Shown one piece after another: positions 1 through 64,000 of a DNA stretch of 64,000 bases (positions are counted from its first letter, which is position 1; each line of letters begins with the position of its first letter). The translations under genes and the position numbers were made by a program. Source of the DNA: Chloroflexota bacterium (GTDB taxonomy: Bacteria; Chloroflexota; UBA6077; FW602-bin22; JAMCVK01); contig JAMCVK010000045.1 of assembly GCA_023475225.1 (NCBI GenBank), positions 1-64,000 on the forward strand. The letters run 5' to 3'. The notes beneath the pieces are model-generated. The model saw only the letters and a list, made by a program, of their open reading frames with translations, ran no database searches and was not told the origin of the DNA.

Positions 1-37
1 ATATAATTACTTTGGCGGTCAATTCGATCGTCGGCAT
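1..37 (-). CDS. Start of an unidentified gene running off the left edge
   Basis: On the minus strand an ATG at 37-35 opens a frame MPTIELTAKVII that continues past base 1. A purine-rich AGGAGA lies a few bases upstream of it, and a TATAAT box lies about 135 bases further upstream. Only 12 codons are visible, so no product can be named. The gene is divergent from the glycoside-hydrolase-like gene at 488. Confidence 0.35.
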   Translation of the reverse strand, partial: MPTIELTAKVII

Positions 38-171
38 AGGCTCTCCTCTGTAAGTATTTGGTTTCTCTTATATGAGAGCCTATCGCTTTTTTCCCCCACT
101 TGCAACTGCGAACTCTTGGACGCATCCGTCCTCCAATCGCGTGCTGTTCCGTCGGGCGGCGGTGTGGGAAT

Positions 172-177
172 ATTATA
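172..177 (-). promoter_or_regulatory. Candidate -10 box for the left-edge gene
   Basis: TATAAT on the minus strand, with GG immediately upstream. No good -35 hexamer is visible at the right distance, so this rests on the -10 box alone. It points toward the partial gene at the left edge. Confidence 0.35.
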
Positions 178-239
178 CCATGCGAAGGCGACAGGTACGG
201 TCACTTTGTGAGTTAGTGGAACCCTCTCCAAATATATTC

Positions 240-268
240 TTGTCGGTCTTCTCATCCCATGTTATAAT
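240..268 (+). promoter_or_regulatory. Promoter for the secreted GH-like gene
   Basis: TTGTCG, 17 bases, then TATAAT (263-268). Transcription would give a leader of about 210 bases before the gene at 488. The leader holds no other convincing gene. Confidence 0.5.
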
Positions 269-487
269 CCCTCCCGCCGATTGCTCCTTAATTCGGGGAA
301 GTCCTCCGCCTCTAGCCACCAACGATCCTGACGAGGAGCACCCCGATCCTAGATCTCCCTAAAATTAGGCCCAGGCAAACCATTTAAGATGGAGGTGAAG
401 ACAGCAGGATTAACCAGTAGCCTCAAACGAGGGCATACACTTCAGCGAATAGAGCTAACCCCAAACCAAACTGAGGAGGCAAGGTAA

Positions 488-2482
488 ATGAGGAGGCTGA
501 CTTGGGTTCTTTGCTCTCTGCTCTTACTGGCCGGAATATTCCCCCCAACTAACGGAATCGCTACCAGCGCGGTGGCGCTGGCCGAGAGGCCACGGACGAC
601 TGCCGCAAACGTACAGGCGGCTCCTGATCCCCGTTATTTTGCCGAAACCGGATTCAGGATAAGTGATGATAAATTCTGGGACTACTTCAACAAGCGTGGC
701 GGCATACGCACCTTCGGCTATCCAGTTTCCCGCAAGTTCACCCTGCTGGGATCGCCGGTGCAGTTTTTCCAGAGAAGGGTAATGCAGCTCCAGAGTGACG
801 GTACAGTTGGACAACTCAACCTACTCGATCGTGAAGTAATGCCTTACAACGTGATCCAGGGAGCAGTACTTCCCTCTTTCGACCAAAATATTGCCAATCA
901 GGCACCAGCGGTTGGTAGCCCTGGCTACGCTACAGCGGTCATCACCTTTGTTAAAAACAAGGCCCCGGATACCTGGAACAATATTCCTACGGCTTTTTAC
1001 CGCACATTCGCCACCACCGTTTCCTTCAGCGATGCTTATCCTGATGGCAATGGTGACCCCAACTGGATGCCCGGCGTCAACCTGGAGATGTGGGGCGTGC
1101 CCACCAGCGCACCCACTTACGATCCCAACAACCGTAATTTCGCCTACCTGCGTTTTCAACGTGGGGTGATGCACTACGACCAGGCGACCGGTCTGACACA
1201 GGGTCTGTTGCTCGGTGATTATTTTAAATCCATTATAACCGGCAATAACTTACCCCCTGACCTCGACTCCCAAGCGAAGGGCAGCCGTTTCTACAAGCAG
1301 TACAACAATGCCGCCCCCAATGGCCTCAACCGGCCAGGCGAACTACCGAATACTAATATGAAAGATGCCTTTGAGGCAGATGGGCCGCTGACAAGTCCAA
1401 GCCCTGCCCCCGTTTCAGACTCTACCCCTAACCCTACGTCGACCCCCACCCCGGTCGCTTCGCCACCCAGCCTCACCGCTTTTGGCTACGGCATGCAGGC
1501 CCATCTGCCCTTCCAAGATCAGGCACGCATATTTGGGCTAATTCGCAATGCCGGTTTCGGTTGGGTGAAGCAGCAGATCCGCTGGTCCGATATGGAGAAA
1601 AGCGAGGGCAAGATTGACTGGGAAATCACAGATGCCATAGCCAATAATGCCCAGCACTATGGGATCAATGTGCTTTTCAGCATCGTCACCGCTCCAGCCT
1701 GGTCGCGCCGGGCAGGCGGCGTAGATGGCCCCCCCGACGATCTGAACAAATTAGGGAACTTCGTTGCCGCTCTCGCCCAACGTTATAAGGGTAAAGTGCA
1801 GGCGTACGAGATCTGGAACGAACAGAATTTCAGCCGCGAGTGGGGTGGTGGCCGCATCAACGCTGGTGATTATGTGGAGATGTTAAAGGTAGCCTACAAC
1901 CGCATCAAAGCGGTGGACCCCAATGCCATCGTCGTCTCTGGCGCCCTCACCCCTACCGGCTGGAACGATCCCAATGTAGCGGTAGATGATCTCATCTACT
2001 TTGAGCAGATGTACACCTACAATAACGGTGAGATCAAGAAGTATTACGATGTTGTGGGGGCCCATCCGGGAGGCTATAACAACCCGCCGGATGACACACC
2101 AGATCACCGCACCGTTCCCTCGACCACTTTCAAGGGACATTGGAGCTTCTATTTTGATCGGATTAAGCAGCTGCGCGAGGTGATGGTAAAGTGGGGAGAC
2201 ACTGACAAGAAGATCTGGTGCACCGAGTTCGGCTGGAGCACCAATAACCTGGCCCCTGGTTATGAGTATGGGCGAGACAATAGTGATATGGATCAAGCGC
2301 GCTATATCGTGCGTGCCTTCGAGAAGGCCAAGCAGTGGGGCTGGGTAGGAGCAATGTTCATCTGGAACCTCAACTTCTCTACCGCCGTGCCTCCTACTGA
2401 TGAGAAATACCCGTTCAGTATCATCAACTCGGATTGGAGCCCTCGTCCTGCCTATAGCGCAGTGAAAGATATGCCCAAGTAG
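488..2482 (+). CDS. Secreted GH39/GH5-like glycoside hydrolase-fold protein
   Basis: A 664-residue exported protein. Residues 1-30 form a signal peptide. Residues 50-270 form an N-terminal module with FGYPVSRKF and FQRRVMQ, a repeat style common in Chloroflexus-type surface proteins. A Pro/Ser/Thr-rich linker covers about 300-330. Residues 335-664 look like a clan GH-A TIM barrel: YEIWNEQN near residue 440 offers the acid/base Glu, and WCTEFGW near 580 offers the nucleophile Glu. The best match is the GH39 (xylosidase-like) group, but the substrate cannot be read from sequence. A good SD (GAGGAGGCAAGGTAA) precedes the ATG. A second GH39-like protein lies at 49166-50947. An extracellular polysaccharide-degrading or wall-associated role is inferred. 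Confidence 0.8.
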   Translation: MRRLTWVLCSLLLLAGIFPPTNGIATSAVALAERPRTTAANVQAAPDPRYFAETGFRISDDKFWDYFNKRGGIRTFGYPVSRKFTLLGSPVQFFQRRVMQLQSDGTVGQLNLLDREVMPYNVIQGAVLPSFDQNIANQAPAVGSPGYATAVITFVKNKAPDTWNNIPTAFYRTFATTVSFSDAYPDGNGDPNWMPGVNLEMWGVPTSAPTYDPNNRNFAYLRFQRGVMHYDQATGLTQGLLLGDYFKSIITGNNLPPDLDSQAKGSRFYKQYNNAAPNGLNRPGELPNTNMKDAFEADGPLTSPSPAPVSDSTPNPTSTPTPVASPPSLTAFGYGMQAHLPFQDQARIFGLIRNAGFGWVKQQIRWSDMEKSEGKIDWEITDAIANNAQHYGINVLFSIVTAPAWSRRAGGVDGPPDDLNKLGNFVAALAQRYKGKVQAYEIWNEQNFSREWGGGRINAGDYVEMLKVAYNRIKAVDPNAIVVSGALTPTGWNDPNVAVDDLIYFEQMYTYNNGEIKKYYDVVGAHPGGYNNPPDDTPDHRTVPSTTFKGHWSFYFDRIKQLREVMVKWGDTDKKIWCTEFGWSTNNLAPGYEYGRDNSDMDQARYIVRAFEKAKQWGWVGAMFIWNLNFSTAVPPTDEKYPFSIINSDWSPRPAYSAVKDMPK

Positions 2483-2496
2483 AGTCCGCCAACTCG

Positions 2497-2532
2497 GGCG
2501 AGGGGGGCGTGTTAAAACACGCCCCCCTCGCC
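2497..2532. terminator. Strong GC-rich hairpin after the GH-like gene
   Basis: A near-perfect inverted repeat GGCGAGGGGGGCGTG / CACGCCCCCCTCGCC lies 14 bases after the stop codon at 2482. No U-tract follows, so it may act as a transcript-end stabiliser or a weak terminator. Confidence 0.5.
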
Positions 2533-2621
2533 TCCTCCATCCACGTATGAAACCGTCCTCCCTAGTGAGTTGAAAATCGTGACAGCAATCAGGATCTCCT
2601 CCCCCGGATCACAAATAAGCC

Positions 2622-2880
2622 GAGGGCTCGCAGAGCTGCGAGCCTATACCCAAAAAGAGAGCGTTGAACAACAGGGGTTCCAAGGGGGCGTAGCCCCTTT
2701 GGCAAGGGTCTCTCGGATGTGCCCCACCAAGATTGTGTGTGTCGACGTGCGGTCAATGGTCAGATCCCTCTTTTCCCACCGGAGCGGGGGTAGTCCAGAA
2801 GGGGATCACCCCCTTCTGGGAGGGTTCTAGAGCTCCGCCCTAGCTTCACTCCCCCCTCTCCCGCTTTGCGGGAGAGGGGG
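2622..2880. repeat. Cluster of short GC-rich palindromes (REP-like)
   Basis: The non-coding stretch 2533-2902 holds several separate perfect or near-perfect palindromes: GGCTCGCAG/CTGCGAGCC at about 2624, CCAAGGGG/CCCCTTTGG at about 2680, CCAGAAGGGG/CCCCTTCTGG at about 2795, and CCCCCTCTCCCGC/GCGGGAGAGGGGG at 2852-2880. The last resembles repeats scattered through many environmental genomes. The overlapping 86-codon frame is broken into these palindromes and is not accepted as a gene. Confidence 0.6.
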
Positions 2881-2902
2881 CCAGGGGGTGAGGGCACCCC
2901 AC

Positions 2903-2940
2903 AAAAAAGCCCGCAGGGCTACTTTGAGCCCCCTGCGGGG
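2903..2940 (-). terminator. Intrinsic terminator of the conserved unknown gene
   Basis: Read on the minus strand: CCCGCAGGG stem, 12-base loop, CCCTGCGGG, then CTTTTTT. This is a textbook Rho-independent terminator about 30 bases after the stop codon of the minus-strand gene at 2972. Confidence 0.85.
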
Positions 2941-2971
2941 GTTTGGGGGGGATATGCAACACTCTCTCTAA

Positions 2972-3802
2972 TTAGGATGAAAAGCGCAAGGGGCGCGTGG
3001 TCACCTCCGCCCCCTTGTCTATAGCCTTCTCTCCTTTGATACCCCTGACCAGCTCGAAGGCACGGGCAACCTGTTCATCGTTGCCCTCCAGCACGAGCAC
3101 CACAGAGCCCTCAGAGCCAGCGATACCCCCAGAAGCTACATGGGTAGCTGTCACACCGCTCAAGATATGTAAAGATTGGATCTCGGTGATGACCGTGGCA
3201 TTGACCAGGGGCATCAATCCAACCGGGCTGCCCAAGCTATACTTAAAACGGAATATACCACACTTCCTTGAGGCCTCAATCACTGATGGGACCATCTTCT
3301 CCAAGCCCACCGGTACGATCAGATGTGATCCGCGCGCCAGCAGTATACCCAGGACAGCCCCAATCGTTCCCCCCGTGTCATCAGCTGTCAGGACACCGGC
3401 ATATCCCTGAGGATCAACGGCATTCCCTCCTTTGATGAATACGTCATTGCCGTCAAACTCCTTGACGATCTCCAGCAAGGATGTGTTGACCACTTGCCCC
3501 CGGCGGAAAATGCATGGGGAAGTGCGCCGCTCCCGCGGAGTCTCAGCCAACTGTCCAGCCGCGATGACACCGGCGGCGTAATCAAACTTGGAAAGGGGCT
3601 TCCCCAGCACCTCTTCGGCGATGAAGGCGTTGGTAGTCCCGGCCGCAATTGCCAGGCGACCATGCTCCCTTGCCCAGCGAACCTGCGGTAGGGTGACCAC
3701 CGCTTTGGCGATCAGCCGTTTCGACTCGGCCGGAGTCAGCACGATGATTCCACGCACTTCCGGAGATATTTCGGGTGGTTTGTTTGCTATTGAACGGCTC
3801 AT
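2972..3802 (-). CDS. Conserved protein of unknown function
   Basis: A 276-residue soluble protein. Its centre carries glycine-rich motifs such as FIKGGNAVDPQGYAGVLT and DDTGGTIGAVLGILLARGSH, and the C-terminal part (about residues 220-265) looks like a small alpha/beta domain with GGIAGSEGSVVLVLEG. No catalytic signature that I recognise is present, and there is no signal peptide or membrane segment. It is transcribed alone, with its own terminator at 2903-2940. The motif density suggests a conserved enzyme or ligand-binding family, but naming a function would be a guess. Confidence 0.8.
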   Translation of the reverse strand: MSRSIANKPPEISPEVRGIIVLTPAESKRLIAKAVVTLPQVRWAREHGRLAIAAGTTNAFIAEEVLGKPLSKFDYAAGVIAAGQLAETPRERRTSPCIFRRGQVVNTSLLEIVKEFDGNDVFIKGGNAVDPQGYAGVLTADDTGGTIGAVLGILLARGSHLIVPVGLEKMVPSVIEASRKCGIFRFKYSLGSPVGLMPLVNATVITEIQSLHILSGVTATHVASGGIAGSEGSVVLVLEGNDEQVARAFELVRGIKGEKAIDKGAEVTTRPLRFSS

Positions 3803-3903
3803 AAATCAATCCTCCATCAGTAAGTTTCACTGGAACCGGACTGGCTCTACGTCAGACAAACAGGTCGTCATCTTGCCTTCAGGACAGCGGCAGGTCCGGG
3901 CCC

Positions 3904-4425
3904 TTAAACAAGCTCGGTGCGAAGCACGCCCATGATCAGCTCATCGATATAACGGCCGTTATTATAGGTATGCTCACGCAAGCGACCTTCTTCTCTAAAG
4001 CCACATTTCTTATAACAAGCTATAGCTCTGGCATTAAAATCGGCTACCCGCAGGTATATCCGCTGTAGATTCATCTTCTCAAAGGCAAAGCGTACCATTG
4101 TTTTAATCACATCAGTGCCATAGCCTTTGTCCCAGTAATCTTTTTCACCGATCATTATACCCAACTCAGCATGGCGTGCCGGCCAATTGATATGGTGGAG
4201 ACCCACGTTGCCGATTAAGAGCCCCTCTTTAGTTTCGATGGCAAAGACCTTATCCGTTTGGCTCCCTTGTACTCTTTGGAAGAACTCTTCGGCATCGGCC
4301 CTGGAGTAGGGATATATCCTCTCAGGATAATATTGCATGACCTCAGCATCGTTAAACCAGCGGCACCAGTGATCGAGGTCCTCCCGCTCCAGCGATCGCA
4401 GCTTGACCTTCTCACCCTGTATCAC
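3904..4425 (-). CDS. GNAT-family N-acetyltransferase (RimJ/RimL type)
   Basis: A 173-residue single-domain GNAT protein. The N-terminus KVKLRSLEREDLDHWCRWFND is typical of the RimJ/RimL/SpeG-like branch. IGEKDYWDKGYGTDVIKTMV supplies the acetyl-CoA pyrophosphate loop (Q/R-x-x-G-x-G/A variant), and NARAIACYKKCGFREEGRLR is the C-terminal CoA-binding helix and strand. The substrate could be a protein N-terminus, a polyamine or a small molecule; it cannot be decided here. It is divergent from argS. Confidence 0.85.
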   Translation of the reverse strand: MIQGEKVKLRSLEREDLDHWCRWFNDAEVMQYYPERIYPYSRADAEEFFQRVQGSQTDKVFAIETKEGLLIGNVGLHHINWPARHAELGIMIGEKDYWDKGYGTDVIKTMVRFAFEKMNLQRIYLRVADFNARAIACYKKCGFREEGRLREHTYNNGRYIDELIMGVLRTELV

Positions 4426-4549
4426 ACCTTACGCTCCTTCCAACCACAACTCTCAGAAGTCCCCTAACTATGGTCAGGACAGCAAGCGACCAGGTTCGCC
4501 GTAGGGAGATTATACTGGTGCACGAACCCATACGCAAGACGATGGAAAC

Positions 4550-4558
4550 TGCTATAAT
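4550..4558 (+). promoter_or_regulatory. Extended -10 promoter of argS
   Basis: TGCTATAAT is a perfect extended -10 element 33 bases before the argS start. No -35 resembling the consensus is visible, as expected for extended -10 promoters. Confidence 0.55.
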
Positions 4559-4591
4559 GCGGCGAGATATTCTGAGTCTGGGAGACAAACG

Positions 4592-6244
4592 GTGATCAAG
4601 GGTGAGTTGGTACACCTGCTTAGAAAGGCAGGGGAAAGGGCAAAGACAACAGGTGCCCTTCCTGACCTAGATATAAATGACATTCCTATCGAGTGCCCCT
4701 CAAATCCAGCGTATGGAGACTATGCCAGCAGCTTACCCTTGAAACTTGCTAGAGCGGCACGCCTGAATCCCCTGTCCATAGCGAAGATTCTGGCTGACCA
4801 CCTGCCGCGAGCGGAACTCGTAGGGAAGCTAGAGGTGGCCCCACCGGGTTTTCTCAATTTCACGCTCAGTGACGCCTGGCTGGCCAAGCAGGTGGACGTC
4901 ATCCTCGAGGCTGGCCCAGATTATGGCCGAATCGGCCTCGGCCGGGGGGCCAAGATACAGATAGAATTTGGCAGCGCCAATCCAACGGGACCACTCACCG
5001 CTGCCTTTGGGCGCGGTGGTACCCTGGGAGACGTCTTAGGAAATATCCTGACGAAAGCCGGCTACCGGGTCACCCGTGAATATTATGTAAATGATGCGGG
5101 CAGCCGAATGGACGCTTTCAATAACTCCATCTACGCTCGTTATCTCCAGCAGCTGGGACAGACAGCCCAAATGCCCACCGATGGCTATTACGGCCACTAT
5201 ATGATCGACCTGGCCAAGGAGATTGTCGCCGAGTATGGCCACTCTTTTCAGCCGCTACCTCCTGAGCAGGCTGCCGCCGAACTGGGTAAGATTGCTATGA
5301 CAAAGATCTTAAACTCAGCACGCTCAGACCTGGCCGCCCTGGGCATCAACTATGACGTCTGGTTCAGCGAGCAAAGCCTTTTCGAGCGTAGCCTGGTTGA
5401 CAAGACGCTGGAGATGCTCCGGGAGAGAGGCTACTTGGAGGAGCGAGAGGGCGCTATCTGGTTCGCCTCCACGGCCATGGGGGAGGACAAGGATAACGTC
5501 CTCGTCCGCAGCACAGGCATACCCACCTACTTCGCTACCGATATAGCCTATCATTATGACAAGTTTGTGGAGCGTGGGTTCGAGTGGGTCATCGACATCT
5601 GGGGCGCTGATCACCAGGGACACGTTCCCCGCATGAAAGCGGCCATCGCCGCCTTGGGTATCCCAGAGGAAAAGCTACGAATAATCATCCATCAGATGGT
5701 CACCCTCCGGCGCGGCGCTGAGATCGTCCGCATGTCCAAACGCAGTGGTGACCTCATCACTCTGGGCGAAGTACTCGATGAGGTGGGTGCAGATGCCTGC
5801 CGCTTTTTCTTCCTCTCCCGTTCAGCTGACAGCCAGATGGACTTCGACCTTGACCTGGCTAAGACCCAGTCGGCCGAAAACCCCGTATATTACGTTCAAT
5901 ATGCCCACGCCCGTATCGCTAGCATCTTGCGCTACGCCGGAGAGCGCGATCTGAGTGATGCCGATCTCCGCCTACTGCGGAAAGAGCCAGAATTACTCCT
6001 CATAAAAAAGATGCTTCTTCTGCCTGAGCTGGTCGAGACCATCGCCCAGCAGCTGGAACCACACCTGTTACCGTACTACGCCCAAGACCTGGCCACCGTC
6101 TTTCACGCCTTCTATAAGCAGTGCCGTGTCGTCTCTAAAGATCAAGCCCTCTCCAAGGCCCGCCTTAAGCTGGTAAGGGCAGCCAAAATAGTGCTGGCCA
6201 ACACCTTAAACCTTATGGGAATACATGCGCCCGATCATATGTAG
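4592..6244 (+). CDS. argS: Arginyl-tRNA synthetase
   Basis: Charges tRNA-Arg with arginine in the cytoplasm (class Ia). The length of 550 residues is normal. The order is an N-terminal Add1 domain (1-115), a Rossmann catalytic domain with EFGSANPTGPL near 125-137, the VRMSKRSGDL version of KMSKS near 378, and an anticodon-binding DALR domain ending FYKQCRVVSKD. The start is GTG. The position expected to hold the HIGH signature (HVGH after NPTGPL) reads TAAF, so both histidines are missing although the rest of the block is conserved. It is a stand-alone gene under its own extended -10 promoter. Confidence 0.93.
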   Translation: MIKGELVHLLRKAGERAKTTGALPDLDINDIPIECPSNPAYGDYASSLPLKLARAARLNPLSIAKILADHLPRAELVGKLEVAPPGFLNFTLSDAWLAKQVDVILEAGPDYGRIGLGRGAKIQIEFGSANPTGPLTAAFGRGGTLGDVLGNILTKAGYRVTREYYVNDAGSRMDAFNNSIYARYLQQLGQTAQMPTDGYYGHYMIDLAKEIVAEYGHSFQPLPPEQAAAELGKIAMTKILNSARSDLAALGINYDVWFSEQSLFERSLVDKTLEMLRERGYLEEREGAIWFASTAMGEDKDNVLVRSTGIPTYFATDIAYHYDKFVERGFEWVIDIWGADHQGHVPRMKAAIAALGIPEEKLRIIIHQMVTLRRGAEIVRMSKRSGDLITLGEVLDEVGADACRFFFLSRSADSQMDFDLDLAKTQSAENPVYYVQYAHARIASILRYAGERDLSDADLRLLRKEPELLLIKKMLLLPELVETIAQQLEPHLLPYYAQDLATVFHAFYKQCRVVSKDQALSKARLKLVRAAKIVLANTLNLMGIHAPDHM

Positions 6245-6252
6245 CGCAACGA

Positions 6253-6936
6253 TCAACCCCGATTTGGGGTGAGATACTTGCGCTGAAACTTGCCCCACGT
6301 CGTAGCCAGATGGACAAGGGGGGTAGACGTCCTACCGCTTACTTTGCCCTCGCTTAAGGCCACCAGGAACTCCTGCGCCGTATCAAATGACGGCAGATCA
6401 ACATAGGTGCGGCCGATTTCACAGGCCATATGCGCATCGCTTCCCCCGCCAGAGAGTAGATTATGTCTCTGAGCAAAGGAAAGGGCACGGCGATTATCCT
6501 CAGGCAGAGTAACCCTGGAGTTGAACACCTCTATGATATCAATCAAGGGCACCATCTTCAGAAGAATTGTTTCCTTCAACCGTGAGCGGCGTAGTCGATC
6601 AAATGGGTGCGGTATACAAATGAGGCCATCTTGTTCCCGGATACGAGCGATCGTTTCCTCCGGCGACAACCGCGGCGGAATCCCCTCCTTGAGAAATAAA
6701 CCTGTTATTTCCCCCGCCGAGGTGTCTATCTCTTCGCCTACAATGACCTTGAAGGGGGCGATCTCCTGAAGATGCAAGGCGCCAGCGATTGTATTGTGAT
6801 CCACCAGAGCGATACAGTCCAGTTCACGCTTCCGAACAACAGCGACAATCGTCGCCAGCGACATCTGGCCATCCCCAGAGAACTGGCTATGTACGTGCAG
6901 ATCGGCCCTTAGCAACCGACTCTCCCCTTCCATCAC
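6253..6936 (-). CDS. PHP-domain phosphoesterase
   Basis: A 227-residue PHP-fold metallohydrolase. Metal-ligand motifs are visible: DLHVHSQFSGDG near residue 11, DHNT near 46, EEID near 66, a later HPFD near 110 and GGGSDAHM near 165. PHP proteins of this size (YciV/Rnm-like) hydrolyse phosphoesters such as 3',5'-nucleotides or oligoribonucleotides; the exact substrate is unknown. The start codon overlaps the stop of the upstream HD gene by four bases (ATGA), so the two are translationally coupled. Confidence 0.85.
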   Translation of the reverse strand: MMEGESRLLRADLHVHSQFSGDGQMSLATIVAVVRKRELDCIALVDHNTIAGALHLQEIAPFKVIVGEEIDTSAGEITGLFLKEGIPPRLSPEETIARIREQDGLICIPHPFDRLRRSRLKETILLKMVPLIDIIEVFNSRVTLPEDNRRALSFAQRHNLLSGGGSDAHMACEIGRTYVDLPSFDTAQEFLVALSEGKVSGRTSTPLVHLATTWGKFQRKYLTPNRG

Positions 6937-7781
6937 CCAATCTCAAAATTACGTGGCTGACGTCCGGTAGCAGCCTCGGTGATGACCTCTACTATGCACC
7001 TGGGTGCCTCGCGAGCACGTTTAACAATGTGGCGGGCTCGCTCCAGCTGACGCATGCGCCCCAACGAGCCAGTTAACACGAACCCTCGCTCCTGCCATCG
7101 CCGCCGTAGCTCGCGCCCATCGTCGACCCGCTCAGCCCGACAGGCCTCCTTCAAACGCTGGTATACCACGCTCGTGCTAACATCAAGTTGGGCAGCAATG
7201 GTCTTGAGGGATAACCCTTCCTCTAATAAGGGCACGATATCATTGGCATCGACCGGTGCCACCCGATGCTGTGTCGCAGAGAGGTAGTCGCATTGATGGA
7301 CAAGGGCTGCTTCGGGTGTCCAAGGGGATACCTTCCCCCACGTACCGTGGTGGGAGGCGATAATATGCCAGATATGATCGAGCTCCCCCAGTGTAAGAAG
7401 GATACCTGTCCGCAGCTGTATCTTTTCGAGCAAATCTATCGCCTCAGCCACAGCCTGCGTAGGCTCACTACTCATAATCTGGCTATGGGTGGTGGTTTTA
7501 GACCGCCGGGCAGCTACCTTACTCAGATCGTGCAGTAGGCTACCAACGATCACCACGGTAAGATCCATGGTGGGGAACTTCTCGCGCCACTCCGGGAAGG
7601 CCTCGAGACAAAGAAGAGCGACGTCGATCGTGTGCGCGAATACGGGCATACCCCGATCCTTGATTTCCCAAAGACTTTGCATCTGAGGGGAAGCAAATAG
7701 CTCTTCGACAAAATAGCTGAGTTCTTCGCTGGTCACACAGGGCTCCTCAGCAGGAATCCACGTATGGAAAAATTGTAACAT
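6933..7781 (-). CDS. HD-domain protein with C-terminal helix-turn-helix
   Basis: A 282-residue protein. Residues 45-170 form an HD metal-dependent phosphohydrolase domain, with H at VFAHTIDVALLCLEA, the HD pair in GSLLHDLSKVAAR and a later HHGTWGKV. Residues 195-225 (LKTIAAQLDVSTSVVYQRLKEA) look like a helix-turn-helix that could bind DNA or RNA. It is co-transcribed with, and overlaps, the PHP gene. A nucleotide-related phosphohydrolase with a regulatory domain is the most that can be said. Confidence 0.75.
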   Translation of the reverse strand: MLQFFHTWIPAEEPCVTSEELSYFVEELFASPQMQSLWEIKDRGMPVFAHTIDVALLCLEAFPEWREKFPTMDLTVVIVGSLLHDLSKVAARRSKTTTHSQIMSSEPTQAVAEAIDLLEKIQLRTGILLTLGELDHIWHIIASHHGTWGKVSPWTPEAALVHQCDYLSATQHRVAPVDANDIVPLLEEGLSLKTIAAQLDVSTSVVYQRLKEACRAERVDDGRELRRRWQERGFVLTGSLGRMRQLERARHIVKRAREAPRCIVEVITEAATGRQPRNFEIG

Positions 7782-7853
7782 ATACTCTGGGATGCCACAA
7801 GGCGAGGAGCCCTGAGCGATATCGGCTCGACCAAAGGATTAGTCCCCTCTTCC

Positions 7854-7882
7854 TTGTTATGCCAGTCAGTTCCTCTTATAAT
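7854..7882 (+). promoter_or_regulatory. Promoter of the CPBP-type membrane protein
   Basis: TTGTTA, 17 bases, TATAAT, starting 99 bases before the gene at 7953. Confidence 0.55.
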
Positions 7883-7952
7883 GGGATAGCAGCGAGGCCC
7901 TACCTCCTCTATTGAGGAAAAAACGAGGTGCTACCCTAGGAGCATAAGGGAT

Positions 7953-10900
7953 ATGGGTTCAACGCAAGGCAAGAGGGACTGGGTATTCCCGTTCATCATC
8001 CTCCTGGGTTGTCTTGGACTGATCGTCGCTCTCTTCCTGCAAGAGTACAGCTTCCCGATCGCCTCCATCGATTTTAAAATTCTTCAACCAGCAGCCCGCC
8101 GCCTGGCCGAGCAGTTCCTTCAGGAGCGCGGCTTTGATCCCTCTGGCTATCACAGTGTAGTAAGCTTCGAAAGCAACCAGGCCGCACGCAGCTATATCGA
8201 ACACCTCGCCGGTTCAGCCACCCTGAACCGCTTAGCCAAAGAGGTCTCTATCTGGTATTGGCGAGTCAGATTCTTCAAGCCTTTTCAGGCCGAGGAGTTC
8301 AACGTCTATCTCAATCCATCCTCTCGCCTCGTTGGATTCAGGCGCACCCTGTCCGAAGAACGCTCAGGTGCCAGCCTTACCACCACAGCTGCCCAACAGC
8401 TGGCCGAGCAATTCTTGCGTGAAGACCGCCATATTGACCTCACCAGCTACCACTTGATTGGCAGCAGCAGTGAGCAAAAGATAAACCGTGTTGATCAGCA
8501 ATTCACCTGGGAACGCGATAGCCCCGTTTTGGGCGAGGCCACTTACCGACTCTACGTCACCATCCAGGGAGGCCAGGTTGGTGCCTTTGGCGAATATGTT
8601 AAGGTTCCTGAAACATGGTTACGCGGACAGACGGAGGAGTCTGACCGTGGACGACTCCTTGCTCTGGTCGGCTGGACGTCCTATTTCGGCTTGAGCTTGG
8701 CTATAGCCATCATGTTTCTATTCCAATTGCGTCAGGGCGAAATTCGTTGGGGCTTCGTCCTGCCTTTCACCATTGCCCTAGTCGTGCTCGCTGCGGCGGC
8801 TGGGCTCAATTCTCTACCACTGCTTCTTACCGATTATCCAACCACATCCAGTCTAGCAGGATACCTATTAGACCGGATGCGCACCCTGTTGATGGGGCTT
8901 ATACCGCTGGGGGCGATCGTTGTGCTCGCTGGCGCGAGTGGAGCGGCGTTATACAACAAAATGTTCAGTGAACGTGTGCCGTTACACCTCCTAATAACGA
9001 AAAGGGGATTACATTCTCAGGAGTTCGTCAAGGCCATCGCCGTCGGCTACGCTATGGCTGGGGTTTGCCTGGGATATGTCTGTCTCTTCTACTGGCTAGG
9101 CATCCGCTACTTTGGTGTCTGGTCACCAATGGAACTTCCTTACTCGGATCTAATGAGCACCTTTCTACCCTTCCTCTACCCTCTTACTGTGGGCGCTGGG
9201 GCGGCTATAAGTGAGGAATTCGTCTTCCGCCTCTTCGCCATACCATTCTTTCTCGTCATCGCCTCTCGCTGGCTAGCCGACAAATCGTTCAAATTGACCC
9301 TCAAGGTTCCCAGATCGCTCATAGTAGCCTCAGCCCTCATTCCCCCAGCGCTTATCTGGGCCTCGCTACACAGCACTTATCCTCAACAGCCATTTTTTAT
9401 TAGGGCTATCGAGCTATCCGTTGTGGGCGTCGTCTCTGGCTTGATTTTTCTGCGTTATGGCCTCCTGGCCACGCTCACCAGCCACTACGTGTATAACGCT
9501 AGCGTTGTCGGTGGGCTCTTTCTGCTTTCCGGCAACCGTTACCTGCAAGTCTCAGCCATCATAGTCATAGCTTTACCAGCTGTGTTTCTTATCCCTGCAG
9601 CCCTCGCCAAACTGCAAGGGAAATTCCTGCTGGCTAATAAAGAGTTACGGCCAGGAGAACAGGTAGCGGTGATACCGCTGCGAAGAACCGCCGTTCTTCG
9701 TGAGGTGCAACCACCCATTGCCCTTCCCAAGACACGACTCATGTTCCTGGCCACCTTGTCACTGGTGGCCCTTCTCTTTTTGCACCTGGTCGGCACACCA
9801 CGCCTGGGTGATTCCCTAAATCTCAGGATCGGAGAGGGCCAGGCCAAATCTATAGCCGACGATTATCTGTCCAAAATAGGCGTTAGCCAGCAGGGATGGT
9901 CAGTTGTAACCACCTTTGTTGACTGGTCCCAGGACAATGATACCACCTACCTACTTAGACACCTGGGCACTGCTGCCACCAACGAGCTCCTGATTCAGGA
10001 ACTCCATCCCTACCTTTGGCAAGTTCGCTACTTTAAACCCCTTGAAAAAGAGGAGCTCTACATATGGGTGGGGCCTGAAGGCACAGTGCGTGGCTTCAAT
10101 CATGTTCTACCCGAGGCAGCCCCAGGGGCGCCAATTGACTTAGCCGAAGCAAAACGTATCGCCGAACACTTTCTGGACAAGCAAGGGGTGAACTTGAGCC
10201 TCTACAAGATCGTCAGCTCGACAAGTCAGAAACGACCAGCGCGAGTTGACCATTATTTCATCTGGGAGAGGCAAGATAAGTCCATCGCCGCGGGCCGTTT
10301 TCGCCTATTTATTCATATTCAGGGTGATCAAATTGGCGAGTATCGCTCCTTTTTCAAGACGCCAGAATCCTTTGACCGCTCACTGGCCGAGAACACGACC
10401 TTAGATGCCATCCTCGCCACCATTCGTAGCGCTGTCGCGCTAGCGATAGCCGTAGCCCTCCTCCTGCTCTTCGTTCTCAGATTCAAGTCCAGCGACCTCA
10501 AACTACAGCTGCCAATAAGCGCCGCTACCCTCGTTGTTCTCGCCACGATCATTGGCGATGTGAATCACCTTCCCAACTTGATGGCCAGCTATTGGAGCAC
10601 CATCAGTGTCGACCATTTCCTCATCTGGCGGGCGGCCGATTACCTGAGAAATATTGGACTCCTCTTTGCGCGTACCGTCATCGTCGTCGGTGTGGCTGAT
10701 TCCCTTTACAACGAGTTGTTTCCCAACAGGCCCAAACTACACCACCAATTCATGAGATTCTTTGCCTTTCCAGAACGGACCTTTTACGATGCCGGTTTGA
10801 CCGCCATTTTACTCCTACCCCTAATTTTTATGGGTACACTCGCTTATCGGTTGGGCCAGGAGCACTTCCTTCTAGCCACTGCACGCGCCCAATCGACCGT

Positions 10901-11354
10901 TCCTGTAAACCTGATCAACGCCTCGCTGCCCTCTATCGACGCCATGACGGGTGCCGTCAGTACGATCCTTCTCGATGGCTTCACCATGCTGGCCGTCGTG
11001 CTACTTATCTGGAAGATGGCCCGTCGGCCGATGCTGGTGGGCCTGTTTATCTGGTTAGGAGCGGTGCTATTCACCAATCAGGAGGCGAGGGTTCCAGCCG
11101 ATTATATCTTCTTAGCTATCGCTTGGCTCCTGGTTGTGCTCTCTGCAGCCGTGATCATCTCTTACTACGCAGACCACAGGGCGGCAATCTATCTATTTAC
11201 GGCCTGGTCCATCCTCCTATTACGCGATAGCTTATTCCTCATCCGGCAATCGAATTCTTTCTTTGTCCTTAATGGTTGGCTCGTACTCATTTTGGCCTTC
11301 CTACCTCTCTTGCCCGTGATCAAGCATGTTCAAGCGAGACGGTCTTCTCTATAA
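7953..11354 (+). CDS. Giant CPBP (CAAX/Abi) family membrane protease with internal duplication
   Basis: A 1133-residue polytopic membrane protein. After one N-terminal membrane helix, residues 45-220 hold two PepSY-like repeats (ARRLAEQFLQERGFD, AAQQLAEQFLREDRHID). A membrane region follows that contains the CPBP signature SEEFVFRLF near 419, LHSTYPQQP near 472 and SHYVYNASV near 512, the expected Glu-Glu-Arg and two His motifs of the intramembrane protease family. Residues 625-805 repeat the PepSY-like pair (KRIAEHFLDKQGVNLSLY), followed by a second membrane region without the protease signature. The whole protein therefore looks like a duplicated fusion in which one half kept the catalytic site. 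Its substrate is unknown. It is monocistronic. Confidence 0.8.
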   Translation: MGSTQGKRDWVFPFIILLGCLGLIVALFLQEYSFPIASIDFKILQPAARRLAEQFLQERGFDPSGYHSVVSFESNQAARSYIEHLAGSATLNRLAKEVSIWYWRVRFFKPFQAEEFNVYLNPSSRLVGFRRTLSEERSGASLTTTAAQQLAEQFLREDRHIDLTSYHLIGSSSEQKINRVDQQFTWERDSPVLGEATYRLYVTIQGGQVGAFGEYVKVPETWLRGQTEESDRGRLLALVGWTSYFGLSLAIAIMFLFQLRQGEIRWGFVLPFTIALVVLAAAAGLNSLPLLLTDYPTTSSLAGYLLDRMRTLLMGLIPLGAIVVLAGASGAALYNKMFSERVPLHLLITKRGLHSQEFVKAIAVGYAMAGVCLGYVCLFYWLGIRYFGVWSPMELPYSDLMSTFLPFLYPLTVGAGAAISEEFVFRLFAIPFFLVIASRWLADKSFKLTLKVPRSLIVASALIPPALIWASLHSTYPQQPFFIRAIELSVVGVVSGLIFLRYGLLATLTSHYVYNASVVGGLFLLSGNRYLQVSAIIVIALPAVFLIPAALAKLQGKFLLANKELRPGEQVAVIPLRRTAVLREVQPPIALPKTRLMFLATLSLVALLFLHLVGTPRLGDSLNLRIGEGQAKSIADDYLSKIGVSQQGWSVVTTFVDWSQDNDTTYLLRHLGTAATNELLIQELHPYLWQVRYFKPLEKEELYIWVGPEGTVRGFNHVLPEAAPGAPIDLAEAKRIAEHFLDKQGVNLSLYKIVSSTSQKRPARVDHYFIWERQDKSIAAGRFRLFIHIQGDQIGEYRSFFKTPESFDRSLAENTTLDAILATIRSAVALAIAVALLLLFVLRFKSSDLKLQLPISAATLVVLATIIGDVNHLPNLMASYWSTISVDHFLIWRAADYLRNIGLLFARTVIVVGVADSLYNELFPNRPKLHHQFMRFFAFPERTFYDAGLTAILLLPLIFMGTLAYRLGQEHFLLATARAQSTVPVNLINASLPSIDAMTGAVSTILLDGFTMLAVVLLIWKMARRPMLVGLFIWLGAVLFTNQEARVPADYIFLAIAWLLVVLSAAVIISYYADHRAAIYLFTAWSILLLRDSLFLIRQSNSFFVLNGWLVLILAFLPLLPVIKHVQARRSSL

Positions 11355-11386
11355 GAGAAGCCCTATTCCCCCTGCATCGTGCCCAA

Positions 11387-11395
11387 TGCTATAAT
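11387..11395 (+). promoter_or_regulatory. Extended -10 promoter of dinG
   Basis: TGCTATAAT, 72 bases before the dinG start at 11467. Confidence 0.5.
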
Positions 11396-11466
11396 CAGCA
11401 ATGAGCAACCATCGCTCCCTAATAAAGATAATGTTCAGACGTTTCCATCTAAGACCAGAGTAAAAA

Positions 11467-14307
11467 ATGATGAACCAAATCTATGTCTCACTTGACCTGG
11501 AAATGACCAGCCCACGAGCTGAGGAGCAGGAAATAATCGAGATCGCCGCCATAAAGTTTCGTGGTGATACCGTTATTGATACCTGGTCAACCCTGGTGAA
11601 TCCGGGCCGCTCCATACCCTTTAATATCCAAATCCTCACTGGCATCAAGCAGGCCGATGTTGATCGGGCCCCAAAGTTGCCCCAGGTGGCTGGGCCATTG
11701 GTCAAGTTGGTCAAGGATCACCCTATTGTGGCCCACAGCGTATCCTCCGACCTCAATTGCCTTCAACGCAAGGGGATCACCCTGACTAACCCCCAAATCG
11801 ATACGTTCGAATTGGCCAATATCCTTATTCCCCAGTTAACTAACCGTAGTCTAGCTGCCCTGGCCGAGCATTTTCACTTGGAACATACCCTACAACACCG
11901 CGCTGCGGCCGATGCGCTTGTTACGAAAGAGCTCTTCGTAGCCCTCACGAACTTGGCTCTCGAGTTAGATATCTCAGTGATACAAGAGATCAACCATCTT
12001 ACGGCCAAGAGTAGTTGGCCGCTACGATGCTTCTTCCTGGAGATTGAGAAGGAGAAAAGTCGCCTGGCTTATAACGGTACCTCAATTCGCCAGAGACTGG
12101 CCGCAAAAGAGGAGGGCGACAACGCTATTCTGGAGTTGCTCCTCCTCGGTGAGAAATATGAAACCCTTACGCCTAGCGAACGAAAGAAACAGCTGGGGGA
12201 AAGCAAACTTGTTGAGATCTTCGAGCCAGATGGCTTACTGTCCAAAACGCTATCCAGCTACGAATATCGGCCGCAGCAGATTGAAATGACCAAATCCATC
12301 ATAAAGGTCTTCAATGAAGGAGGACAGCTCATCGTGGAAGCCGGGACCGGCACGGGCAAATCGATGTCCTACCTGATGCCGGCCATCTATTTTGCTGTCG
12401 AGAACAGCGAACATATCGTCATCTCTACAAACACCATAAACCTTCAGGATCAGTTGTATACGAAGGATATTCCTCAGCTCAAACAGATCTTGCCCCTAAA
12501 TTTTAAGACCGCTTTGCTGAAAGGACGTAGCAACTATCTGTGTCGGCGAAGGTTCGCCACGCTGCGGCATCATCCGGGACTTACTGAAGATGAAATAGCG
12601 ACCCTGGTCAAGATTCTGGTCTGGCTACAATGGACCCTAACCGGAGACTTGGCTGAATTGAACCTCACCGATACCCAAAAACCAGTTTGGGCCAAGATTT
12701 GGTCTCCAGCTGAGCTGTGCCTCGGAACACGCTGCCCATACAATGCTAAAGGGACATGTTTTCTTTACCACGCTCGCCATCAAGCGGAAGCGGCACACCT
12801 CATTATCGTTAATCACGCTCTTTTGCTCTCTGATATGGTGGCCAACAGTCAGATACTTCCGGACTATCGCCACCTCATCATCGATGAGGCCCACCATTTC
12901 GAGGATGTGGCCACCGACCAGTTGGGATTCAACACTACAGAGCGGGATATTTACAGCTACCTGGACGATTTGAGTCAAGTTCTCACTCCCGAACGACGTG
13001 GCGGATTATTAGCTGAGATAAAGAGCTGTTTTCATAATAGCACCGTGCCGGCCACGGTACAGGGAGATGTAGAGGTACTGATTCAAGAAATCTACGGGTG
13101 CATCAACCGAGCCCGGGAATCAACCCAGCGCTTTTATTCGACCCTCAATAGCTTCCTGCGACAACACGCTCAGGAGAGTCGCGGCTATGATACCCGCTTA
13201 CGCCTGACCAGAAACACCCGTAGCCAACCCAACTGGGGTGGAGTGGAGATCGCCTGGGACAATCTACATCTGCAATTAGCTGAAATCCAAGATAAGCTCG
13301 CTAAGATCGCCCTCACCCTCGAGCAAATGAAGGGACAGGCTATCGCCGAGTATGACGAATCGATCACAGAGATCTCAGCCTCACTCCTCCTCAACCAAAC
13401 ACTTCAAGCACAGATTAACGCCGTTGTTTCTAATCCTTCGGACAACCAAATCTACTGGATAACGGGCAGTGGCAGCAATGGGGAAATCACCCTCAACGCC
13501 GTGCCACTGCGCGTCGGTGAAATCCTGGCTAAGCAGCTCTTCGCTACAAAGGAGACGGTCATTCTTACCTCAGCCACACTCAGCATCGCTGGTCGTTTCG
13601 ATTATATTAAGGAACGCTTGGGGTTACCTTACGCCGATGAGCTCCTCCTTGATTCACCCTTCGATTATGAACGCTCAACGCTGATTTACATCCCCGATGA
13701 TATCCCAGAACCAGAGAAGCCGCACTACCAACATCATCTGCAACAAGCTATTATGGCCATTTGTCGAGCTACAGAGGGGCGTGCCCTTATACTCTTCACT
13801 TCGCGTGCTCAACTACAACAGACCCACCAATCTATTCGACAGCCTCTTGAGAGAGAGAATATCCTGGTTTTAGGACATGGACTTGATGGCTCATCACGAC
13901 AGCTGCTCCAAACATTTAAGACTAATCCCAGGACAATTCTGCTCGGAACGAACAGTTTCTGGGAGGGGATTGATGTTGTTGGAGAGGCCTTGAGTGTTCT
14001 CATCATCACCCGACTGCCATTCGCCGTACCAACAGATCCCGTATTTGCCGCCCGCAGTGAAATGTATGAAGAGCCATTCAATCAGTATAGCGTTCCTCAA
14101 ACAATTCTCCGTTTCAAACAAGGCTTTGGGCGGCTCATTCGCAGTCGGACAGACAGAGGGATATTCATTGTTCTCGATCGCCGCCTTCAGACAAGGCCAT
14201 ACGGACAGTTCTTCCTTCGCTCATTGCCTCACTGTACGCTCCGTTATGGCCCGATCAGCAACCTGCCGGCCGCCGCTGCCGACTGGCTGAGGAGGGTTGT
14301 TGACTAA
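11467..14307 (+). CDS. dinG: DinG-type DNA helicase with N-terminal 3'-5' exonuclease domain
   Basis: A 946-residue fusion. Residues 1-165 are a DnaQ/epsilon-like exonuclease (SLDLEMT gives Exo I, HSVSSDLNCL Exo II, HRAAADALVTKE Exo III). Residues 265-946 are an XPD/DinG superfamily 2 helicase: Walker A EAGTGTGKS near 293, DEAH box IDEAHH near 471 and motif VI QGFGRLIRSRTDRG near 895. Four cysteines between Walker A and DEAH (YLCRRRF, ELCLGTRCP, GTCFLYH) match the iron-sulfur cluster pocket of this family. It acts in repair, probably on R-loops, G4 structures or D-loops. The exonuclease fusion is the Firmicutes/Chloroflexi form of DinG. Confidence 0.9.
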   Translation: MMNQIYVSLDLEMTSPRAEEQEIIEIAAIKFRGDTVIDTWSTLVNPGRSIPFNIQILTGIKQADVDRAPKLPQVAGPLVKLVKDHPIVAHSVSSDLNCLQRKGITLTNPQIDTFELANILIPQLTNRSLAALAEHFHLEHTLQHRAAADALVTKELFVALTNLALELDISVIQEINHLTAKSSWPLRCFFLEIEKEKSRLAYNGTSIRQRLAAKEEGDNAILELLLLGEKYETLTPSERKKQLGESKLVEIFEPDGLLSKTLSSYEYRPQQIEMTKSIIKVFNEGGQLIVEAGTGTGKSMSYLMPAIYFAVENSEHIVISTNTINLQDQLYTKDIPQLKQILPLNFKTALLKGRSNYLCRRRFATLRHHPGLTEDEIATLVKILVWLQWTLTGDLAELNLTDTQKPVWAKIWSPAELCLGTRCPYNAKGTCFLYHARHQAEAAHLIIVNHALLLSDMVANSQILPDYRHLIIDEAHHFEDVATDQLGFNTTERDIYSYLDDLSQVLTPERRGGLLAEIKSCFHNSTVPATVQGDVEVLIQEIYGCINRARESTQRFYSTLNSFLRQHAQESRGYDTRLRLTRNTRSQPNWGGVEIAWDNLHLQLAEIQDKLAKIALTLEQMKGQAIAEYDESITEISASLLLNQTLQAQINAVVSNPSDNQIYWITGSGSNGEITLNAVPLRVGEILAKQLFATKETVILTSATLSIAGRFDYIKERLGLPYADELLLDSPFDYERSTLIYIPDDIPEPEKPHYQHHLQQAIMAICRATEGRALILFTSRAQLQQTHQSIRQPLERENILVLGHGLDGSSRQLLQTFKTNPRTILLGTNSFWEGIDVVGEALSVLIITRLPFAVPTDPVFAARSEMYEEPFNQYSVPQTILRFKQGFGRLIRSRTDRGIFIVLDRRLQTRPYGQFFLRSLPHCTLRYGPISNLPAAAADWLRRVVD

Positions 14308-14688
14308 ATGAGATATGTCTTCGAAGGTGAGCTGACACCATCCGACAAAGAGATCAAGGATTATCACTACCTGCCCTTTGAGGTACCACCACATACCCAC
14401 CGGATCAACGTCACCTACACCTATAGCGACCCCCTCGGCGCGGAGCCGAGTTCGAAGGGCGGTAATATACTCGATATTGGTATCTTTGATAGTCGAGGTA
14501 TCGCTTTTCTAAGTGGAGGATTTAGGGGGTGGAGTGGTGTCTCCCATTCTCGCTTCTTCATCAGTGAACAGGAAGCTACCCCCGGCTATCTGCCCGGACA
14601 GCTGTTGCCTGGACAATGGCATATCATCCTTGGGCTTCATGAGATTGCTAGCTATGGTTGTCATTACATCGTTGAAGTAGAGTTGTAA
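14308..14688 (+). CDS. Small beta-rich protein paired with a PHP hydrolase
   Basis: A 126-residue protein starting directly after the dinG stop codon. The sequence (YHYLPFEVPPHTHRINVTYTY, DIGIFDSRG, PGQWHIILGL) suggests a beta-sandwich. It sits 9 bases before a CehA-type PHP gene, and the combination reads like a small binding domain that in other genomes could be fused to such hydrolases; this is an inference. No catalytic motif is seen. Confidence 0.7.
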   Translation: MRYVFEGELTPSDKEIKDYHYLPFEVPPHTHRINVTYTYSDPLGAEPSSKGGNILDIGIFDSRGIAFLSGGFRGWSGVSHSRFFISEQEATPGYLPGQLLPGQWHIILGLHEIASYGCHYIVEVEL

Positions 14689-14697
14689 GCACAAAAG

Positions 14698-15690
14698 ATG
14701 CATCTGAAAGAGGGGCAGTGGTATAAGGGCGACCTGCATTGTCATAGCCAGCACAGCGATGGGGTCAACACGCCCGCTGAGTTGATCGCCCAAGCCATAA
14801 GCAGGGGACTTCATTTTCTCTCCATCACTGACCACAACACTGTTAGCCAGATTCTAAGCTTACCTGAGCAAGTCGATAGCCCGATTATACTGATTCCTGG
14901 ACAAGAGGTAAGTACCTACTATGGCCACTGTAACGTCTGGGGGACAAGAGAGTGGATAGACTTCCGAGCGCGCTCAGATACAGAGATGAACGCAATTATC
15001 AAGCATGCCCATTCCTATAGCGCCCTTGTGTCTGTGTGCCACCCCAAACATCTTGGGCCTGATTGGGAGTACAAAGAGGTCAAGGGCTACGATTGTTTCG
15101 AGGTCTGGCAAGCCCCTTGGTTCCGCTGGAATCACGAGTCGCTGCACCGCTGGCAGAAAATCCTCAATGCAGGTGGACGGATAACGGCCGTTGGGGGTAG
15201 CGATCTTCATCGACTTCCCCCCACAACAGTCGCAGCACCTTATGACCTCGGCACACCGACAACCTGGGTCCAGTGCAGCGGGGAGGCATCGCTTGGGGCG
15301 ATCCTAGAAGGAATCAAGCAGGGAAGTGTTTTCATTTCCGAGAATGCAGATGGACCCCAAGTATTCTTAACTGTGAGTCAAGAGGGGCACCCCGCTTCTA
15401 CCGTCTCCCTTGGCAAGACCTTACACCTAGCCGGGAAGGCGAGGCTGCACATAAAGGCATACGTGCTTGATGGACAAGGCAAAACTATGCGACTCGTAGC
15501 CAATGGTCACACCATTGCCTTTATCCCCATCAGCGGACAGGATTTTATCCACGAACTGACCTGGGAGGTGGAGGAGAATACTAATCTACGTCTTGAGCTA
15601 TTCCATCTTCGGGGGAGCGATATAAGGCACGAGATCAACATGAGCGCGCTGACCAATCCCGTGTATATCGAAGTGCAAACCGAACCCTGA
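14698..15690 (+). CDS. CehA/McbA-type PHP-domain metallohydrolase
   Basis: 330 residues. The PHP fold is clear from GDLHCHSQHSDG near 11, SITDHNT near 42, GQEVSTYYGH near 65, HAHSYSALVSVCHPKHLG near 100 and GGSDLH near 168. The C-terminal 100 residues are beta-rich (VFLTVSQEGHPAST). CehA-like enzymes cleave phosphoester or carbamate-type bonds; the natural substrate is unknown. It follows dinG and the 126-residue gene on one transcript that ends in the hairpin at 15694-15725. Confidence 0.82.
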   Translation: MHLKEGQWYKGDLHCHSQHSDGVNTPAELIAQAISRGLHFLSITDHNTVSQILSLPEQVDSPIILIPGQEVSTYYGHCNVWGTREWIDFRARSDTEMNAIIKHAHSYSALVSVCHPKHLGPDWEYKEVKGYDCFEVWQAPWFRWNHESLHRWQKILNAGGRITAVGGSDLHRLPPTTVAAPYDLGTPTTWVQCSGEASLGAILEGIKQGSVFISENADGPQVFLTVSQEGHPASTVSLGKTLHLAGKARLHIKAYVLDGQGKTMRLVANGHTIAFIPISGQDFIHELTWEVEENTNLRLELFHLRGSDIRHEINMSALTNPVYIEVQTEP

Positions 15691-15693
15691 AAG

Positions 15694-15725
15694 TTCAGCC
15701 CGCCGGCACGTGCCGGTGGGCTGAA
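15694..15725. terminator. Bidirectional terminator hairpin
   Basis: A 16-base-pair inverted repeat (TTCAGCCCGCCGGCAC / GTGCCGGTGGGCTGAA) lies between the convergent PHP and ftsH genes, with a short AATT on one side and AACTTTC on the other. It probably serves both transcripts. Confidence 0.65.
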
Positions 15726-15767
15726 TTAACTATCGTATGCGACCGATCGTCTGCCTTATCCTAGACT

Positions 15768-17624
15768 CTAAGAAGCTGCCACCAAACTGGGCTTAGTCTC
15801 CGCTGCTGGTGCAGCAAATATCTCTTCCAGATCCGGACCCTCGAGCGTCTCTTCCTTAACCAGTTTCTCTGCTAGTCGGGTCAAGCGGTCCCTCTCCCTG
15901 GTCAGGATCTCTTTAGCCTCGTTGTAGGCCTGCTTGATGAGCGTTTGTATCTCCTCGTCGATAAGCTCAGCGACCCTTTCACTGTAGTTCTTCTGCTCAC
16001 CGATCTCACGTCCCAGGAAGATCAACTCATCTTTATGCCCTAGCGTAACTGGGCCCAGCCTCTTGCTCATCCCATATTCGGTGACCATCTTACGGGCGAT
16101 ACCAGTTGCCCGTTCAATATCGTTCTCCGGACCCGTAGTCATCTCGCCAAAGACTAGCTCCTCAGCCACGTGTCCCGCCAGCAATACGGCTAGCGTAGCC
16201 TCAAATTGCGACTTCGTCCAGAAATAGCGATCCTCTTTCGGCAGCAGGCGTGTATAACCACCCACCACACCCCGGGCGATGATGGATACTTTATGCACCG
16301 GATCCGTATTTGGGAGCATCATGGCCACAAGGGCGTGCCCCGCTTCGTGATAGGCGGTGATCGTCTTCTCTTTCTCGCTGATAATCCTGCTCTTACGCTC
16401 CGGGCCGGCGATAACCCGATCAATAGCCTCTTCAAATTCGGCCATGCTGATTGAACACTTGTTGCGACGAGCAGCGAGAATAGCCGCCTCATTGACCAGG
16501 TTCATAAGGTCAGCGCCAGAGAATCCAGGTGTCTGCTTAGCCAGAACTTCCAGACTCACGTTTTTGTCCAGCGGTTTACCCTTAGCATGTACTTCGAGAA
16601 TCCCTTTTCGCCCAGCCAGGTCCGGGCGATCCAGAACAACCTGACGATCAAAGCGACCCGGTCGCAACAAGGCCGGGTCTAAGATGTCCGGCCGGTTTGT
16701 GGCCGCAATAACGATCACATTGGTATTAGTATCGAAGCCATCCATCTCCACCAGAATCTGATTTAACGTTTGTTCACGTTCATCATGGCTACCGCCTAAT
16801 CCAGCCCCACGTTGTCGGCCTACCGCATCGATCTCATCTACGAAGACAATGCAAGGCGCGTTCCGCTTAGCTTGATCAAATAGATCGCGCACCCGTGAGG
16901 CACCGACACCCACGAACATCTCCACAAACTCAGAGCCACTAATGTTGAAGAATGGTACACCCGCTTCGCCAGCCACCGCTCGTCCCAGCAACGTCTTGCC
17001 TGTGCCAGGAGGACCAACCAACAATACACCCTTCGGAATACGCGCCCCCAGAGCGGCGAACTTCTCCGGATATTTCAGGAACTCTACTACCTCTTGTAGC
17101 TCTTGTTTTGCCTCCTCCACACCCGCTACATCAAGAAAAGTAACCGTTGGTTTATTACCCATAAACATGCGCGCCCGACTTTTGCCAAAAGAAAGGGCCT
17201 GGTTATTCGTGCCCTGCGCCTGACGCATCATAAAGAGGAAAAAGCCTGCCAAAAGAATGAACGGAAGGAGCTGAGCCAACAACCCCAACCAATTTCCGAA
17301 TTCAGCCGGCTTCTTAACCTCATATTGAATCTTCTGAAGCTGATCCTGGGGTACGCCAGCCTCCCGCAGCAATTCATATACGGTGACGTTAGATTCCTTA
17401 CGTAAAGTGGCCTTGCTGCCATCAGTACGCTCAACCGTGACGTTATCGCCTTCAACGATGACCTTCTTGACCTGCCCACTGCGCACCTCTTGCACAAGGT
17501 CGCTGACCATCATCGTCTGAGCCTCTTTCCCCCCGTTCGGTGGGAAGGCCGAAAAGAAGAGCGCCATCAGGGCCACTAAAATCAGTAAATATACAAAACT
17601 ATTTCTCAACCACTTGCTGTCCAT
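15768..17624 (-). CDS. ftsH: ATP-dependent zinc metalloprotease FtsH
   Basis: A membrane-anchored AAA+ protease of 618 residues (normal length) that degrades misfolded membrane proteins and short-lived regulators. Two membrane segments are visible (about 10-28 and 115-132) around a small periplasmic domain. The AAA module has Walker A GPPGTGKT near 206, Walker [12 protein letters not shown] and the SRH region [20 protein letters not shown]. The zinc site is [13 protein letters not shown] near 425. The gene order tilS-hpt-ftsH is widely conserved in Gram-positives and Chloroflexota. It also has its own promoter in the gap after hpt. Confidence 0.97.
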
Positions 17625-17675
17625 AGACCGTCAAATTCCTCTAAACTTATCACCAATTATTTTTATTCTATATCC

Positions 17676-17684
17676 ATTATAGCA
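17676..17684 (-). promoter_or_regulatory. Extended -10 promoter of ftsH
   Basis: TGCTATAAT on the minus strand in the 75-base hpt-ftsH gap, about 50 bases before the ftsH ATG. It allows ftsH to be expressed apart from tilS-hpt. Confidence 0.55.
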
Positions 17685-17699
17685 GAACCATCTCTAAAA

Positions 17700-18254
17700 T
17701 CAAACCTTGGCGGCGTACAGCTCCGCTTTCAGGATTCCTACAAACGGCAGATTACGGTAATTCTCGACAAAATCGAGACCGTAGCCGATCACAAAATGAT
17801 CCGGAATCTCGAAGCCGACATAATCCAGCTGAACATCAGCCTTGCGGGCTTTCTGTTTGTTCAAGAGGGTACAGACACGCAAACTGGCCGGATTACGAGA
17901 CCACAAATTCTCCCTGATATATCTGAGTGTTAGCCCTGTATCGACGATGTCCTCAACGATGAGAACGTCTTTATCCTCCAGGCTTGTATCAAGATCCTTT
18001 AAGATACGAACAACGCCACTCGATTCCGTGCTGGCTCCATAGCTTGAAATGGCCATGAAATCGATCTCCAGGGGCAAGTCGATCGCTCGAATCAAGTCAG
18101 CCATAAACATCACGGCCCCCTTTAAGATCCCCACTAACATCAGATTCTTTCCCTGATAATCATGCGTGATCTGCTTGCCCAGTTCCCGAATCTTCGCCTG
18201 TAGCTCTTCCGGGGAGATAAGTATTCGATCGACATCGTTTGCTATACTGGTCAT
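17700..18254 (-). CDS. hpt: Hypoxanthine(-guanine) phosphoribosyltransferase
   Basis: 184 residues. Purine salvage: converts hypoxanthine/guanine plus PRPP to IMP/GMP. The PRPP-binding signature VLIVEDIVDTGLT lies near residue 100, the flexible loop MAISSYGASTESSG near 66, and the purine-binding C-terminal segment GFEIPDHFVIGYGLD near 147. It lies 9 bases after tilS in the same operon. Confidence 0.95.
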   Translation of the reverse strand: MTSIANDVDRILISPEELQAKIRELGKQITHDYQGKNLMLVGILKGAVMFMADLIRAIDLPLEIDFMAISSYGASTESSGVVRILKDLDTSLEDKDVLIVEDIVDTGLTLRYIRENLWSRNPASLRVCTLLNKQKARKADVQLDYVGFEIPDHFVIGYGLDFVENYRNLPFVGILKAELYAAKV

Positions 18255-18263
18255 AGCACCTCC

Positions 18264-19721
18264 TCATTCAGCCAGCGCTGGCTTAATTTCATCCTGTCGT
18301 TCAGCAAATCTTATACAGAGCACATTGCGTGTCTGTTCAGTAACCTTGACCCGCTCATCTATGCGAAGCCCCACCACCCAGAGGATTCCCTTAGGAGAAA
18401 CAAGAATAGGAACTGCATCACGTTTATAGCGTGGAATCTTGGCATCGACGAAGAAATCCTGTAGCTTCTTCTCTTGCTGCATACCCAGCGGTTGAAAGCG
18501 ATCTCCCACCTCCCTTCTCCGCACAGTTAGCGGATAGCCGACAGCATCGTAGTCAAGATCGGCATGCCAAGGATCATCACTGGCATCGCTGCATCTCTCC
18601 TTCGACAGCCGTGTACTCACCTGCCAATTGGTGCCGCCTATCCTCGTTTCTCCGGGAATAACGATCGGTTCCGTGTCCTGTGGCCACAGAGAGCACTCAG
18701 GGGGACTTAGACAAAGCAAGAAGGATTTATATAATTTTAACAGATTGAGGCCATGTGGCCAAGAGAGTTTGCTACCCGCCCGTCCCTCTGAAATGAGCTC
18801 CAGCGCTTTTTCGATATTAGCGGCGGATAGTTCGCAAAGATCACCTCGCAGTTGGGCTACAGCCCGCTTTAGCAGGTGGCGTCGCAGCGCCGACGATAAC
18901 GTTAGCCAGGTGGATAAATCGAAATAGAGGCCCTCCGCTCCCTCACGAACCACGCTGTTCCAAACATCAGAGACCTTCTCCTGAATATAGGCGTAATCAT
19001 CAGCCACCAGGCGAGCCATACGGATGATCCCTTCCCGCAGGCGAGGATTCAATGTCTCCAAATAGGGGATGACCTCGTGGCGGATACGGTTGCGCCGGAA
19101 GCTCAGATCTAGGTTAGAACTGTCCAGACACGGTTGAAGCCAATTCTTTTGACAGTAGTCCTCCACTTCAAACCTCGTCACTTCGAGCATTGGGCGCACA
19201 ACACGCAATCCCAGCGTTTGTGTCCCATCCATTGTCTTTAACCGATAGGTATTGACTGGCAACATGCCGCGCAAGCCAGCCAGTCCGCTACCTCGCAACC
19301 AGTGCATCATAACCGTTTCTACCTGGTCATCAGCCGTATGCCCAATGGCTACACAACGAGCCCCCAAGTTCTTGACCAGCTCGGCAAAGAATGTGTAGCG
19401 GGCTATTCTGGCCGCCTCTTCGAGGGATGTTCGTCTTTGGCGACGCAGCGCCGGCACGTCTCTCTTCGCTATAGTCACCGGCCAACCCAGACTCTTCGCC
19501 AGAAGCTCAACATATTCAGCTTCATGAGCAGCCTGCTCACCGCGTAACATATGGTTCAAGTGGGCCACGTGCAAAGCAATATCATCCTGGCGGGAGATGG
19601 AGGTGAGGGCATGCAGCAGGACCACGGAATCTGGTCCACCGGACACGCCGACGACTACCAGATCACCACTTCGAAACATCTGGTACTTGGTGATGGCTGT
19701 TCGCATCTTCTCCACTAACAT
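18264..19721 (-). CDS. tilS: tRNA(Ile)-lysidine synthetase
   Basis: 485 residues. It modifies C34 of tRNA-Ile(CAU) to lysidine so that AUA is read as isoleucine. The N-type ATP pyrophosphatase P-loop GVSGGPDSVVLLHAL lies near 25, followed by the HLNHMLRGEQA and GHTADDQVET motifs. The C-terminal third is the TilS substrate-binding/all-beta domain (RFQPLGMQQEKKLQDFFVD). First gene of tilS-hpt-ftsH. Confidence 0.95.
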   Translation of the reverse strand: MLVEKMRTAITKYQMFRSGDLVVVGVSGGPDSVVLLHALTSISRQDDIALHVAHLNHMLRGEQAAHEAEYVELLAKSLGWPVTIAKRDVPALRRQRRTSLEEAARIARYTFFAELVKNLGARCVAIGHTADDQVETVMMHWLRGSGLAGLRGMLPVNTYRLKTMDGTQTLGLRVVRPMLEVTRFEVEDYCQKNWLQPCLDSSNLDLSFRRNRIRHEVIPYLETLNPRLREGIIRMARLVADDYAYIQEKVSDVWNSVVREGAEGLYFDLSTWLTLSSALRRHLLKRAVAQLRGDLCELSAANIEKALELISEGRAGSKLSWPHGLNLLKLYKSFLLCLSPPECSLWPQDTEPIVIPGETRIGGTNWQVSTRLSKERCSDASDDPWHADLDYDAVGYPLTVRRREVGDRFQPLGMQQEKKLQDFFVDAKIPRYKRDAVPILVSPKGILWVVGLRIDERVKVTEQTRNVLCIRFAERQDEIKPALAE

Positions 19722-19903
19722 TCTATCGTAATCCCTGTCCCTTTTCTCAGCTCTTCTTGCTATTTAGCAACCTTCGCCGCTAGCCTTGCTCTAACCTCTC
19801 CCTGACATCAAACTGTGTGAAAACCCTTTCAGTATCCAAGTTATCCTGATATGATTCTACACAAAATGCATGGCTAAAAGAAGTTTGCGTAGCAAACACA
19901 GAA

Positions 19904-19927
19904 GGGCACGGATCTTAATCCGTGCCC
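19904..19927 (-). terminator. Terminator after initiator tRNA
   Basis: Minus-strand hairpin GGGCACGGAT/ATCCGTGCCC followed by TTCTGTGTTTG, 13 bases after the tRNA 3' end. A second small palindrome (GTTTGCGTAGCAAAC) follows. The rest of 19722-19903 shows nothing clear. Confidence 0.65.
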
Positions 19928-19939
19928 CTCGATTTCGAC

Positions 19940-20014
19940 TGGTAGCGGGGGTTGGACTCGAACCAACGACCTTCGGGTTATGAGCCCGACGAGCTTCCAC
20001 TGCTCCACCCCGCG
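19940..20014 (-). tRNA. Initiator tRNA-fMet(CAU)
   Basis: 75 bases including an encoded CCA. Initiator hallmarks are visible: an unpaired 1-72 position (C1 against U72), three G-C pairs at the bottom of the anticodon stem (TCGGG CTCATAA CCCGA), and an A11-U24 pair in the D stem. The acceptor stem from pair 2, the T arm (GTTGG TTCGAGT CCAAC) and the D stem (GAGC/GCTC) are otherwise intact. The D loop is short at 7 bases. Confidence 0.95.
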
Positions 20015-20022
20015 TCGCCTCT

Positions 20023-20052
20023 ATTATACAATATTGCCTTCTCGACCGTCAA
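20023..20052 (-). promoter_or_regulatory. Promoter of initiator tRNA
   Basis: Minus strand TTGACG (20052-20047), 18 bases, TATAAT (20028-20023). The tRNA begins 9 bases after the -10. The promoter lies inside the last codons of the MscS gene. Confidence 0.7.
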
Positions 20053-20665
20053 CTATAGCACGACTTTCCCCCTTTGCTGTCCCAGATGCCCCAGCCTTGC
20101 TGGCCTGGGCACTATAAGTGCCCTTGTTCACCAGTACTTCCATAAATATTGTGGCATTAGGAATGATAACTTGTTGATCATCTGGGGTGCGCAAGACAGT
20201 TGTTCGTAACCTCACATCCTCAACCAGGCCGCTGAAATCCCTTACCGTAATCTGTTCACCGATACGGAAGGGACGCTCTATGAGTAAATAGAGACCCGCG
20301 AATATATTCTTCAAGATGTCCTGTGCCGCCAGGCTGATAGCTAAGCTGATTACCCCTAAGAAGGTCAGCAAGGTTGTCCAACTTACCCCGAGGATACCGA
20401 GTACCCAGACGGTTCCCAGCAAGATGACGGTTAAATAGGCGATACGAGAAATAAGGATAACGACGTTGAGATCGGCGCGTGTGCCTCCGAGACTCTTACG
20501 CACAACGCTTCGCACCCAGCTGGCCAGCAACCAGGTGATGCTGAGCACCACTATACTTTGAATCAACGGTAAAATTAGCGGGCCGATAGTCGTTTCGAAG
20601 GTTAGCTCCCAGTTCGTCAGCCAATGTTGTGGGTTGGCCTTCCATAGCTCAGCCATCTGCCTCAC
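20024..20665 (-). CDS. mscS: MscS-family small-conductance mechanosensitive channel
   Basis: 213 residues, a short MscS-type protein. Membrane segments lie at about 28-48, 68-88 and 92-112. The pore-lining helix and following beta domain are clear from LGVISLAISLAAQDILKNIFAGLYLLIERPFRIGEQ broken into its usual parts (the TM3 region near 95-125), followed by GLVEDVRLRTTVLRTPDDQQVIIPNA. The C-terminal cytoplasmic vestibule domain is truncated compared with E. coli MscS (286 residues). It protects against hypo-osmotic shock. The initiator tRNA lies immediately downstream. Confidence 0.88.
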   Translation of the reverse strand: MRQMAELWKANPQHWLTNWELTFETTIGPLILPLIQSIVVLSITWLLASWVRSVVRKSLGGTRADLNVVILISRIAYLTVILLGTVWVLGILGVSWTTLLTFLGVISLAISLAAQDILKNIFAGLYLLIERPFRIGEQITVRDFSGLVEDVRLRTTVLRTPDDQQVIIPNATIFMEVLVNKGTYSAQASKAGASGTAKGESRAIVDGREGNIV

Positions 20666-20675
20666 CTCCTCATCT

Positions 20676-20684
20676 ATTATAACA
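20676..20684 (-). promoter_or_regulatory. Extended -10 promoter of mscS
   Basis: TGTTATAAT on the minus strand, just upstream of the mscS SD and ATG at 20665. No correctly spaced -35 was found. Confidence 0.4.
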
Positions 20685-20738
20685 CTGAGTTAGACAACAT
20701 CGCGAAAGAGAAATATACTTAAAAATATACCCAGAATC

Positions 20739-20747
20739 TGGTAAAAT
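20739..20747 (+). promoter_or_regulatory. Extended -10 promoter of pyrG
   Basis: TGGTAAAAT, about 135 bases before pyrG. The leader between them shows no recognised attenuator. Confidence 0.4.
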
Positions 20748-20880
20748 ATTGCTGTTAAATAAGGGCGATGATCTACGGTTTGGGAGGATAAATACAGCAA
20801 TCGACCATATCCTTCAGCAGGCGATCAGATGCAAAATATGGCGACCTTGATCCTATACCCATCAATTAGGAGGAAGCCAA

Positions 20881-22524
20881 ATGGCTAAATACGTTTTCGT
20901 CACGGGCGGTGTAGTCTCTGGGGTAGGGAAAGGGGTCACCGTCGCCTCTTTAGGTAGGTTGATGAAGAGCCGTGGATTATCGGTAGCCGTCGTCAAGGTT
21001 GACCCCTACCTCAACGTAGACCCCGGCACGATGAACCCCTATCAACACGGCGAGTGCTTCGTCACCGAAGATGGGGCAGAGACCGACCTGGATCTTGGAC
21101 ATTACGAGCGTTTCATCGACGAGAATCTCTCCAAAGCCTCCAACGTGACCACTGGCCAGGTGTATTCCTCCATCATCAACCGAGAAAGGCGTGGAGACTT
21201 CCTCGGCGGCACCATCCAGGTCATTCCGCATATCACCAACGAAATCAAACAGCGCATCGCCAAAGTAGCCAAACAGACCGGTGCACAGCTAGTCATCGCT
21301 GAAATAGGTGGCGTGGTTGGCGACATTGAGGGACTGCCCTTCCTTGAAGCTATTCGCCAGATGCACCGGGAGCTTGGGAGCGATAACGTGCTGTACATCC
21401 ATACCACCTGGCTCCCTTATATCGGCGCCACTGGTGAGTTAAAGACCAAGCCCACCCAGCACAGCGTCAATGAGCTGCGCCGCATTGGTATCCAGCCAGA
21501 TGTTATCGTTTGTCGATCAGATCACCCGATGAGCGATGATCTCAAAGATAAGATCGCCCTCTTCTGCGACGTAGAAAGGCGAGCCGTGATTCCCCTACCT
21601 ACAGTCGAGACCGTTTATGAGGTACCGCTCATCCTGGAAAATGCGAATCTCGGTAATTTCGTCGTCGAACACCTCCAACTGCCGGCTGGTGAGCCTCAGT
21701 TGGACGAATGGCAGATCATGGTCAATAAGATCAAACAACCCAAACCGGAGCTACGCATCGGTCTGGTTGGAAAATACGTCGAGTTGGCCGATGCTTATCT
21801 CTCGGTCAGAGAAGCACTGCACCACGCAGGCATATACTATGACCGCGCTATTGTTATCGATTTAATCGATTCAGACTCGCTCCTCCATGAGGGTAATGAG
21901 GACAGGCTTTCTTGCGTGAACGGCATCGTCATCCCGGGGGGTTTTGGCTACCGTGGCATCGAGGGCAAGATCCGTGCCGCCAGATACGCGCGGCGCATGA
22001 AGATACCATATCTCGGTCTTTGCCTGGGTATGCAGGTAATGGTCATCGATTTGGCCCGTGAGGTTTTTCGATCGGATGCGCCCAACAGCACCGAATTTGA
22101 TCCTAATACCCCCTGTCCAGTCATCGATCTCCTGCCAGAGCAACGCGCTATGTCTATGAAAGGAGGAACAATGCGGCTGGGTGCCTATCCGTGCCGGCTT
22201 ATCCCGGGCACGAAGGCGGCGGCTGCCTATGATCAGCCATTGGTCCAAGAGCGGCACCGGCACCGCTATGAATTCAATAATGAGTACCGCGATATCCTCG
22301 TCGCGGCGGGTTTAGTCGTCAGCGGTGTCTCGCCGGATGAACGCCTCGTTGAGATCGCAGAGATCGCCGATCACCCCTGGATGGTCGGCACACAATTTCA
22401 TCCTGAGTTTAAGTCACGACCCAATAGACCACATCCCTTGTTCCGTGATTTCATCGGCGCGGCGATGCAAACCTTGCGTGAGGGTGACCAACAACCACTA
22501 CCGCTCGAACAGGCATTAATTTGA
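20881..22524 (+). CDS. pyrG: CTP synthase
   Basis: 547 residues, normal length. It makes CTP from UTP, ATP and glutamine. The N-terminal amidoligase domain starts [17 protein letters not shown] (P-loop) and contains [18 protein letters not shown]. The C-terminal class I glutamine amidotransferase has the nucleophile Cys in GLCLGMQV near 380 and the His/Glu pair in HPEFKSRP near 507. The SD AGGAGGAAGCCAA precedes the ATG. It is monocistronic; rho has a strong separate promoter that overlaps the pyrG stop. Confidence 0.98.
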
Positions 22525-22549
22525 CAGTCCTTGACAAGCATGATATAAT
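22521..22549 (+). promoter_or_regulatory. Consensus promoter of rho
   Basis: Perfect TTGACA, 17 bases, TATAAT, with a TGA extended -10. The -35 overlaps the pyrG stop codon. A second TTGACA lies at 22531. The 200-base leader before rho is long, in keeping with the known autoregulation of rho in other bacteria, but no specific element was identified in it. Confidence 0.8.
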
Positions 22550-22767
22550 CCCAATTGAAGGTGAGACGCCAAAATATTATATTCTCCTCGTGTAACAACC
22601 CCACAGTTAAAAGCAACTCTGATATAGAGTAGTGTGTTGAATCCTTCTTTTGTTATTTGCAAGAAACCCGATTACCAGGTATCCCAAATGAGGCGTATGG
22701 GCTGCGTAGAAGCAAACTATTGAGGTTGTTTTGGGCCATTCGGAATATATTTTGAATGGAAGGTCAA

Positions 22768-24018
22768 ATGAACATCGCTGAACTTGAATCAAAAACGCGT
22801 GATGAGTTGCAGGATATAGCTAAGGATCTGGGCATCTCCGGCTACAGTGGACTAAGGAAGCAGGAACTAGTTTTCCGTTTGCTCCAGGCTAAAACTGAAC
22901 AGCAGGGTTATCTATTCGGTGAAGGTGTATTGCAGATCATGGACGATGGCTATGGGTTCCTGCGCCATGATCGCCTTTTGCCCGGATCGTCTGACGTATA
23001 CGTGTCTCAATCACAGATACGCCGATTCGGGCTTCGCACCGGAGATATGATCACCGGGCAGGTACGCCCGCCAAAGGAGAGCGAGAAGTTTTATAGCCTC
23101 CTGCGCGTCGAAGCCGTCAACGGACTCGATCCGGAGATAGCCAAACATCGTCCCCACTTCGATTCCCTAACACCCATCTTCCCCCGCGAGATGTTCAATC
23201 TGGAAACAACCGCGAATAATCTGACCCAACGCCTCATTAATCTGGTAGCCCCCATAGGGCGGGGACAGCGAGGACTAATCGTCTCCCCACCAAAGGCTGG
23301 TAAGACTACTGTTCTTAAGCATATCGCCAACGGCATCACCGCTAACTATAACGACGTCCACCTGATGGTTGTGCTTATCGGTGAGCGTCCAGAAGAGGTC
23401 ACCGATATGAAGCGCTCTGTCAAAGCTGAGGTGATCAGTTCCACCTTCGATGAACCGGTTGAGGACCATAGCATAGTTGCCGAGATGGCTTTAGATCGAG
23501 CAAAGCGCCTGGTGGAAAGCGGCCGTGATGTGGTCATTCTCCTGGATAGTATTACCCGCCTTTCGCGCGCCTATAACCTCACTATCCCCCAAAGTGGACG
23601 TACCCTATCCGGGGGCATAGATCCAGCTGCCCTCTACCCACCTAAACGCTTCTTCGGCGCCGCCCGAAATCTTGAGGAGGGAGGCAGCCTCACTGTTATG
23701 GCCACTTGTCTGATAGACACCGGCTCCCGTATGGATGAAGTTATCTATGAGGAGTTCAAAGGAACTGGTAATATGGAGCTTGTCCTCGACCGAAAGCTAG
23801 CCGAGAAGCGCATCTTTCCATCTATTGATATAACCCGTTCCGGAACTCGCCGTGAAGAGCTGCTGCTGGATGAGACAACCCTACGACAGGCCTGGACTAT
23901 GCGACGTATGGTGGCGGCTATCGGCGGCACCGAGGGTATCGAACTGCTTCTCACGCGCATGAGTAAGACAGCTAATAACAAGGAATTCCTAGCGACCTTG
24001 ACTAAAGACATCGTCTAG
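22768..24018 (+). CDS. rho: Transcription termination factor Rho
   Basis: About 416 residues. A hexameric RNA-dependent ATPase that releases transcripts. The N-terminal Rho_N helix bundle ([20 protein letters not shown]) is followed by a cold-shock-like RNA-binding domain ([14 protein letters not shown]) and the ATPase core with Walker [10 protein letters not shown] near 172, [11 protein letters not shown], and the Q/R loop region [11 protein letters not shown] chose the ATG at 22768, preceded by GGAAGG, over the in-frame ATG at 22756, which lacks an SD. Confidence 0.96.
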
Positions 24019-24026
24019 GAGAATCA

Positions 24027-25235
24027 GTGCTCGAGCGACTCTCAGACCCCTCCTTAAGCAAGCGCTGGGAAACAATCCTACAGCTTCTCGATGGGGTAGA
24101 GGCATCAGAGGGAGCGCTAATCCTACAATGTTCACCATCTTTGGGCCCTTGGATGGGGAGCATTATCGACACAAGAACGCTCGCCCGTTATGTTGCCCAT
24201 GTGATTACCATATTGTTAACGCTTTTGGTCGCCCTTTCCGCTGCGACCAGCTGGCAAACAGCTCGCCGGGATAGAGCAGCCTCCTTTGGAGGCGCCTCAT
24301 ACATCGAAAGTCATATCTCTCGCTTAAACGAGTCCTTGATCAAACCAGCCCTTCCAGCAACGATAGGCTCCTTCTTCGGAATCCGCACCACCGAGGTGGA
24401 TCGAGCTGACGCAGGCCAAAATGATGGAACAGCGGAAACATTTGCCTCCACCCTCAGCACCGTGTCATCTGCCTCAGAATCCAAGACACCACTCAAACCG
24501 ATCCAGTATAAAGTTGCCGCCGGTGATACGGTCACCAGCATCGCGGCCAGGTTCGCCGTCACAGCAGAATCTATCATCTGGGCCAACGACCTTGAAGATG
24601 ACCCTGATCACCTCGCCATCGGCCGCGAGCTCGTTATTCCTCCTGTGGCCGGCATGCTGCATAGGGTTCGGGAAGGCAACACAGTGGTTGAGATAGCCCA
24701 GAAGTATCAGGTTGAGCCAAAGGTCATCATCGAGGCGAATAGTCTAGAATCTCCTTATATCCTTAGACTTGGTCAGCTACTGGTCATCCCCGGAGGCAAG
24801 CTACCAGCCAGGCCCATCCCGGTCGCCAGGAACAAAGGCGAGTTGAGCAGCGCAGCTAAACCACAACGGGCGCTAGGGAGATTTATCTGGCCCACACACG
24901 GCTCGATTACCACCTATTTCGGCGAAAGGGGACATCATGGCCTAGATATTGCCAATCGCAGCGGTACACCGATCTACGCCGCCGACAATGGGCGTGTCAT
25001 CGCTGTCCGCAAGCAGTCCTACGATTATGGCTGGCATATCGTGATCGATCACGGGAACGGTTTCACGACCCTATATGCTCATCTTTCTGGATTCAACGTT
25101 GATTATGGACAATGGGTGGAGCGAGGGGCCGTGATTGGCTGGATGGGGAGCACAGGCCGTAGCACTGGCCCACATCTACACTTCGAGATCACTTTGGGGG
25201 GCACGCTGCGCAATCCGTTGACGTTCCTCCCTTGA
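24027..25235 (+). CDS. Membrane-anchored LysM / M23 peptidoglycan endopeptidase
   Basis: 402 residues, GTG start 8 bases after rho and behind AGGAG. A membrane segment covers about 55-75. Two LysM domains follow (YKVAAGDTVTSIAARFAV near 155 and HRVREGNTVVEIAQKYQV near 212), which bind glycan strands. The C-terminal M23 (LytM-type) domain holds the zinc ligands in HHGLDIANRSGTP near 305 and HLHFE near 385. It trims or remodels peptidoglycan at the cell surface, or acts as an activator of other hydrolases. It probably shares the rho transcript. Confidence 0.9.
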   Translation: MLERLSDPSLSKRWETILQLLDGVEASEGALILQCSPSLGPWMGSIIDTRTLARYVAHVITILLTLLVALSAATSWQTARRDRAASFGGASYIESHISRLNESLIKPALPATIGSFFGIRTTEVDRADAGQNDGTAETFASTLSTVSSASESKTPLKPIQYKVAAGDTVTSIAARFAVTAESIIWANDLEDDPDHLAIGRELVIPPVAGMLHRVREGNTVVEIAQKYQVEPKVIIEANSLESPYILRLGQLLVIPGGKLPARPIPVARNKGELSSAAKPQRALGRFIWPTHGSITTYFGERGHHGLDIANRSGTPIYAADNGRVIAVRKQSYDYGWHIVIDHGNGFTTLYAHLSGFNVDYGQWVERGAVIGWMGSTGRSTGPHLHFEITLGGTLRNPLTFLP

Positions 25236-25266
25236 ACCAACCGTGATTTACTCCAACTTCAGGATA

Positions 25267-25908
25267 TCAAAGTTTCCGATATTCTAGAACTGTGATCTCG
25301 AGCTCCTCCGGCAACGAACCCTTGTTTACCACCAGTTTCGGCTGCGGCTCATAGTGCTTAAGCCCAATCTCATGGGTGAAGCGATCCAGTGGATCCAAAT
25401 CCACCTTGGCCGCCTCTGTCTTATAATGCATGGGGATAGCGATCTTTGGCTCGACCAAGTTTATTATTTCCACCGCCTGAGAAGCGTTAATCGTGTTGAA
25501 CCCTCCCACTGGAACCAGCAAGATGTTCACATCGCTCAGCGCTTCTACCTGCTCCGCCGTCAACACGTGCCCTAAGTCGCCCAGATGACAGATAACAAGG
25601 TCATCCATCTCGACTAGGTAAGCTGTATTTTTGCCTAACCTCTGCCCATTCTCATCGTCGTGAAATGTCCTGATGCCAGTGATCACTACCCCTTTGACCT
25701 CATACTCTCCCGGCCCACTGATGATCTTTGGATTCCCGGCAATGGCCACTGTATGGGCATGCCCTGGATGCTGGTGAGTTACGGCTACGATATCCGCAGT
25801 TGGCTTTCCCAGGTTATAGCCGATGCTCTTATCATAAGGATCGATCAGCAATACCGCATCGCGGGATTTCAAGCGGAAACACGAATGGCCCAGCCAAATG
25901 ATCTCCAT
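25267..25908 (-). CDS. MBL-fold (UPF0173-like) metallohydrolase, variant metal site
   Basis: 213 residues, a compact metallo-beta-lactamase fold without extra domains. IIWLGHSCFRLK is the usual N-terminal strand, DPYDKSIG follows, and the metal motif reads THQHPGHAH where the family normally has HxHxDH; the Asp is replaced by Gly. Later ligand positions look conserved (CHLGDLGHVL, IPMHYKT). RNase-Z-like or lactonase-like chemistry is possible but not shown. It stands alone between rho-M23 and the transporter operon. Confidence 0.8.
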   Translation of the reverse strand: MEIIWLGHSCFRLKSRDAVLLIDPYDKSIGYNLGKPTADIVAVTHQHPGHAHTVAIAGNPKIISGPGEYEVKGVVITGIRTFHDDENGQRLGKNTAYLVEMDDLVICHLGDLGHVLTAEQVEALSDVNILLVPVGGFNTINASQAVEIINLVEPKIAIPMHYKTEAAKVDLDPLDRFTHEIGLKHYEPQPKLVVNKGSLPEELEITVLEYRKL

Positions 25909-25991
25909 TTTATCCCCCCTAAATGCTCTCTATAGTGAGCACTATGCGCTACCTTGAATACAAGGCCAAGGACTGTCATCTACACGTCCAT

Positions 25992-26573
25992 TTATGAAGG
26001 TGGCGTCGCCGTCGGAGAAGGAGCAGACGTTGGGGCTGGTGTCGGCGTAGGTGTGCCCTTCGGGGGCTGATCCACCATCTTTATTAGATCATCAGCGATT
26101 TGACTGGGGATAAGGTAAACCTTATCTCCAGCTGGAAGATTGGCATAGTAGGCGGTGCCCTCCGGATTCTTGTCGCCGATGAATAATATCTCTCGTTTTG
26201 CCCCTGTCAAGGTGACTTTCGCCTCCGCTTGAGGGTTAGACAATCCGTAGGTTGCCAGATCCTGTCCGGGATTATCGAGGACCCTCGTCGCTGTCAGGGA
26301 ACCAAGCCTGGTCAATACCCCCTCTACACGCCACTTATCAGCTTCTACCTGCTCAGGCTTGAGCATTTGCCAGCGATCTTCCTTCTTAGTGACCACCGTT
26401 GACCGGCCATTATGCTCCACCTCGATGGAGTTCACATCCTCAACCTTAAAGTTGAAGACAGATAGCTGCGCCTTCTCCTGCGGGCGGCCTGGTCTGTACT
26501 CCAACCAGTAAACAAAACCTCCCAGAACGAGGAGAATAACGAGTAAGATAGCCGTAGTTTTGAAGCTCACCAC
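25992..26573 (-). CDS. DUF4340-type periplasmic protein of Gld-like transporter
   Basis: 193 residues with an N-terminal membrane anchor (residues 5-24, TTAILLVILLVLGGFVYW), a beta-rich DUF4340-like domain (VEDVNSIEVEHNGRSTVVTK, GDKNPEGTAYYANLPAGDKV) and a low-complexity Pro/Thr tail. It is the last gene of the four-gene ABC operon and abuts the GldG-like gene, which fits its known association with GldG-type auxiliary proteins. Confidence 0.8.
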   Translation of the reverse strand: MVSFKTTAILLVILLVLGGFVYWLEYRPGRPQEKAQLSVFNFKVEDVNSIEVEHNGRSTVVTKKEDRWQMLKPEQVEADKWRVEGVLTRLGSLTATRVLDNPGQDLATYGLSNPQAEAKVTLTGAKREILFIGDKNPEGTAYYANLPAGDKVYLIPSQIADDLIKMVDQPPKGTPTPTPAPTSAPSPTATPPS

Positions 26574-28142
26574 CTACCTCCTCGTCCACCATACTGCTCC
26601 TCCTGCCAGGAGAACAGCCAGAGGCAGGAAAATGACACTGGAGTAAAAGATAAGGTTCATTTCCGTGCCTGTCAGGAAGAGGCGGCGGTCCTGGGGTGGC
26701 TTAGCTCGAATGCCGATAAGGTCCTCCGATTGAGCCAGCCAGTCGACCGAGTTAAGGAAGAAGTCACGGTTTCCCACACTGTCCAGGAAGGCATTGGTGG
26801 CAAAGTCAACATCTCCGACAACCACCATTCTTGTTTGGGGGTGATTGGCTGTTTTCTCCGTGGCAGCCTTTTCATTTCCCGTCGTCCCGCCAGCCTGTTT
26901 TTCAGTCTCCACCGTAACCGCAATAGAGATAGGGCCTTTCGTGTCTATGCCCTCATCGTAGTGGGCCACCTTGGTATCCTTCTCCAGCCAGCTCTTGTCC
27001 GTGGTCTCAGCGATGGTCGATACTGTAACGCCCTTAGGCAGCTCCTTTCTTGGCGTGACTGAGGTTACTGTAGGAAAGATAGTCATAGGCAAATCTTTGG
27101 TAATCTCGCTCCAGCGATAGTGCGTAATGAGCGGAGTCAAGACATCATTGAGCAATGGGCTGCCTTCATCTACTACCAGACCGGTCCCAATGTCAACCCC
27201 CCAGTCTTGCAGAAGCTGGGCTGCATCTGGTACCGTGCCAGGCTCATTCAGGATAAGGGACCTCCCTCCGCGCTTCAGATAGTCTTTAAGGGCACTCTTC
27301 TCCTGCTCAAGGAATGGCTTTTGAGGGGCCGCAATGATTAAGACGCTGGTATCATCCGGTACCTTACCACTTGTAGCCAGGGCAAGAGAAGATACTTGAT
27401 AGTTGTCCGCCTCAAGTGCTCTCCTGGCTGCGCTCCCACCTCTGCGGTCAGAGCTATCAATACTCATTTCGCCGTGACCAGTAAGAAAGTACACTTTCTT
27501 TGATTCGTTACTAATGACCCTAAGGATGGCACTGGTCACATCCTGTTCGTCGCTGCCCATCACCTTCTGCTTTCTGCCATTGTATTCGAACACGGTTGTA
27601 CCATAACTCGCTATCTGGTATTGTCGAGCCAGGGTTGGCTGACGGTCTGGGTCAACAAATCGCACCTGTATCTTATCCGAATGAGCCTGGTACTCCTTCA
27701 GCAAATCCTGCATAGCCTGTCTATCTGACTGCTGCTGGGAGTAAAAGGCCGTAACCTGTAGCGGCTCCTTAATTCGCTTCAGTATCTGTATAGTCTGCGG
27801 GGACAAGGTATATTGTTTATTGGCAGTGAGATCCAGGTTCCACACGTGTTTGGCTGCAAGGATATTGAGAAGGGCCAGAATGCCCACGAAGGCGATGCTC
27901 ATTACTACCGTGTTCGAGCCGTAGCGGGCCGTTCTTCCTCGGCCAGCCTTAAGGATTGCTTCCCACGATTCAAGTCCAGAGATGGCTAAGAGCCCAAGGC
28001 CGACGATCAACAGTGACCATATCTTACGATCGAATTCTGCCGTAACCAGATAAAGCCCCCCAGCAATGAGCAGACACCCCACTCCAACCAGGCCCAACAG
28101 GGCCGGTAATCTTTTCGACAAAGCCGTTCCCTGATTCCGCAT
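26574..28142 (-). CDS. GldG-like auxiliary protein of ABC transporter
   Basis: 522 residues. Membrane helices near 18-36, 40-57, 80-100 and a C-terminal one (about 495-518) surround a large extracytoplasmic domain of the ABC-type uncharacterised transport (GldG/IFT52-like) family, seen in LDLTANKQYTLSPQTIQIL, VRFVDPDRQP and VYFLTGHGEMS. In Bacteroidetes, GldA/F/G support gliding and secretion; in Chloroflexota the cargo is unknown. Confidence 0.85.
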   Translation of the reverse strand: MRNQGTALSKRLPALLGLVGVGCLLIAGGLYLVTAEFDRKIWSLLIVGLGLLAISGLESWEAILKAGRGRTARYGSNTVVMSIAFVGILALLNILAAKHVWNLDLTANKQYTLSPQTIQILKRIKEPLQVTAFYSQQQSDRQAMQDLLKEYQAHSDKIQVRFVDPDRQPTLARQYQIASYGTTVFEYNGRKQKVMGSDEQDVTSAILRVISNESKKVYFLTGHGEMSIDSSDRRGGSAARRALEADNYQVSSLALATSGKVPDDTSVLIIAAPQKPFLEQEKSALKDYLKRGGRSLILNEPGTVPDAAQLLQDWGVDIGTGLVVDEGSPLLNDVLTPLITHYRWSEITKDLPMTIFPTVTSVTPRKELPKGVTVSTIAETTDKSWLEKDTKVAHYDEGIDTKGPISIAVTVETEKQAGGTTGNEKAATEKTANHPQTRMVVVGDVDFATNAFLDSVGNRDFFLNSVDWLAQSEDLIGIRAKPPQDRRLFLTGTEMNLIFYSSVIFLPLAVLLAGGAVWWTRR

Positions 28143-28143
28143 C

Positions 28144-28854
28144 CTACCTCCACCTCCTCGTTTCTAGCGATCTGGTCGTCAAAAAGAGGCAAGCTATAAT
28201 GAAACTAACATAAAAGACGATGTGCTGGCTCTCAATGACACCTTTCGGGAAATCGTAGAAATGTTGAGCCAACGAGAGATAATCCAGCACACCAGATAGA
28301 GTCTGCCCCAGAATCCCTGAAAGTGCATCTATGAACCAGAAGACCAATAAACCACCAAAGGATATGACAGCGGCGATAATTTGATTCTGAGTCAATGACG
28401 AGGCCAGCAGCCCGAAGGAGAGGAAGGCAGCGCCGATGAGCAACAGTCCGATATAGCCGGTTATTATGGGACCCCCATCGGGATCGCCGTAAGTGAAAAG
28501 CAATAAGGAGTAGAGCGCCGTGGGGACCAGCATCAAGATGAAAAGGGCAAGACTGGCCAGAAACTTGCCCAGAACCACCTCTGCATCCCGTACAGGGTTA
28601 GTCAGCAGTAACTCAATGGTGCCAGATCGTTGCTCCTCCGCCAGCAAGCGCATCGTTATGATCGGAGAGAGAAGCAGCAGGATAATACTCATGTTATAAA
28701 AGAGATAACGCATACTAGCTTCGCGTAGCGCAGAGATGATCGCCGCAAAGAAAAATCCTGTTACCACAAGGAAGGCAGCCATCACAACGTAAGCCACTGG
28801 CGAAACGAAATATGTCTTTATCTCCTTTTCCGTCAGAGCCAAAATGTTTCTCAT
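28144..28854 (-). CDS. ABC-2 type permease (GldF-like)
   Basis: 236 residues with six predicted membrane helices. The N-terminus NILALTEKEIKTYFVSPVAYV and the LLAEEQRSGTIELLLTNPVRD motif are diagnostic of NosY/GldF-type ABC-2 permeases. Its start overlaps the ATPase stop by four bases. Confidence 0.9.
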   Translation of the reverse strand: MRNILALTEKEIKTYFVSPVAYVVMAAFLVVTGFFFAAIISALREASMRYLFYNMSIILLLLSPIITMRLLAEEQRSGTIELLLTNPVRDAEVVLGKFLASLALFILMLVPTALYSLLLFTYGDPDGGPIITGYIGLLLIGAAFLSFGLLASSLTQNQIIAAVISFGGLLVFWFIDALSGILGQTLSGVLDYLSLAQHFYDFPKGVIESQHIVFYVSFIIACLFLTTRSLETRRWR

Positions 28855-29786
28855 TGAACCGTCACCTCTTCTGTAGTCGTTAACCTGAGGAATATCTCCT
28901 CAAGGCTCATACCCAATGGTTGTAGCTGGCGCAATCCCCAGCCATTTCCGACGATTGTCGCCGCTATCTGTTCCACTACATGGGAATCTACGGAACATTC
29001 AACCACATAGCGCTGCTCACCTTCGCTCTCTACCCGTAAGACTCCGGGTAGCGCCTGGAGGGCTCGATTAACTTCCGCAGATGGACCGCGCACTTCAAGC
29101 GCGACATGTTCCGAACCCCTCAAGCGTTGCGTTAGATTCTCCGGTGTATCAACAGCCACCACCCGGCCATCGTTAATGATAACCACGCGGTTACAGGTCA
29201 TACTGACCTCTGGGAGGATATGCGTGCTCAGGATAACTGTACGTTCTCCAGCCAGCCCCTTAATCAGCTGACGCGTCTCAATAATTTGCCTTGGGTCAAG
29301 CCCTACCGTCGGCTCATCCAAGATTAATACCGCTGGATCGTGAACAAGGGCTTGAGCTAAACCAACACGTTGACGATAACCCTTAGAAAGCTTAGCGATC
29401 GTCGTATTGCTGACCTCCCCGATGTGGACTTGCTCCATCACCTCACTGATTCGGCGACGTCTTTGCTTGGAGTTAAGCCCCTTAAGTTTGGCCATGAAAT
29501 CCAGATAGGCATAGACGGTCATCTCTGGGTAGAGCGGTACCGTCTCAGGCAGATAGCCGATTCGTTTTCGAACATCAAGAGACTGTGTGAACACATCATA
29601 GCCGGCTACCTTTGCCGTGCCACTGGTTGCGGGGAGAAAACCACCCAGAATGCGCATGGTGGTAGTTTTACCTGCACCGTTTGGTCCCAGGAAACCGAGA
29701 ATTTCCCCCAGTCTAACCTCAAAAGTCACGTCGGCGATAGCCAGCGTGTTCCCATAGTATTTAGTCAGATTCTCAACACTTATCAT
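28851..29786 (-). CDS. ABC transporter ATP-binding protein (GldA-like)
   Basis: 311 residues. Walker A GPNGAGKTTTMRIL near 36, Q-loop GYLPETVPLYPEM, signature LSKGYRQRVGLAQAL near 134, Walker B VLILDEPTVGLD near 155, H-loop STHILPEV near 190. A C-terminal 70-residue domain follows, as in GldA/NatA exporters. It powers the permease encoded next in the operon. Confidence 0.92.
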   Translation of the reverse strand: MISVENLTKYYGNTLAIADVTFEVRLGEILGFLGPNGAGKTTTMRILGGFLPATSGTAKVAGYDVFTQSLDVRKRIGYLPETVPLYPEMTVYAYLDFMAKLKGLNSKQRRRRISEVMEQVHIGEVSNTTIAKLSKGYRQRVGLAQALVHDPAVLILDEPTVGLDPRQIIETRQLIKGLAGERTVILSTHILPEVSMTCNRVVIINDGRVVAVDTPENLTQRLRGSEHVALEVRGPSAEVNRALQALPGVLRVESEGEQRYVVECSVDSHVVEQIAATIVGNGWGLRQLQPLGMSLEEIFLRLTTTEEVTVQ

Positions 29787-29819
29787 CCTGCCCCCTCCAT
29801 AAACAGATTTTCCTATGCG

Positions 29820-29870
29820 CCAGATCGAAAGGCACAGCGATAGATTTAGAACCTATCGATGTGCTTCTGG
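29820..29870. repeat. Imperfect inverted repeat upstream of the accessory island
   Basis: CCAG...AAGGCACAGCGATAG, 9-base loop, CTATCGATGTGCTT...CTGG. No U-tract follows, so it is not a standard terminator. It lies between the transporter operon and the first cassette-like gene. The rest of 29871-29972 holds nothing that I recognise. Confidence 0.5.
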
Positions 29871-29972
29871 TCTCTCAACCTATATTGTCGAATCGCCAAA
29901 ATGGTCATAAGTAGAATATATAGCACCGACGTTGGGCAGCGTCAAGCTCAGTGAGCGCGGTACTGGCGGGCA

Positions 29973-30000
29973 TTGACTTCTAACGATGGCAATATATACT
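29973..30000 (+). promoter_or_regulatory. Promoter reading into the accessory island
   Basis: TTGACT, 16 bases, TATACT, directed at the first island gene at 30017. Its position ahead of the first cassette-like unit is where a cassette promoter would be expected. Confidence 0.55.
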
Positions 30001-30016
30001 TAAAGACATACACTGG

Positions 30017-30667
30017 GTGCTAATTATGTCTATGGGATTAAGAAAGATGCTCTTAGCAATAGTAACTATATCCAACGCCTTGTCCTCCTCCTATGATGAA
30101 TGGCAACCTGAGACTCCGCTTCGAGACATCTCGTGGAGGATGAATTGTTACCTCGCTAATATACCGAACCCAGAGGATGAAGATGTATTTTCTCAGTTCA
30201 TCCGAGAGAACCCTCCACCTAGTGCTCGTTGCCTCTACTTCATCGAGATTTTCGATGGAGAAATCCCACATTTGGTGTATATAGAAAGCACCTTCCGACA
30301 ATCAGCTCATGATCGATTGAAACCTCACGAAGTGAACGCTAAGCTAGTTAAAACACTTCAGGAGTCCCCAGGCACCCATATCTTCATTCGATACGGTGAT
30401 ATCCAGGCTGATTACACTCAGGGTACACTTCCACCAGACCCAGAGCCGCTTTGGACCTTCCCTGAGGATGAGCAGGAGAGAATCATAAGAGATGTAGAAG
30501 CAGCGTTGATTTTTAAGCTCAAGCCTGATTTTAACATGCGCAATAAAGCGTCCTATCGGGGATACCCAATTCGTGTGGAATTAGTGGGAGCTCCATGGCC
30601 AGGTATCCCAACTAGGTTCTCATTCACATCGAGAGCTGGGGACAGGCGAATGAGCAACGGCCGATAA
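30017..30667 (+). CDS. GIY-YIG-like protein, cassette 1 of the island
   Basis: 216 residues from a GTG; ATGs at 30026 or 30032 are possible starts. Not confidently assigned. The middle resembles a divergent GIY-YIG nuclease domain: RCLYFIEIFDGEIPHLVYIE near 75 sits where Y..I and YIGxT are expected (YIEST here), an Arg/His stretch HDRLKPHEV follows, and VEAALIFKLKPDFNMRNK near 165 matches the metal-binding Glu and the KPxxN helix. The stop codon lies inside the 5' end of an attC-like site, as in integron cassettes. The role is unknown. Confidence 0.6.
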   Translation: MLIMSMGLRKMLLAIVTISNALSSSYDEWQPETPLRDISWRMNCYLANIPNPEDEDVFSQFIRENPPPSARCLYFIEIFDGEIPHLVYIESTFRQSAHDRLKPHEVNAKLVKTLQESPGTHIFIRYGDIQADYTQGTLPPDPEPLWTFPEDEQERIIRDVEAALIFKLKPDFNMRNKASYRGYPIRVELVGAPWPGIPTRFSFTSRAGDRRMSNGR

Positions 30668-30738
30668 CATGGGCCTTGCAGATCAATTTCGTTCACGTAA
30701 GTGCTTGTGGCGCTTCGCTTATACTGAAAATGTTAGGT
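30662..30738 (+). repeat. attC-like site 1
   Basis: Begins with CGATAAC over the stop codon of the preceding gene and ends with GTTAGGT, a perfect GTTRRRY core. The ends pair (TAACAT/ATGTTA), and an inner arm TT(G)CAGAT/AT(A)CTGAA pairs with two extrahelical bases. It aligns over its length with site 2 (shared AACxTGGGC, AAGTGCyTGTrG, CTTCGC and CTGA at the same offsets within two bases). Confidence 0.6.
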
Positions 30739-30771
30739 GAACGGCTATTACCATAGCATAAGGATGATGAT

Positions 30772-32109
30772 ATGGGTATAGTGCAACAACAGATAATACC
30801 ACCGGATGAGATAATTAGATTATTCGATGCAAAACAAGTCGATAAAGAATGGTCTTTTGAAGGATACAAACCGTCGGATACTGGTAAGTGGACACACGAT
30901 TACCACCGTTACCCTGCCAAGTTCATCCCACAGTTAGTTGAGAGATTGATTGACGAGTATATTTTAAGTGAAGAAGCCCACGTGAATGACCCCTTTATGG
31001 GTTGTGGAACTACTGTAGTTACTGCAATCTCAAGAGGTTTTAAAGCGAGCGGAACAGATATTAATAAAGTAGCCTATTTGATAACAAAAGTAAAATCAAC
31101 GCCCATAAATCCAGAGTATCTTGATAAAAGAATAAAGCAGTTCTTATCGAAGCTGAAATTTTTGGACCAGCCCCAAAAATCGCTGTTTGATGAAAGGATC
31201 GAACCTTTAATTCCCCAGGAACATATCGATAGGATTACTTACTGGTTTGCTGAAGAATCTAGAGACGAACTTGGGAAGATCTTAAGAGTGATTCATAGCG
31301 AAGATGATGAAATCATCAGGGATTTTTTCCTTGTGGCCTTTAGTCATATTTTGAAGAGCTGTTCTATATGGCTCCAAGGCAGCACGAAACCAACGAGAGA
31401 CTTAAATAAAGCTCCAATAAAGCCTTACGATGCCTTACGAAAACATTTAAACAAGATGCAGAGGGGGAATAATGCTTTTTATAATGTTGTCCCCATGAAA
31501 GTGCGAGAGGATCTCAATAAGTATTTAAACATCAGGATCGATGATGCTAGAAGACAGCCTGCGCCTGACGATAGTGTTGATTTAATCGTAACTTCAAGTC
31601 CTTATGTTACCAGTTACGAATATGCAGACTTGCATCAATTATCAACGATTTGGCTTGATTTGGCGGACGATTTAACAGAGTATAAAAAAGAGTTTATCGG
31701 AACATCGTACAAAAAGTACGAGAATAAGAGATTGAGAAGTAAAATTGCTATAGACATAGTTCATAAGATGTCTGAAAGAAGTATGAAAATGGCAAAGGAG
31801 ATCGAAGCGTTTTTTATTGATATGGAGGAAGTATTTGATGAGAGCTTCCGAACCTTAAAGCACGGTGGCAGATGTTGCTATGTGATAGGTGATACGAGGC
31901 TAAAAGGTGTTGATGTACTCAATGCTGAAGTTTTCGCTGAGGATTTGCAGCACTCTGGATTTAAACTTGATAGGATAATAAAGAGGGAAATTCCTTCAAA
32001 AATACTTCCACAGAAGAGGGATGAGAAGACAGGCAGATTTGCCAATACCAGGGAGGCAAATTCAGAAGCCTATCCTCTGGAATACATTGTAATCGGCTTT
32101 AAGGAATGA
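30772..32109 (+). CDS. DNA methyltransferase of BsaWI-like R-M system (M1)
   Basis: 445 residues. An amino-methyltransferase (N4-cytosine or N6-adenine) with the SAM site NDPFMGCGTTVVTAIS near 77, preceded by HDYHRYPAKFIPQLVERLID, and the catalytic motif IV TSSPYVTSYEYADLH near 282 (S-x-P-Y type, which favours N4-cytosine). It should protect host DNA against the neighbouring nuclease. It overlaps the REase gene by four bases (ATGA). Codons are A/T-rich compared with the flanking housekeeping genes, which suggests transfer. Confidence 0.88.
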   Translation: MGIVQQQIIPPDEIIRLFDAKQVDKEWSFEGYKPSDTGKWTHDYHRYPAKFIPQLVERLIDEYILSEEAHVNDPFMGCGTTVVTAISRGFKASGTDINKVAYLITKVKSTPINPEYLDKRIKQFLSKLKFLDQPQKSLFDERIEPLIPQEHIDRITYWFAEESRDELGKILRVIHSEDDEIIRDFFLVAFSHILKSCSIWLQGSTKPTRDLNKAPIKPYDALRKHLNKMQRGNNAFYNVVPMKVREDLNKYLNIRIDDARRQPAPDDSVDLIVTSSPYVTSYEYADLHQLSTIWLDLADDLTEYKKEFIGTSYKKYENKRLRSKIAIDIVHKMSERSMKMAKEIEAFFIDMEEVFDESFRTLKHGGRCCYVIGDTRLKGVDVLNAEVFAEDLQHSGFKLDRIIKREIPSKILPQKRDEKTGRFANTREANSEAYPLEYIVIGFKE

Positions 32110-32801
32110 GGGTTATGACATTTGAAGATTTAAAAAGATTATATCTAAGGAAGAAAGAGCAGCTAGGAGCAGGAGCATACAAGCATATCTCAGAATTGCT
32201 CGAAGAGGCTAAGGAAATCCACAGACAAGACTGGTTAAGAGATCCCACTCCTAGGGGAGATCATGAACAAAGTTGGCGCGCTTTTAAAGGGAAAAATCTG
32301 GAAAAGTTAGTTCAATATGTTATTACTGATGAAGTTGAGCAGCTTGGATTGAAAGTTGTTAATGGCAATAGATTGGAAAGAACTACAAACCTTTCCAGGG
32401 AATTAAGCCAGGTGAAAAGGAATATAGCTATTGATTATGGAGAATTTGGATTGCATTTACCAGACGTTGATATCATCATTTACAATTCTCAAAATTGCAA
32501 GGTCTTGGCAGCTATCTCAAGCAAAGTTACCCTAAGAGAGAGGATCGCTCAAACAGGTTATTGGAAGCTCAAACTTTTCCAAGATGAAGCGACGAAACAC
32601 ATTAAAGTTTATTTTGTCACACCTGACGAGGATGGGACATTAACTTACAAGAGTCCGGCTAAAAAGGGCAGGGCAATCGTAGAAGTGGACCTTGATGGCA
32701 GTTATGTTTTGACCGAAGAGGCGATTGAGGAAAGTGGTAAGGTCAAATTGTTCGAGCATTTTATAGAAGACTTAAAGGGGTTATTGAAAAACGGGGGGTG
32801 A
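32106..32801 (+). CDS. Type II restriction endonuclease, BsaWI-like
   Basis: 231 residues. It resembles the BsaWI family of PD-(D/E)xK endonucleases (BsaWI itself cuts WCCGGW). SWRAFKGKNLEKLVQYVI is the N-terminal Glu-bearing helix, LPDVDIIIY near 117 gives the PD acid, and AAISSKVTLRERIAQTGYWK near 136 matches the S-x-K-x-x-LRERI block. The family assignment is from memory of these motifs; the recognition site is not proved. It is translationally coupled to M1. Confidence 0.75.
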   Translation: MRVMTFEDLKRLYLRKKEQLGAGAYKHISELLEEAKEIHRQDWLRDPTPRGDHEQSWRAFKGKNLEKLVQYVITDEVEQLGLKVVNGNRLERTTNLSRELSQVKRNIAIDYGEFGLHLPDVDIIIYNSQNCKVLAAISSKVTLRERIAQTGYWKLKLFQDEATKHIKVYFVTPDEDGTLTYKSPAKKGRAIVEVDLDGSYVLTEEAIEESGKVKLFEHFIEDLKGLLKNGG

Positions 32802-32842
32802 TAAAAAACAAACTACTATGATTGGGATAAGTAGGATAAAAG

Positions 32843-33529
32843 ATGAGTAAGAAACAGCCCAAATTTGAAACAACCACATTATGGGACTTCCCAACCCAAA
32901 ATTATGGAGATAGACCTCACGGCGACAATAGGTATCCTGGTGTGACCCCCGCATTTGTTATCTGGAATCTTATTCAAAGATATACGAAGGAAGGAGACTT
33001 AGTAATCGACCTGATGTGTGGCAGCGGCACGACTATTGATGTTTGTGAGGAAGAAAATCGAAGATGCATAGGTTTTGATATTGTGCCGTATAGAAACGAT
33101 ATAAAACAAGCCGATGCCAGAAATTTGTTCTTAGATAACGAAATTGCAGATTTTGTTTTTATTGATTCTCCTTATTCAGATAACATAAAGTACAATGATC
33201 ATTCGGATAATATTGGCAACATATCTTGCGAAGATCCTAGATTTTTTGAGGAATTAGAAGGAGTTGCGAAAGAAATCTACCGTATTCTGAAACCATGGAA
33301 ATATATGGCATGGCTTATTGGAGATCAAGCAAAAAAGAAGAAATTTGTACCAGTAGGTTTTAAACTTTACTCCATCCTTGAGAACTACTTTAAACCTATA
33401 GATATCATCTGTGTGTCGAGGCATAACCAAACATCCAATACACCTGTTTGGCATGAAAGGGCAAGAAAATACAATTTTTACCTAAGGGGATTTAAGTATC
33501 TGATAATAATGCAGAAGGTGAATAAATGA
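32843..33529 (+). CDS. Second DNA methyltransferase of the R-M operon (M2)
   Basis: 228 residues, a compact amino-methyltransferase. VIDLMCGSGTTIDVCEEENR near 53 is the SAM loop and FIDSPYSDNIKYNDH near 108 is motif IV (DSPY). The N-terminus FETTTLWDFPTQNYGDRPHGD is typical of N4/N6 methylases of this small type. It lies 41 bases after the REase. Two methyltransferases beside one REase could mean an asymmetric or degenerate site, or one methylase with a separate target. Confidence 0.82.
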   Translation: MSKKQPKFETTTLWDFPTQNYGDRPHGDNRYPGVTPAFVIWNLIQRYTKEGDLVIDLMCGSGTTIDVCEEENRRCIGFDIVPYRNDIKQADARNLFLDNEIADFVFIDSPYSDNIKYNDHSDNIGNISCEDPRFFEELEGVAKEIYRILKPWKYMAWLIGDQAKKKKFVPVGFKLYSILENYFKPIDIICVSRHNQTSNTPVWHERARKYNFYLRGFKYLIIMQKVNK

Positions 33530-33550
33530 GACTGCCTCATCGCCCAAGAT

Positions 33551-33611
33551 GGTGTAAGGGGCACGCTTTGCTTCATCCAAATTCTGCTTATGCAAAACTT
33601 CTTTTTACGCC
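33551..33611 (+). repeat. Degenerate attC-like site 3
   Basis: Ends GGTGTAA / TTACGCC pair with one wobble. The interior CGCTTTGCTTCATCCAA (33564-33580) matches CGCTTCGCTCATCCAA of site 2, but the AAC/GTT core bases are lost. It follows the R-M operon and precedes the AlbA_2 gene. Confidence 0.35.
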
Positions 33612-33652
33612 GATTCCTCTAGGCGTACTTTGCCTAGGATAGGCTAGATAGA

Positions 33653-35023
33653 ATGGCGGAACAAGGACAGCCATCGAATAACATTGAAAGGCGACTTCAA
33701 GATCTCCTTACTTACCCCCGCGAAGATTTGAATACAGAGCTGAAGGGCTGGCTTGATCTCTCACTCGACGACGATAAAGCCAATCTTGCCCAGGCTATCT
33801 TGGCGCTTGCCAATTCTGGAGGTGGTTACATTCTTATAGGCTTCACTGAGGTAGAGGGAAGATGGGTTCCAGCTGAGCTGAGGCCGTATAACTTAAACAG
33901 CTATAGGCAGGATTGCATTAACGGTATTGTCAAGCGTTATGCTGAACCATCCTTTCATTGTGATGTATACCATGTATCTCATCCGGAGAGTGGATGCGAC
34001 TTTCCGATAATAGTAGTACCAGGGGGTCACAGGGTTCCAATTCGTGCTAAGCGAGACGGTCCCAACCAAAGCCATGTCCGCCAAAACAACTACTATATTA
34101 GACGTCCTGGACCTGTAAGCGAGCCTCCACAGTCGGGGCAGGAGTGGGATGATCTAATCAGCCGTTGTGTCAGGGCAAATAGAGAGCACCTTCTCGAGGG
34201 TATCAGAGACCTCCTGTTCGGATTTGGCGAAGTCTCTCGTGCTCCTGGGCCTGAAGAAGAGGCGCGAAGAGGACTTGAACGTTGGATTCAGGAATCGAGA
34301 GCTCGGTGGGAGTCGCTAGTAGCTGAAAAGCTTTCAGAGGAGAGACCGTCTCGCTTTTCAAATGGGATCTGGACAGTAGCCTACTCGATCATAGGCGATT
34401 TCCAGCCGCCAACGCTCGAAGACTTCTTGGACATTTTGACCGTGGTCCAAGGCCATGAGACAGGTTGGCCACCTTGGTGGGTTCCTACCAGAGATGAGAT
34501 CGGGCCATATCCTTACAATGGCCTTATAGAATGTTGGCTGGTGAATACCCGCTTCAACGACGCCGCTCATTCTGACTTCTGGCGCGCTTCTCCTAAAGGG
34601 ATGATGTTCCTTTTGCGAGGATATCAAGAGGACTGTGTGCCCGATCAGTTTGAGCCAGGAACTAGATTCGATCTCACTCTCCCAGTATGGCGAGTCGGAG
34701 AATGCTTGCTGCACGCAGAGCGTTTGGCCACCGTCATGCTACCAGACCAGTCGGCATCGATAATCTTTCGCGTCACATGGGAGGGTCTCTCTAGTCGCAC
34801 CCTCGTACCTTGGGCAAACTCGCGAAGATTTCTGGATCCTGTTCATCAGTCAAGGCAAAACTCCGTTACTTCGAAGATACTCATCTCGGCTAACAATATT
34901 AGTGCAACCCTGCCGGAGATCATTACGGCTCTTACAAAGCCTTTGTATGAGGTATTCGATTTCTTTACGCCACCGTTAGAAATGATACAAGAGGAACTGT
35001 CAGAGATGAGAGGGCGTAGATAG
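33653..35023 (+). CDS. AlbA_2 (Schlafen-type) domain protein
   Basis: 456 residues. The N-terminal 150 residues are an AlbA_2 putative DNA/RNA-binding domain, shown by EDLNTELKGWLDLS near 24, LAQAILALANSGGGYILIGF near 42 and the later YYIRRPGPVSEPP. The remaining 300 residues (EEEARRGLERWIQESRARW onward) are not recognised. AlbA_2 proteins occur as transcription regulators and in defence loci; the island context favours a defence or accessory role, which is inferred. It ends 33 bases before attC-like site 2. Confidence 0.75.
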   Translation: MAEQGQPSNNIERRLQDLLTYPREDLNTELKGWLDLSLDDDKANLAQAILALANSGGGYILIGFTEVEGRWVPAELRPYNLNSYRQDCINGIVKRYAEPSFHCDVYHVSHPESGCDFPIIVVPGGHRVPIRAKRDGPNQSHVRQNNYYIRRPGPVSEPPQSGQEWDDLISRCVRANREHLLEGIRDLLFGFGEVSRAPGPEEEARRGLERWIQESRARWESLVAEKLSEERPSRFSNGIWTVAYSIIGDFQPPTLEDFLDILTVVQGHETGWPPWWVPTRDEIGPYPYNGLIECWLVNTRFNDAAHSDFWRASPKGMMFLLRGYQEDCVPDQFEPGTRFDLTLPVWRVGECLLHAERLATVMLPDQSASIIFRVTWEGLSSRTLVPWANSRRFLDPVHQSRQNSVTSKILISANNISATLPEIITALTKPLYEVFDFFTPPLEMIQEELSEMRGRR

Positions 35024-35056
35024 ACGCTAGCTGGGACATTATACAGTGCAGAGTAC

Positions 35057-35131
35057 ATCTAACGTGGGCTCTTAGGCTCGCTTCGCTCATCCAAGTGCCT
35101 GTAGACTTCGCAAATCCTGAGAACATTAGAT
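35057..35131 (+). repeat. attC-like site 2
   Basis: Starts with ATCTAAC (perfect RYYYAAC) and ends with ATTAGAT (GTTRRRY except the first G). ATCTAA/TTAGAT and GT/AC pair around a C-A mismatch, and the inner arm TCTTAGG/CCTGAGA pairs over 7 bases with one wobble. This is the R"-L"-L'-R' plan of integron attC sites. The loop region contains CGCTTCGC. Confidence 0.6.
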
Positions 35132-35210
35132 AGACGGAGGCAAATCTTCCCTGTTCCTCGTCCAGCAGGATGGACCTTGTTCCACTATCGATGCCGCACT
35201 ACATTACCTT

Positions 35211-35324
35211 ACCTCCAGCCTGTGCCAGATAGGCCTGAGTGAGAGAGGTCTCAAGCATGGTCTGTTCCCCCTTGACGAAGGTCGTCCATCACTCACACCT
35301 AAAAGGTCAGAGGCAGGCTGAGGA
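35211..35324 (+). repeat. Long imperfect inverted repeat
   Basis: CCTCCAGCCTGTGCC near 35212 pairs with GGCAGGCTGAGG near 35313, and GTGAG with CTCAC further in. About 114 bases could fold as one long imperfect stem. Function unknown; it lies in the 250-base gap between the island and tsaE. Nothing else was seen in that gap apart from the tsaE promoter. Confidence 0.35.
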
Positions 35325-35347
35325 GCGAACATTAAGGCTGCTGAACA

Positions 35348-35376
35348 TTGTTTACTTTATCCTTGGATTGTATAAT
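35348..35376 (+). promoter_or_regulatory. Promoter of the tsaE-tsaB-rimI-polA-mutM operon
   Basis: TTGTTT, 17 bases, TATAAT. The ATG at 35383 falls about where transcription should start, which suggests a leaderless mRNA for tsaE. Confidence 0.55.
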
Positions 35377-35382
35377 TTGCTT

Positions 35383-35904
35383 ATGGAAAGAACGATGAAC
35401 GTTTCTCTTCTTAGTAATAGTCCTAATCAAACAAGGCGTGTTGGTTATTGGCTAGGAAGGCTCCTTCGCGCTGGCGACATTGTTCTTTTGAAAGGTAAGT
35501 TCGGCGCAGGCAAGACGTGCTTGATCCAAGGAATAGCCAGGGGAATGAAGATTAGAGAACCGGTTACAAGTCCTAGCTTTGTGCTGGCTAACGAGTATCA
35601 GCCTGACGACAGAAGACAGGGCATTCCGCTTTACCATATCGACCTCTACCGTATCACTGATGAAGATGAGGCGATTGGTTTTGGCTTAGAAGAATATCTC
35701 TCTGGAAACGGCGTATCTGTGGTCGAATGGGCTAACCACGCCAGCGATGTTTTCCCCGCAGAGGCCCTCCACATCGAACTTACGTTAGTAGACGATCACA
35801 CCAGAGAGATAAACATGTGCGCCCAAGGTCAGCGATATATTGACCTGCTAGAGCAACTGAAAGATACCCTCAGTAAGGAGCGCGACCATGCTGCTCGCCA
35901 TTGA
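35383..35904 (+). CDS. tsaE: tRNA threonylcarbamoyladenosine biosynthesis ATPase TsaE
   Basis: 173 residues. Works with TsaB and TsaD to make t6A37 on ANN-decoding tRNAs. P-loop GKFGAGKTCLIQGIARGM near 37, VTSPSFVLANEY near 61, HIDLYRI near 84 and VVEWANHA near 111 are family motifs. The frame is open further upstream, but family length and the promoter place the start at 35383 or 35395. It overlaps tsaB by 17 bases. Confidence 0.93.
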   Translation: MERTMNVSLLSNSPNQTRRVGYWLGRLLRAGDIVLLKGKFGAGKTCLIQGIARGMKIREPVTSPSFVLANEYQPDDRRQGIPLYHIDLYRITDEDEAIGFGLEEYLSGNGVSVVEWANHASDVFPAEALHIELTLVDDHTREINMCAQGQRYIDLLEQLKDTLSKERDHAARH

Positions 35905-36601
35905 CACCTCGACACGCCTGGCCAGTATAGCCCTATATCACGATGGGGTCCGTGCTGAATGTACCTGGTGGGTAGACCAGAGCTGCACCAGGCGGCTTTT
36001 ACCCCAAGTGCAGCAGATGCTCACTCAAGATGGATCGGCTTCGCTGCAATTATCGGGCTTAGCCGTGGCCATCGGTCCCGGCAGCTTTACTGGACTTCGG
36101 GCCGGCTTAAGCACAGCGAAGGGACTGGCCTTCGCTCTGTCCATCCCTATTGTTGGTGTGAGCACCCTGGAGAGTACCGCTTATCAATATGCCCAGCCCG
36201 GCTTGCTGATACGCCCACTCCTGGAGGCCGGAAGAGGAGAGGTCTACACGGCCTTATACAAGGCAGAAGGGAATGACTGGAAACAGGTTGAGAAACCAGA
36301 GCTCACCATCCTCTCAACCGTCTACCAGCGGACTCAGCGGCCCACCCTCATTTGTGGAGAGATTTCTCTCCAATTGATTGGGGAGATAAAAGCACGTTTA
36401 GGGACACTAGCTATCATCCCAAGGGCCGCCGCCTTATTAAGACGAGCCGGCTACCTGGCCGAATTGGGTTGGAAACGCATACAGGACAACCAGATAGACG
36501 ATCCTGCCACCCTTGAGCCCCTTTACTTGCGGCAGCCAGCAGTGACACGGCCAAAGGGTCCAGTGATGGACAGGGACACGGTGGAGAAATCCAGGGGTTA
36601 G
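35888..36601 (+). CDS. tsaB: tRNA threonylcarbamoyladenosine biosynthesis protein TsaB
   Basis: 237 residues. An inactive ASKHA-fold partner of TsaD. LLAIDTSTRLASIALYHDG at the N-terminus and GPGSFTGLRAGLSTAKGLAFA near 62 are diagnostic. It sits between tsaE and rimI, as in many bacteria. Confidence 0.94.
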   Translation: MLLAIDTSTRLASIALYHDGVRAECTWWVDQSCTRRLLPQVQQMLTQDGSASLQLSGLAVAIGPGSFTGLRAGLSTAKGLAFALSIPIVGVSTLESTAYQYAQPGLLIRPLLEAGRGEVYTALYKAEGNDWKQVEKPELTILSTVYQRTQRPTLICGEISLQLIGEIKARLGTLAIIPRAAALLRRAGYLAELGWKRIQDNQIDDPATLEPLYLRQPAVTRPKGPVMDRDTVEKSRG

Positions 36602-36605
36602 ACCG

Positions 36606-37310
36606 ATGCGCATTGTTATCCGGACTATGGAATTAGGCGACGTACCAGAAATCGGGCAAATCGAAAAACAGACGTTTAGCTCTCCCTGGCCAGCACACGC
36701 CTATGGACGCGAATTGAGGGAGAACCGCCTTGCCCACTATATCGTGGCCAAACGACTCGATATAGAACCCAGTGAAACGCCGGAGGAATCGACACCCCCA
36801 TCCCCTCAATCGACAGGCATAGCCTCATCCCTAAAGCAAGCCGTTCGTCGTTTTTTGCAACTACAAGAGTTTGGGCCACCTGCCGCAGGCCCTGAACCCA
36901 CCATCGTCGGTTATGCTGGATTCTGGCTCATGGTTGACGAGGCCCATGTTACGACCATAGCTGTTAGGCCAGAGCTAAAGCGGCGAGGAGTAGGCGAGCT
37001 GCTGTTCGTTAGTCTGATTGACCTGGCTATAGCAGAAGGCGCCAAAAGATTGACCCTTGAAGTCAGAATATCAAACACTGCTGCTCAACAACTGTACAAG
37101 AAATATGGACTGACTGAAGAGGGCCTACGCCGTCATTATTACACCGATAATGGAGAGGATGCCCTAATTATGACCAGTCCACCGTTCGATTCGCCCACCT
37201 TCCAGGACAGGATCGCCGTTTTGAAGAGAGAGCTCAACCAGAAATTGGCCTCTCTCGGTGAAACCACCTGGGCAGAGTGGGGACAGAAACGTAGTATGGT
37301 AGGCAAATGA
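36606..37310 (+). CDS. rimI: Ribosomal-protein-alanine N-acetyltransferase RimI, with an insertion
   Basis: 234 residues, much longer than E. coli RimI (148). GNAT motifs are intact: IRTMELGDVPEIGQIEKQTF at the start, AHVTTIAVRPELKRRGVGEL near 115 (acetyl-CoA loop) and NTAAQQLYKKYGLTEEG near 157. A Pro/Ser-rich insertion of about 45 residues (roughly 56-100) splits the fold between strands 2 and 3, and there is a 40-residue C-terminal extension. Its overlap with polA (ATGA) shows coupling. Confidence 0.88.
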   Translation: MRIVIRTMELGDVPEIGQIEKQTFSSPWPAHAYGRELRENRLAHYIVAKRLDIEPSETPEESTPPSPQSTGIASSLKQAVRRFLQLQEFGPPAAGPEPTIVGYAGFWLMVDEAHVTTIAVRPELKRRGVGELLFVSLIDLAIAEGAKRLTLEVRISNTAAQQLYKKYGLTEEGLRRHYYTDNGEDALIMTSPPFDSPTFQDRIAVLKRELNQKLASLGETTWAEWGQKRSMVGK

Positions 37311-40195
37311 AAGAAACACTAGTCCTGGTTGATGGAAACGCCCTTTTTCACCGTGCTTTCCACGCCTTACCTCCTCTTACAACCAGCAAGGGCGAACTGG
37401 TCAACGCTATTTACGGCTTCGCCTCCATGCTTCTTAAAGTTATGGCGGAACTGAAGCCAGCATATGTGGCCGTCGCCTTTGATAAAGCCGCTCCAACGTT
37501 TCGTCATCGCCAGTTCGAGGGTTACAAGGCACAGCGTCCCCCAGCTCCAGAAGGACTCTTCGACCAATTTGATCGTGTTCACCAGCTGGTATCTCTACTT
37601 AACATCCCTATGTTCGAGGTGGAAGGGTATGAGGCAGATGACGTCTTAGGTACCCTGGCTAGACAAGCGAGCCAACAGGATATAGATACAGTAATCGTCA
37701 CCGGCGATACCGACGCCCTACAGTTAGTTGGGCCTAAAATCCGGGTATTAACATCGAAAAGGGCTTTCTCCGATATCGCCTTGTATGATGAGGAGGCCGT
37801 ACACCAGAAATATGGATTAAAACCCCAACAATTGCCCGATTTTAAGTCTCTCAAGGGCGATCCTTCGGACAACATCCCTGGAGTACCAGGCGTCGGTGAA
37901 AAGACAGCGGCCAAGCTGCTGAACCAATTTGGCGATCTTGATGGTATCTATGCTCACCTCGATCAAATCGAGCCAAAACTCCGCGCCAGACTCGAAGAGC
38001 ATAAGGAGCTAGCGTATATCAGCAAGCAACTGGCCTTAATCGTCACCACAATTCCCATTCAACTTGACCTCTCCACCTGCCGCAGAGGTAAGTATGATCG
38101 AGCCCAAGCGATGAAGTTCCTGCGCGAACTGGAGTTTCGCACCCTGGCCTCAAAGCTACCCACTGAACCAGAGGACGAAGAGATGACCAAAGCCACTACT
38201 ACCACTCCCTTAAGAGAAGGGGTCAAGGACTCATCCGTTGTACAGCTCACCCTTTTTGATGAGCTGGTTGATGAGCGATTTGAAGCAAGGGTAAAGCCGT
38301 TAATTTCACCCTTCGCCCTTAGCCCATTAGCCGTCAAACAGCCTGTAGAACAGGGTAAATATCAAGTCATCAATAGCTCAGAATTACTCCAAAACCTGAT
38401 CGGCCGCTTAACGAATTCGATTGGCTTGGCCATTGACCTGGAAACAAGCGCTAAGGATGCTATGCGGGCAGACATCGTGGGAATCGCTATCGCCCTTGAG
38501 CCGGGGGGCGCTTACTATATTCCGGTAGGACACCGTCCCAGCCTAGAAACCTATAAGGAGCAACCAGCCCAGCTACCAATAGAGTTAGTTCTCAGGAAAT
38601 TGCGCCCCATCCTTGAGGATCCTTCCATAGCTAAATATGCCCATAATGGAAAGTACGATTTAATCGTGCTTTCCCACCATGGCCTAGAGATACAGGGATT
38701 AGCGTTCGATACGATGGTCGCCGCTTACCTTCTAGATCCCTCGCGACGAACCCTCAATCTTAAGGATCTAGCCTGGGGGAAATTAGAACTGGAGATGACT
38801 CCCATCAGGGCGATCATCGGCGGGGGGAAGACCCAGATTTCTATGGCCGATGTCCCACTGGAGATCGCAGCCTCATACGCTTGCGCTGACGCCGCTGTGA
38901 CCTACCGCTTGACGCAGACCTTAGCCCCAGAGCTGCGCGAGGCCGACCTGTGGGAGTTGTTTGCCACGGTAGAGATACCACTCGTGCCGGTCTTAGCCAG
39001 GATGGAACAGCACGGCGTGGCTATCGACATCCCCTTCCTCAAACAGATCTCACGAGAGCTCCACGATAAGCTCGCTGAGCTGGAGATGAGGATCTACCAG
39101 GAAGCCGGTCACCGCTTTAATATCAACAGCACTCAACAGCTGGGAAGCGTCCTTTACGAGGAGTTGAAATTACCGGCGACACGTCGTACGAAAACGGGCT
39201 ATAGCACCCACGCTGATGCTCTTAAGGAGCTGCAGAATGTCCATCCCATCATCGATCTCATCATCGAATATAGAGAAATGATGAAGATGAAATCCACTTA
39301 TGTTGATGCCCTGCCGCTTCTTATTCATCCCAGGACAGGGCGCCTCCACACTTCATTTAATCAAACGGCTACAACGACGGGACGGCTCAGCTCCAGCGAT
39401 CCCAACTTGCAAAATATCCCTATTCGGACGGAAGTGGGCCGACGGGTTCGACGCGCCTTCATCGCCGACAAGCCGAATCACGTTCTGCTCTCCGCAGACT
39501 ACTCCCAGATCGAGTTGCGTATCCTCGCCCACATATGTCAGGACCAGCGCCTATTGGCTGCCTTCGCCGCAAAAGAGGATATTCACGCCGCCACTGCTGC
39601 GGAGATCTTCGACGTTCCCCTGGAGAGGGTTACTCCGGAGATGCGTCGATTGGCTAAGATCGTTAACTTTGGCATTATCTATGGCATTAGCGACTACGGG
39701 CTATCGGCCAGTGCTGGAATCCCCCGACCACAGGCCGCTCAGTATATAAGCAACTATATAGAGAAATATAATGGTGTGAGCCGCTATGTGGAGAGGACAA
39801 AGCGATGGGCGGAGGAGAAAGGATACGTCACCACGCTTCTTGGCCGCCGTCGCTACCTGCCAGAGATCAGGGCTGCGCATCGAGGTATAAAGATGGCCGC
39901 CGAACGTGAGGCGATCAACATGCCCATACAGGGCACTGCTGCTGATATCATCAAAATAGCTATGATCAGACTGGATCAAACCATATCCCAACGCCGGCTA
40001 AAAAGCCGGATGATTCTCCAGGTTCATGATGAGCTCCTCTTTGAGATCCCTCTTGAGGAGTTAGATGAGATGAAACATACCGTCAAAAGCATGATGGAGA
40101 ATGCCTTACCCCTCTCCGTACCCGTGGAGGTTGAACTTAAAGTTGGTCCTAATTGGGACGAGATGGGTAGAATAGACATGATGGACGATGCCTGA
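37307..40195 (+). CDS. polA: DNA polymerase I
   Basis: 962 residues with three domains. A 5'-3' flap exonuclease (residues 1-290; VAFDKAAPTFRHRQFEGYKA, GYEADDVLGTLA, VTGDTDALQL). A 3'-5' proofreading exonuclease (about 360-560) with intact acidic residues in AIDLETS, YAHNGKYDL and YACADAAVTY. A family A polymerase (570-962) with motif A SADYSQIELRILAH, the O-helix RRLAKIVNFGIIYG and motif C LQVHDELLFE. It fills gaps and removes RNA primers. It overlaps mutM by 8 bases. Confidence 0.97.
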   Translation: MKETLVLVDGNALFHRAFHALPPLTTSKGELVNAIYGFASMLLKVMAELKPAYVAVAFDKAAPTFRHRQFEGYKAQRPPAPEGLFDQFDRVHQLVSLLNIPMFEVEGYEADDVLGTLARQASQQDIDTVIVTGDTDALQLVGPKIRVLTSKRAFSDIALYDEEAVHQKYGLKPQQLPDFKSLKGDPSDNIPGVPGVGEKTAAKLLNQFGDLDGIYAHLDQIEPKLRARLEEHKELAYISKQLALIVTTIPIQLDLSTCRRGKYDRAQAMKFLRELEFRTLASKLPTEPEDEEMTKATTTTPLREGVKDSSVVQLTLFDELVDERFEARVKPLISPFALSPLAVKQPVEQGKYQVINSSELLQNLIGRLTNSIGLAIDLETSAKDAMRADIVGIAIALEPGGAYYIPVGHRPSLETYKEQPAQLPIELVLRKLRPILEDPSIAKYAHNGKYDLIVLSHHGLEIQGLAFDTMVAAYLLDPSRRTLNLKDLAWGKLELEMTPIRAIIGGGKTQISMADVPLEIAASYACADAAVTYRLTQTLAPELREADLWELFATVEIPLVPVLARMEQHGVAIDIPFLKQISRELHDKLAELEMRIYQEAGHRFNINSTQQLGSVLYEELKLPATRRTKTGYSTHADALKELQNVHPIIDLIIEYREMMKMKSTYVDALPLLIHPRTGRLHTSFNQTATTTGRLSSSDPNLQNIPIRTEVGRRVRRAFIADKPNHVLLSADYSQIELRILAHICQDQRLLAAFAAKEDIHAATAAEIFDVPLERVTPEMRRLAKIVNFGIIYGISDYGLSASAGIPRPQAAQYISNYIEKYNGVSRYVERTKRWAEEKGYVTTLLGRRRYLPEIRAAHRGIKMAAEREAINMPIQGTAADIIKIAMIRLDQTISQRRLKSRMILQVHDELLFEIPLEELDEMKHTVKSMMENALPLSVPVEVELKVGPNWDEMGRIDMMDDA

Positions 40196-41054
40196 ACTTC
40201 CCGAAGTCGAAACCATTACTCGAGACCTAGCTCAAAAATTGAACGGTCAACGAATCACCTCCGTTACCATATGCTGGCCTGGCTCCATCGCCATCCCCAC
40301 TGTAGATGAGTTCCAACACCAGATAACCAATCCGAAAATCGGCGGCCTCAGACGGCGGGGCAAGTTCATCATCTTTGATTTATCCGATGGAGATTACCTG
40401 CTCGTTCATCTCAGGATGACTGGACGATTGTTATTGCGATCCCAACAGGACCCGGTGGAGGAACATACTCGCCTCATTCTTCATCTCGACGACGGCCAGG
40501 AACTGCGCTTTGTTGACTTACGCAAGTTTGGTCGCCTCTTCCTGGTGAGAGAAGCAGAATACCAGGGCATCCTCTCCGAACTGGGCCCTGAGCCATTGGA
40601 AAATGGGTTCACCCTTGACGCCTTCAATCAACGTTTAAGGACGCATCCAGGTAGGATCAAGCCCCTTCTCCTGGATCAGCGATTCATCGCCGGGTTAGGT
40701 AATATCTACGCCGATGAAGCGCTGTTTCTGGCTCGAATTCACCCCCTACGACGTGCTGCGACGCTGACTGAGGCGGAGATAGCACAGCTGTATCAAGCGA
40801 TTCGCACCGTGTTACGAAGCGGTATCGAGGATCGAGGCACTACCTTTAGCGCCTATCGCGACGCCTCCGGACAGCCAGGGGCTCATCAGTTCAACCTATA
40901 TGTTTATCGCCGCTTAGCGCAACCATGTCACCATTGCCAAACCCCCATCCAACGCCTCAAGATCGGCGGACGCAACGCCCACTTTTGCCCCCAATGCCAG
41001 CCATATCACAGTGAATCTCCTCTTAGGGACGATCGGGCCACAAACCTGCCTTAA
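40188..41054 (+). CDS. mutM: Formamidopyrimidine-DNA glycosylase
   Basis: 288 residues. Removes 8-oxoguanine and FapyG, with lyase activity. The catalytic N-terminal proline and Glu are in PELPEVETI, Lys in RRRGKFIIF, the helix-two-turn-helix in FIAGLGNIYADEALF, and the C-terminal zinc finger in PCHHCQTPIQ ... HFCPQCQ. Its coupling to polA places both repair enzymes on one transcript. Confidence 0.96.
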   Translation: MPELPEVETITRDLAQKLNGQRITSVTICWPGSIAIPTVDEFQHQITNPKIGGLRRRGKFIIFDLSDGDYLLVHLRMTGRLLLRSQQDPVEEHTRLILHLDDGQELRFVDLRKFGRLFLVREAEYQGILSELGPEPLENGFTLDAFNQRLRTHPGRIKPLLLDQRFIAGLGNIYADEALFLARIHPLRRAATLTEAEIAQLYQAIRTVLRSGIEDRGTTFSAYRDASGQPGAHQFNLYVYRRLAQPCHHCQTPIQRLKIGGRNAHFCPQCQPYHSESPLRDDRATNLP

Positions 41055-41112
41055 ATCATCTTGAGGGAATGTGCCAGTCGGTCATTTTTTGTGATCGAGC
41101 ATTGGCGCAGAC

Positions 41113-42378
41113 TTAGAGTAAACGCTGGAGGCGTTGTTCTATATGGGGGCCAAATGGCCCAACCACAGCTAATCTGAATTCTTGCTCGTCAAAGATTCGA
41201 TGGGCGACACGCTGGATATCAGTAGTCGTCGTAGAGTCAATAATGCCTATAACATCGTTCAGCGTTAAGATACGCCCAAGAAGGATCTCTTGAGATCCAA
41301 TCCAGGCCGCCAGACTGCGGGTATCTTCCATTCCTAGTAACATACGGCCTTTCCAGAACTCCTTGGCCGTGCGCAATTCTTCCTCCGCTACACCATCCCG
41401 AGCAATCTTCTTGATCTCTGTCATGATCGCCTCAACAGCCGCTTCTATGCGCTTCGGGTCAACTCCGGCATAGACGCCTACACAGCCCGCGTCTCGATAA
41501 TGGTGAACATAGGAGTGGACGTCGTAGGCCAATCCACGCTTCTCCCGAATCTCCTGGAACAAGCGTGAGCTCATTCCCTCTCCTAACAAAACGTTCAAGA
41601 GACCTAAAGTGAAACGATCGGGATGAGCATAGGACAGGCCTCGCGTTCCAAGACAAAGATGAGCCTGCTCCGTCCTTTTCGATTGGGCATGAACCAGCGG
41701 ACCTCTCATCTCAAGGAGCACGGGAGAACACGATGGATTAGGCCCGGGTTCCCAATCACTGAGGAGGCTGGCTACTCTATCAACCACCTCTTGGTGGTCT
41801 ATAGCCCCAACGATGCTAACTACGGCTGAGCTAGGGCTGTAATGCTGCTCCATATATGTAAGGAGAGTCTCCCGTGTCAGAGTAGCCACCGTTTGCTTAG
41901 TACCAGCTATATTGCGTCCCAGAGGCTGATCTCCCCAGAGAATTTCATCGAAAAGGATATCCACCCATTCGTAAGGCGTATCAAAAAGCATATTTAGCTC
42001 TTCTGTAATGACCCTTCGTTCCTTTTCTATCTCTAGCGGATCAAAACGAGAATGGCGAATAATATCGGCCAGCACATCTAAGGCCAAGGGCAAATGAGAG
42101 CGCACCACCTTGGCCCAATAGACTGTCAGCTCCTTTCCGGCTTCAGCATTCAATAATCCTCCCACACTTTCGATAGCCCCGGAAACATCCTTAGGGGTTG
42201 GCCTCCGTTCTGTACCCTTGAAGAGCATATGCTCAACGAAGTGTGAGATGCCGCTCGACTCCTTAAGCTCATTGCGAGAGCCAACGTTGATAAAAAGGAG
42301 CACGCTTACCGAATGTGCATGTGGTATCTCATCTGTAATTATGCGCAGGCCATTAATAAGAATACTTTTCTGGTACAA
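41113..42378 (-). CDS. M16-family zinc metallopeptidase
   Basis: 421 residues, single-chain M16B type. The inverted zinc motif HFVEHMLFKG near 47 (HxxEH) and the downstream Glu in the NAEAGKELT region near 77 are present. The C-terminal half is the non-catalytic M16 domain (GLLNVLLGEGMSSRLFQEIREK broken across 265-286). No signal peptide is visible, so it is probably cytoplasmic and degrades peptides. Confidence 0.92.
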   Translation of the reverse strand: MYQKSILINGLRIITDEIPHAHSVSVLLFINVGSRNELKESSGISHFVEHMLFKGTERRPTPKDVSGAIESVGGLLNAEAGKELTVYWAKVVRSHLPLALDVLADIIRHSRFDPLEIEKERRVITEELNMLFDTPYEWVDILFDEILWGDQPLGRNIAGTKQTVATLTRETLLTYMEQHYSPSSAVVSIVGAIDHQEVVDRVASLLSDWEPGPNPSCSPVLLEMRGPLVHAQSKRTEQAHLCLGTRGLSYAHPDRFTLGLLNVLLGEGMSSRLFQEIREKRGLAYDVHSYVHHYRDAGCVGVYAGVDPKRIEAAVEAIMTEIKKIARDGVAEEELRTAKEFWKGRMLLGMEDTRSLAAWIGSQEILLGRILTLNDVIGIIDSTTTTDIQRVAHRIFDEQEFRLAVVGPFGPHIEQRLQRLL

Positions 42379-42432
42379 CTGGTCTCATCCCTCCATCTTC
42401 ATTCCTCTTAGGACAAAGCCCACTAGGGCAGC

Positions 42433-42460
42433 ATTATATTCGATTTCCCAGAAGTGTCAA
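42433..42460 (-). promoter_or_regulatory. Promoter of the M16 peptidase
   Basis: Minus strand TTGACA (42460-42455), 16 bases, TATAAT (42438-42433). Confidence 0.65.
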
Positions 42461-42476
42461 CTTCTCGTGAAAACAC

Positions 42477-42505
42477 TTGTATTTCGCTATTTCCTGTTGT
42501 ATACT
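42477..42505 (+). promoter_or_regulatory. Promoter of the 98-residue zinc-ribbon gene
   Basis: TTGTAT, 17 bases, TATACT, divergent from the M16 promoter. The leader of about 135 bases has no recognised element. Confidence 0.5.
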
Positions 42506-42647
42506 ACCGCCCGGTGGTACACGTTTCGGTCCATGTGGTCACTTGCGCAAGATACATACACGGTTACGCGAATGCTCTACGGTAGTACAACGAATGGCGC
42601 TGGGCCCGACCAAACAGTGACCCAATAATACATAAGGAGGTCAAAAG

Positions 42648-42944
42648 GTGGAGTTCAAGGACAAGACCCTAACTTGCCGGGAGTGTGGCGTTACCTTCGT
42701 CTTCACATCCGGCGAGCAGGAGTTCTACCAGCAGAAGGGACTCTTGAATGAGCCTCAACGTTGTCCGGCCTGTAGAGCCTCTAGGCGACGTGAACGCTCA
42801 GGTTCCGCCTCGCGCGTGATGCATTCTGTCATCTGCGCCGAGTGTGGCACCTCAACGACAGTACCCTTCATCCCTAGGAACGATCGGCCAGTCTACTGCA
42901 GCGCCTGCTATGACAAGATTCGCGCCTCATCCAGCGGCAGCTGA
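42648..42944 (+). CDS. Small zinc-ribbon protein
   Basis: 98 residues with GTG start behind AAGGAGG. Three pairs of CxxC-type motifs are seen: LTCRECGVTF, RCPACRASRR, VICAECGTST and YCSACYDK. The first half matches the probable zinc-ribbon family found in SSB-like or regulator small proteins (zf-trcl type). The middle is Arg/Ser-rich, suggesting nucleic-acid contact. Function unknown. Confidence 0.85.
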   Translation: MEFKDKTLTCRECGVTFVFTSGEQEFYQQKGLLNEPQRCPACRASRRRERSGSASRVMHSVICAECGTSTTVPFIPRNDRPVYCSACYDKIRASSSGS

Positions 42945-43021
42945 GCGGACGGCTCGAAAGACTAGGGAAACCACTAAGACAGGGGGCAGCGCCAAGAGAC
43001 AAAGACTGTAGACACTCAGAT

Positions 43022-43051
43022 AGGAACTGGGGGATAGCATCCCCAGTTCCT
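43022..43051 (+). terminator. Terminator-like hairpin
   Basis: AGGAACTGGGG/CCCCAGTTCCT with an 8-base loop, followed by CTTCATTTCT. It ends the zinc-ribbon transcript. Confidence 0.6.
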
Positions 43052-43211
43052 CTTCATTTCTAATCTAACATCTCTATAGACCGTCTCTCTGAGCAAGAGC
43101 ACACACAGTAGCATTATCCTTGCAGACGTGGTATTATTGAGTGCGGGTGGTCGCAGCCGTGGCCAGGCTTGCTGCGACACTGGAAATAAAAAATGTTAGG
43201 GAGGAAGGCCG

Positions 43212-43358
43212 ATGGAAGCCTACTGTGTCAAATGCCGAGCAACCAAGACGATCAAGGACCCCAAGCCCATAACCATGAAGACGGGTCGCCCGGCGACGGT
43301 AGGTACATGCCCCGACTGTGGGACAAAGGTATATAGGATCGGCGCAACTAAGAAATAG
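43212..43358 (+). CDS. 48-residue zinc-ribbon protein (DUF5679-like)
   Basis: An ATG behind GGGAGGAAGG opens a 48-codon frame with EAYCVKCRATKTI and VGTCPDCGTKVYRIG, two CxxC knuckles separated by a basic stretch. This matches the small DUF5679-type zinc-ribbon family common in Chloroflexota and Actinobacteria. A hairpin follows at 43384. Function unknown. Confidence 0.85.
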   Translation: MEAYCVKCRATKTIKDPKPITMKTGRPATVGTCPDCGTKVYRIGATKK

Positions 43359-43383
43359 CGTATCACAGCACCATTTAAGCAAT

Positions 43384-43405
43384 AGCCCTTACAAAATTAA
43401 GGGCT
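43384..43405. terminator. Hairpin between convergent genes
   Basis: AGCCCTTA/TAAGGGCT with a 6-base loop, followed by CGGTTATTT on the plus strand. Confidence 0.6.
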
Positions 43406-43408
43406 CGG

Positions 43409-43822
43409 TTATTTCCGAGTCCAGTAGTGGATTTTTGTCCGCAATTCCCGCCAAAACCGTTTCCACCAGCTGACCTGCTTAGGCCATTCGATTACTCTTC
43501 CGCGCCAGCGTTGCTCATAATGTGGCCGTTGCCAGATAAGCGTGGCGATTATAGCGGTCAAGAAAAGGAGCAGGCTGAACAGCCCGCTGTAGAAGGCAAG
43601 CGAAGGCGCCAAATGGCGCAAGATGTAACCAAGCAAAGCGAAACCAAAGCTACCTATCAGTAGCGAGGTTGGTGAGTTCTTCGCCTTTATCAGGGCCACC
43701 TGGGCACGACTAAGGAGACGCCGCAGCACCCTTCTTATCCGCTGCCGGCGCGGTTCCGCAGGCAAGAAATCCGGTATCTTACTAAGTATCTCTTCTATTT
43801 CACGCTCGTACCGCTTGCGCAT
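43409..43822 (-). CDS. Small membrane protein with two helices
   Basis: 137 residues. A basic cytoplasmic N-terminus (AEPRRQRIRRVLRRLLSRAQ) is followed by two membrane helices (about 52-70 and 75-96), then a Trp/Arg-rich tail (WWKRFWRELRTKIHYW). Not recognised; no enzyme motif. Confidence 0.7.
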   Translation of the reverse strand: MRKRYEREIEEILSKIPDFLPAEPRRQRIRRVLRRLLSRAQVALIKAKNSPTSLLIGSFGFALLGYILRHLAPSLAFYSGLFSLLLFLTAIIATLIWQRPHYEQRWRGRVIEWPKQVSWWKRFWRELRTKIHYWTRK

Positions 43823-43933
43823 ACCTCGCGCCTCACCCCAACGCTAGCGTACCCAGCCGGCGCGCGGCATATCTCACTAATGGCGATATATTTTTCCCGC
43901 TTCCTTACATCGAACACGCCAAGCGGCTAACCG

Positions 43934-45142
43934 TCAGACGCCCGCCGTCATCGCTATCCCCCGGGCTTCACAGTACACCTGATTAGCTGCTGCTACTCCT
44001 GCCCCAGCAGGAAGACCAAAGCCTTCGCTGGCTAATACCTGCTCCAAGGCACCTAGGAACAACAACACATTATTCTTGCTGGAGGAATAGCCCATAAGTC
44101 CAATGCGCCATATTTGCCCTTTTGTGGGGCCCAACCCACCCCCGATCTCGATCATGAACTCTGTAAGTAGCCGGCCACGCACTCTGGCATCATCTATGCC
44201 CTCGGGGACGCGCACAGTAGTTAATGTCCAGAGTCGGTGCCCCTCCTGGGCAAAGGGTTGTAATTCCATAGCCAGCAATCCAGCCAATAGGGCTTGCTGG
44301 TTCAGCTGATGCCTCTTAAAACGCGCCTCAAGCCCCTCCTCATATACGATGCGTAAGGCTTCCCGCAGAGCATAGTTCATCGAAATGGGAGCCGTATGAT
44401 GGTAGGTTCGCTCTGGACCCCAATACAGCTGCACAAGCGAGAGATCCAAGTACCAGTTAGCAACCTTATTCCTTCTATCCTTTAAGGCGCTTATAGCTCG
44501 TGGCCCAAACGTAATTGGCGCCAATCCTGGGGGGCAACCCAAACATTTCTGACTACCGCTGTAGCAAGCATCTAATCCCCACTCATCGGTCTTAAGAGGA
44601 CAACCACCAAGCGATGTGACGGCATCAACCAGTAAAAGGGCACCGTATCCATGGACAAGGCGACTAATCCCCTCCAAGGGCTGTAGGACTCCCGTAGAGG
44701 TCTCAGCATGAACCAAAGCAACCACCTTTACCTTGTTCGCTTTCAGAACCCGCTCCACATCATCCAGTTCGATGATCCGCCCCCAAGGTATATCGACTCG
44801 AATCAACTCGCCCCCATATCGCTCCACCATCTCACACATCCGCCCGCCGAAAAAGCCATTCACGAGGACTAATATCCCATCGCCTGGCTCAATCAGATTG
44901 GCGAGGGCCGCCTCCATACCAGCACTACCTGTTCCGGAGATGGGAAAGGTCAAATCATTTGACGTCTGAAAGACATACTGGAGCAGCTCTTTGGTATCGC
45001 TCATCACCTTTAGGAAATCTGGGTCTAGATGCCCAACAACCGGGGAAGACATTGCCCGTAGCACTCGAGGATGAGGATTGCTCGGGCCAGGCCCCAGTAA
45101 CACCCTGGGGGATGGATTCAGTTCTGCGTAGGTCTTCGTCAT
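43934..45142 (-). CDS. Class V aminotransferase (serine/alanine-glyoxylate type)
   Basis: 402 residues. A PLP enzyme of the alanine-glyoxylate / serine-pyruvate aminotransferase group: LLGPGPSNPHPRVL start, GTGSAGMEAALANL near 70, DAVTSLGG near 172, and the PLP lysine in CYSGSQKCLGCPPGLAP near 192. It moves amino groups between alanine or serine and glyoxylate; substrate preference is not resolvable here. It is divergent from the phosphorylase gene. Confidence 0.9.
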   Translation of the reverse strand: MTKTYAELNPSPRVLLGPGPSNPHPRVLRAMSSPVVGHLDPDFLKVMSDTKELLQYVFQTSNDLTFPISGTGSAGMEAALANLIEPGDGILVLVNGFFGGRMCEMVERYGGELIRVDIPWGRIIELDDVERVLKANKVKVVALVHAETSTGVLQPLEGISRLVHGYGALLLVDAVTSLGGCPLKTDEWGLDACYSGSQKCLGCPPGLAPITFGPRAISALKDRRNKVANWYLDLSLVQLYWGPERTYHHTAPISMNYALREALRIVYEEGLEARFKRHQLNQQALLAGLLAMELQPFAQEGHRLWTLTTVRVPEGIDDARVRGRLLTEFMIEIGGGLGPTKGQIWRIGLMGYSSSKNNVLLFLGALEQVLASEGFGLPAGAGVAAANQVYCEARGIAMTAGV

Positions 45143-45247
45143 CCTGTGCGCCTCCTGTATTCACCGAAGATTTATTGAAGGGCGTCCAATGGAGAGACAT
45201 GCCCTGAAGTGATCGAGAGAGCAGTAGAATCAGCGGCCGGATTTGCG

Positions 45248-45276
45248 TTGACATGTTGACCGACCAAGACTATAAT
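45248..45276 (+). promoter_or_regulatory. Consensus promoter of the phosphorylase-aldolase operon
   Basis: TTGACA, 17 bases, TATAAT, 72 bases before the chosen start of the phosphorylase gene. Confidence 0.8.
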
Positions 45277-45347
45277 CCAGACACGTGCATTCTAGCATAC
45301 AGCCCGACAGGTTGGCAATACGGACGAAGTCTACGAGGAGTAAGTTG

Positions 45348-46226
45348 ATGAGCAACACGATTCCAGCGGCGAACTTTGCCCTTATTCGAGGCACCGGCAC
45401 CTGGGCCTGTGACTTCCCTGCTGAGGCCCAGGAAGAAGGAATACACGTCCTCCAGGATGATTTAGTCTTTGAGACCCCCTATGGCCAAAGCGCAAAATTT
45501 CAACTGCTCGAGATCGATGCCCGCTACACGGTGGATGGGATAAAAAGGTCATTCCTATCCGTGGCCTCTCATGGATGGAAGGTCGGCATCGATCCCATCG
45601 CTGACCGCTCCTCCGAACAGGTCTTTTGGGTACTACAACAGGCTGGCGTGAAGAAGATCATCGTAGAGGGCGCTGCCGGCTCCGTTAATGAGTTCATTTA
45701 TCCGGGAGATCTGGTAATCCCCACCGATTTCTTCGACTTCACTAAGCGCCGCCCTACCAGTCTGGGGACCACGCGTTTTCAATATTTGATAAGACTGAAG
45801 CAGGCTATCTGTCCCCAGATCGCTGACGCCCTGGAAGATGCGGCCGCAAGGCTTGGCTTCGGCCGCGTGTACAAGCGGGGACTCATGGGTATATTCGAGG
45901 GACCGCGCTTTGAGTCACCAGCCGAGGTGCGCTTCTTCAAACAGGTAGGCTGCGACGTCCTCGGCCAAAGCATGGTCCCAGAAGTATATCTGGCTCGGGA
46001 GATCGGGGCATGTTATGCAGCCGCCTATCTCACCGTCAACTTCGCTGAGGGGATCTCCGAGGAATGGGAGAGTAAGGAATTAGACCAGGTCCGCTTACAT
46101 CATAAAGCAGACATGGCCCGCTTAGTCCTACGAGCAATGAAGCAGATACCCCTGTCTGACGAATGCGGCTGCTTGCAGTATAGACAGGCTCGCCCGGCTG
46201 AGTACCGCCGTGGCATAGCTATGTGA
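45348..46226 (+). CDS. MTA phosphorylase / purine nucleoside phosphorylase family protein
   Basis: About 292 residues from the ATG with GAGGAG upstream; the frame is open from 45285, but the promoter makes that start unlikely. It belongs to the PNP/UDP family: ALIRGTGTWACDFP at the start (equivalent of the GGSG phosphate loop), VEGAAGSVNEFIYPGDLVIP near 107, and MGIFEGPRFESPAEVRFFK near 178, the hallmark of MTA phosphorylases (GPRFET-like). It would release adenine or another base and methylthioribose-1-phosphate. The next gene is a class II aldolase. Confidence 0.8.
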   Translation: MSNTIPAANFALIRGTGTWACDFPAEAQEEGIHVLQDDLVFETPYGQSAKFQLLEIDARYTVDGIKRSFLSVASHGWKVGIDPIADRSSEQVFWVLQQAGVKKIIVEGAAGSVNEFIYPGDLVIPTDFFDFTKRRPTSLGTTRFQYLIRLKQAICPQIADALEDAAARLGFGRVYKRGLMGIFEGPRFESPAEVRFFKQVGCDVLGQSMVPEVYLAREIGACYAAAYLTVNFAEGISEEWESKELDQVRLHHKADMARLVLRAMKQIPLSDECGCLQYRQARPAEYRRGIAM

Positions 46227-46263
46227 CTAACAGACAAGATCAATAAATACCGGAGGAACATTT

Positions 46264-46884
46264 ATGGCTGAGACTAGCCTTATTGAAGCACAAAAAGATG
46301 AGTTAGCGCGCATCGCACGTCGCGCCTACGAGCGCGGACTAGTTACAGGCACAGGTGGCAATGTCAGTGTACGTATTCCAGGTACGGCTCAGCTTCTCAT
46401 CACGGCAAGCGGTGTGTCGCTTGGTGATATGACTACCGATAACATCATAACCGTTGATTTGGATGGCAATCCAGCCGAACAAAAAGGTCAATCAAGACCA
46501 TCAATGGAGACGGCTTTCCACGCGGCGATTTATCGTTTACGACCGGATGTAGGCGCAGTAATCCATCTTCACCCGCCCCATGCGACTGCTTACTCCTTGC
46601 GTGGTACTGAACTCCCTTTGGTAACCAGCTCGGCGCAGGGAGCCCTAAAGCTGGTGCCCTGCATTGACTACGCCCCAGCTGGATCTACTCAACTGAGGGA
46701 ACTGGTCATCGAGGCCGTGCAAAAGTATGGTGGCCTGCGAGCCCTACTTATGAAGAAGCATGGCATCCTCACTATGGGCACCGACCTGACCATGGCCTAC
46801 CACCTGGCCGACTTAGTCGAGAGTTCAGCCCATATTGCGTTCATCGCCTCTCTGATCCCAGCAGGGATGATGGCTGTGGAGTAG
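46264..46884 (+). CDS. Class II aldolase (fuculose-phosphate aldolase-like)
   Basis: 206 residues. Zinc ligands lie in VIHLHPPHATAYS near 100 and MKKHGIL near 160, and the catalytic Glu in SMETAFHAAIY near 80. TGGNVSVRIPG is the phosphate-binding loop. It cleaves a sugar-1-phosphate to DHAP and an aldehyde. Beside an MTA-phosphorylase-type gene it could be the aldolase of the DHAP shunt acting on methylthioribulose-phosphate; the mtnA isomerase is not in the window. The last codons lie in a repeated segment also found at 49144. Confidence 0.85.
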   Translation: MAETSLIEAQKDELARIARRAYERGLVTGTGGNVSVRIPGTAQLLITASGVSLGDMTTDNIITVDLDGNPAEQKGQSRPSMETAFHAAIYRLRPDVGAVIHLHPPHATAYSLRGTELPLVTSSAQGALKLVPCIDYAPAGSTQLRELVIEAVQKYGGLRALLMKKHGILTMGTDLTMAYHLADLVESSAHIAFIASLIPAGMMAVE

Positions 46885-46901
46885 CAAACGGCTGTCTTTA
46901 C

Positions 46902-47054
46902 TCATCCTCGACTGATAAAGTCGCCACCCACGATATAATCGTTGGTGCTATTGCCCACATTGGCCAGGGTCAAATGGAGACGATACTGATCGCCTTGCGG
47001 TCCGATTATCGTTCGCCCAAACTTATGGACCAGAATGAAGCAGGCCGCATTGCC
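46902..47054 (-). pseudogene. Relic of the 3' end of a GH39-like gene
   Basis: Read on the minus strand this translates FILVHKFGRTIIGPQGDQYR followed by a stretch ending NSTNDYIVGGDFISRG and a stop. It lines up with the C-terminus of the protein at 49166-50947 (AILVDKFGQ ... RGDQYHLL ... NSTDDYIIGGD). Only about 45 codons remain, with no start, and the relic abuts the alcohol dehydrogenase stop codon. DNA similarity extends past the stop to GTGGAGTAG in both places. Confidence 0.85.
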
Positions 47055-47055
47055 A

Positions 47056-48084
47056 CTACCGCTGAGGCTCGATGATCACCTTCATCGAATTCTGTGCCTC
47101 GGCAACTAATTTGAAGCCAAGTCCCGTTTCCGCAAGGCTTAGTCGATGAGTGATCATCTCCCGCACTTGAACTCGCCGTGAGCGGATCAGTTCTAGCGCC
47201 GCCACGTGGTCGGCGGGGCTGCCAGCGTAAGAGGTAGTGAGGGTGATGTCGTTACGCCAAAAGAGGTCATTTACCGAAAGGGGGATGGTGACGCCCTTGT
47301 CGGTCGGGGCGAAGAAGAGGATAGTGCCCCCACGTTCCACCGATTGCAGTGCCTGGGCCATAGCCGCTGTGGCCCCTGTGCACACTATCACCAGGTCGGC
47401 CAGCCAGCCGTCGTTTATTTGGCGTAGGCGGGCCGGCACATCATCTTCGGCCTGAATTACGGCGTCAGCCCCAAACTGTTGGGCCATTTCCAGCCGGTAG
47501 TCAATGATATCTGTCGCCACCACGCGTCCTGCCCCCAGAGCACGGGCCAGGTGTATGTGAAGCAGCCCCGCAATCCCGCTGCCGAGAACGAGCACGCTTG
47601 AGGCCGGCTGCAAACGCGCTACCCTTTGCCCCCGCAGGATACAGGCCAACGGCTCGATGAAGGTCGCCTCTTCAAAAGATACCTCGTCAGGCAGTCGATA
47701 CACCCCCCGGTCCACGTTGATGCCCGGCAGACGGAGGTACTCGGCAAAGCCACCGGGATCAAAATTTGTGCGGCGAAGGGTATCGCAGGCAGTATGATGA
47801 CCGCTCAGGCAGTAACGGCAGGTGTTGCAAGGGACATGATGAGAGGCGGAGATGCGATCACCCACCTTGTACTGTTGCACTCCATCGCCTATCGCTGCCA
47901 CCACCCCGGCGATCTCATGTCCCAGCACCAGGGGCACCCTGTGGAGGCGATACCACTCCATCACGTCGCTGCCGCAGATTCCGCTGGCCTCCACCCGCAC
48001 CAATAACTCGCCAGGTCCAATCTTGGGGATGGGCATCTCCTCCAGCCGCACATCGCGGTTGTTGTAATACATGGCAACGCGCAT
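47056..48084 (-). CDS. Zinc-dependent alcohol/polyol dehydrogenase
   Basis: About 342 residues from the ATG preceded by GGGAGG. A medium-chain dehydrogenase of the sorbitol/threonine dehydrogenase type: catalytic zinc site in ASGICGSDVMEWY near 36 and GHEIAGVV near 60, structural zinc cysteines in HHVPCNTCRYCLSGHHTAC near 90, and NAD-binding VLGSGIAGLLHIHLA near 165. It precedes no other gene on its strand except the GH relic, and follows lsrF-like by 95 bases. Confidence 0.9.
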   Translation of the reverse strand: MRVAMYYNNRDVRLEEMPIPKIGPGELLVRVEASGICGSDVMEWYRLHRVPLVLGHEIAGVVAAIGDGVQQYKVGDRISASHHVPCNTCRYCLSGHHTACDTLRRTNFDPGGFAEYLRLPGINVDRGVYRLPDEVSFEEATFIEPLACILRGQRVARLQPASSVLVLGSGIAGLLHIHLARALGAGRVVATDIIDYRLEMAQQFGADAVIQAEDDVPARLRQINDGWLADLVIVCTGATAAMAQALQSVERGGTILFFAPTDKGVTIPLSVNDLFWRNDITLTTSYAGSPADHVAALELIRSRRVQVREMITHRLSLAETGLGFKLVAEAQNSMKVIIEPQR

Positions 48085-48179
48085 AGTATCGCCTCCCAAA
48101 AAACTAGTTATCGTTTTCCCTGCCCCGAGTCCTCCCAGAGTGCGTCGTTTATTCCCACCAAAGCTGGCCCTTACCCTGG

Positions 48180-48983
48180 CTATCTCGCCGCCACCAGCTC
48201 ACTTTTCAGGCTATTGTAAAGATCAAAGGCCTCTTTTGGTGTGGCGTTTTCGTGAATAATGGCGCGCAAGGCCCTGACCATGGCCACAGGATACTCATTC
48301 TGCCAGACATTCCTCCCCAGATTCACACCAACTGCACCCTTTTGCATACCATCATGCACAAACTCCAGAACCTCAAGCTCTGTGTCCACTTTAGGCCCAC
48401 CGGCCATAACCACGGGAACCGGACAACCCCTGGTAACCTTCTCAAAATTCTCACACCAGTAGGTTTTTACCACCCGTGCTCCCAATTCGGCAGCGATGCG
48501 GCAGCACAGGGCCAGGTAGCGGGCCTCCCGCCGCTCCAGCTCTTTACCCACGGCGGTAACCGCCATCACCGGGATGCCATATCTTTCGCCTTCGTCAACC
48601 AGCCTTACCAGGTTCAACAGGGATTCACGCTCGTACTCGCTGCCAACGAAGATGGAGATGCCTACTGCCGCCACATTGAGGCGAATAGCCTCTTCTATGG
48701 ATGTGGTTATCCCTTCGTTGGCCAGGTCTTTCCCAACGATGCTAGTACCACCAGATACCCTGAGAATGATCGGTGTGCTTATCTTGGGATTTATGGCTGA
48801 GCGAAGCACTCCTCTGGTAACAAAGATGGCATCACAATAAGGGAGCAATGGCTCAACAGTTTTGCCCGGCTCCTCCAGCTTGGTGGTAGGGCCTTGAAAG
48901 TAGCCGTGATCAATAGGCATGAAAAGACAGTGTCCATCGGGTTGGATCACTCGTGCCAGGCGGTTTTCCATCCCCCAGTCCAT
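48180..48983 (-). CDS. LsrF-like aldolase/thiolase
   Basis: 267 residues. The sequence strongly resembles LsrF, the class I aldolase-fold thiolase that ends AI-2 (autoinducer-2) breakdown: DWGMENRLARVIQPDG at the start, PIDHGYFQGPTTKLEEPG near 24, GSEYERES near 112, and the Schiff-base Lys in ARVVKTYWCENFEK near 172, then VVMAGGPK and GVNLGRNVWQ. No other lsr gene is present. It may act on another phosphorylated ketose made by the neighbouring dehydrogenase or aldolase. Confidence 0.82.
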   Translation of the reverse strand: MDWGMENRLARVIQPDGHCLFMPIDHGYFQGPTTKLEEPGKTVEPLLPYCDAIFVTRGVLRSAINPKISTPIILRVSGGTSIVGKDLANEGITTSIEEAIRLNVAAVGISIFVGSEYERESLLNLVRLVDEGERYGIPVMAVTAVGKELERREARYLALCCRIAAELGARVVKTYWCENFEKVTRGCPVPVVMAGGPKVDTELEVLEFVHDGMQKGAVGVNLGRNVWQNEYPVAMVRALRAIIHENATPKEAFDLYNSLKSELVAAR

Positions 48984-49165
48984 GCTACGTCCCCCCCTCC
49001 ATGATTCGCAGTTTACCGTCGTCTTAATAGGCGAGATGAGAATTCGAGATGGAATTTGCTTTTCCCTTGCTTTCGATTACGCGGTCATTCTAAAGCGTGC
49101 GATATCCACTGTCAATTCGACACAGCCTCCAAGGACAACGACTGTGGAGTAGCGATCGGTGGCCT

Positions 49166-50947
49166 TTATTCATCCTCTACTATCAAGTAGGGATCGCCAC
49201 CGATGATATAATCGTCGGTGCTATTGCCCAGATTGGCCGTGGCCGGAGGCAACAGGAGATGATACTGATCCCCTCGCGCTCCGATTGCCGCCATTTGCCC
49301 AAACTTATCGACCAGGATAGCCTGTTCTCTGCTGGCCGGAACCCTGGCCTCAACCGGATTAGGACCGCTGGCCCATAGCGCCGTGATCCTCTGACCAGGA
49401 CGTTCAAGAATCACCTGGTCATAACCGCTCATATTGTGACTTAAAATGACCCTTGTCACATTTTGAAAGTATTTGGTGACCACCTGATAGGCGATATAAG
49501 CCGGGCGAAGACTGCCATCACCTCTCACCATACCCCAGGCTTCCGGCTCACCGGTATCGCTTGAGCGATAATAATGAACAACGCCGGCGCTGGCCGCTAA
49601 AGCATAGGCATAGGATTGAATAACGTAAGAGGCCTGCTCGTCTAGTGTAGCGCTCCATTGGTACGGTCGAGGGTCGGTTCCGCGCACCATGTGGTCATCC
49701 CAGGCCGGAATGCCCGATTCAGTTATCCAAATCGGATGATATAAGCCGTAAGCACCAAGCTTATCCCGATAAGCATTGGTCCCATCGAACAGCTGACGCG
49801 CTCGGCTATAAGCATGCCAGGATAGTATGTCGAAATAGAAATTGTTCGCTTTGGCCGCAGGATCAGATTTAGCCACCTGAAGAACCCCATCTAAGAACCT
49901 CATATCCTGGTAGCCTGAAAATCCACCCAAAATGACCTTGGCCTTCGGATCAGCCCTTTTTATCGCCTGGTAGGCGACCTTCAACAGCTGGTAATATTCA
50001 GCCTGAGTAGCCGACCAGAATCGGGACAGGTTGGGCTCATTCCAAATCTGCCAGTAGAGCACCGCATCTTTGTAACGCAAGGCCGTATTATAGACAAAAT
50101 TCCCCCAGTAATTATCCTTGTTAGGTGAACCATCGGCATGAAACACAGGTGCATAGAGATTAGAGGGCACCTGGTTTCCAAAGCCCCCTGTAATACTGGC
50201 CCAACTGGGGGTATCAATGAGGATGCCTGTCAGCACCAGGCCATAGTCGAGATTATCCTTGACAACCATATCATAGGCTGAGTAGTTGAATTCACCCCGC
50301 CGTGCCTCAATCTCACGCCACTTAAACTCTAAACGATTAGACACCGCTCCACCATCCCTGGCCAGCCGCATCCATCGTGTGCTGCTCTGCGCCTCTTTCC
50401 CACCAACAGCAGTGTGATCTGGGAAGATATTGGCCATGCCGAAGCGGGCATCCGTATTTGCCACGGCCGCTAAAGGACTATTAAGGAGCTGAGCGCTTAC
50501 ATCACCCGTCGAGGACACAGAAGTGGGAATGGATCTAACCGTCCAAGCCACAGATTTGCTCATCTGCCCATCTATGCTCACCTCAGTACGGTAGAGACTG
50601 GCTGGAAAACTAGCGGATGAATGGATCAAGCGGGCCATTAAGATACCACGATGCACATCGCCCGCTTGTCCAGAGATAACATGCTGATACGTGGCCACGA
50701 CGATACCGCCAGCATCAAGAGCCTTGATGGTAAGGTTTTGCCCGCTCACCAAGCCGGCGAAGCCAACGATCGCTACTACGGAGGCCGTGTTGGGCTGGAA
50801 AACAGTTATCACTGGGGCATCCGGATCGAGGCGATCGCTCATGTATAAAGTCTCGATCATCCCCTGCGCGGCAACAGCGACAGGGAGGCTAGCGAAGGAT
50901 AGGACGACCGTGGCGATGGCAGAGATAACATACCCTACAGTTCTCAT
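49166..50947 (-). CDS. Secreted GH39-like glycoside hydrolase-fold protein
   Basis: 593 residues with a signal peptide (residues 1-27, ending VAVAAQG). An N-terminal beta domain (30-150) is followed by a clan GH-A barrel: YWQIWNEPNLSRFW near 300 holds the acid/base Glu and IWITESGIPAWDD near 408 the nucleophile Glu. A C-terminal beta-sandwich (about 500-593) closes the protein. It is related to the protein at 488 but has a different N-terminal module. A truncated copy of its 3' end lies at 46902-47054. Confidence 0.82.
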   Translation of the reverse strand: MRTVGYVISAIATVVLSFASLPVAVAAQGMIETLYMSDRLDPDAPVITVFQPNTASVVAIVGFAGLVSGQNLTIKALDAGGIVVATYQHVISGQAGDVHRGILMARLIHSSASFPASLYRTEVSIDGQMSKSVAWTVRSIPTSVSSTGDVSAQLLNSPLAAVANTDARFGMANIFPDHTAVGGKEAQSSTRWMRLARDGGAVSNRLEFKWREIEARRGEFNYSAYDMVVKDNLDYGLVLTGILIDTPSWASITGGFGNQVPSNLYAPVFHADGSPNKDNYWGNFVYNTALRYKDAVLYWQIWNEPNLSRFWSATQAEYYQLLKVAYQAIKRADPKAKVILGGFSGYQDMRFLDGVLQVAKSDPAAKANNFYFDILSWHAYSRARQLFDGTNAYRDKLGAYGLYHPIWITESGIPAWDDHMVRGTDPRPYQWSATLDEQASYVIQSYAYALAASAGVVHYYRSSDTGEPEAWGMVRGDGSLRPAYIAYQVVTKYFQNVTRVILSHNMSGYDQVILERPGQRITALWASGPNPVEARVPASREQAILVDKFGQMAAIGARGDQYHLLLPPATANLGNSTDDYIIGGDPYLIVEDE

Positions 50948-50978
50948 TTAGCGGTCCTAACATGCAAGCGGCCAGAGA

Positions 50979-51386
50979 TTATCTGGCCGTCACCTTTGGT
51001 GGGTGAGACTCTCGCCACCTCAGATAATGCTGGTGGAGGATCTCGAAATTCTCGTACATGCGGGGATCGCTTTCCGCCCTCCAACCAGGCATTATCCCCT
51101 TGACTCTGCCCCAGAGGGGTTCGATACCGCCGATCAGATCAAAATAGAGGTCTTCATTAAGAAGACCTCTTGCAATTAACAGCCCGGCCAGCTCGTAGTT
51201 GCCACAAACAAGGTTAAATTTGCGGCGCCCCTCGCTTCCTCTCGGGTACTTCTCCTTGAACTCCGTGTAGTCCTTGGCACTGAACTCCGATAGCATCCAA
51301 GCCATCGCCTCCTGCATCCTCTCCGCAATGCTCAGCTCCCAAAGTTTGAGCAAAACATCAACATCGCGTTGCGTAGGCTCACCCAT
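50979..51386 (-). CDS. Unrecognised helical protein
   Basis: About 135 residues from the ATG that follows AGGAGGATAGCT. Mostly helical (VDVLLKLWELSIAERMQEAM, YPRGSEGRRKFNLVCGNYELAG, LYFDLIGGIEPLWGRVKG). The pattern resembles DUF4760-type small proteins. Function unknown. Confidence 0.7.
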   Translation of the reverse strand: MGEPTQRDVDVLLKLWELSIAERMQEAMAWMLSEFSAKDYTEFKEKYPRGSEGRRKFNLVCGNYELAGLLIARGLLNEDLYFDLIGGIEPLWGRVKGIMPGWRAESDPRMYENFEILHQHYLRWRESHPPKVTAR

Positions 51387-51421
51387 AGCTATCCTCCTCA
51401 TTCCTCAAACTGGCTGGCGAT

Positions 51422-51841
51422 TTAGTCTATTTTAGCGCAAGCCCTCTCTATCTTGTCCAAGAAGGACTTCTCTGTATCACAGAGGTGTTGCAACACCTCC
51501 CTGATCGTCCATTCCCCCTCCTTTGTCACCTTTGACAGGTGCTCATCGCTTACTCCAAGCAATGCACCGATCAACTCGCCTCGCGTCTCTTCAGCCTTGG
51601 ACAGAATCATTTGGGCCTCGCTTTGGGGCAATCCCAGATTCTGGCGAGCTTTCCTAATTTGAATAATATGCTCCTTCTCATGGTCAGCAAAGCGATGAAG
51701 CAAGAAGCGAACCGTCCTCTCCACCCCCGCCCACTCCACCTTTCGCTCCAACTGCTCCTCGCTCAGGCCGCCCAGTCTGCGGAGGACTTCTGCCCGTCTC
51801 GTTTGCAAATCAGCCAGGAGTAACCCAAGTTCGCCATCCAT
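51422..51841 (-). CDS. DinB-family protein
   Basis: 139 residues of the four-helix DinB/YfiT metal-binding fold. Metal-ligand histidines appear in HRFADHEKEHIIQIR near 50 and REVLQHLCDTEKSF near 115. Such proteins are often thiol-dependent transferases or stress proteins. It precedes the acyl-CoA dehydrogenase by 12 bases on the opposite side of transcription order, so the two probably share a transcript. Confidence 0.8.
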   Translation of the reverse strand: MDGELGLLLADLQTRRAEVLRRLGGLSEEQLERKVEWAGVERTVRFLLHRFADHEKEHIIQIRKARQNLGLPQSEAQMILSKAEETRGELIGALLGVSDEHLSKVTKEGEWTIREVLQHLCDTEKSFLDKIERACAKID

Positions 51842-51853
51842 TGCTTCCTCACC

Positions 51854-53011
51854 TCACATTAATTTTCCCTTCAGTAGCTCTGAGGCAATAACATTTCGTT
51901 GGATCTGATTGGTTCCTTCATAGATTTGAGTAATCTTGGCATCACGCATCATCTTTTCCACTGGGTAATCGCGCATATAGCCCACACCACCAAAAATCTG
52001 GACAGCATCAATAGTCACCTTCATAGCTACATCTGTAGCAAAGAGTTTAGCCATAGCCGACTCTTTGCTGAAATCCTTAGCTCCAGTATCGATCATTCTG
52101 GCTGACGCATAGACCAGAGCCCTGGCAGCCTCGATCTGCGTGGCCATATCGGCCAGCGTATGCTGAATGGCTTGAAACGAAGAGATCGGATGCCCAAACT
52201 GGACGCGTTGCTTCGCATACTCTACGGCTGCCTCCAAGGCACCCTGGGCGATGCCCACGGCCTGCGCAGCCACTCCGGGGCGAGCGCGGTCAAAATTGCG
52301 TAAGGCCAGGATAAACCCCATGCCCTCCCGCCCCAACAGATTCTCCTTGGGAACACGACAATCATCAAAAATCAGCTCACGGGTAGCTGAGGCACGAATC
52401 CCCATCTTCTGCTCTTTGCGGCCGAAGGAGAAGCCGGGGGTACCCTTCTCCACAATGAAGGCGCTGGCCCCCCGTGGTCCCTTAGTTTTATCGGTCAAAG
52501 CTATGACAACATATATCTCCGCCTCACCGCCATTGGTGATGAACTGCTTTGTGCCATTGAGAACATAAAAATTCCCATCTTTATCCGCTGTGGTACGGAT
52601 TGCTGCAGCATCGCTTCCCGCCGAAGATTCGGTCAAGGCGAAGGCACCGAGCCTTTTCCCAGAACCGAGGTCAGTGAGATATTTGCGCTTTTGCTCTTCC
52701 GAGCCAAAAGCCTCTATAGGATAAGCGGCCAAAGCACTGGCCGCATAACTGATCGCCACCCCACTACAAACGCGGCTGAGCTCCTCCATCACCAGACATA
52801 AATCCAGCGTTCCACCGCTTAAGCCACCGTATTTCTCAGGCACAAAGATGTTGAACATGCCCGCATCAGCAAGCACCTTCATCAGGTCCCAGGGAAATTC
52901 CTCGTTTTCGTCCAACTCAGCCCTAACCGGCCTTATCTTCTCCTCAGCAATCTGCCGAGCAAGATCTCTGATAGCCTGCTGCTGTTCGGAGAGGAAATAG
53001 TTCATAGCCAC
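51854..53011 (-). CDS. Acyl-CoA dehydrogenase
   Basis: 385 residues, typical length. A FAD enzyme that desaturates acyl-CoA. The N-terminal helical domain ([20 protein letters not shown]), the signature [18 protein letters not shown] near 125, and the C-terminal FAD/ETF region [22 protein letters not shown] with the catalytic Glu in [15 protein letters not shown] near 365 are all present. Short-chain or isobutyryl/butyryl-type specificity is likely but not proved. Confidence 0.95.
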
Positions 53012-53239
53012 GCTACTCCTTAAATCGAATTTTCCTTATACTGAGGGATGCTATCCTTATAGCCAATGCTAAGCATGTTATATGCCGGGGTTTTCTCATA
53101 ACTTCATTTCTCTTGTAACTGTAACCTTACGCCCCCAGATAACTTATGAGATGCCAGCAACTACGCCAGCATCCCATAACCTACAAGCAGGAGATAAGCA
53201 AGTGAGGATGGCGCACACCTACACACAAGAACAGTAACC

Positions 53240-53530
53240 CTACATCCTCTCCACAATCTTAGCGAACTCCTCGATCGGAATGGCGATCATCGTCTCATAG
53301 CGAACATTACCCCCGGTGGCCTCCCGCGCCAGCACCTTCAGTGCGGTCTCCACATCAGGACACTCGAGGATAACCAGGTAGTCGTAGCGGCCAAGGAGAG
53401 CATAGCTGCCAAGTACCTTACCCCCCATAGACTCCGCCCGTTTGACAGCCTGCTCATGGCGCTGTGAGAACCCTCCCAAGTTACGCATTCCTTCCTCTGT
53501 TGCTCGTCCTAGCGCAACAAAGATGGGCAT
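53240..53530 (-). CDS. GYD-domain small protein
   Basis: 96 residues. The motif LGRYDYLVILECPDVETALK near 46 identifies the GYD (alpha/beta ferredoxin-like) family. Function unknown. It is expressed from an extended -10 promoter at 53570. Confidence 0.8.
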   Translation of the reverse strand: MPIFVALGRATEEGMRNLGGFSQRHEQAVKRAESMGGKVLGSYALLGRYDYLVILECPDVETALKVLAREATGGNVRYETMIAIPIEEFAKIVERM

Positions 53531-53569
53531 AAACGTACCTCCTTTCGCTAGTGCGCCACCCTCACTAAC

Positions 53570-53578
53570 ATTATACCA
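53570..53578 (-). promoter_or_regulatory. Extended -10 promoter of the GYD gene
   Basis: TGGTATAAT on the minus strand, 40 bases before the ATG. The stretch 53579-53788 between this and the tRNA-Sec shows nothing else. Confidence 0.5.
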
Positions 53579-53788
53579 TGCCCATCAACGGGCCGCCGCT
53601 TGATCCTCTGCCTCATTAGCATAGGGTCGCCTTCCGCAGGCATATTCTATACACGCTATTGCTATGAATCCGTGCTTAGGAGAACAGTCTATGTTGCTAA
53701 AGGCGAAACGCTTGCGGTCTACAGAGCTGGTAACGCATTACAGGAGAAGAAGATCACACTTCAAAGAATCTTCGATCGAGGACAGCAT

Positions 53789-53887
53789 TGGCGGGGGTGC
53801 GTGGGAGTCGAACCCACCAGAGACACCCTGTAAGTACCTCCCAACGGTTTTGAAGACCGCGAGACCCACCGGGACCCATCCACCCCC
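53789..53887 (-). tRNA. selC: Selenocysteine tRNA (anticodon UCA)
   Basis: 99 bases with encoded CCA. Anticodon loop CTTCAAA gives UCA. The D stem has six pairs (GGGTCC/GGGTCT) with a CGGT loop, the variable arm is long (GAGGTAC/GTGTCTC stem), and the T arm is GTGGG TTCGACT CCCAC. The acceptor has seven clean pairs and a G-G mismatch at the eighth. These are the hallmarks of bacterial tRNA-Sec. Confidence 0.96.
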
Positions 53888-53901
53888 AAATCCAACTTAA
53901 C

Positions 53902-53928
53902 CATATAGGATTGGCTCCCCCCTGTCAA
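53902..53928 (-). promoter_or_regulatory. Promoter of tRNA-Sec
   Basis: Minus strand TTGACA (53928-53923), 15 bases, TATATG (53907-53902). The tRNA 5' end is 15 bases further on. Short spacing. Confidence 0.5.
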
Positions 53929-54067
53929 GGCTGAGCTCCCCCTCTGATCCGTTCTAGTTGTTTGCTTCAGTAAAGACCTTCTCGGTACAAAGTGACCAAC
54001 GTACGGTCGCCCTGAATGCAGTTATAATCCCAATAGTGAAGCTCGCTGGCCAACAGCCGTCTCACCC

Positions 54068-54835
54068 CTATGGCTGCCCCTCTGCCGGTTGAGCCCTTGT
54101 CCACTCTCGGTCAAGCACTTCGCCACGGCTACCCATCAGCCCCCTCTTCTTACCATTATGAGTAATCTCAACACCACCAGCATTACCAGTACGAATAAAT
54201 ACCTTGTCCTTCCCTGCCCAAGTCATCGTCATACCTGGTTCAAGTATTCCTTGAAAAACCATCACTCCGTCCACGATTACCCTGAGCCAGGTTCGGTCGA
54301 CTATCTTAGCTTCGATCGTTACCCCCGGATATGGTGTAGGGGTCGCTGTAGGGCTGGGCCAGGGAGTAGCAGTCGGTGTAGCCGTAGGCAGAACGGCCAC
54401 ACTAGTAACGGTACCGCTGGGCTGAGTAGCCGAAGTCCCAACACCGCCACTGCTAGAAACGAAAGAGCTGTACTCCTGATAAAGATAAAGAAGCAATAAG
54501 GACAAGCCGAGCAAGATAATGATGGTGACAAATAGGGCTGGGGTGAAGGGGCTATTAGTGCTAATGCGCTTCGTCGCTGGGATGACGCCGTACCTTTTGG
54601 GGAGATCATACGTCTGCTCTAACAACCGAACCATCTCGTTGGCATCCAGGTTTAAGTACTCGGCGTAGATTTTCAAAAGACCCCTGGCATAGACGAACGG
54701 GGGTAACTGAGCAACGTTCTCCTCCTCGAACGCAGAGAGAATCTTCTGCCGGATCAACGTTGTTCTCTCAGCATCCTCCAGCGTCAGTTGCCTCTGTTCC
54801 CGTGCCATCCGCAGCGTCTCACCAAGCTTCGCCAC
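54068..54835 (-). CDS. RodZ-like protein (HTH, membrane helix, DUF4115)
   Basis: 255 residues. N-terminal Cro-type helix-turn-helix (LGETLRMAREQRQLTLEDAE, TLIRQKILSAFEEE), one membrane helix near 108-130 (ALFVTIIILLGLSLLLLYLY), a Ser/Thr/Pro-rich linker, and a C-terminal DUF4115 domain (VTIEAKIVDRTWLRVIVDG, MTWAGKDKVFIRTGNAGGV). RodZ positions MreB in rod-shaped cells; in species without MreB the family has other, unknown uses. Confidence 0.87.
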   Translation of the reverse strand: MAKLGETLRMAREQRQLTLEDAERTTLIRQKILSAFEEENVAQLPPFVYARGLLKIYAEYLNLDANEMVRLLEQTYDLPKRYGVIPATKRISTNSPFTPALFVTIIILLGLSLLLLYLYQEYSSFVSSSGGVGTSATQPSGTVTSVAVLPTATPTATPWPSPTATPTPYPGVTIEAKIVDRTWLRVIVDGVMVFQGILEPGMTMTWAGKDKVFIRTGNAGGVEITHNGKKRGLMGSRGEVLDREWTRAQPAEGQP

Positions 54836-55023
54836 TGGCCACGCCTACCTCGCCGTATCACTCCCGGCCGGGGGAAACAACACACGAATGTTGATCTCTA
54901 TCCCTATCTGCTGACAGCCACCATTATCATTATAAAATACGCCCCAATTTCAGGCAAATAAAGAGCAAGGTCCATCGAATAACGGGGGTTCCCAGGGGCT
55001 GTGCCCTCATTCCCAAAATCTAT

Positions 55024-56772
55024 CTATCCCCCTTGAAGGTCGAACGATTTAGTAGCAGCAATCTGTTTGGCCAAATGAATGAAATCAGCGATGCTCAGCG
55101 GACCGATATTTTCCCCAGAACGCAAGCGGACCGCTATCGTTCCCGTGTCCACCTCCCTATCGCCTATAACCAACATATACGGTATCTTCTGCAGCTGTGC
55201 CTCTCGAATCTTGTAGTTCACTTTCTCTCGCCGTCCATCAACCTCCACCCGCAGCTCAGTCTTTCTTAGCCTGTCCGCAACAAGTTCGGCGTAGGCCAGG
55301 TGTCTGTCCGCGATGGGGATGACGACGGCCTGAATCGGGGCCAACCAAACGGGGAAGGCACCGGCGTAGTGCTCGACTAGCCCGGCCACAAAGCGCTCCA
55401 TAGATCCCAACACTGTCCTATGCACCATTACCGGACGATGTTCAGCCCCATCCTCCCCGATATAGACCACATCGAAGCGTTCAGCCAGGTTAAAGTCCAC
55501 CTGGATGGTAGGACCCTGCCAGGGGCGACCGAGCGCATCCCTCAATTTTATATCGATGGCCGGCCCATAGAACTTAGCTTCTCCTTCCATCCTCTTATAC
55601 TTCGATCCTTGCCGCTCTAGAGCATGGCGTAGGGCAGCCTCAGCGTGCTCCCACACCTCATCGCTGCCCATATACTTGGCCGAATCAGCCGCATCCCTAA
55701 CACTCAGCTCAAGGTCATAACTATCGTAGCCAAAGACTCTTGCCATAAAGAGGGCAAAGTCTAAAACACCAACAACCTCATCCTCTAACTGGTCGGGACG
55801 GCAGAAGATATGGGCATCGTCCTGGGTAAAGCCACGCACCCGCAATGCCCCATGGAGTACCCCCGACCTCTCGTAACGATAGACCGTCCCCAGCTCAGCC
55901 CAACGCAGCGGTAGATCGCGATAGCTGCGCAGCCTAGTCTTGTAAATAAGAATATGGAAGGGGCAATTCATCGGTTTTAGCAGGTACTCCTGTCCCTCGA
56001 TTTCCATGGGAGAATACATGTTGTCACGGTACCAATCCCAATGACCGCTCGTTTTCCACAGGTCGAGCTTACCGATATGAGGGGTATAGATAAGATCATA
56101 ACCCCGCTTGTGATGTTCAGCACGCCAGAAATCCTCGATGATCTCGCGTATCCGAGCGCCCTTAGGATGCCAATAAATCAACCCAGGGCCACCCTCCTCG
56201 TGGATGCTGAAGAGATCGAGCTCCCGTCCCAGGCGACGATGATCACGTCGCGCTGCCTCCTCGAGTCTCGCCAGATAGCCCTTTAGCTCCTCTTCCCTCA
56301 GAAAGACCGTGCCATAGATGCGTTGCAACATTGGTCGGCGCTCATCGCCTCGCCAGTATGCCCCAGCAATGCTAAGCAGTTTGAGGGGACCGATCTCGCT
56401 GGTCCGCTGGAGATGTGGTCCCCGACATAAATCAATGAAGTCGCCCTGCTGATAAATGCTTACCCTGGCATCCGGCAAACCCTCGAGTAGCTCAACTTTA
56501 TAGCTTTGTCCTCTCTCAGCAAAAAACTCTTTGGCCTCCTCTTTGCTCATCTCGCTGTGTATAAACAGTTTATCCGCGGCGATGATGGCAGCCATCCTCT
56601 CTTCGATTTTCGCTAAGTCCTCCGTGGTTAATGATCGTGGCAAGTCGAAGTCGTAATAGAAGCCATCCTCAATCGACGGACCAATGCCAAACTTGGCTTC
56701 CGGTATAAGCGATTGAACAGCCTCAGCCATCACATGGGCTGCCGAGTGTCTCATCGTTTCCAAATCAGCCAT
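55024..56772 (-). CDS. thrS: Threonyl-tRNA synthetase lacking the TGS domain
   Basis: About 582 residues from the ATG behind AAAGGAGG. Class II enzyme. It starts directly with the editing (SAD) domain (MRHSAAHVMAEAVQSLIPEA, IEDGFYYDFD), so the N-terminal TGS domain of most bacterial ThrRS is absent. Motif 2 (YRYERSGVLHGALRVRGFTQ), the zinc ligand Cys in LKPMNCPFHILIY, zinc His residues in the VLHGALRVRGFTQDDAH region and VMVHRTVLGSMERF (motif 3) and the anticodon-binding domain (LAPIQAVVIPIADRH) are intact. It is controlled by the T-box at 56798-57050. Confidence 0.95.
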   Translation of the reverse strand: MADLETMRHSAAHVMAEAVQSLIPEAKFGIGPSIEDGFYYDFDLPRSLTTEDLAKIEERMAAIIAADKLFIHSEMSKEEAKEFFAERGQSYKVELLEGLPDARVSIYQQGDFIDLCRGPHLQRTSEIGPLKLLSIAGAYWRGDERRPMLQRIYGTVFLREEELKGYLARLEEAARRDHRRLGRELDLFSIHEEGGPGLIYWHPKGARIREIIEDFWRAEHHKRGYDLIYTPHIGKLDLWKTSGHWDWYRDNMYSPMEIEGQEYLLKPMNCPFHILIYKTRLRSYRDLPLRWAELGTVYRYERSGVLHGALRVRGFTQDDAHIFCRPDQLEDEVVGVLDFALFMARVFGYDSYDLELSVRDAADSAKYMGSDEVWEHAEAALRHALERQGSKYKRMEGEAKFYGPAIDIKLRDALGRPWQGPTIQVDFNLAERFDVVYIGEDGAEHRPVMVHRTVLGSMERFVAGLVEHYAGAFPVWLAPIQAVVIPIADRHLAYAELVADRLRKTELRVEVDGRREKVNYKIREAQLQKIPYMLVIGDREVDTGTIAVRLRSGENIGPLSIADFIHLAKQIAATKSFDLQGG

Positions 56773-56797
56773 GGTCTTCCCTCCTTTTTTCCTCATC

Positions 56798-57050
56798 AAA
56801 AAACCTCTCGTCTATGGGACGAGAGGTTCACTCACGTGGTTCCACCCAAGTTTGCCAGACCAACCACCCGTGTCATCGAGTGTTGGGCTGACCTTTCCAG
56901 CCCGATAACGGCGGCTACCGCAGCCCTATACTAATTTCCAGGGCTGACTCCCAAGTGGTTTTCCCCGAGCCGGTTGCCGAGAGGACTCTCAGCCAACGAT
57001 CCCCTCTCTCTGGAGCCCCTCGCTCAGGTACTCGTCTTGATCAACGCTTT
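56798..57050 (-). promoter_or_regulatory. T-box riboswitch of thrS, specifier ACC (Thr)
   Basis: On the minus strand: stem I with AGACGAG and AGAGAGAGG motifs, specifier in GAAA-ACC-A-C (ACC at 56959-56957), T-box sequence TTGGGTGGAACCACG (56835-56847 core), and terminator AACCTCTCGTC/GACGAGAGGTT plus U-run (56798-56828). The bulge UGGA expects a tRNA whose base 73 is U. Uncharged tRNA-Thr would favour read-through into thrS. Confidence 0.9.
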
Positions 57051-57062
57051 TTCCCTATTCGG

Positions 57063-57136
57063 TGGGCAAGATAGGAGTCGAACCTACGACCTCAGCGATG
57101 TCAACGCTGCGCTCTAACCAGCTGAGCTACTTGCCC
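57063..57136 (-). tRNA. tRNA-Val(GAC)
   Basis: 74 bases; the terminal CCA is not encoded (ACC then G). Acceptor GGGCAAG/CTTGCCC, D stem with AGCTGGTTAGA loop, anticodon arm CAGCG TTGACAT CGCTG (GAC), T arm GTAGG TTCGACT CCTAT. It lies 13 bases upstream of the thrS T-box with no terminator between. Confidence 0.95.
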
Positions 57137-57149
57137 AAAATGCACTTTA

Positions 57150-57178
57150 ATTTTAGCAGAGCTGCGATCCTAAGTCAA
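57150..57178 (-). promoter_or_regulatory. Promoter of tRNA-Val (and probably thrS)
   Basis: Minus strand TTGACT (57178-57173), 17 bases, TAAAAT with TGC extended -10. No separate promoter was found for thrS, so the tRNA and the T-box/thrS probably share this transcript. Confidence 0.65.
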
Positions 57179-57184
57179 GAAAAT

Positions 57185-57214
57185 TTGACAAAATGGCATT
57201 GCCTATGCTAAACT
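57185..57214 (+). promoter_or_regulatory. Promoter of the thrC operon
   Basis: TTGACA, 18 bases, TAAACT with TGC extended -10. The -35 lies 6 bases from the -35 of the divergent tRNA-Val promoter. Confidence 0.7.
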
Positions 57215-57261
57215 AACAATCAATGGTCGAGGATCTCCCCTTTGGCCATTCCTCTAAACAA

Positions 57262-57573
57262 ATAATAAAATGGCGATGAAGAGGACGAGTAGATGGAGGG
57301 AAGGGTTACAGAGAACCGCACCGGCTGAGAAGCGGCACCTGGAAGACCACCGAAAATGACCTCGGAGCTGCAGGCCCAAAGGATGCCTTAATGGACATCT
57401 CAGTAGGTCGAGCCGGTTGTCTCTTGGTGAGACAAATAGTCCCCGTTAAAGGGCTGAAGTATCGGATCGGACTTGATCCCGTACTTAATGAGGTCATCAC
57501 CGCAAGGTGATGACGAATAAGGGTGGTACCACGAGATTCGCTCTCGTCCCTCTAGAGGGGCGAGAGACTTTTT
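57262..57573 (+). promoter_or_regulatory. T-box riboswitch of the thrC operon, specifier AUG (Met)
   Basis: Stem I with GACGAGTAGA, AGAGAACCG and the specifier loop GAAA-ATG-A-C (ATG at 57356-57358). Stem III is GTCATCACC/GGTGATGAC (57493-57514). The T-box AAGGGTGGTACCACG lies at 57519-57533. The terminator CTCTCGTCCCTC/GAGGGGCGAGAG plus TTTTTT lies at 57541-57573. The frame GAAA-NNN-A-C is identical to the thrS leader, where it reads ACC. The bulge UGGU expects A73. The reading as Met is an alignment-based inference; ACC one frame over is the alternative. Confidence 0.85.
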
Positions 57574-57600
57574 TATTCTGGACCCTTAAGGAGGTGCAGG

Positions 57601-58842
57601 ATGGCCAGAATCAAGGGCTTAAAATGTAAAGAGTGCGGCGAGCTTTATCCCCTGGGGCCAATACACGTATGCGAGTATTGTTTCGGTCCCCTAGAAGTCG
57701 ATTATAACTACGCTGAGATAAAGAACCTCATCAGCCGGGAGAAGATAGCGGGCGGACCATCCTCTATCTGGCGCTATCGAGATTTATTACCTGTCGAAAG
57801 GGGCGAGGATGATTCGGTAAAAGTAGGCTTCACCCCCCTCCAGAGAGCAGATAACCTGGCCCGCGCCCTGGGGCTAAGGGAACTTTATGTCAAGAATGAT
57901 AGCGTTAACCCGACCTACTCCTTCAAGGACCGCGTCGTTGCCGTTGCCCTGGCCAAGGCTAAGGAATTTGGTTTCGACACCATCGCCTGCGCTTCAACCG
58001 GTAATTTAGCTAGCGCCGTAGCCGCCGCTGGAGCCAAAGCCGGGCTAAAAACCTATGTCTTCCTCCCGGCCGACGTCGAGAAAAGCAAGATCGTCAATGC
58101 GGCTATCTATGGGGCTACGTTGGTGGCCGTGGATGGTACCTACGACGAACTGAACCGCCTCTGCAGCGAAGTGGCCGATCGCTTTCACTGGGCCTTCTTT
58201 AACATCAATATCCGACCATATTACGCGGAAGGTTCGAAAACACTGGCCTTTGAGGTGGTCGAACAACTTCAATGGCAGGCTCCAGATCACGTAGTCGTGC
58301 CTATCGCCTCCGGATCCCTGCTCACCAAGGTGGCCAAGGGATTGCGCGAGTTGCAGCAGGTGGGGCTGATCGCCAATTACCAGACGCGCATCTCCGGTGC
58401 TCAGGCCGCTGGCTGCGGACCAGTGGCGGAGGCCTTTGCCACAGGTGCTGAGATCATCCATCCCGTCAGAAAACCGCAAACCATCGCCAAATCACTGGCT
58501 ATCGGCAACCCAGCAGATGGGCTCTACGCCCTGGAGATTGTCCGTCAGAGCGGAGGGTCTATAGAGGGCGTTACAGAGGAGGAGATCATCGAAGGAATCA
58601 AGTTACTGGCTCGCACAGAGGGCATCTTCACCGAAACAGCTGGCGGTGTCACGATTGGTGCTCTAAAAAGGCTTGTCGAGAAAGGCAAGATCGCACCCGA
58701 TGAGCGCACCATCGCCTACATCACCGGCAATGGCCTAAAGACGCCAGAGGCCGTAGTCGACCATATCGCCGCCCCACTCTTGGTTAAGCCCACGGTGGAA
58801 TCGTTCGATGAGATCGTCGGAAAACAGGCCCTGGCCGTTTGA
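57601..58842 (+). CDS. thrC: Threonine synthase-type PLP enzyme
   Basis: 413 residues with an N-terminal zinc ribbon (LKCKECGELYPLGPIHVCEYC) and a fold-type II PLP domain. The PLP lysine is in NPTYSFKDRVVAVAL near 107, the phosphate-binding loop in IASGSLLTKV near 236, and GGVTIGALKRL near 355. By family it converts O-phosphohomoserine to threonine. Its leader appears to sense methionine and a CysO-like sulfur carrier follows, so a role in sulfur transfer onto O-phosphohomoserine deserves consideration. SD AAGGAGG. Confidence 0.88.
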   Translation: MARIKGLKCKECGELYPLGPIHVCEYCFGPLEVDYNYAEIKNLISREKIAGGPSSIWRYRDLLPVERGEDDSVKVGFTPLQRADNLARALGLRELYVKNDSVNPTYSFKDRVVAVALAKAKEFGFDTIACASTGNLASAVAAAGAKAGLKTYVFLPADVEKSKIVNAAIYGATLVAVDGTYDELNRLCSEVADRFHWAFFNINIRPYYAEGSKTLAFEVVEQLQWQAPDHVVVPIASGSLLTKVAKGLRELQQVGLIANYQTRISGAQAAGCGPVAEAFATGAEIIHPVRKPQTIAKSLAIGNPADGLYALEIVRQSGGSIEGVTEEEIIEGIKLLARTEGIFTETAGGVTIGALKRLVEKGKIAPDERTIAYITGNGLKTPEAVVDHIAAPLLVKPTVESFDEIVGKQALAV

Positions 58843-58884
58843 ACCAATTCCGAAAACCGAGACTATATTAGGAGGTATAAACTA

Positions 58885-59160
58885 ATGAGCGTAAATGTTA
58901 AGATCCCAACCCCCTTACGTCGCTTAACCGCTGGAGCTGCCCAGGTAGTCACAGAGGGAACAACCATAAGAGAACTGATCGATGATCTTGAACAGCAATA
59001 TCCTGGCTTCAAGGAACGGCTTTGTGACCACTCGGGGCAGCTGCGGCGCTTCATCAACATCTACGTGGATGGAGAAGATATCCGTTTCCTGAATGGATTG
59101 GATACGCCGGTGAGTACAGCACGCGATATATCCATCGTCCCAGCAATGGCCGGTGGCTAA
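58885..59160 (+). CDS. CysO-like sulfur carrier protein (MoaD/ThiS family)
   Basis: 91 residues, ubiquitin-like fold ending in the di-glycine AMAGG needed for C-terminal thiocarboxylation. It closely resembles mycobacterial CysO: IPTPLRRLTAGAAQVV, LIDDLEQQYPGFKERL, LRRFINIYVDGEDIRFLNGL. CysO delivers sulfur to the fold-type II PLP enzyme CysM. Here the adjacent PLP enzyme is ThrC-type. No activating ThiF/MoeB enzyme or JAMM protease lies in the window. SD AGGAGG. Confidence 0.9.
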   Translation: MSVNVKIPTPLRRLTAGAAQVVTEGTTIRELIDDLEQQYPGFKERLCDHSGQLRRFINIYVDGEDIRFLNGLDTPVSTARDISIVPAMAGG

Positions 59161-59187
59161 GTCGAAGACTCTTTGAGGAGAGAACAT

Positions 59188-60087
59188 TTGTGTCCCAGAG
59201 TAAGGGTACCAGCCACAGCAGCTAATCTTGGGCCTGGCTTCGATTGTTTCGGCCTGGCCCTCTCCTTCTTCAACGAGGTAGCAGTTGAATCAAGCGACCA
59301 GCCCAGTCTGACTATAAGTGGGGAAGGAAGCGCCAGGCTGCCGAAAGACGAAACCAGTCTCGCCTGGCGAACGGTCAACGCTTACTTCAAAGCCATTGGG
59401 AGAACCACACCGCCCCTCGCACTCTCTCTGCTCAACCGCATCCCCTTAACGGGAGGGTTGGGCAGCTCCGCATCGGTCATTGTGGGCACACTTGTAGCCG
59501 CCAACGAGCTCTGTGGCCATCCTCTGATACCGGAACAGCTCCTCGACCTGGCCTATACCATCGAAGGACACCCAGATAACGTAGCCGCCGCTCTATTGGG
59601 AGGACTAGTCATCACTGTTTTAGACGACAAACGGGTGATCGCCCTCAAAATTCAGGTCCCACCAGGACTCAGGGCCGTGCTTTATATCCCCGACTTGGCC
59701 ATGCCCACCCGGAGGGCGCGTGGCATCCTACCCTCTAAGATTCCTCGCCAGGACGCCATTTTCAACTTGAGCCGAGCAGCTCTCTTAGTAGGAGCACTCT
59801 ACGAGAGACGATTTGACCTGCTACGGGTAGCCGCGGGCGATAGATTACACCAACCCTACCGCGAGAGCCTATTTCCGGCCATGAGGCGCTTTTTCCGGGC
59901 TGCTTCGGAAGCGGGCGCCCTGGGTGCCTATCTGTCCGGCGCTGGTTCAGCCATCCTCGCTCTGACGGACAAGAAGGAGGAGGCGATCGCCCAGTCCCTC
60001 CAAGAGACAGGCAAGCGTTATGGTTATCCTGGACGAGCCCTCATCGTCGATATCTGCTACAACGGGGCTGAGGTCATCATCCCTTAA
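59188..60087 (+). CDS. thrB: Homoserine kinase
   Basis: About 299 residues from a TTG behind GAGGAG; another TTG at 59173 is less well placed. GHMP kinase: VRVPATAANLGPGFDCFG at the start, the ATP loop LTGGLGSSASVIVG near 92, HPDNVAAALLGG near 132 and a C-terminal AYLSGAGSAILAL. It makes O-phosphohomoserine, the substrate of ThrC. Part of the T-box operon, 27 bases after the sulfur carrier. Confidence 0.94.
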   Translation: MCPRVRVPATAANLGPGFDCFGLALSFFNEVAVESSDQPSLTISGEGSARLPKDETSLAWRTVNAYFKAIGRTTPPLALSLLNRIPLTGGLGSSASVIVGTLVAANELCGHPLIPEQLLDLAYTIEGHPDNVAAALLGGLVITVLDDKRVIALKIQVPPGLRAVLYIPDLAMPTRRARGILPSKIPRQDAIFNLSRAALLVGALYERRFDLLRVAAGDRLHQPYRESLFPAMRRFFRAASEAGALGAYLSGAGSAILALTDKKEEAIAQSLQETGKRYGYPGRALIVDICYNGAEVIIP

Positions 60088-60097
60088 CCACCCCGAC

Positions 60098-60126
60098 TTG
60101 CCTACCAGAAAATCGAATGCTATAAT
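60098..60126 (+). promoter_or_regulatory. Promoter of the aro operon
   Basis: TTGCCT, 17 bases, TATAAT with TGC extended -10. It starts 11 bases after the thrB stop codon. Confidence 0.65.
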
Positions 60127-60173
60127 ACGAATCAATTAGCAGGATCCAGGCGATCAGAAGGCATAGGTCCTGG

Positions 60174-60195
60174 GCGCTCCCCGCTGGAGGAGCGC
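60174..60195 (+). other. Leader hairpin of the aro operon, possible attenuator
   Basis: GCGCTCC, 8-base loop, GGAGCGC, then TTTCT, in the 120-base leader before aroF. A second small stem GGCCA/TGGCC follows. No leader peptide with aromatic codons was recognised. Confidence 0.4.
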
Positions 60196-60248
60196 TTTCT
60201 GCATATACCATCTGGCCAGGATGGCCAAAACAATAGAAGGAACACAGG

Positions 60249-61262
60249 ATGATCATCGTTATGAAAAAAGATGCTACTGACGATCAGGTCAAACATGTGA
60301 TCGATAGGGTGGAAATGCTGGGCTATAAGGCCCACCTCTCCGTAGGTGAGGAGAGGACGATTATCGGAGTCATCGGTGACGAACGCCCTCTCGTGGATGA
60401 GCCTCTCGAACTGCTCGATGGCGTCGAGCGCACCGTCCCTATCCTACAACCGTTCAAACTGGCCAGTAGAGACTTCAAACCGGAAAATACGGTTATCTCC
60501 CTCAATGGGACCACTATCGGGGGCAGCGAAATCATCATCATGGCCGGACCATGCGCTATAGAAAGCAAGCAACAGCTGCTTGAAACAGCCTGGGCCGTGA
60601 AGGAGGCAGGGGCCAAGGTGCTCCGCGGGGGGGCCTTCAAGCCGCGCACCTCACCCTATAGCTTTCAGGGGTTGGGGGTTAAAGGACTTGAAATCCTGGC
60701 CGAGGTGAAGGAGGAGGTGGGCATCCTCACCATCGCCGAGGTGATGAGTCCAACCGACGTTCCCCTCGTCTGCCAATATAGCGACATTCTACAGGTGGGG
60801 GCAAGAAGTATGCAAAACTTCAGCCTTCTGCAAGAAGTGGGCAAATCTGGCCATCCGGTACTCCTCAAACGGGGCATGATGTCTACAATCCAAGAGCTGC
60901 TGATGTCGGCCGAATATATCCTCTCGAATCGAAACTATCGCCTCATCCTTTGCGAGCGAGGCATCAGAACCTTTGAGACAGCCACCAGAAACACCCTCGA
61001 TATCGGGGCCATACCCGTATTGAAGAAACTCAGTCATCTGCCAGTTATCGTTGATCCCAGCCACGCCATGGGCAGATGGGACCTGGTCGGCGCTGTCGCC
61101 AAGGCGGCTGTGGCCGCCGGAGCTGATGGGTTATTAATAGAGGTACATCCCCACCCTGAACAAGCCCTGTCAGACGGACCCCAATCTCTCAAACCGGATA
61201 ACTTTCGCCAACTGATGCAAGAACTACGCGCCGTTGCCCAGGCTGTGGGCAGAACGATATAA
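60249..61262 (+). CDS. aroF: 3-deoxy-7-phosphoheptulonate synthase
   Basis: 337 residues, DAHP synthase of the I-beta (B. subtilis/Thermotoga AroF) type. It condenses PEP and erythrose-4-phosphate, the first shikimate step. A ferredoxin-like N-terminal regulatory domain ([20 protein letters not shown]) precedes the TIM barrel with [14 protein letters not shown] near 98, [19 protein letters not shown] near 128, LLKRGM near 205 and [12 protein letters not shown] near 265. Aromatic feedback through the N-terminal domain is known for this class. Confidence 0.96.
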
Positions 61263-61281
61263 TATTTACCCTCTGAGCACT

Positions 61282-62574
61282 GTGAAACTTACGATCAAGC
61301 TAGTCACTTCTCTCCAAGGGGAAATACGCGTCCCCGGCGATAAATCAATCTGCCATCGAGCACTGCTTTTGGGAGCTCTAGCCAGCGGACAAACAACCAT
61401 CAATGGCTTCGTTTCCTCAACCGATTGCCTGGCCACCCTGCGCTGCCTCCGTGACCTTGGCGTAGAGATCGCAGAGACAGGTATGGGATCCCTAGTGGTG
61501 CACGGAAAAGGACTATATGGACTAAGCGAGCCGGCCAACGTGCTCGATGCCGCCAACTCTGGGACAACGATGCGTTTGCTCTCTGGCATCCTGGCCGGAC
61601 AGCCATTCTACTCCGTCATCACTGGCGACAACTCCCTGCGCCATCGCCCGATGAGACGAATTATCGAGCCCCTGCAAGCTATGGGAGCTACCATATACGG
61701 GCGAGAGCACGATAAATTTCCTCCCCTAACCATCATTGGCGGTAACCTGAAGCCCATCAGTTACCACTTACCCGTGGCCAGCGCCCAGGTTAAATCCTGT
61801 CTCCTCCTGGCTGGCTTATTCGCCCCTGGCCAGACCACCATTTATGAGCCGGCTCCTAGCCGGGATCATACCGAGCGTATGTTGCGTGCTATGGGGGTCA
61901 TCGTGGATTGGGGAGATGACACGATTACTGTTAGGGGGGACAGTTCCCCCCAGGCGATCAGGATCAACGTTCCTGGAGATATTTCGTCTGCGGCCTTCTT
62001 CCTGGTTGCGGCCACCATCGTGCCCAATGCCACGCTCACTATCAAAGACGTGGGCATTAATCCCACCCGTACGGGCATGCTTGATGCTCTGCACGAGATG
62101 GGAGCAGATATCTCCATCGAGAACAGACGGGAAACAGGCGGCGAGCCGTTGGCTGACCTAAGGGTCCGCTCCAGTTCGCTCCACGGTATAGATATTCGCG
62201 GCCGCCTGATCCCTCGTCTCATCGATGAACTACCAGTCATCGCCGTAGCAGCCACCCAGGCTGAGGGACGCACTACCATCGCCGATGCCCAGGAGCTACG
62301 CGTTAAGGAGACGGACCGCATTCAGGCCATCGTCAGAGAGTTATCTCGTTTAGGAGCGAAGATCACCGAACAAGCGGATGGATTTATCATCGATGGACCA
62401 ACGCCACTGGTTGGGACAACCTGTCAAAGCTATGGTGACCACAGGATGGCTATGTCCCTAGCCATCGCCGGGCTGGTCGCCTCTGGGACAACGACGATCG
62501 AGGGGGCCGAAGCGATAGACGTCTCCTTCCCCGGCTTCAGCGATGTCCTCAAGGGGCTCAGCCAAAGCAGGTGA
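61282..62574 (+). CDS. aroA: 3-phosphoshikimate 1-carboxyvinyltransferase (EPSP synthase)
   Basis: About 430 residues from a GTG at 61282. The frame is open from 61234, but that overlaps aroF and adds a non-family leader. [20 protein letters not shown] near 14, [16 protein letters not shown] near 90, [11 protein letters not shown] near 340 and [13 protein letters not shown] near 382 are diagnostic. Sixth step of the shikimate pathway. The PEP-contact loop reads NSGTTMRLL, the ordinary alternative to NAGTAMR. Confidence 0.96.
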
Positions 62575-62580
62575 GAAACC

Positions 62581-63432
62581 ATGCCTATCGACGCTAAGAC
62601 AAAGGTTACGGGGCTTATCGGGTATCCGGTGGAGCACAGCCTGTCGCCCTTTATCCATAACCGGGCTTTCGCCCACCTGAGACTTAACTACTGTTATGTG
62701 GTCTTCCCCGTCCCTCCAGTCCAACTGGAAGCAGCAATCAAGGGCATGCATGCCCTGGGCCTGGTCGGGGTCAATGTAACCATCCCTCATAAGGAGGCGG
62801 TCAAGCCGTACTTAGACGAATTATCGCCGGAAGCGACAGCCATCGGAGCGGTAAATACCATCGTCGTTCGTGATGGCCGAATGATTGGCTACAACACCGA
62901 TGCCTTGGGTTGTCAACGGGCCCTGGCCGAGACCGGCTTCGATCCACAGGGTAAAGAGGTCATCGTCCTTGGTGCTGGCGGAGCTGCCCGGGCGGTTGTA
63001 TACGCCCTCGCTCAGGCAAACAGTCGCATTACTATCTTCAACCGTACCATTCAGCGAGGCGAGGAGCTGGCGAGGCAATTTCGTTCCCTCTTCCCCGCAG
63101 CTAGATTGGAATCTTGCTCCCTGAACGAGCGCTTGTTGGCCGAGAGGATGGCGACCGCTGCCCTGCTGATTAACACTACCCCGCTAGGGATGTGGCCCCA
63201 GACAGAAGCTTCGCCCCTGCCATGGACTGGTCTGCTCGGCCCTCATCTCCTGGTCTTCGATCTGGTCTACAATCCGCGGGAAACTTTGCTCCTGCGTCAG
63301 GCTCGCCAGGCCGGGGCCAGAACCATCGGCGGATTAGCGATGCTGATCCATCAGGCCGCAAGCGCCTTCCACCTCTGGACCGGAGTGGAGCCACCCCTAG
63401 AGGTCATGTACAGCGCTTGTGAGGAGGACTGA
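62581..63432 (+). CDS. aroE: Shikimate dehydrogenase
   Basis: 283 residues. Reduces 3-dehydroshikimate with NADPH. IGYPVEHSLSPFIHNRAF near 13 binds shikimate, NVTIPHKEAV near 65 holds the catalytic Lys, and VLGAGGAARAVVYAL near 130 with NRTIQRGEELA is the NADP Rossmann loop. It lies 6 bases after aroA and 2 bases before aroC. Confidence 0.96.
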   Translation: MPIDAKTKVTGLIGYPVEHSLSPFIHNRAFAHLRLNYCYVVFPVPPVQLEAAIKGMHALGLVGVNVTIPHKEAVKPYLDELSPEATAIGAVNTIVVRDGRMIGYNTDALGCQRALAETGFDPQGKEVIVLGAGGAARAVVYALAQANSRITIFNRTIQRGEELARQFRSLFPAARLESCSLNERLLAERMATAALLINTTPLGMWPQTEASPLPWTGLLGPHLLVFDLVYNPRETLLLRQARQAGARTIGGLAMLIHQAASAFHLWTGVEPPLEVMYSACEED

Positions 63433-63434
63433 AC

Positions 63435-64000
63435 ATGGGTAGAGAACTGCGCTTTTTAACGGCCGGAGAATCGCACGGACCGTGCCTGATCGGCATCGTC
63501 GAAGGGATGCCAGCCGGACTTCCCCTCACCGAGGAGCGCATAGCCGTTGAGTTGAGTCGACGGCAGAAAGGATACGGGCGTGGGGGGCGTATGCAGATCG
63601 AACAAGACCGTGCGGAGATTTTAAGCGGCGTGACAAAGGGAGAGACCACGGGCGCTCCCATCGCCCTCCGTATTGAAAATAAAGACTGGCCTAACTGGAA
63701 GAATAAAGACCTTCCCCCACTGACGGTGCCGCGTCCCGGACATGCCGACCTGGCCGGCAAACTCAAGTACAGTCACCACGACCTTCGTTCGGTCTCGGAA
63801 CGGGCCAGTGCACGAGAGACAGCGATGCGCGTCGCCATCGGGGCCATAGCTAAGGCTTTGCTCCAGGAGTTTGATATAACCATTTTCAGCCATGTGCTTG
63901 CGATCGGAGATATCCGAGCTAACATAGCCGACCTCCCTTACACTGAACTCGCAGCGCTGGCGGAGAGCTCTGCCTTACGTTGCGCCGATCCAGAAGCCAC
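63435..64000 (+). CDS. aroC: Chorismate synthase, 5' part (runs off the window)
   Basis: The ATG at 63435 follows GAGGAGG inside the end of aroE. 188 codons are visible and the frame is open at the right edge. LRFLTAGESHGPCLIGIVEG near 6, RRQKGYGRGGRMQIEQD near 42 and VPRPGHADLAGKLKY near 98 are the conserved FMN/EPSP-binding motifs. It makes chorismate, completing the shikimate pathway. Other shikimate genes (aroB, aroD/Q, aroK) are not in the window and may follow. Confidence 0.95.
   Translation, partial: MGRELRFLTAGESHGPCLIGIVEGMPAGLPLTEERIAVELSRRQKGYGRGGRMQIEQDRAEILSGVTKGETTGAPIALRIENKDWPNWKNKDLPPLTVPRPGHADLAGKLKYSHHDLRSVSERASARETAMRVAIGAIAKALLQEFDITIFSHVLAIGDIRANIADLPYTELAALAESSALRCADPEA

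Follow-up and report, generated by a model that had tools for sequence, protein, structure and literature searches.

What does the tRNA gene on the minus strand of a 64 kb stretch of DNA (the window; 64,000 nucleotides) from an apparently uncultured Chloroflexota bacterium decode, and if it inserts selenocysteine (Sec), which gene contains the UGA codon? SerRS charges tRNA-Sec with serine; SelA then replaces the serine hydroxyl with selenium, using selenophosphate as the donor, and SelB brings Sec-tRNA to in-frame UGA codons with a SECIS hairpin behind them. We followed the tRNA gene from the window into the genome (50 contigs totalling 2.74 Mb; completeness 96.85%) and into 80 related genomes.

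The tRNA-Sec gene and its window

ARAGORN called a tRNA-SeC with anticodon TCA at exactly 53789-53887 on the minus strand (Table 1). Rfam model RF01852 scored the same interval at 72 bits (E 8.9e-13), above its gathering score of 47 and, in a search of the genome in which 150 of the 272 first-look candidates were scored, it was the sole match over the cut-off among the 13 matches listed. Both programs thus agree with the earlier note, which had identified tRNA-Sec by the anticodon UCA, the six-pair D stem and the long variable arm. Read from the sequence, the D stem GGGUCC/GGGUCU has six pairs, three of which are G-U.

Table 1. Parts of the tRNA-Sec gene in window coordinates
Feature	Position	Strand	Basis
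tRNA-Sec (selC), encoded CCA included	53789..53887	-	ARAGORN; Rfam RF01852, 72 bits
Anticodon UCA	53851..53853	-	ARAGORN anticodon position 35; sequence
Acceptor 5' strand GGGGGUGG; eighth base G opposes G at 53800	53880..53887	-	sequence; relatives compared
Acceptor 3' strand GCACCCCC; then discriminator G 53792, CCA 53791-53789	53793..53800	-	sequence
D arm: stem 6 pairs, loop 4 bases	53862..53877	-	Rfam alignment; sequence
Long variable arm, limits approximate	53818..53842	-	Rfam alignment; sequence
T arm, stem 5 pairs	53801..53817	-	sequence

The layout is 8/5, with eight residues on each acceptor strand and five pairs in the T stem, and the discriminator is G73. The anticodon, the six-pair D stem, the long variable arm, G73 and the eight bases per acceptor strand are all shared with bacterial tRNA-Sec as described by RF01852; what differs is the G-G at the eighth acceptor position, an opposition that relatives frequently have too. 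The known 12-pair variants of tRNA-Sec have seven residues between the T stem and G73 (PMC5330540, in excerpt), whereas there are eight here. Look-alike tRNAs of the selC type are on record (PMC7609411, in excerpt), and the gene could in principle encode such a tRNA for another amino acid, i.e. an allo-tRNA or a selC-like tRNA-Cys. The anticodon UCA, the six-pair D stem, G73 in place of the U73 of selC-like tRNA-Cys, and the presence of selA and selB in the genome make this exceedingly improbable. In total, we conclude that the gene is a genuine tRNA-Sec of the known system.

The G-G mismatch that had been claimed for the eighth acceptor pair is seen in the sequence; the Rfam alignment leaves one base unmatched at this position instead. 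We compared 30 tRNA-Sec loci, i.e. that of the window and 29 from relatives, drawn from the best-scoring of the 64 genomes with a match. The eighth opposition is non-standard in 16 of them (G-G in nine) and in seven of the eight from the same order, while two of the 14 cases counted as paired (L089 and L100) are doubtful since they were placed in a shifted register. Because non-standard oppositions are this frequent, the mismatch is best read as an ordinary trait common to the relatives and not as damage. They are common in these genes although a review names the long acceptor stem as the major determinant for SelB (PMC7609411, in excerpt).

As the earlier note had stated, the neighbours are not sel genes: an acyl-CoA dehydrogenase, a GYD-domain protein and a RodZ-like HTH protein adjoin. 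No TGA-containing selenoprotein candidate was accepted in the 64 kb window. A few kilobases away, the window contains two divergent T-box leaders (Rfam). The leader at 56812-57053 (-) precedes a threonyl-tRNA-synthetase-type gene at 55024-56799 (-), and the one at 57267-57554 (+) precedes a PALP-family gene at 57601-58842 (+) that is threonine-synthase-like in appearance. A tRNA-Val (GAC) gene, also on the minus strand (57061-57136), ends seven bases ahead of the synthetase leader and may, for this reason, share a transcript with it.

selA, selB and selD

The earlier note had staked its identification on the presence of selA and selB, and both were found next to each other on contig C14. SelA matches TIGR00474 at 589 bits (cut-off 267.9) and PF03841 with an E value of 2.5e-145, and SelB matches TIGR00475 at 371 bits (cut-off 242.25). 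Of 80 named SelB relatives, the first 18 comprise 17 titled Chloroflexi, Chloroflexota, Dehalococcoidia/-ales or Ktedonobacter and one from Thermalbibacter (Thermomicrobiota); those beyond the first 18 are mostly from other phyla. On this basis, the assembly probably belongs to the Chloroflexota.

The search for selD, which had also been proposed, gave nothing over the cut-off in the assembly (96.85% complete). Profile TIGR00476 gave three weak matches, of which the best scores 89.4 bits where 125 are required, and the SelD protein of a relative used as query led to the same three places. Two of these were rejected as HypE and ThiL, over their own cut-offs, and the third as an AIR-synthase-like protein that is nearest to ThiL/HypE but below both cut-offs. 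Synteny could not place the missing gene, as the surroundings of selD differ between families of the order. Similarly, the best match to MnmH in the genome remained below the cut-off (19.9 bits against 219.75).

Across 81 genomes (this one and 80 relatives), a strong SelA match was found in 66, SelD over the cut-off in 60 and tRNA-Sec in 64. In G034, G046, G062, G071 and G079, which have no strong SelA or SelD match, the tRNA-Sec match reaches merely 48-52 bits, and these are possibly other long-arm tRNAs. One genome of the same order, G007 (95% complete), likewise has SelA and tRNA-Sec and no selD over the cut-off. The missing selD, its absence over the cut-off also in G007 and the low MnmH score would fit a Sec trait in decay, in which selD is gone and the genes for tRNA-Sec, SelA and SelB persist as relics. 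However, the tRNA, SelA and SelB appear intact and, among the 47 SelA-containing genomes that are at least 90% complete, the two without SelD (this one and G007) match the 1.9 expected from incompleteness; for all 66 SelA-containing genomes, the figures are seven and 5.7. We consider decay improbable on these grounds. It is very improbable that selD is truly absent from this lineage and G007, with Sec made by SelA, SelB and tRNA-Sec from another source of activated selenium. Because two of 47 were observed with 1.9 expected, an assembly gap suffices to explain the missing selD and, as judged from these genomes, is most likely its cause.

In 54 of the 60 genomes with SelD, the SelD match contains one TGA and, in a TGA screen of a set of loci, SelD was the convincing group among the matches listed. 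In an earlier survey (PMC1794560, in excerpt), all Sec-decoding organisms without FdhA had a Sec-containing SelD, which hints that a Sec-SelD lies in the assembly gap here.

A candidate UGA codon in an SQR-like gene

Formate dehydrogenase, a suggested place to look for Sec, turned out to be of the Cys type without an inside stop in the genes found. The four molybdopterin proteins found align over positions 1-352 or 1-353 of PF00384 with no inside stop; two of the four are Fdh-alpha proteins over the NCBIfam cut-off, carry Cys (CARLCH and GELCH) and were rejected as Sec genes. We then took the candidates from a TGA scan of 1,227,844 bases (45% of the genome), which requires the TGA to be flanked by coding signal and followed by 20 or more codons, and so would miss Sec near the end of a protein. 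The scan listed 80 candidates, one of which stands out; on inspection by eye, the other 79 were judged to be noise or the TGA ends of adjacent genes.

The remaining candidate is an SQR-like gene on the minus strand (G000:C36:141387-142625, equal to L018 3388-4626), which encodes a flavoenzyme and has a TGA at codon 341. Under translation table 11 the protein stops at 340 amino acids, while read-through gives 413 amino acids with Sec341. The expectation that automatic calls would truncate genes using UGA as Sec thus has one good, predicted, candidate in the 45% scanned. The protein matches Pyr_redox_2 in Pfam (PF07992, 93.7 bits), and its best match in NCBIfam is NF049943, type III sulfide quinone reductase, selenoprotein subtype (246 bits, E 5e-73), a score that falls well short of the curated 525-bit cut-off. 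Approximately 1 kb upstream, the same strand encodes a 4Fe-4S protein, NrfD, a PhsA-like molybdopterin protein and a nitrate-reductase-delta-type chaperone; the SQR-like gene may have a role in sulfur metabolism.

Two short frames lie between this cluster and the SQR-like gene (L018 4600-5700, minus strand) and, read by eye, both end alike in 'NESLLDILKRRYA.GEI..EQFEEMK', a tail that we take to resemble the SHOCT type. PhsA-like molybdopterin proteins occur, together with FeS and membrane proteins, in two clusters at different places in the genome (L018 5671-10612 and L019 4159-9717, both on the minus strand); by eye, each cluster is accompanied by a sensor kinase and a response regulator.

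The 42 bases 3' of the UGA fold into a hairpin of 15 pairs with an energy of -19.2 kcal/mol and a three-base apex, GGU, at 19-21 bases downstream of the UGA. In the fdhF SECIS of E. coli, the GGU apex also starts 19 bases past the UGA and the lower stem also begins at base 3; by contrast, the stem sequence is another one, our apical loop has three bases, and the fdhF hairpin has an energy of -14.2 kcal/mol. Our hairpin agrees with the bSECIS constraints as quoted in PMC13188914 (in excerpt). As background, we used the long ORFs in the organism's own stretches, which contain 3027 Cys codons: 342 pass a loose bSECIS model, 154 of these also have G[G/U], six add at least 15 pairs and two add the energy as well. 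At the site itself, the model with G[G/U] is passed by all four related sequences with TGA, ours included, and by ten of 44 relatives with Cys, and the loose model by 16 of these 44. At the strict level, ours is the only hairpin among the four TGA sequences; of the Cys relatives, L236 (G080) alone matches it in strength, and its GG apex lies about as far downstream. Moreover, 36 of 200 dinucleotide shuffles fold as well (z -1.06), and by this measure the hairpin is unremarkable. In view of L236 and of the 16 Cys relatives that pass the loose model, part of the hairpin may stem from the conserved Gly-rich coding sequence. Altogether, the hairpin is supportive and not decisive; alone it is moderate evidence, and the position of the TGA on a shared Cys weighs more.

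Cys and TGA at codon 341

Codon 341 is covered by 48 of 52 aligned loci (our own and 51 others), and these have Cys in 44 cases and TGA in four, i.e. our own (motif DGYU) and those of G014, G016 and G161 (HTMU or HTTU). Ten homologue rows contained one inside TGA. Six of them were aligned, namely these four and L298 and L302, which carry Cys at the site despite an inside TGA elsewhere; the rows from G364, G394, G389 and G388 have no locus and stand outside the alignment. The inside TAGs of G042, G015 and G025 were set aside, as they are not at this site; the remaining rows with TAG or TAA have no locus. Conservation is similar on both sides of the TGA, with 219 of 324 residues identical to the nearest relative L282 before it and 45 of 71 after it. 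At the site, Cys (TGC) is found in G135, the nearest relative (67% identity), although SelA is present there; among 23 hand-picked genomes carrying SQR, SelA was found in 21. Finally, in an alignment with human SQOR chains, Cys156 and codon 341 each fall on a cysteine, the two being presumably the redox pair of that enzyme.

A single substitution turns TGC or TGT into TGA, and the TGA at codon 341 could be a base-call error. The tRNA could then be real while the TGA is a nonsense mutation or a sequencing error and the true targets lie elsewhere, e.g. in a Sec-SelD. The TGC of the nearest relative, the Cys relative with an equally strong hairpin and the weak z-score of the shuffles are in line with this. 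Against it, the TGA sits precisely on a Cys common to 44 of 48 sequences, the codons downstream stay conserved, a hairpin with GGU at the spacing of fdhF follows, and the genome has SelA and SelB. A false TGA is therefore unlikely.

Instead, we favour, with a probability of about 80% and on the strength of the comparisons above, the reading that the tRNA is the selC of a working Sec-decoding system. The established route of SerRS, SelA and SelB would act here with this tRNA-Sec, UGA codon 341 of the SQR-like gene would be read as Sec, and selD would be located in an assembly gap. Sec341 and Cys156 would form the redox pair of the enzyme, which would be predicted to oxidize sulfide with reduction of quinone.

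The three other loci with TGA at this site, L239 (G014), L244 (G016) and L305 (G161), form another Sec-SQR group, which belongs to the same phylum. They score 242, 238 and 253 bits against NF049943, all below 525, and the nearest Cys relative scores 216. A Sec-SQR subtype with the motif HxxU is tabulated in the review PMC13188914 (in excerpt) and credited there to the deep-Sep paper PMC12013277, which, in the part available to us, names two Desulfosediminicola strains; a table column on whether other bacteria that use Sec have Sec homologues is marked 'Yes'. The HTMU/HTTU group shares HxxU with this published subtype, yet remains below the NF049943 cut-off, while our protein differs in the motif as well, with DGYU in place of HxxU.

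When the 46 longer sequences (42 with Cys and four with Sec; the founding sequences of NF049943 are not among them) are placed in a tree, two changes of the Sec label are needed, and none of 200 bootstrap trees unites the four Sec sequences. No second Sec member of our SQR subclade was seen among the 48 sequences covering codon 341, and the part of the open-licence literature consulted, outside which most subscription journals fall, gave no report of Sec in this subclade. Thus, the Sec of our protein is apparently separate from that of the HTMU/HTTU group and would represent an independent change from Cys to Sec; it is probably also separate from the published Sec-SQR subtype.

In total, a lone tRNA call leads to a concrete statement, namely that standard gene calling truncates an SQR-like enzyme at the residue presumed to be catalytic. 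If this is true, SQR-like enzymes acquired Sec at one and the same active-site position at least twice, suggesting that selenium is of benefit there.
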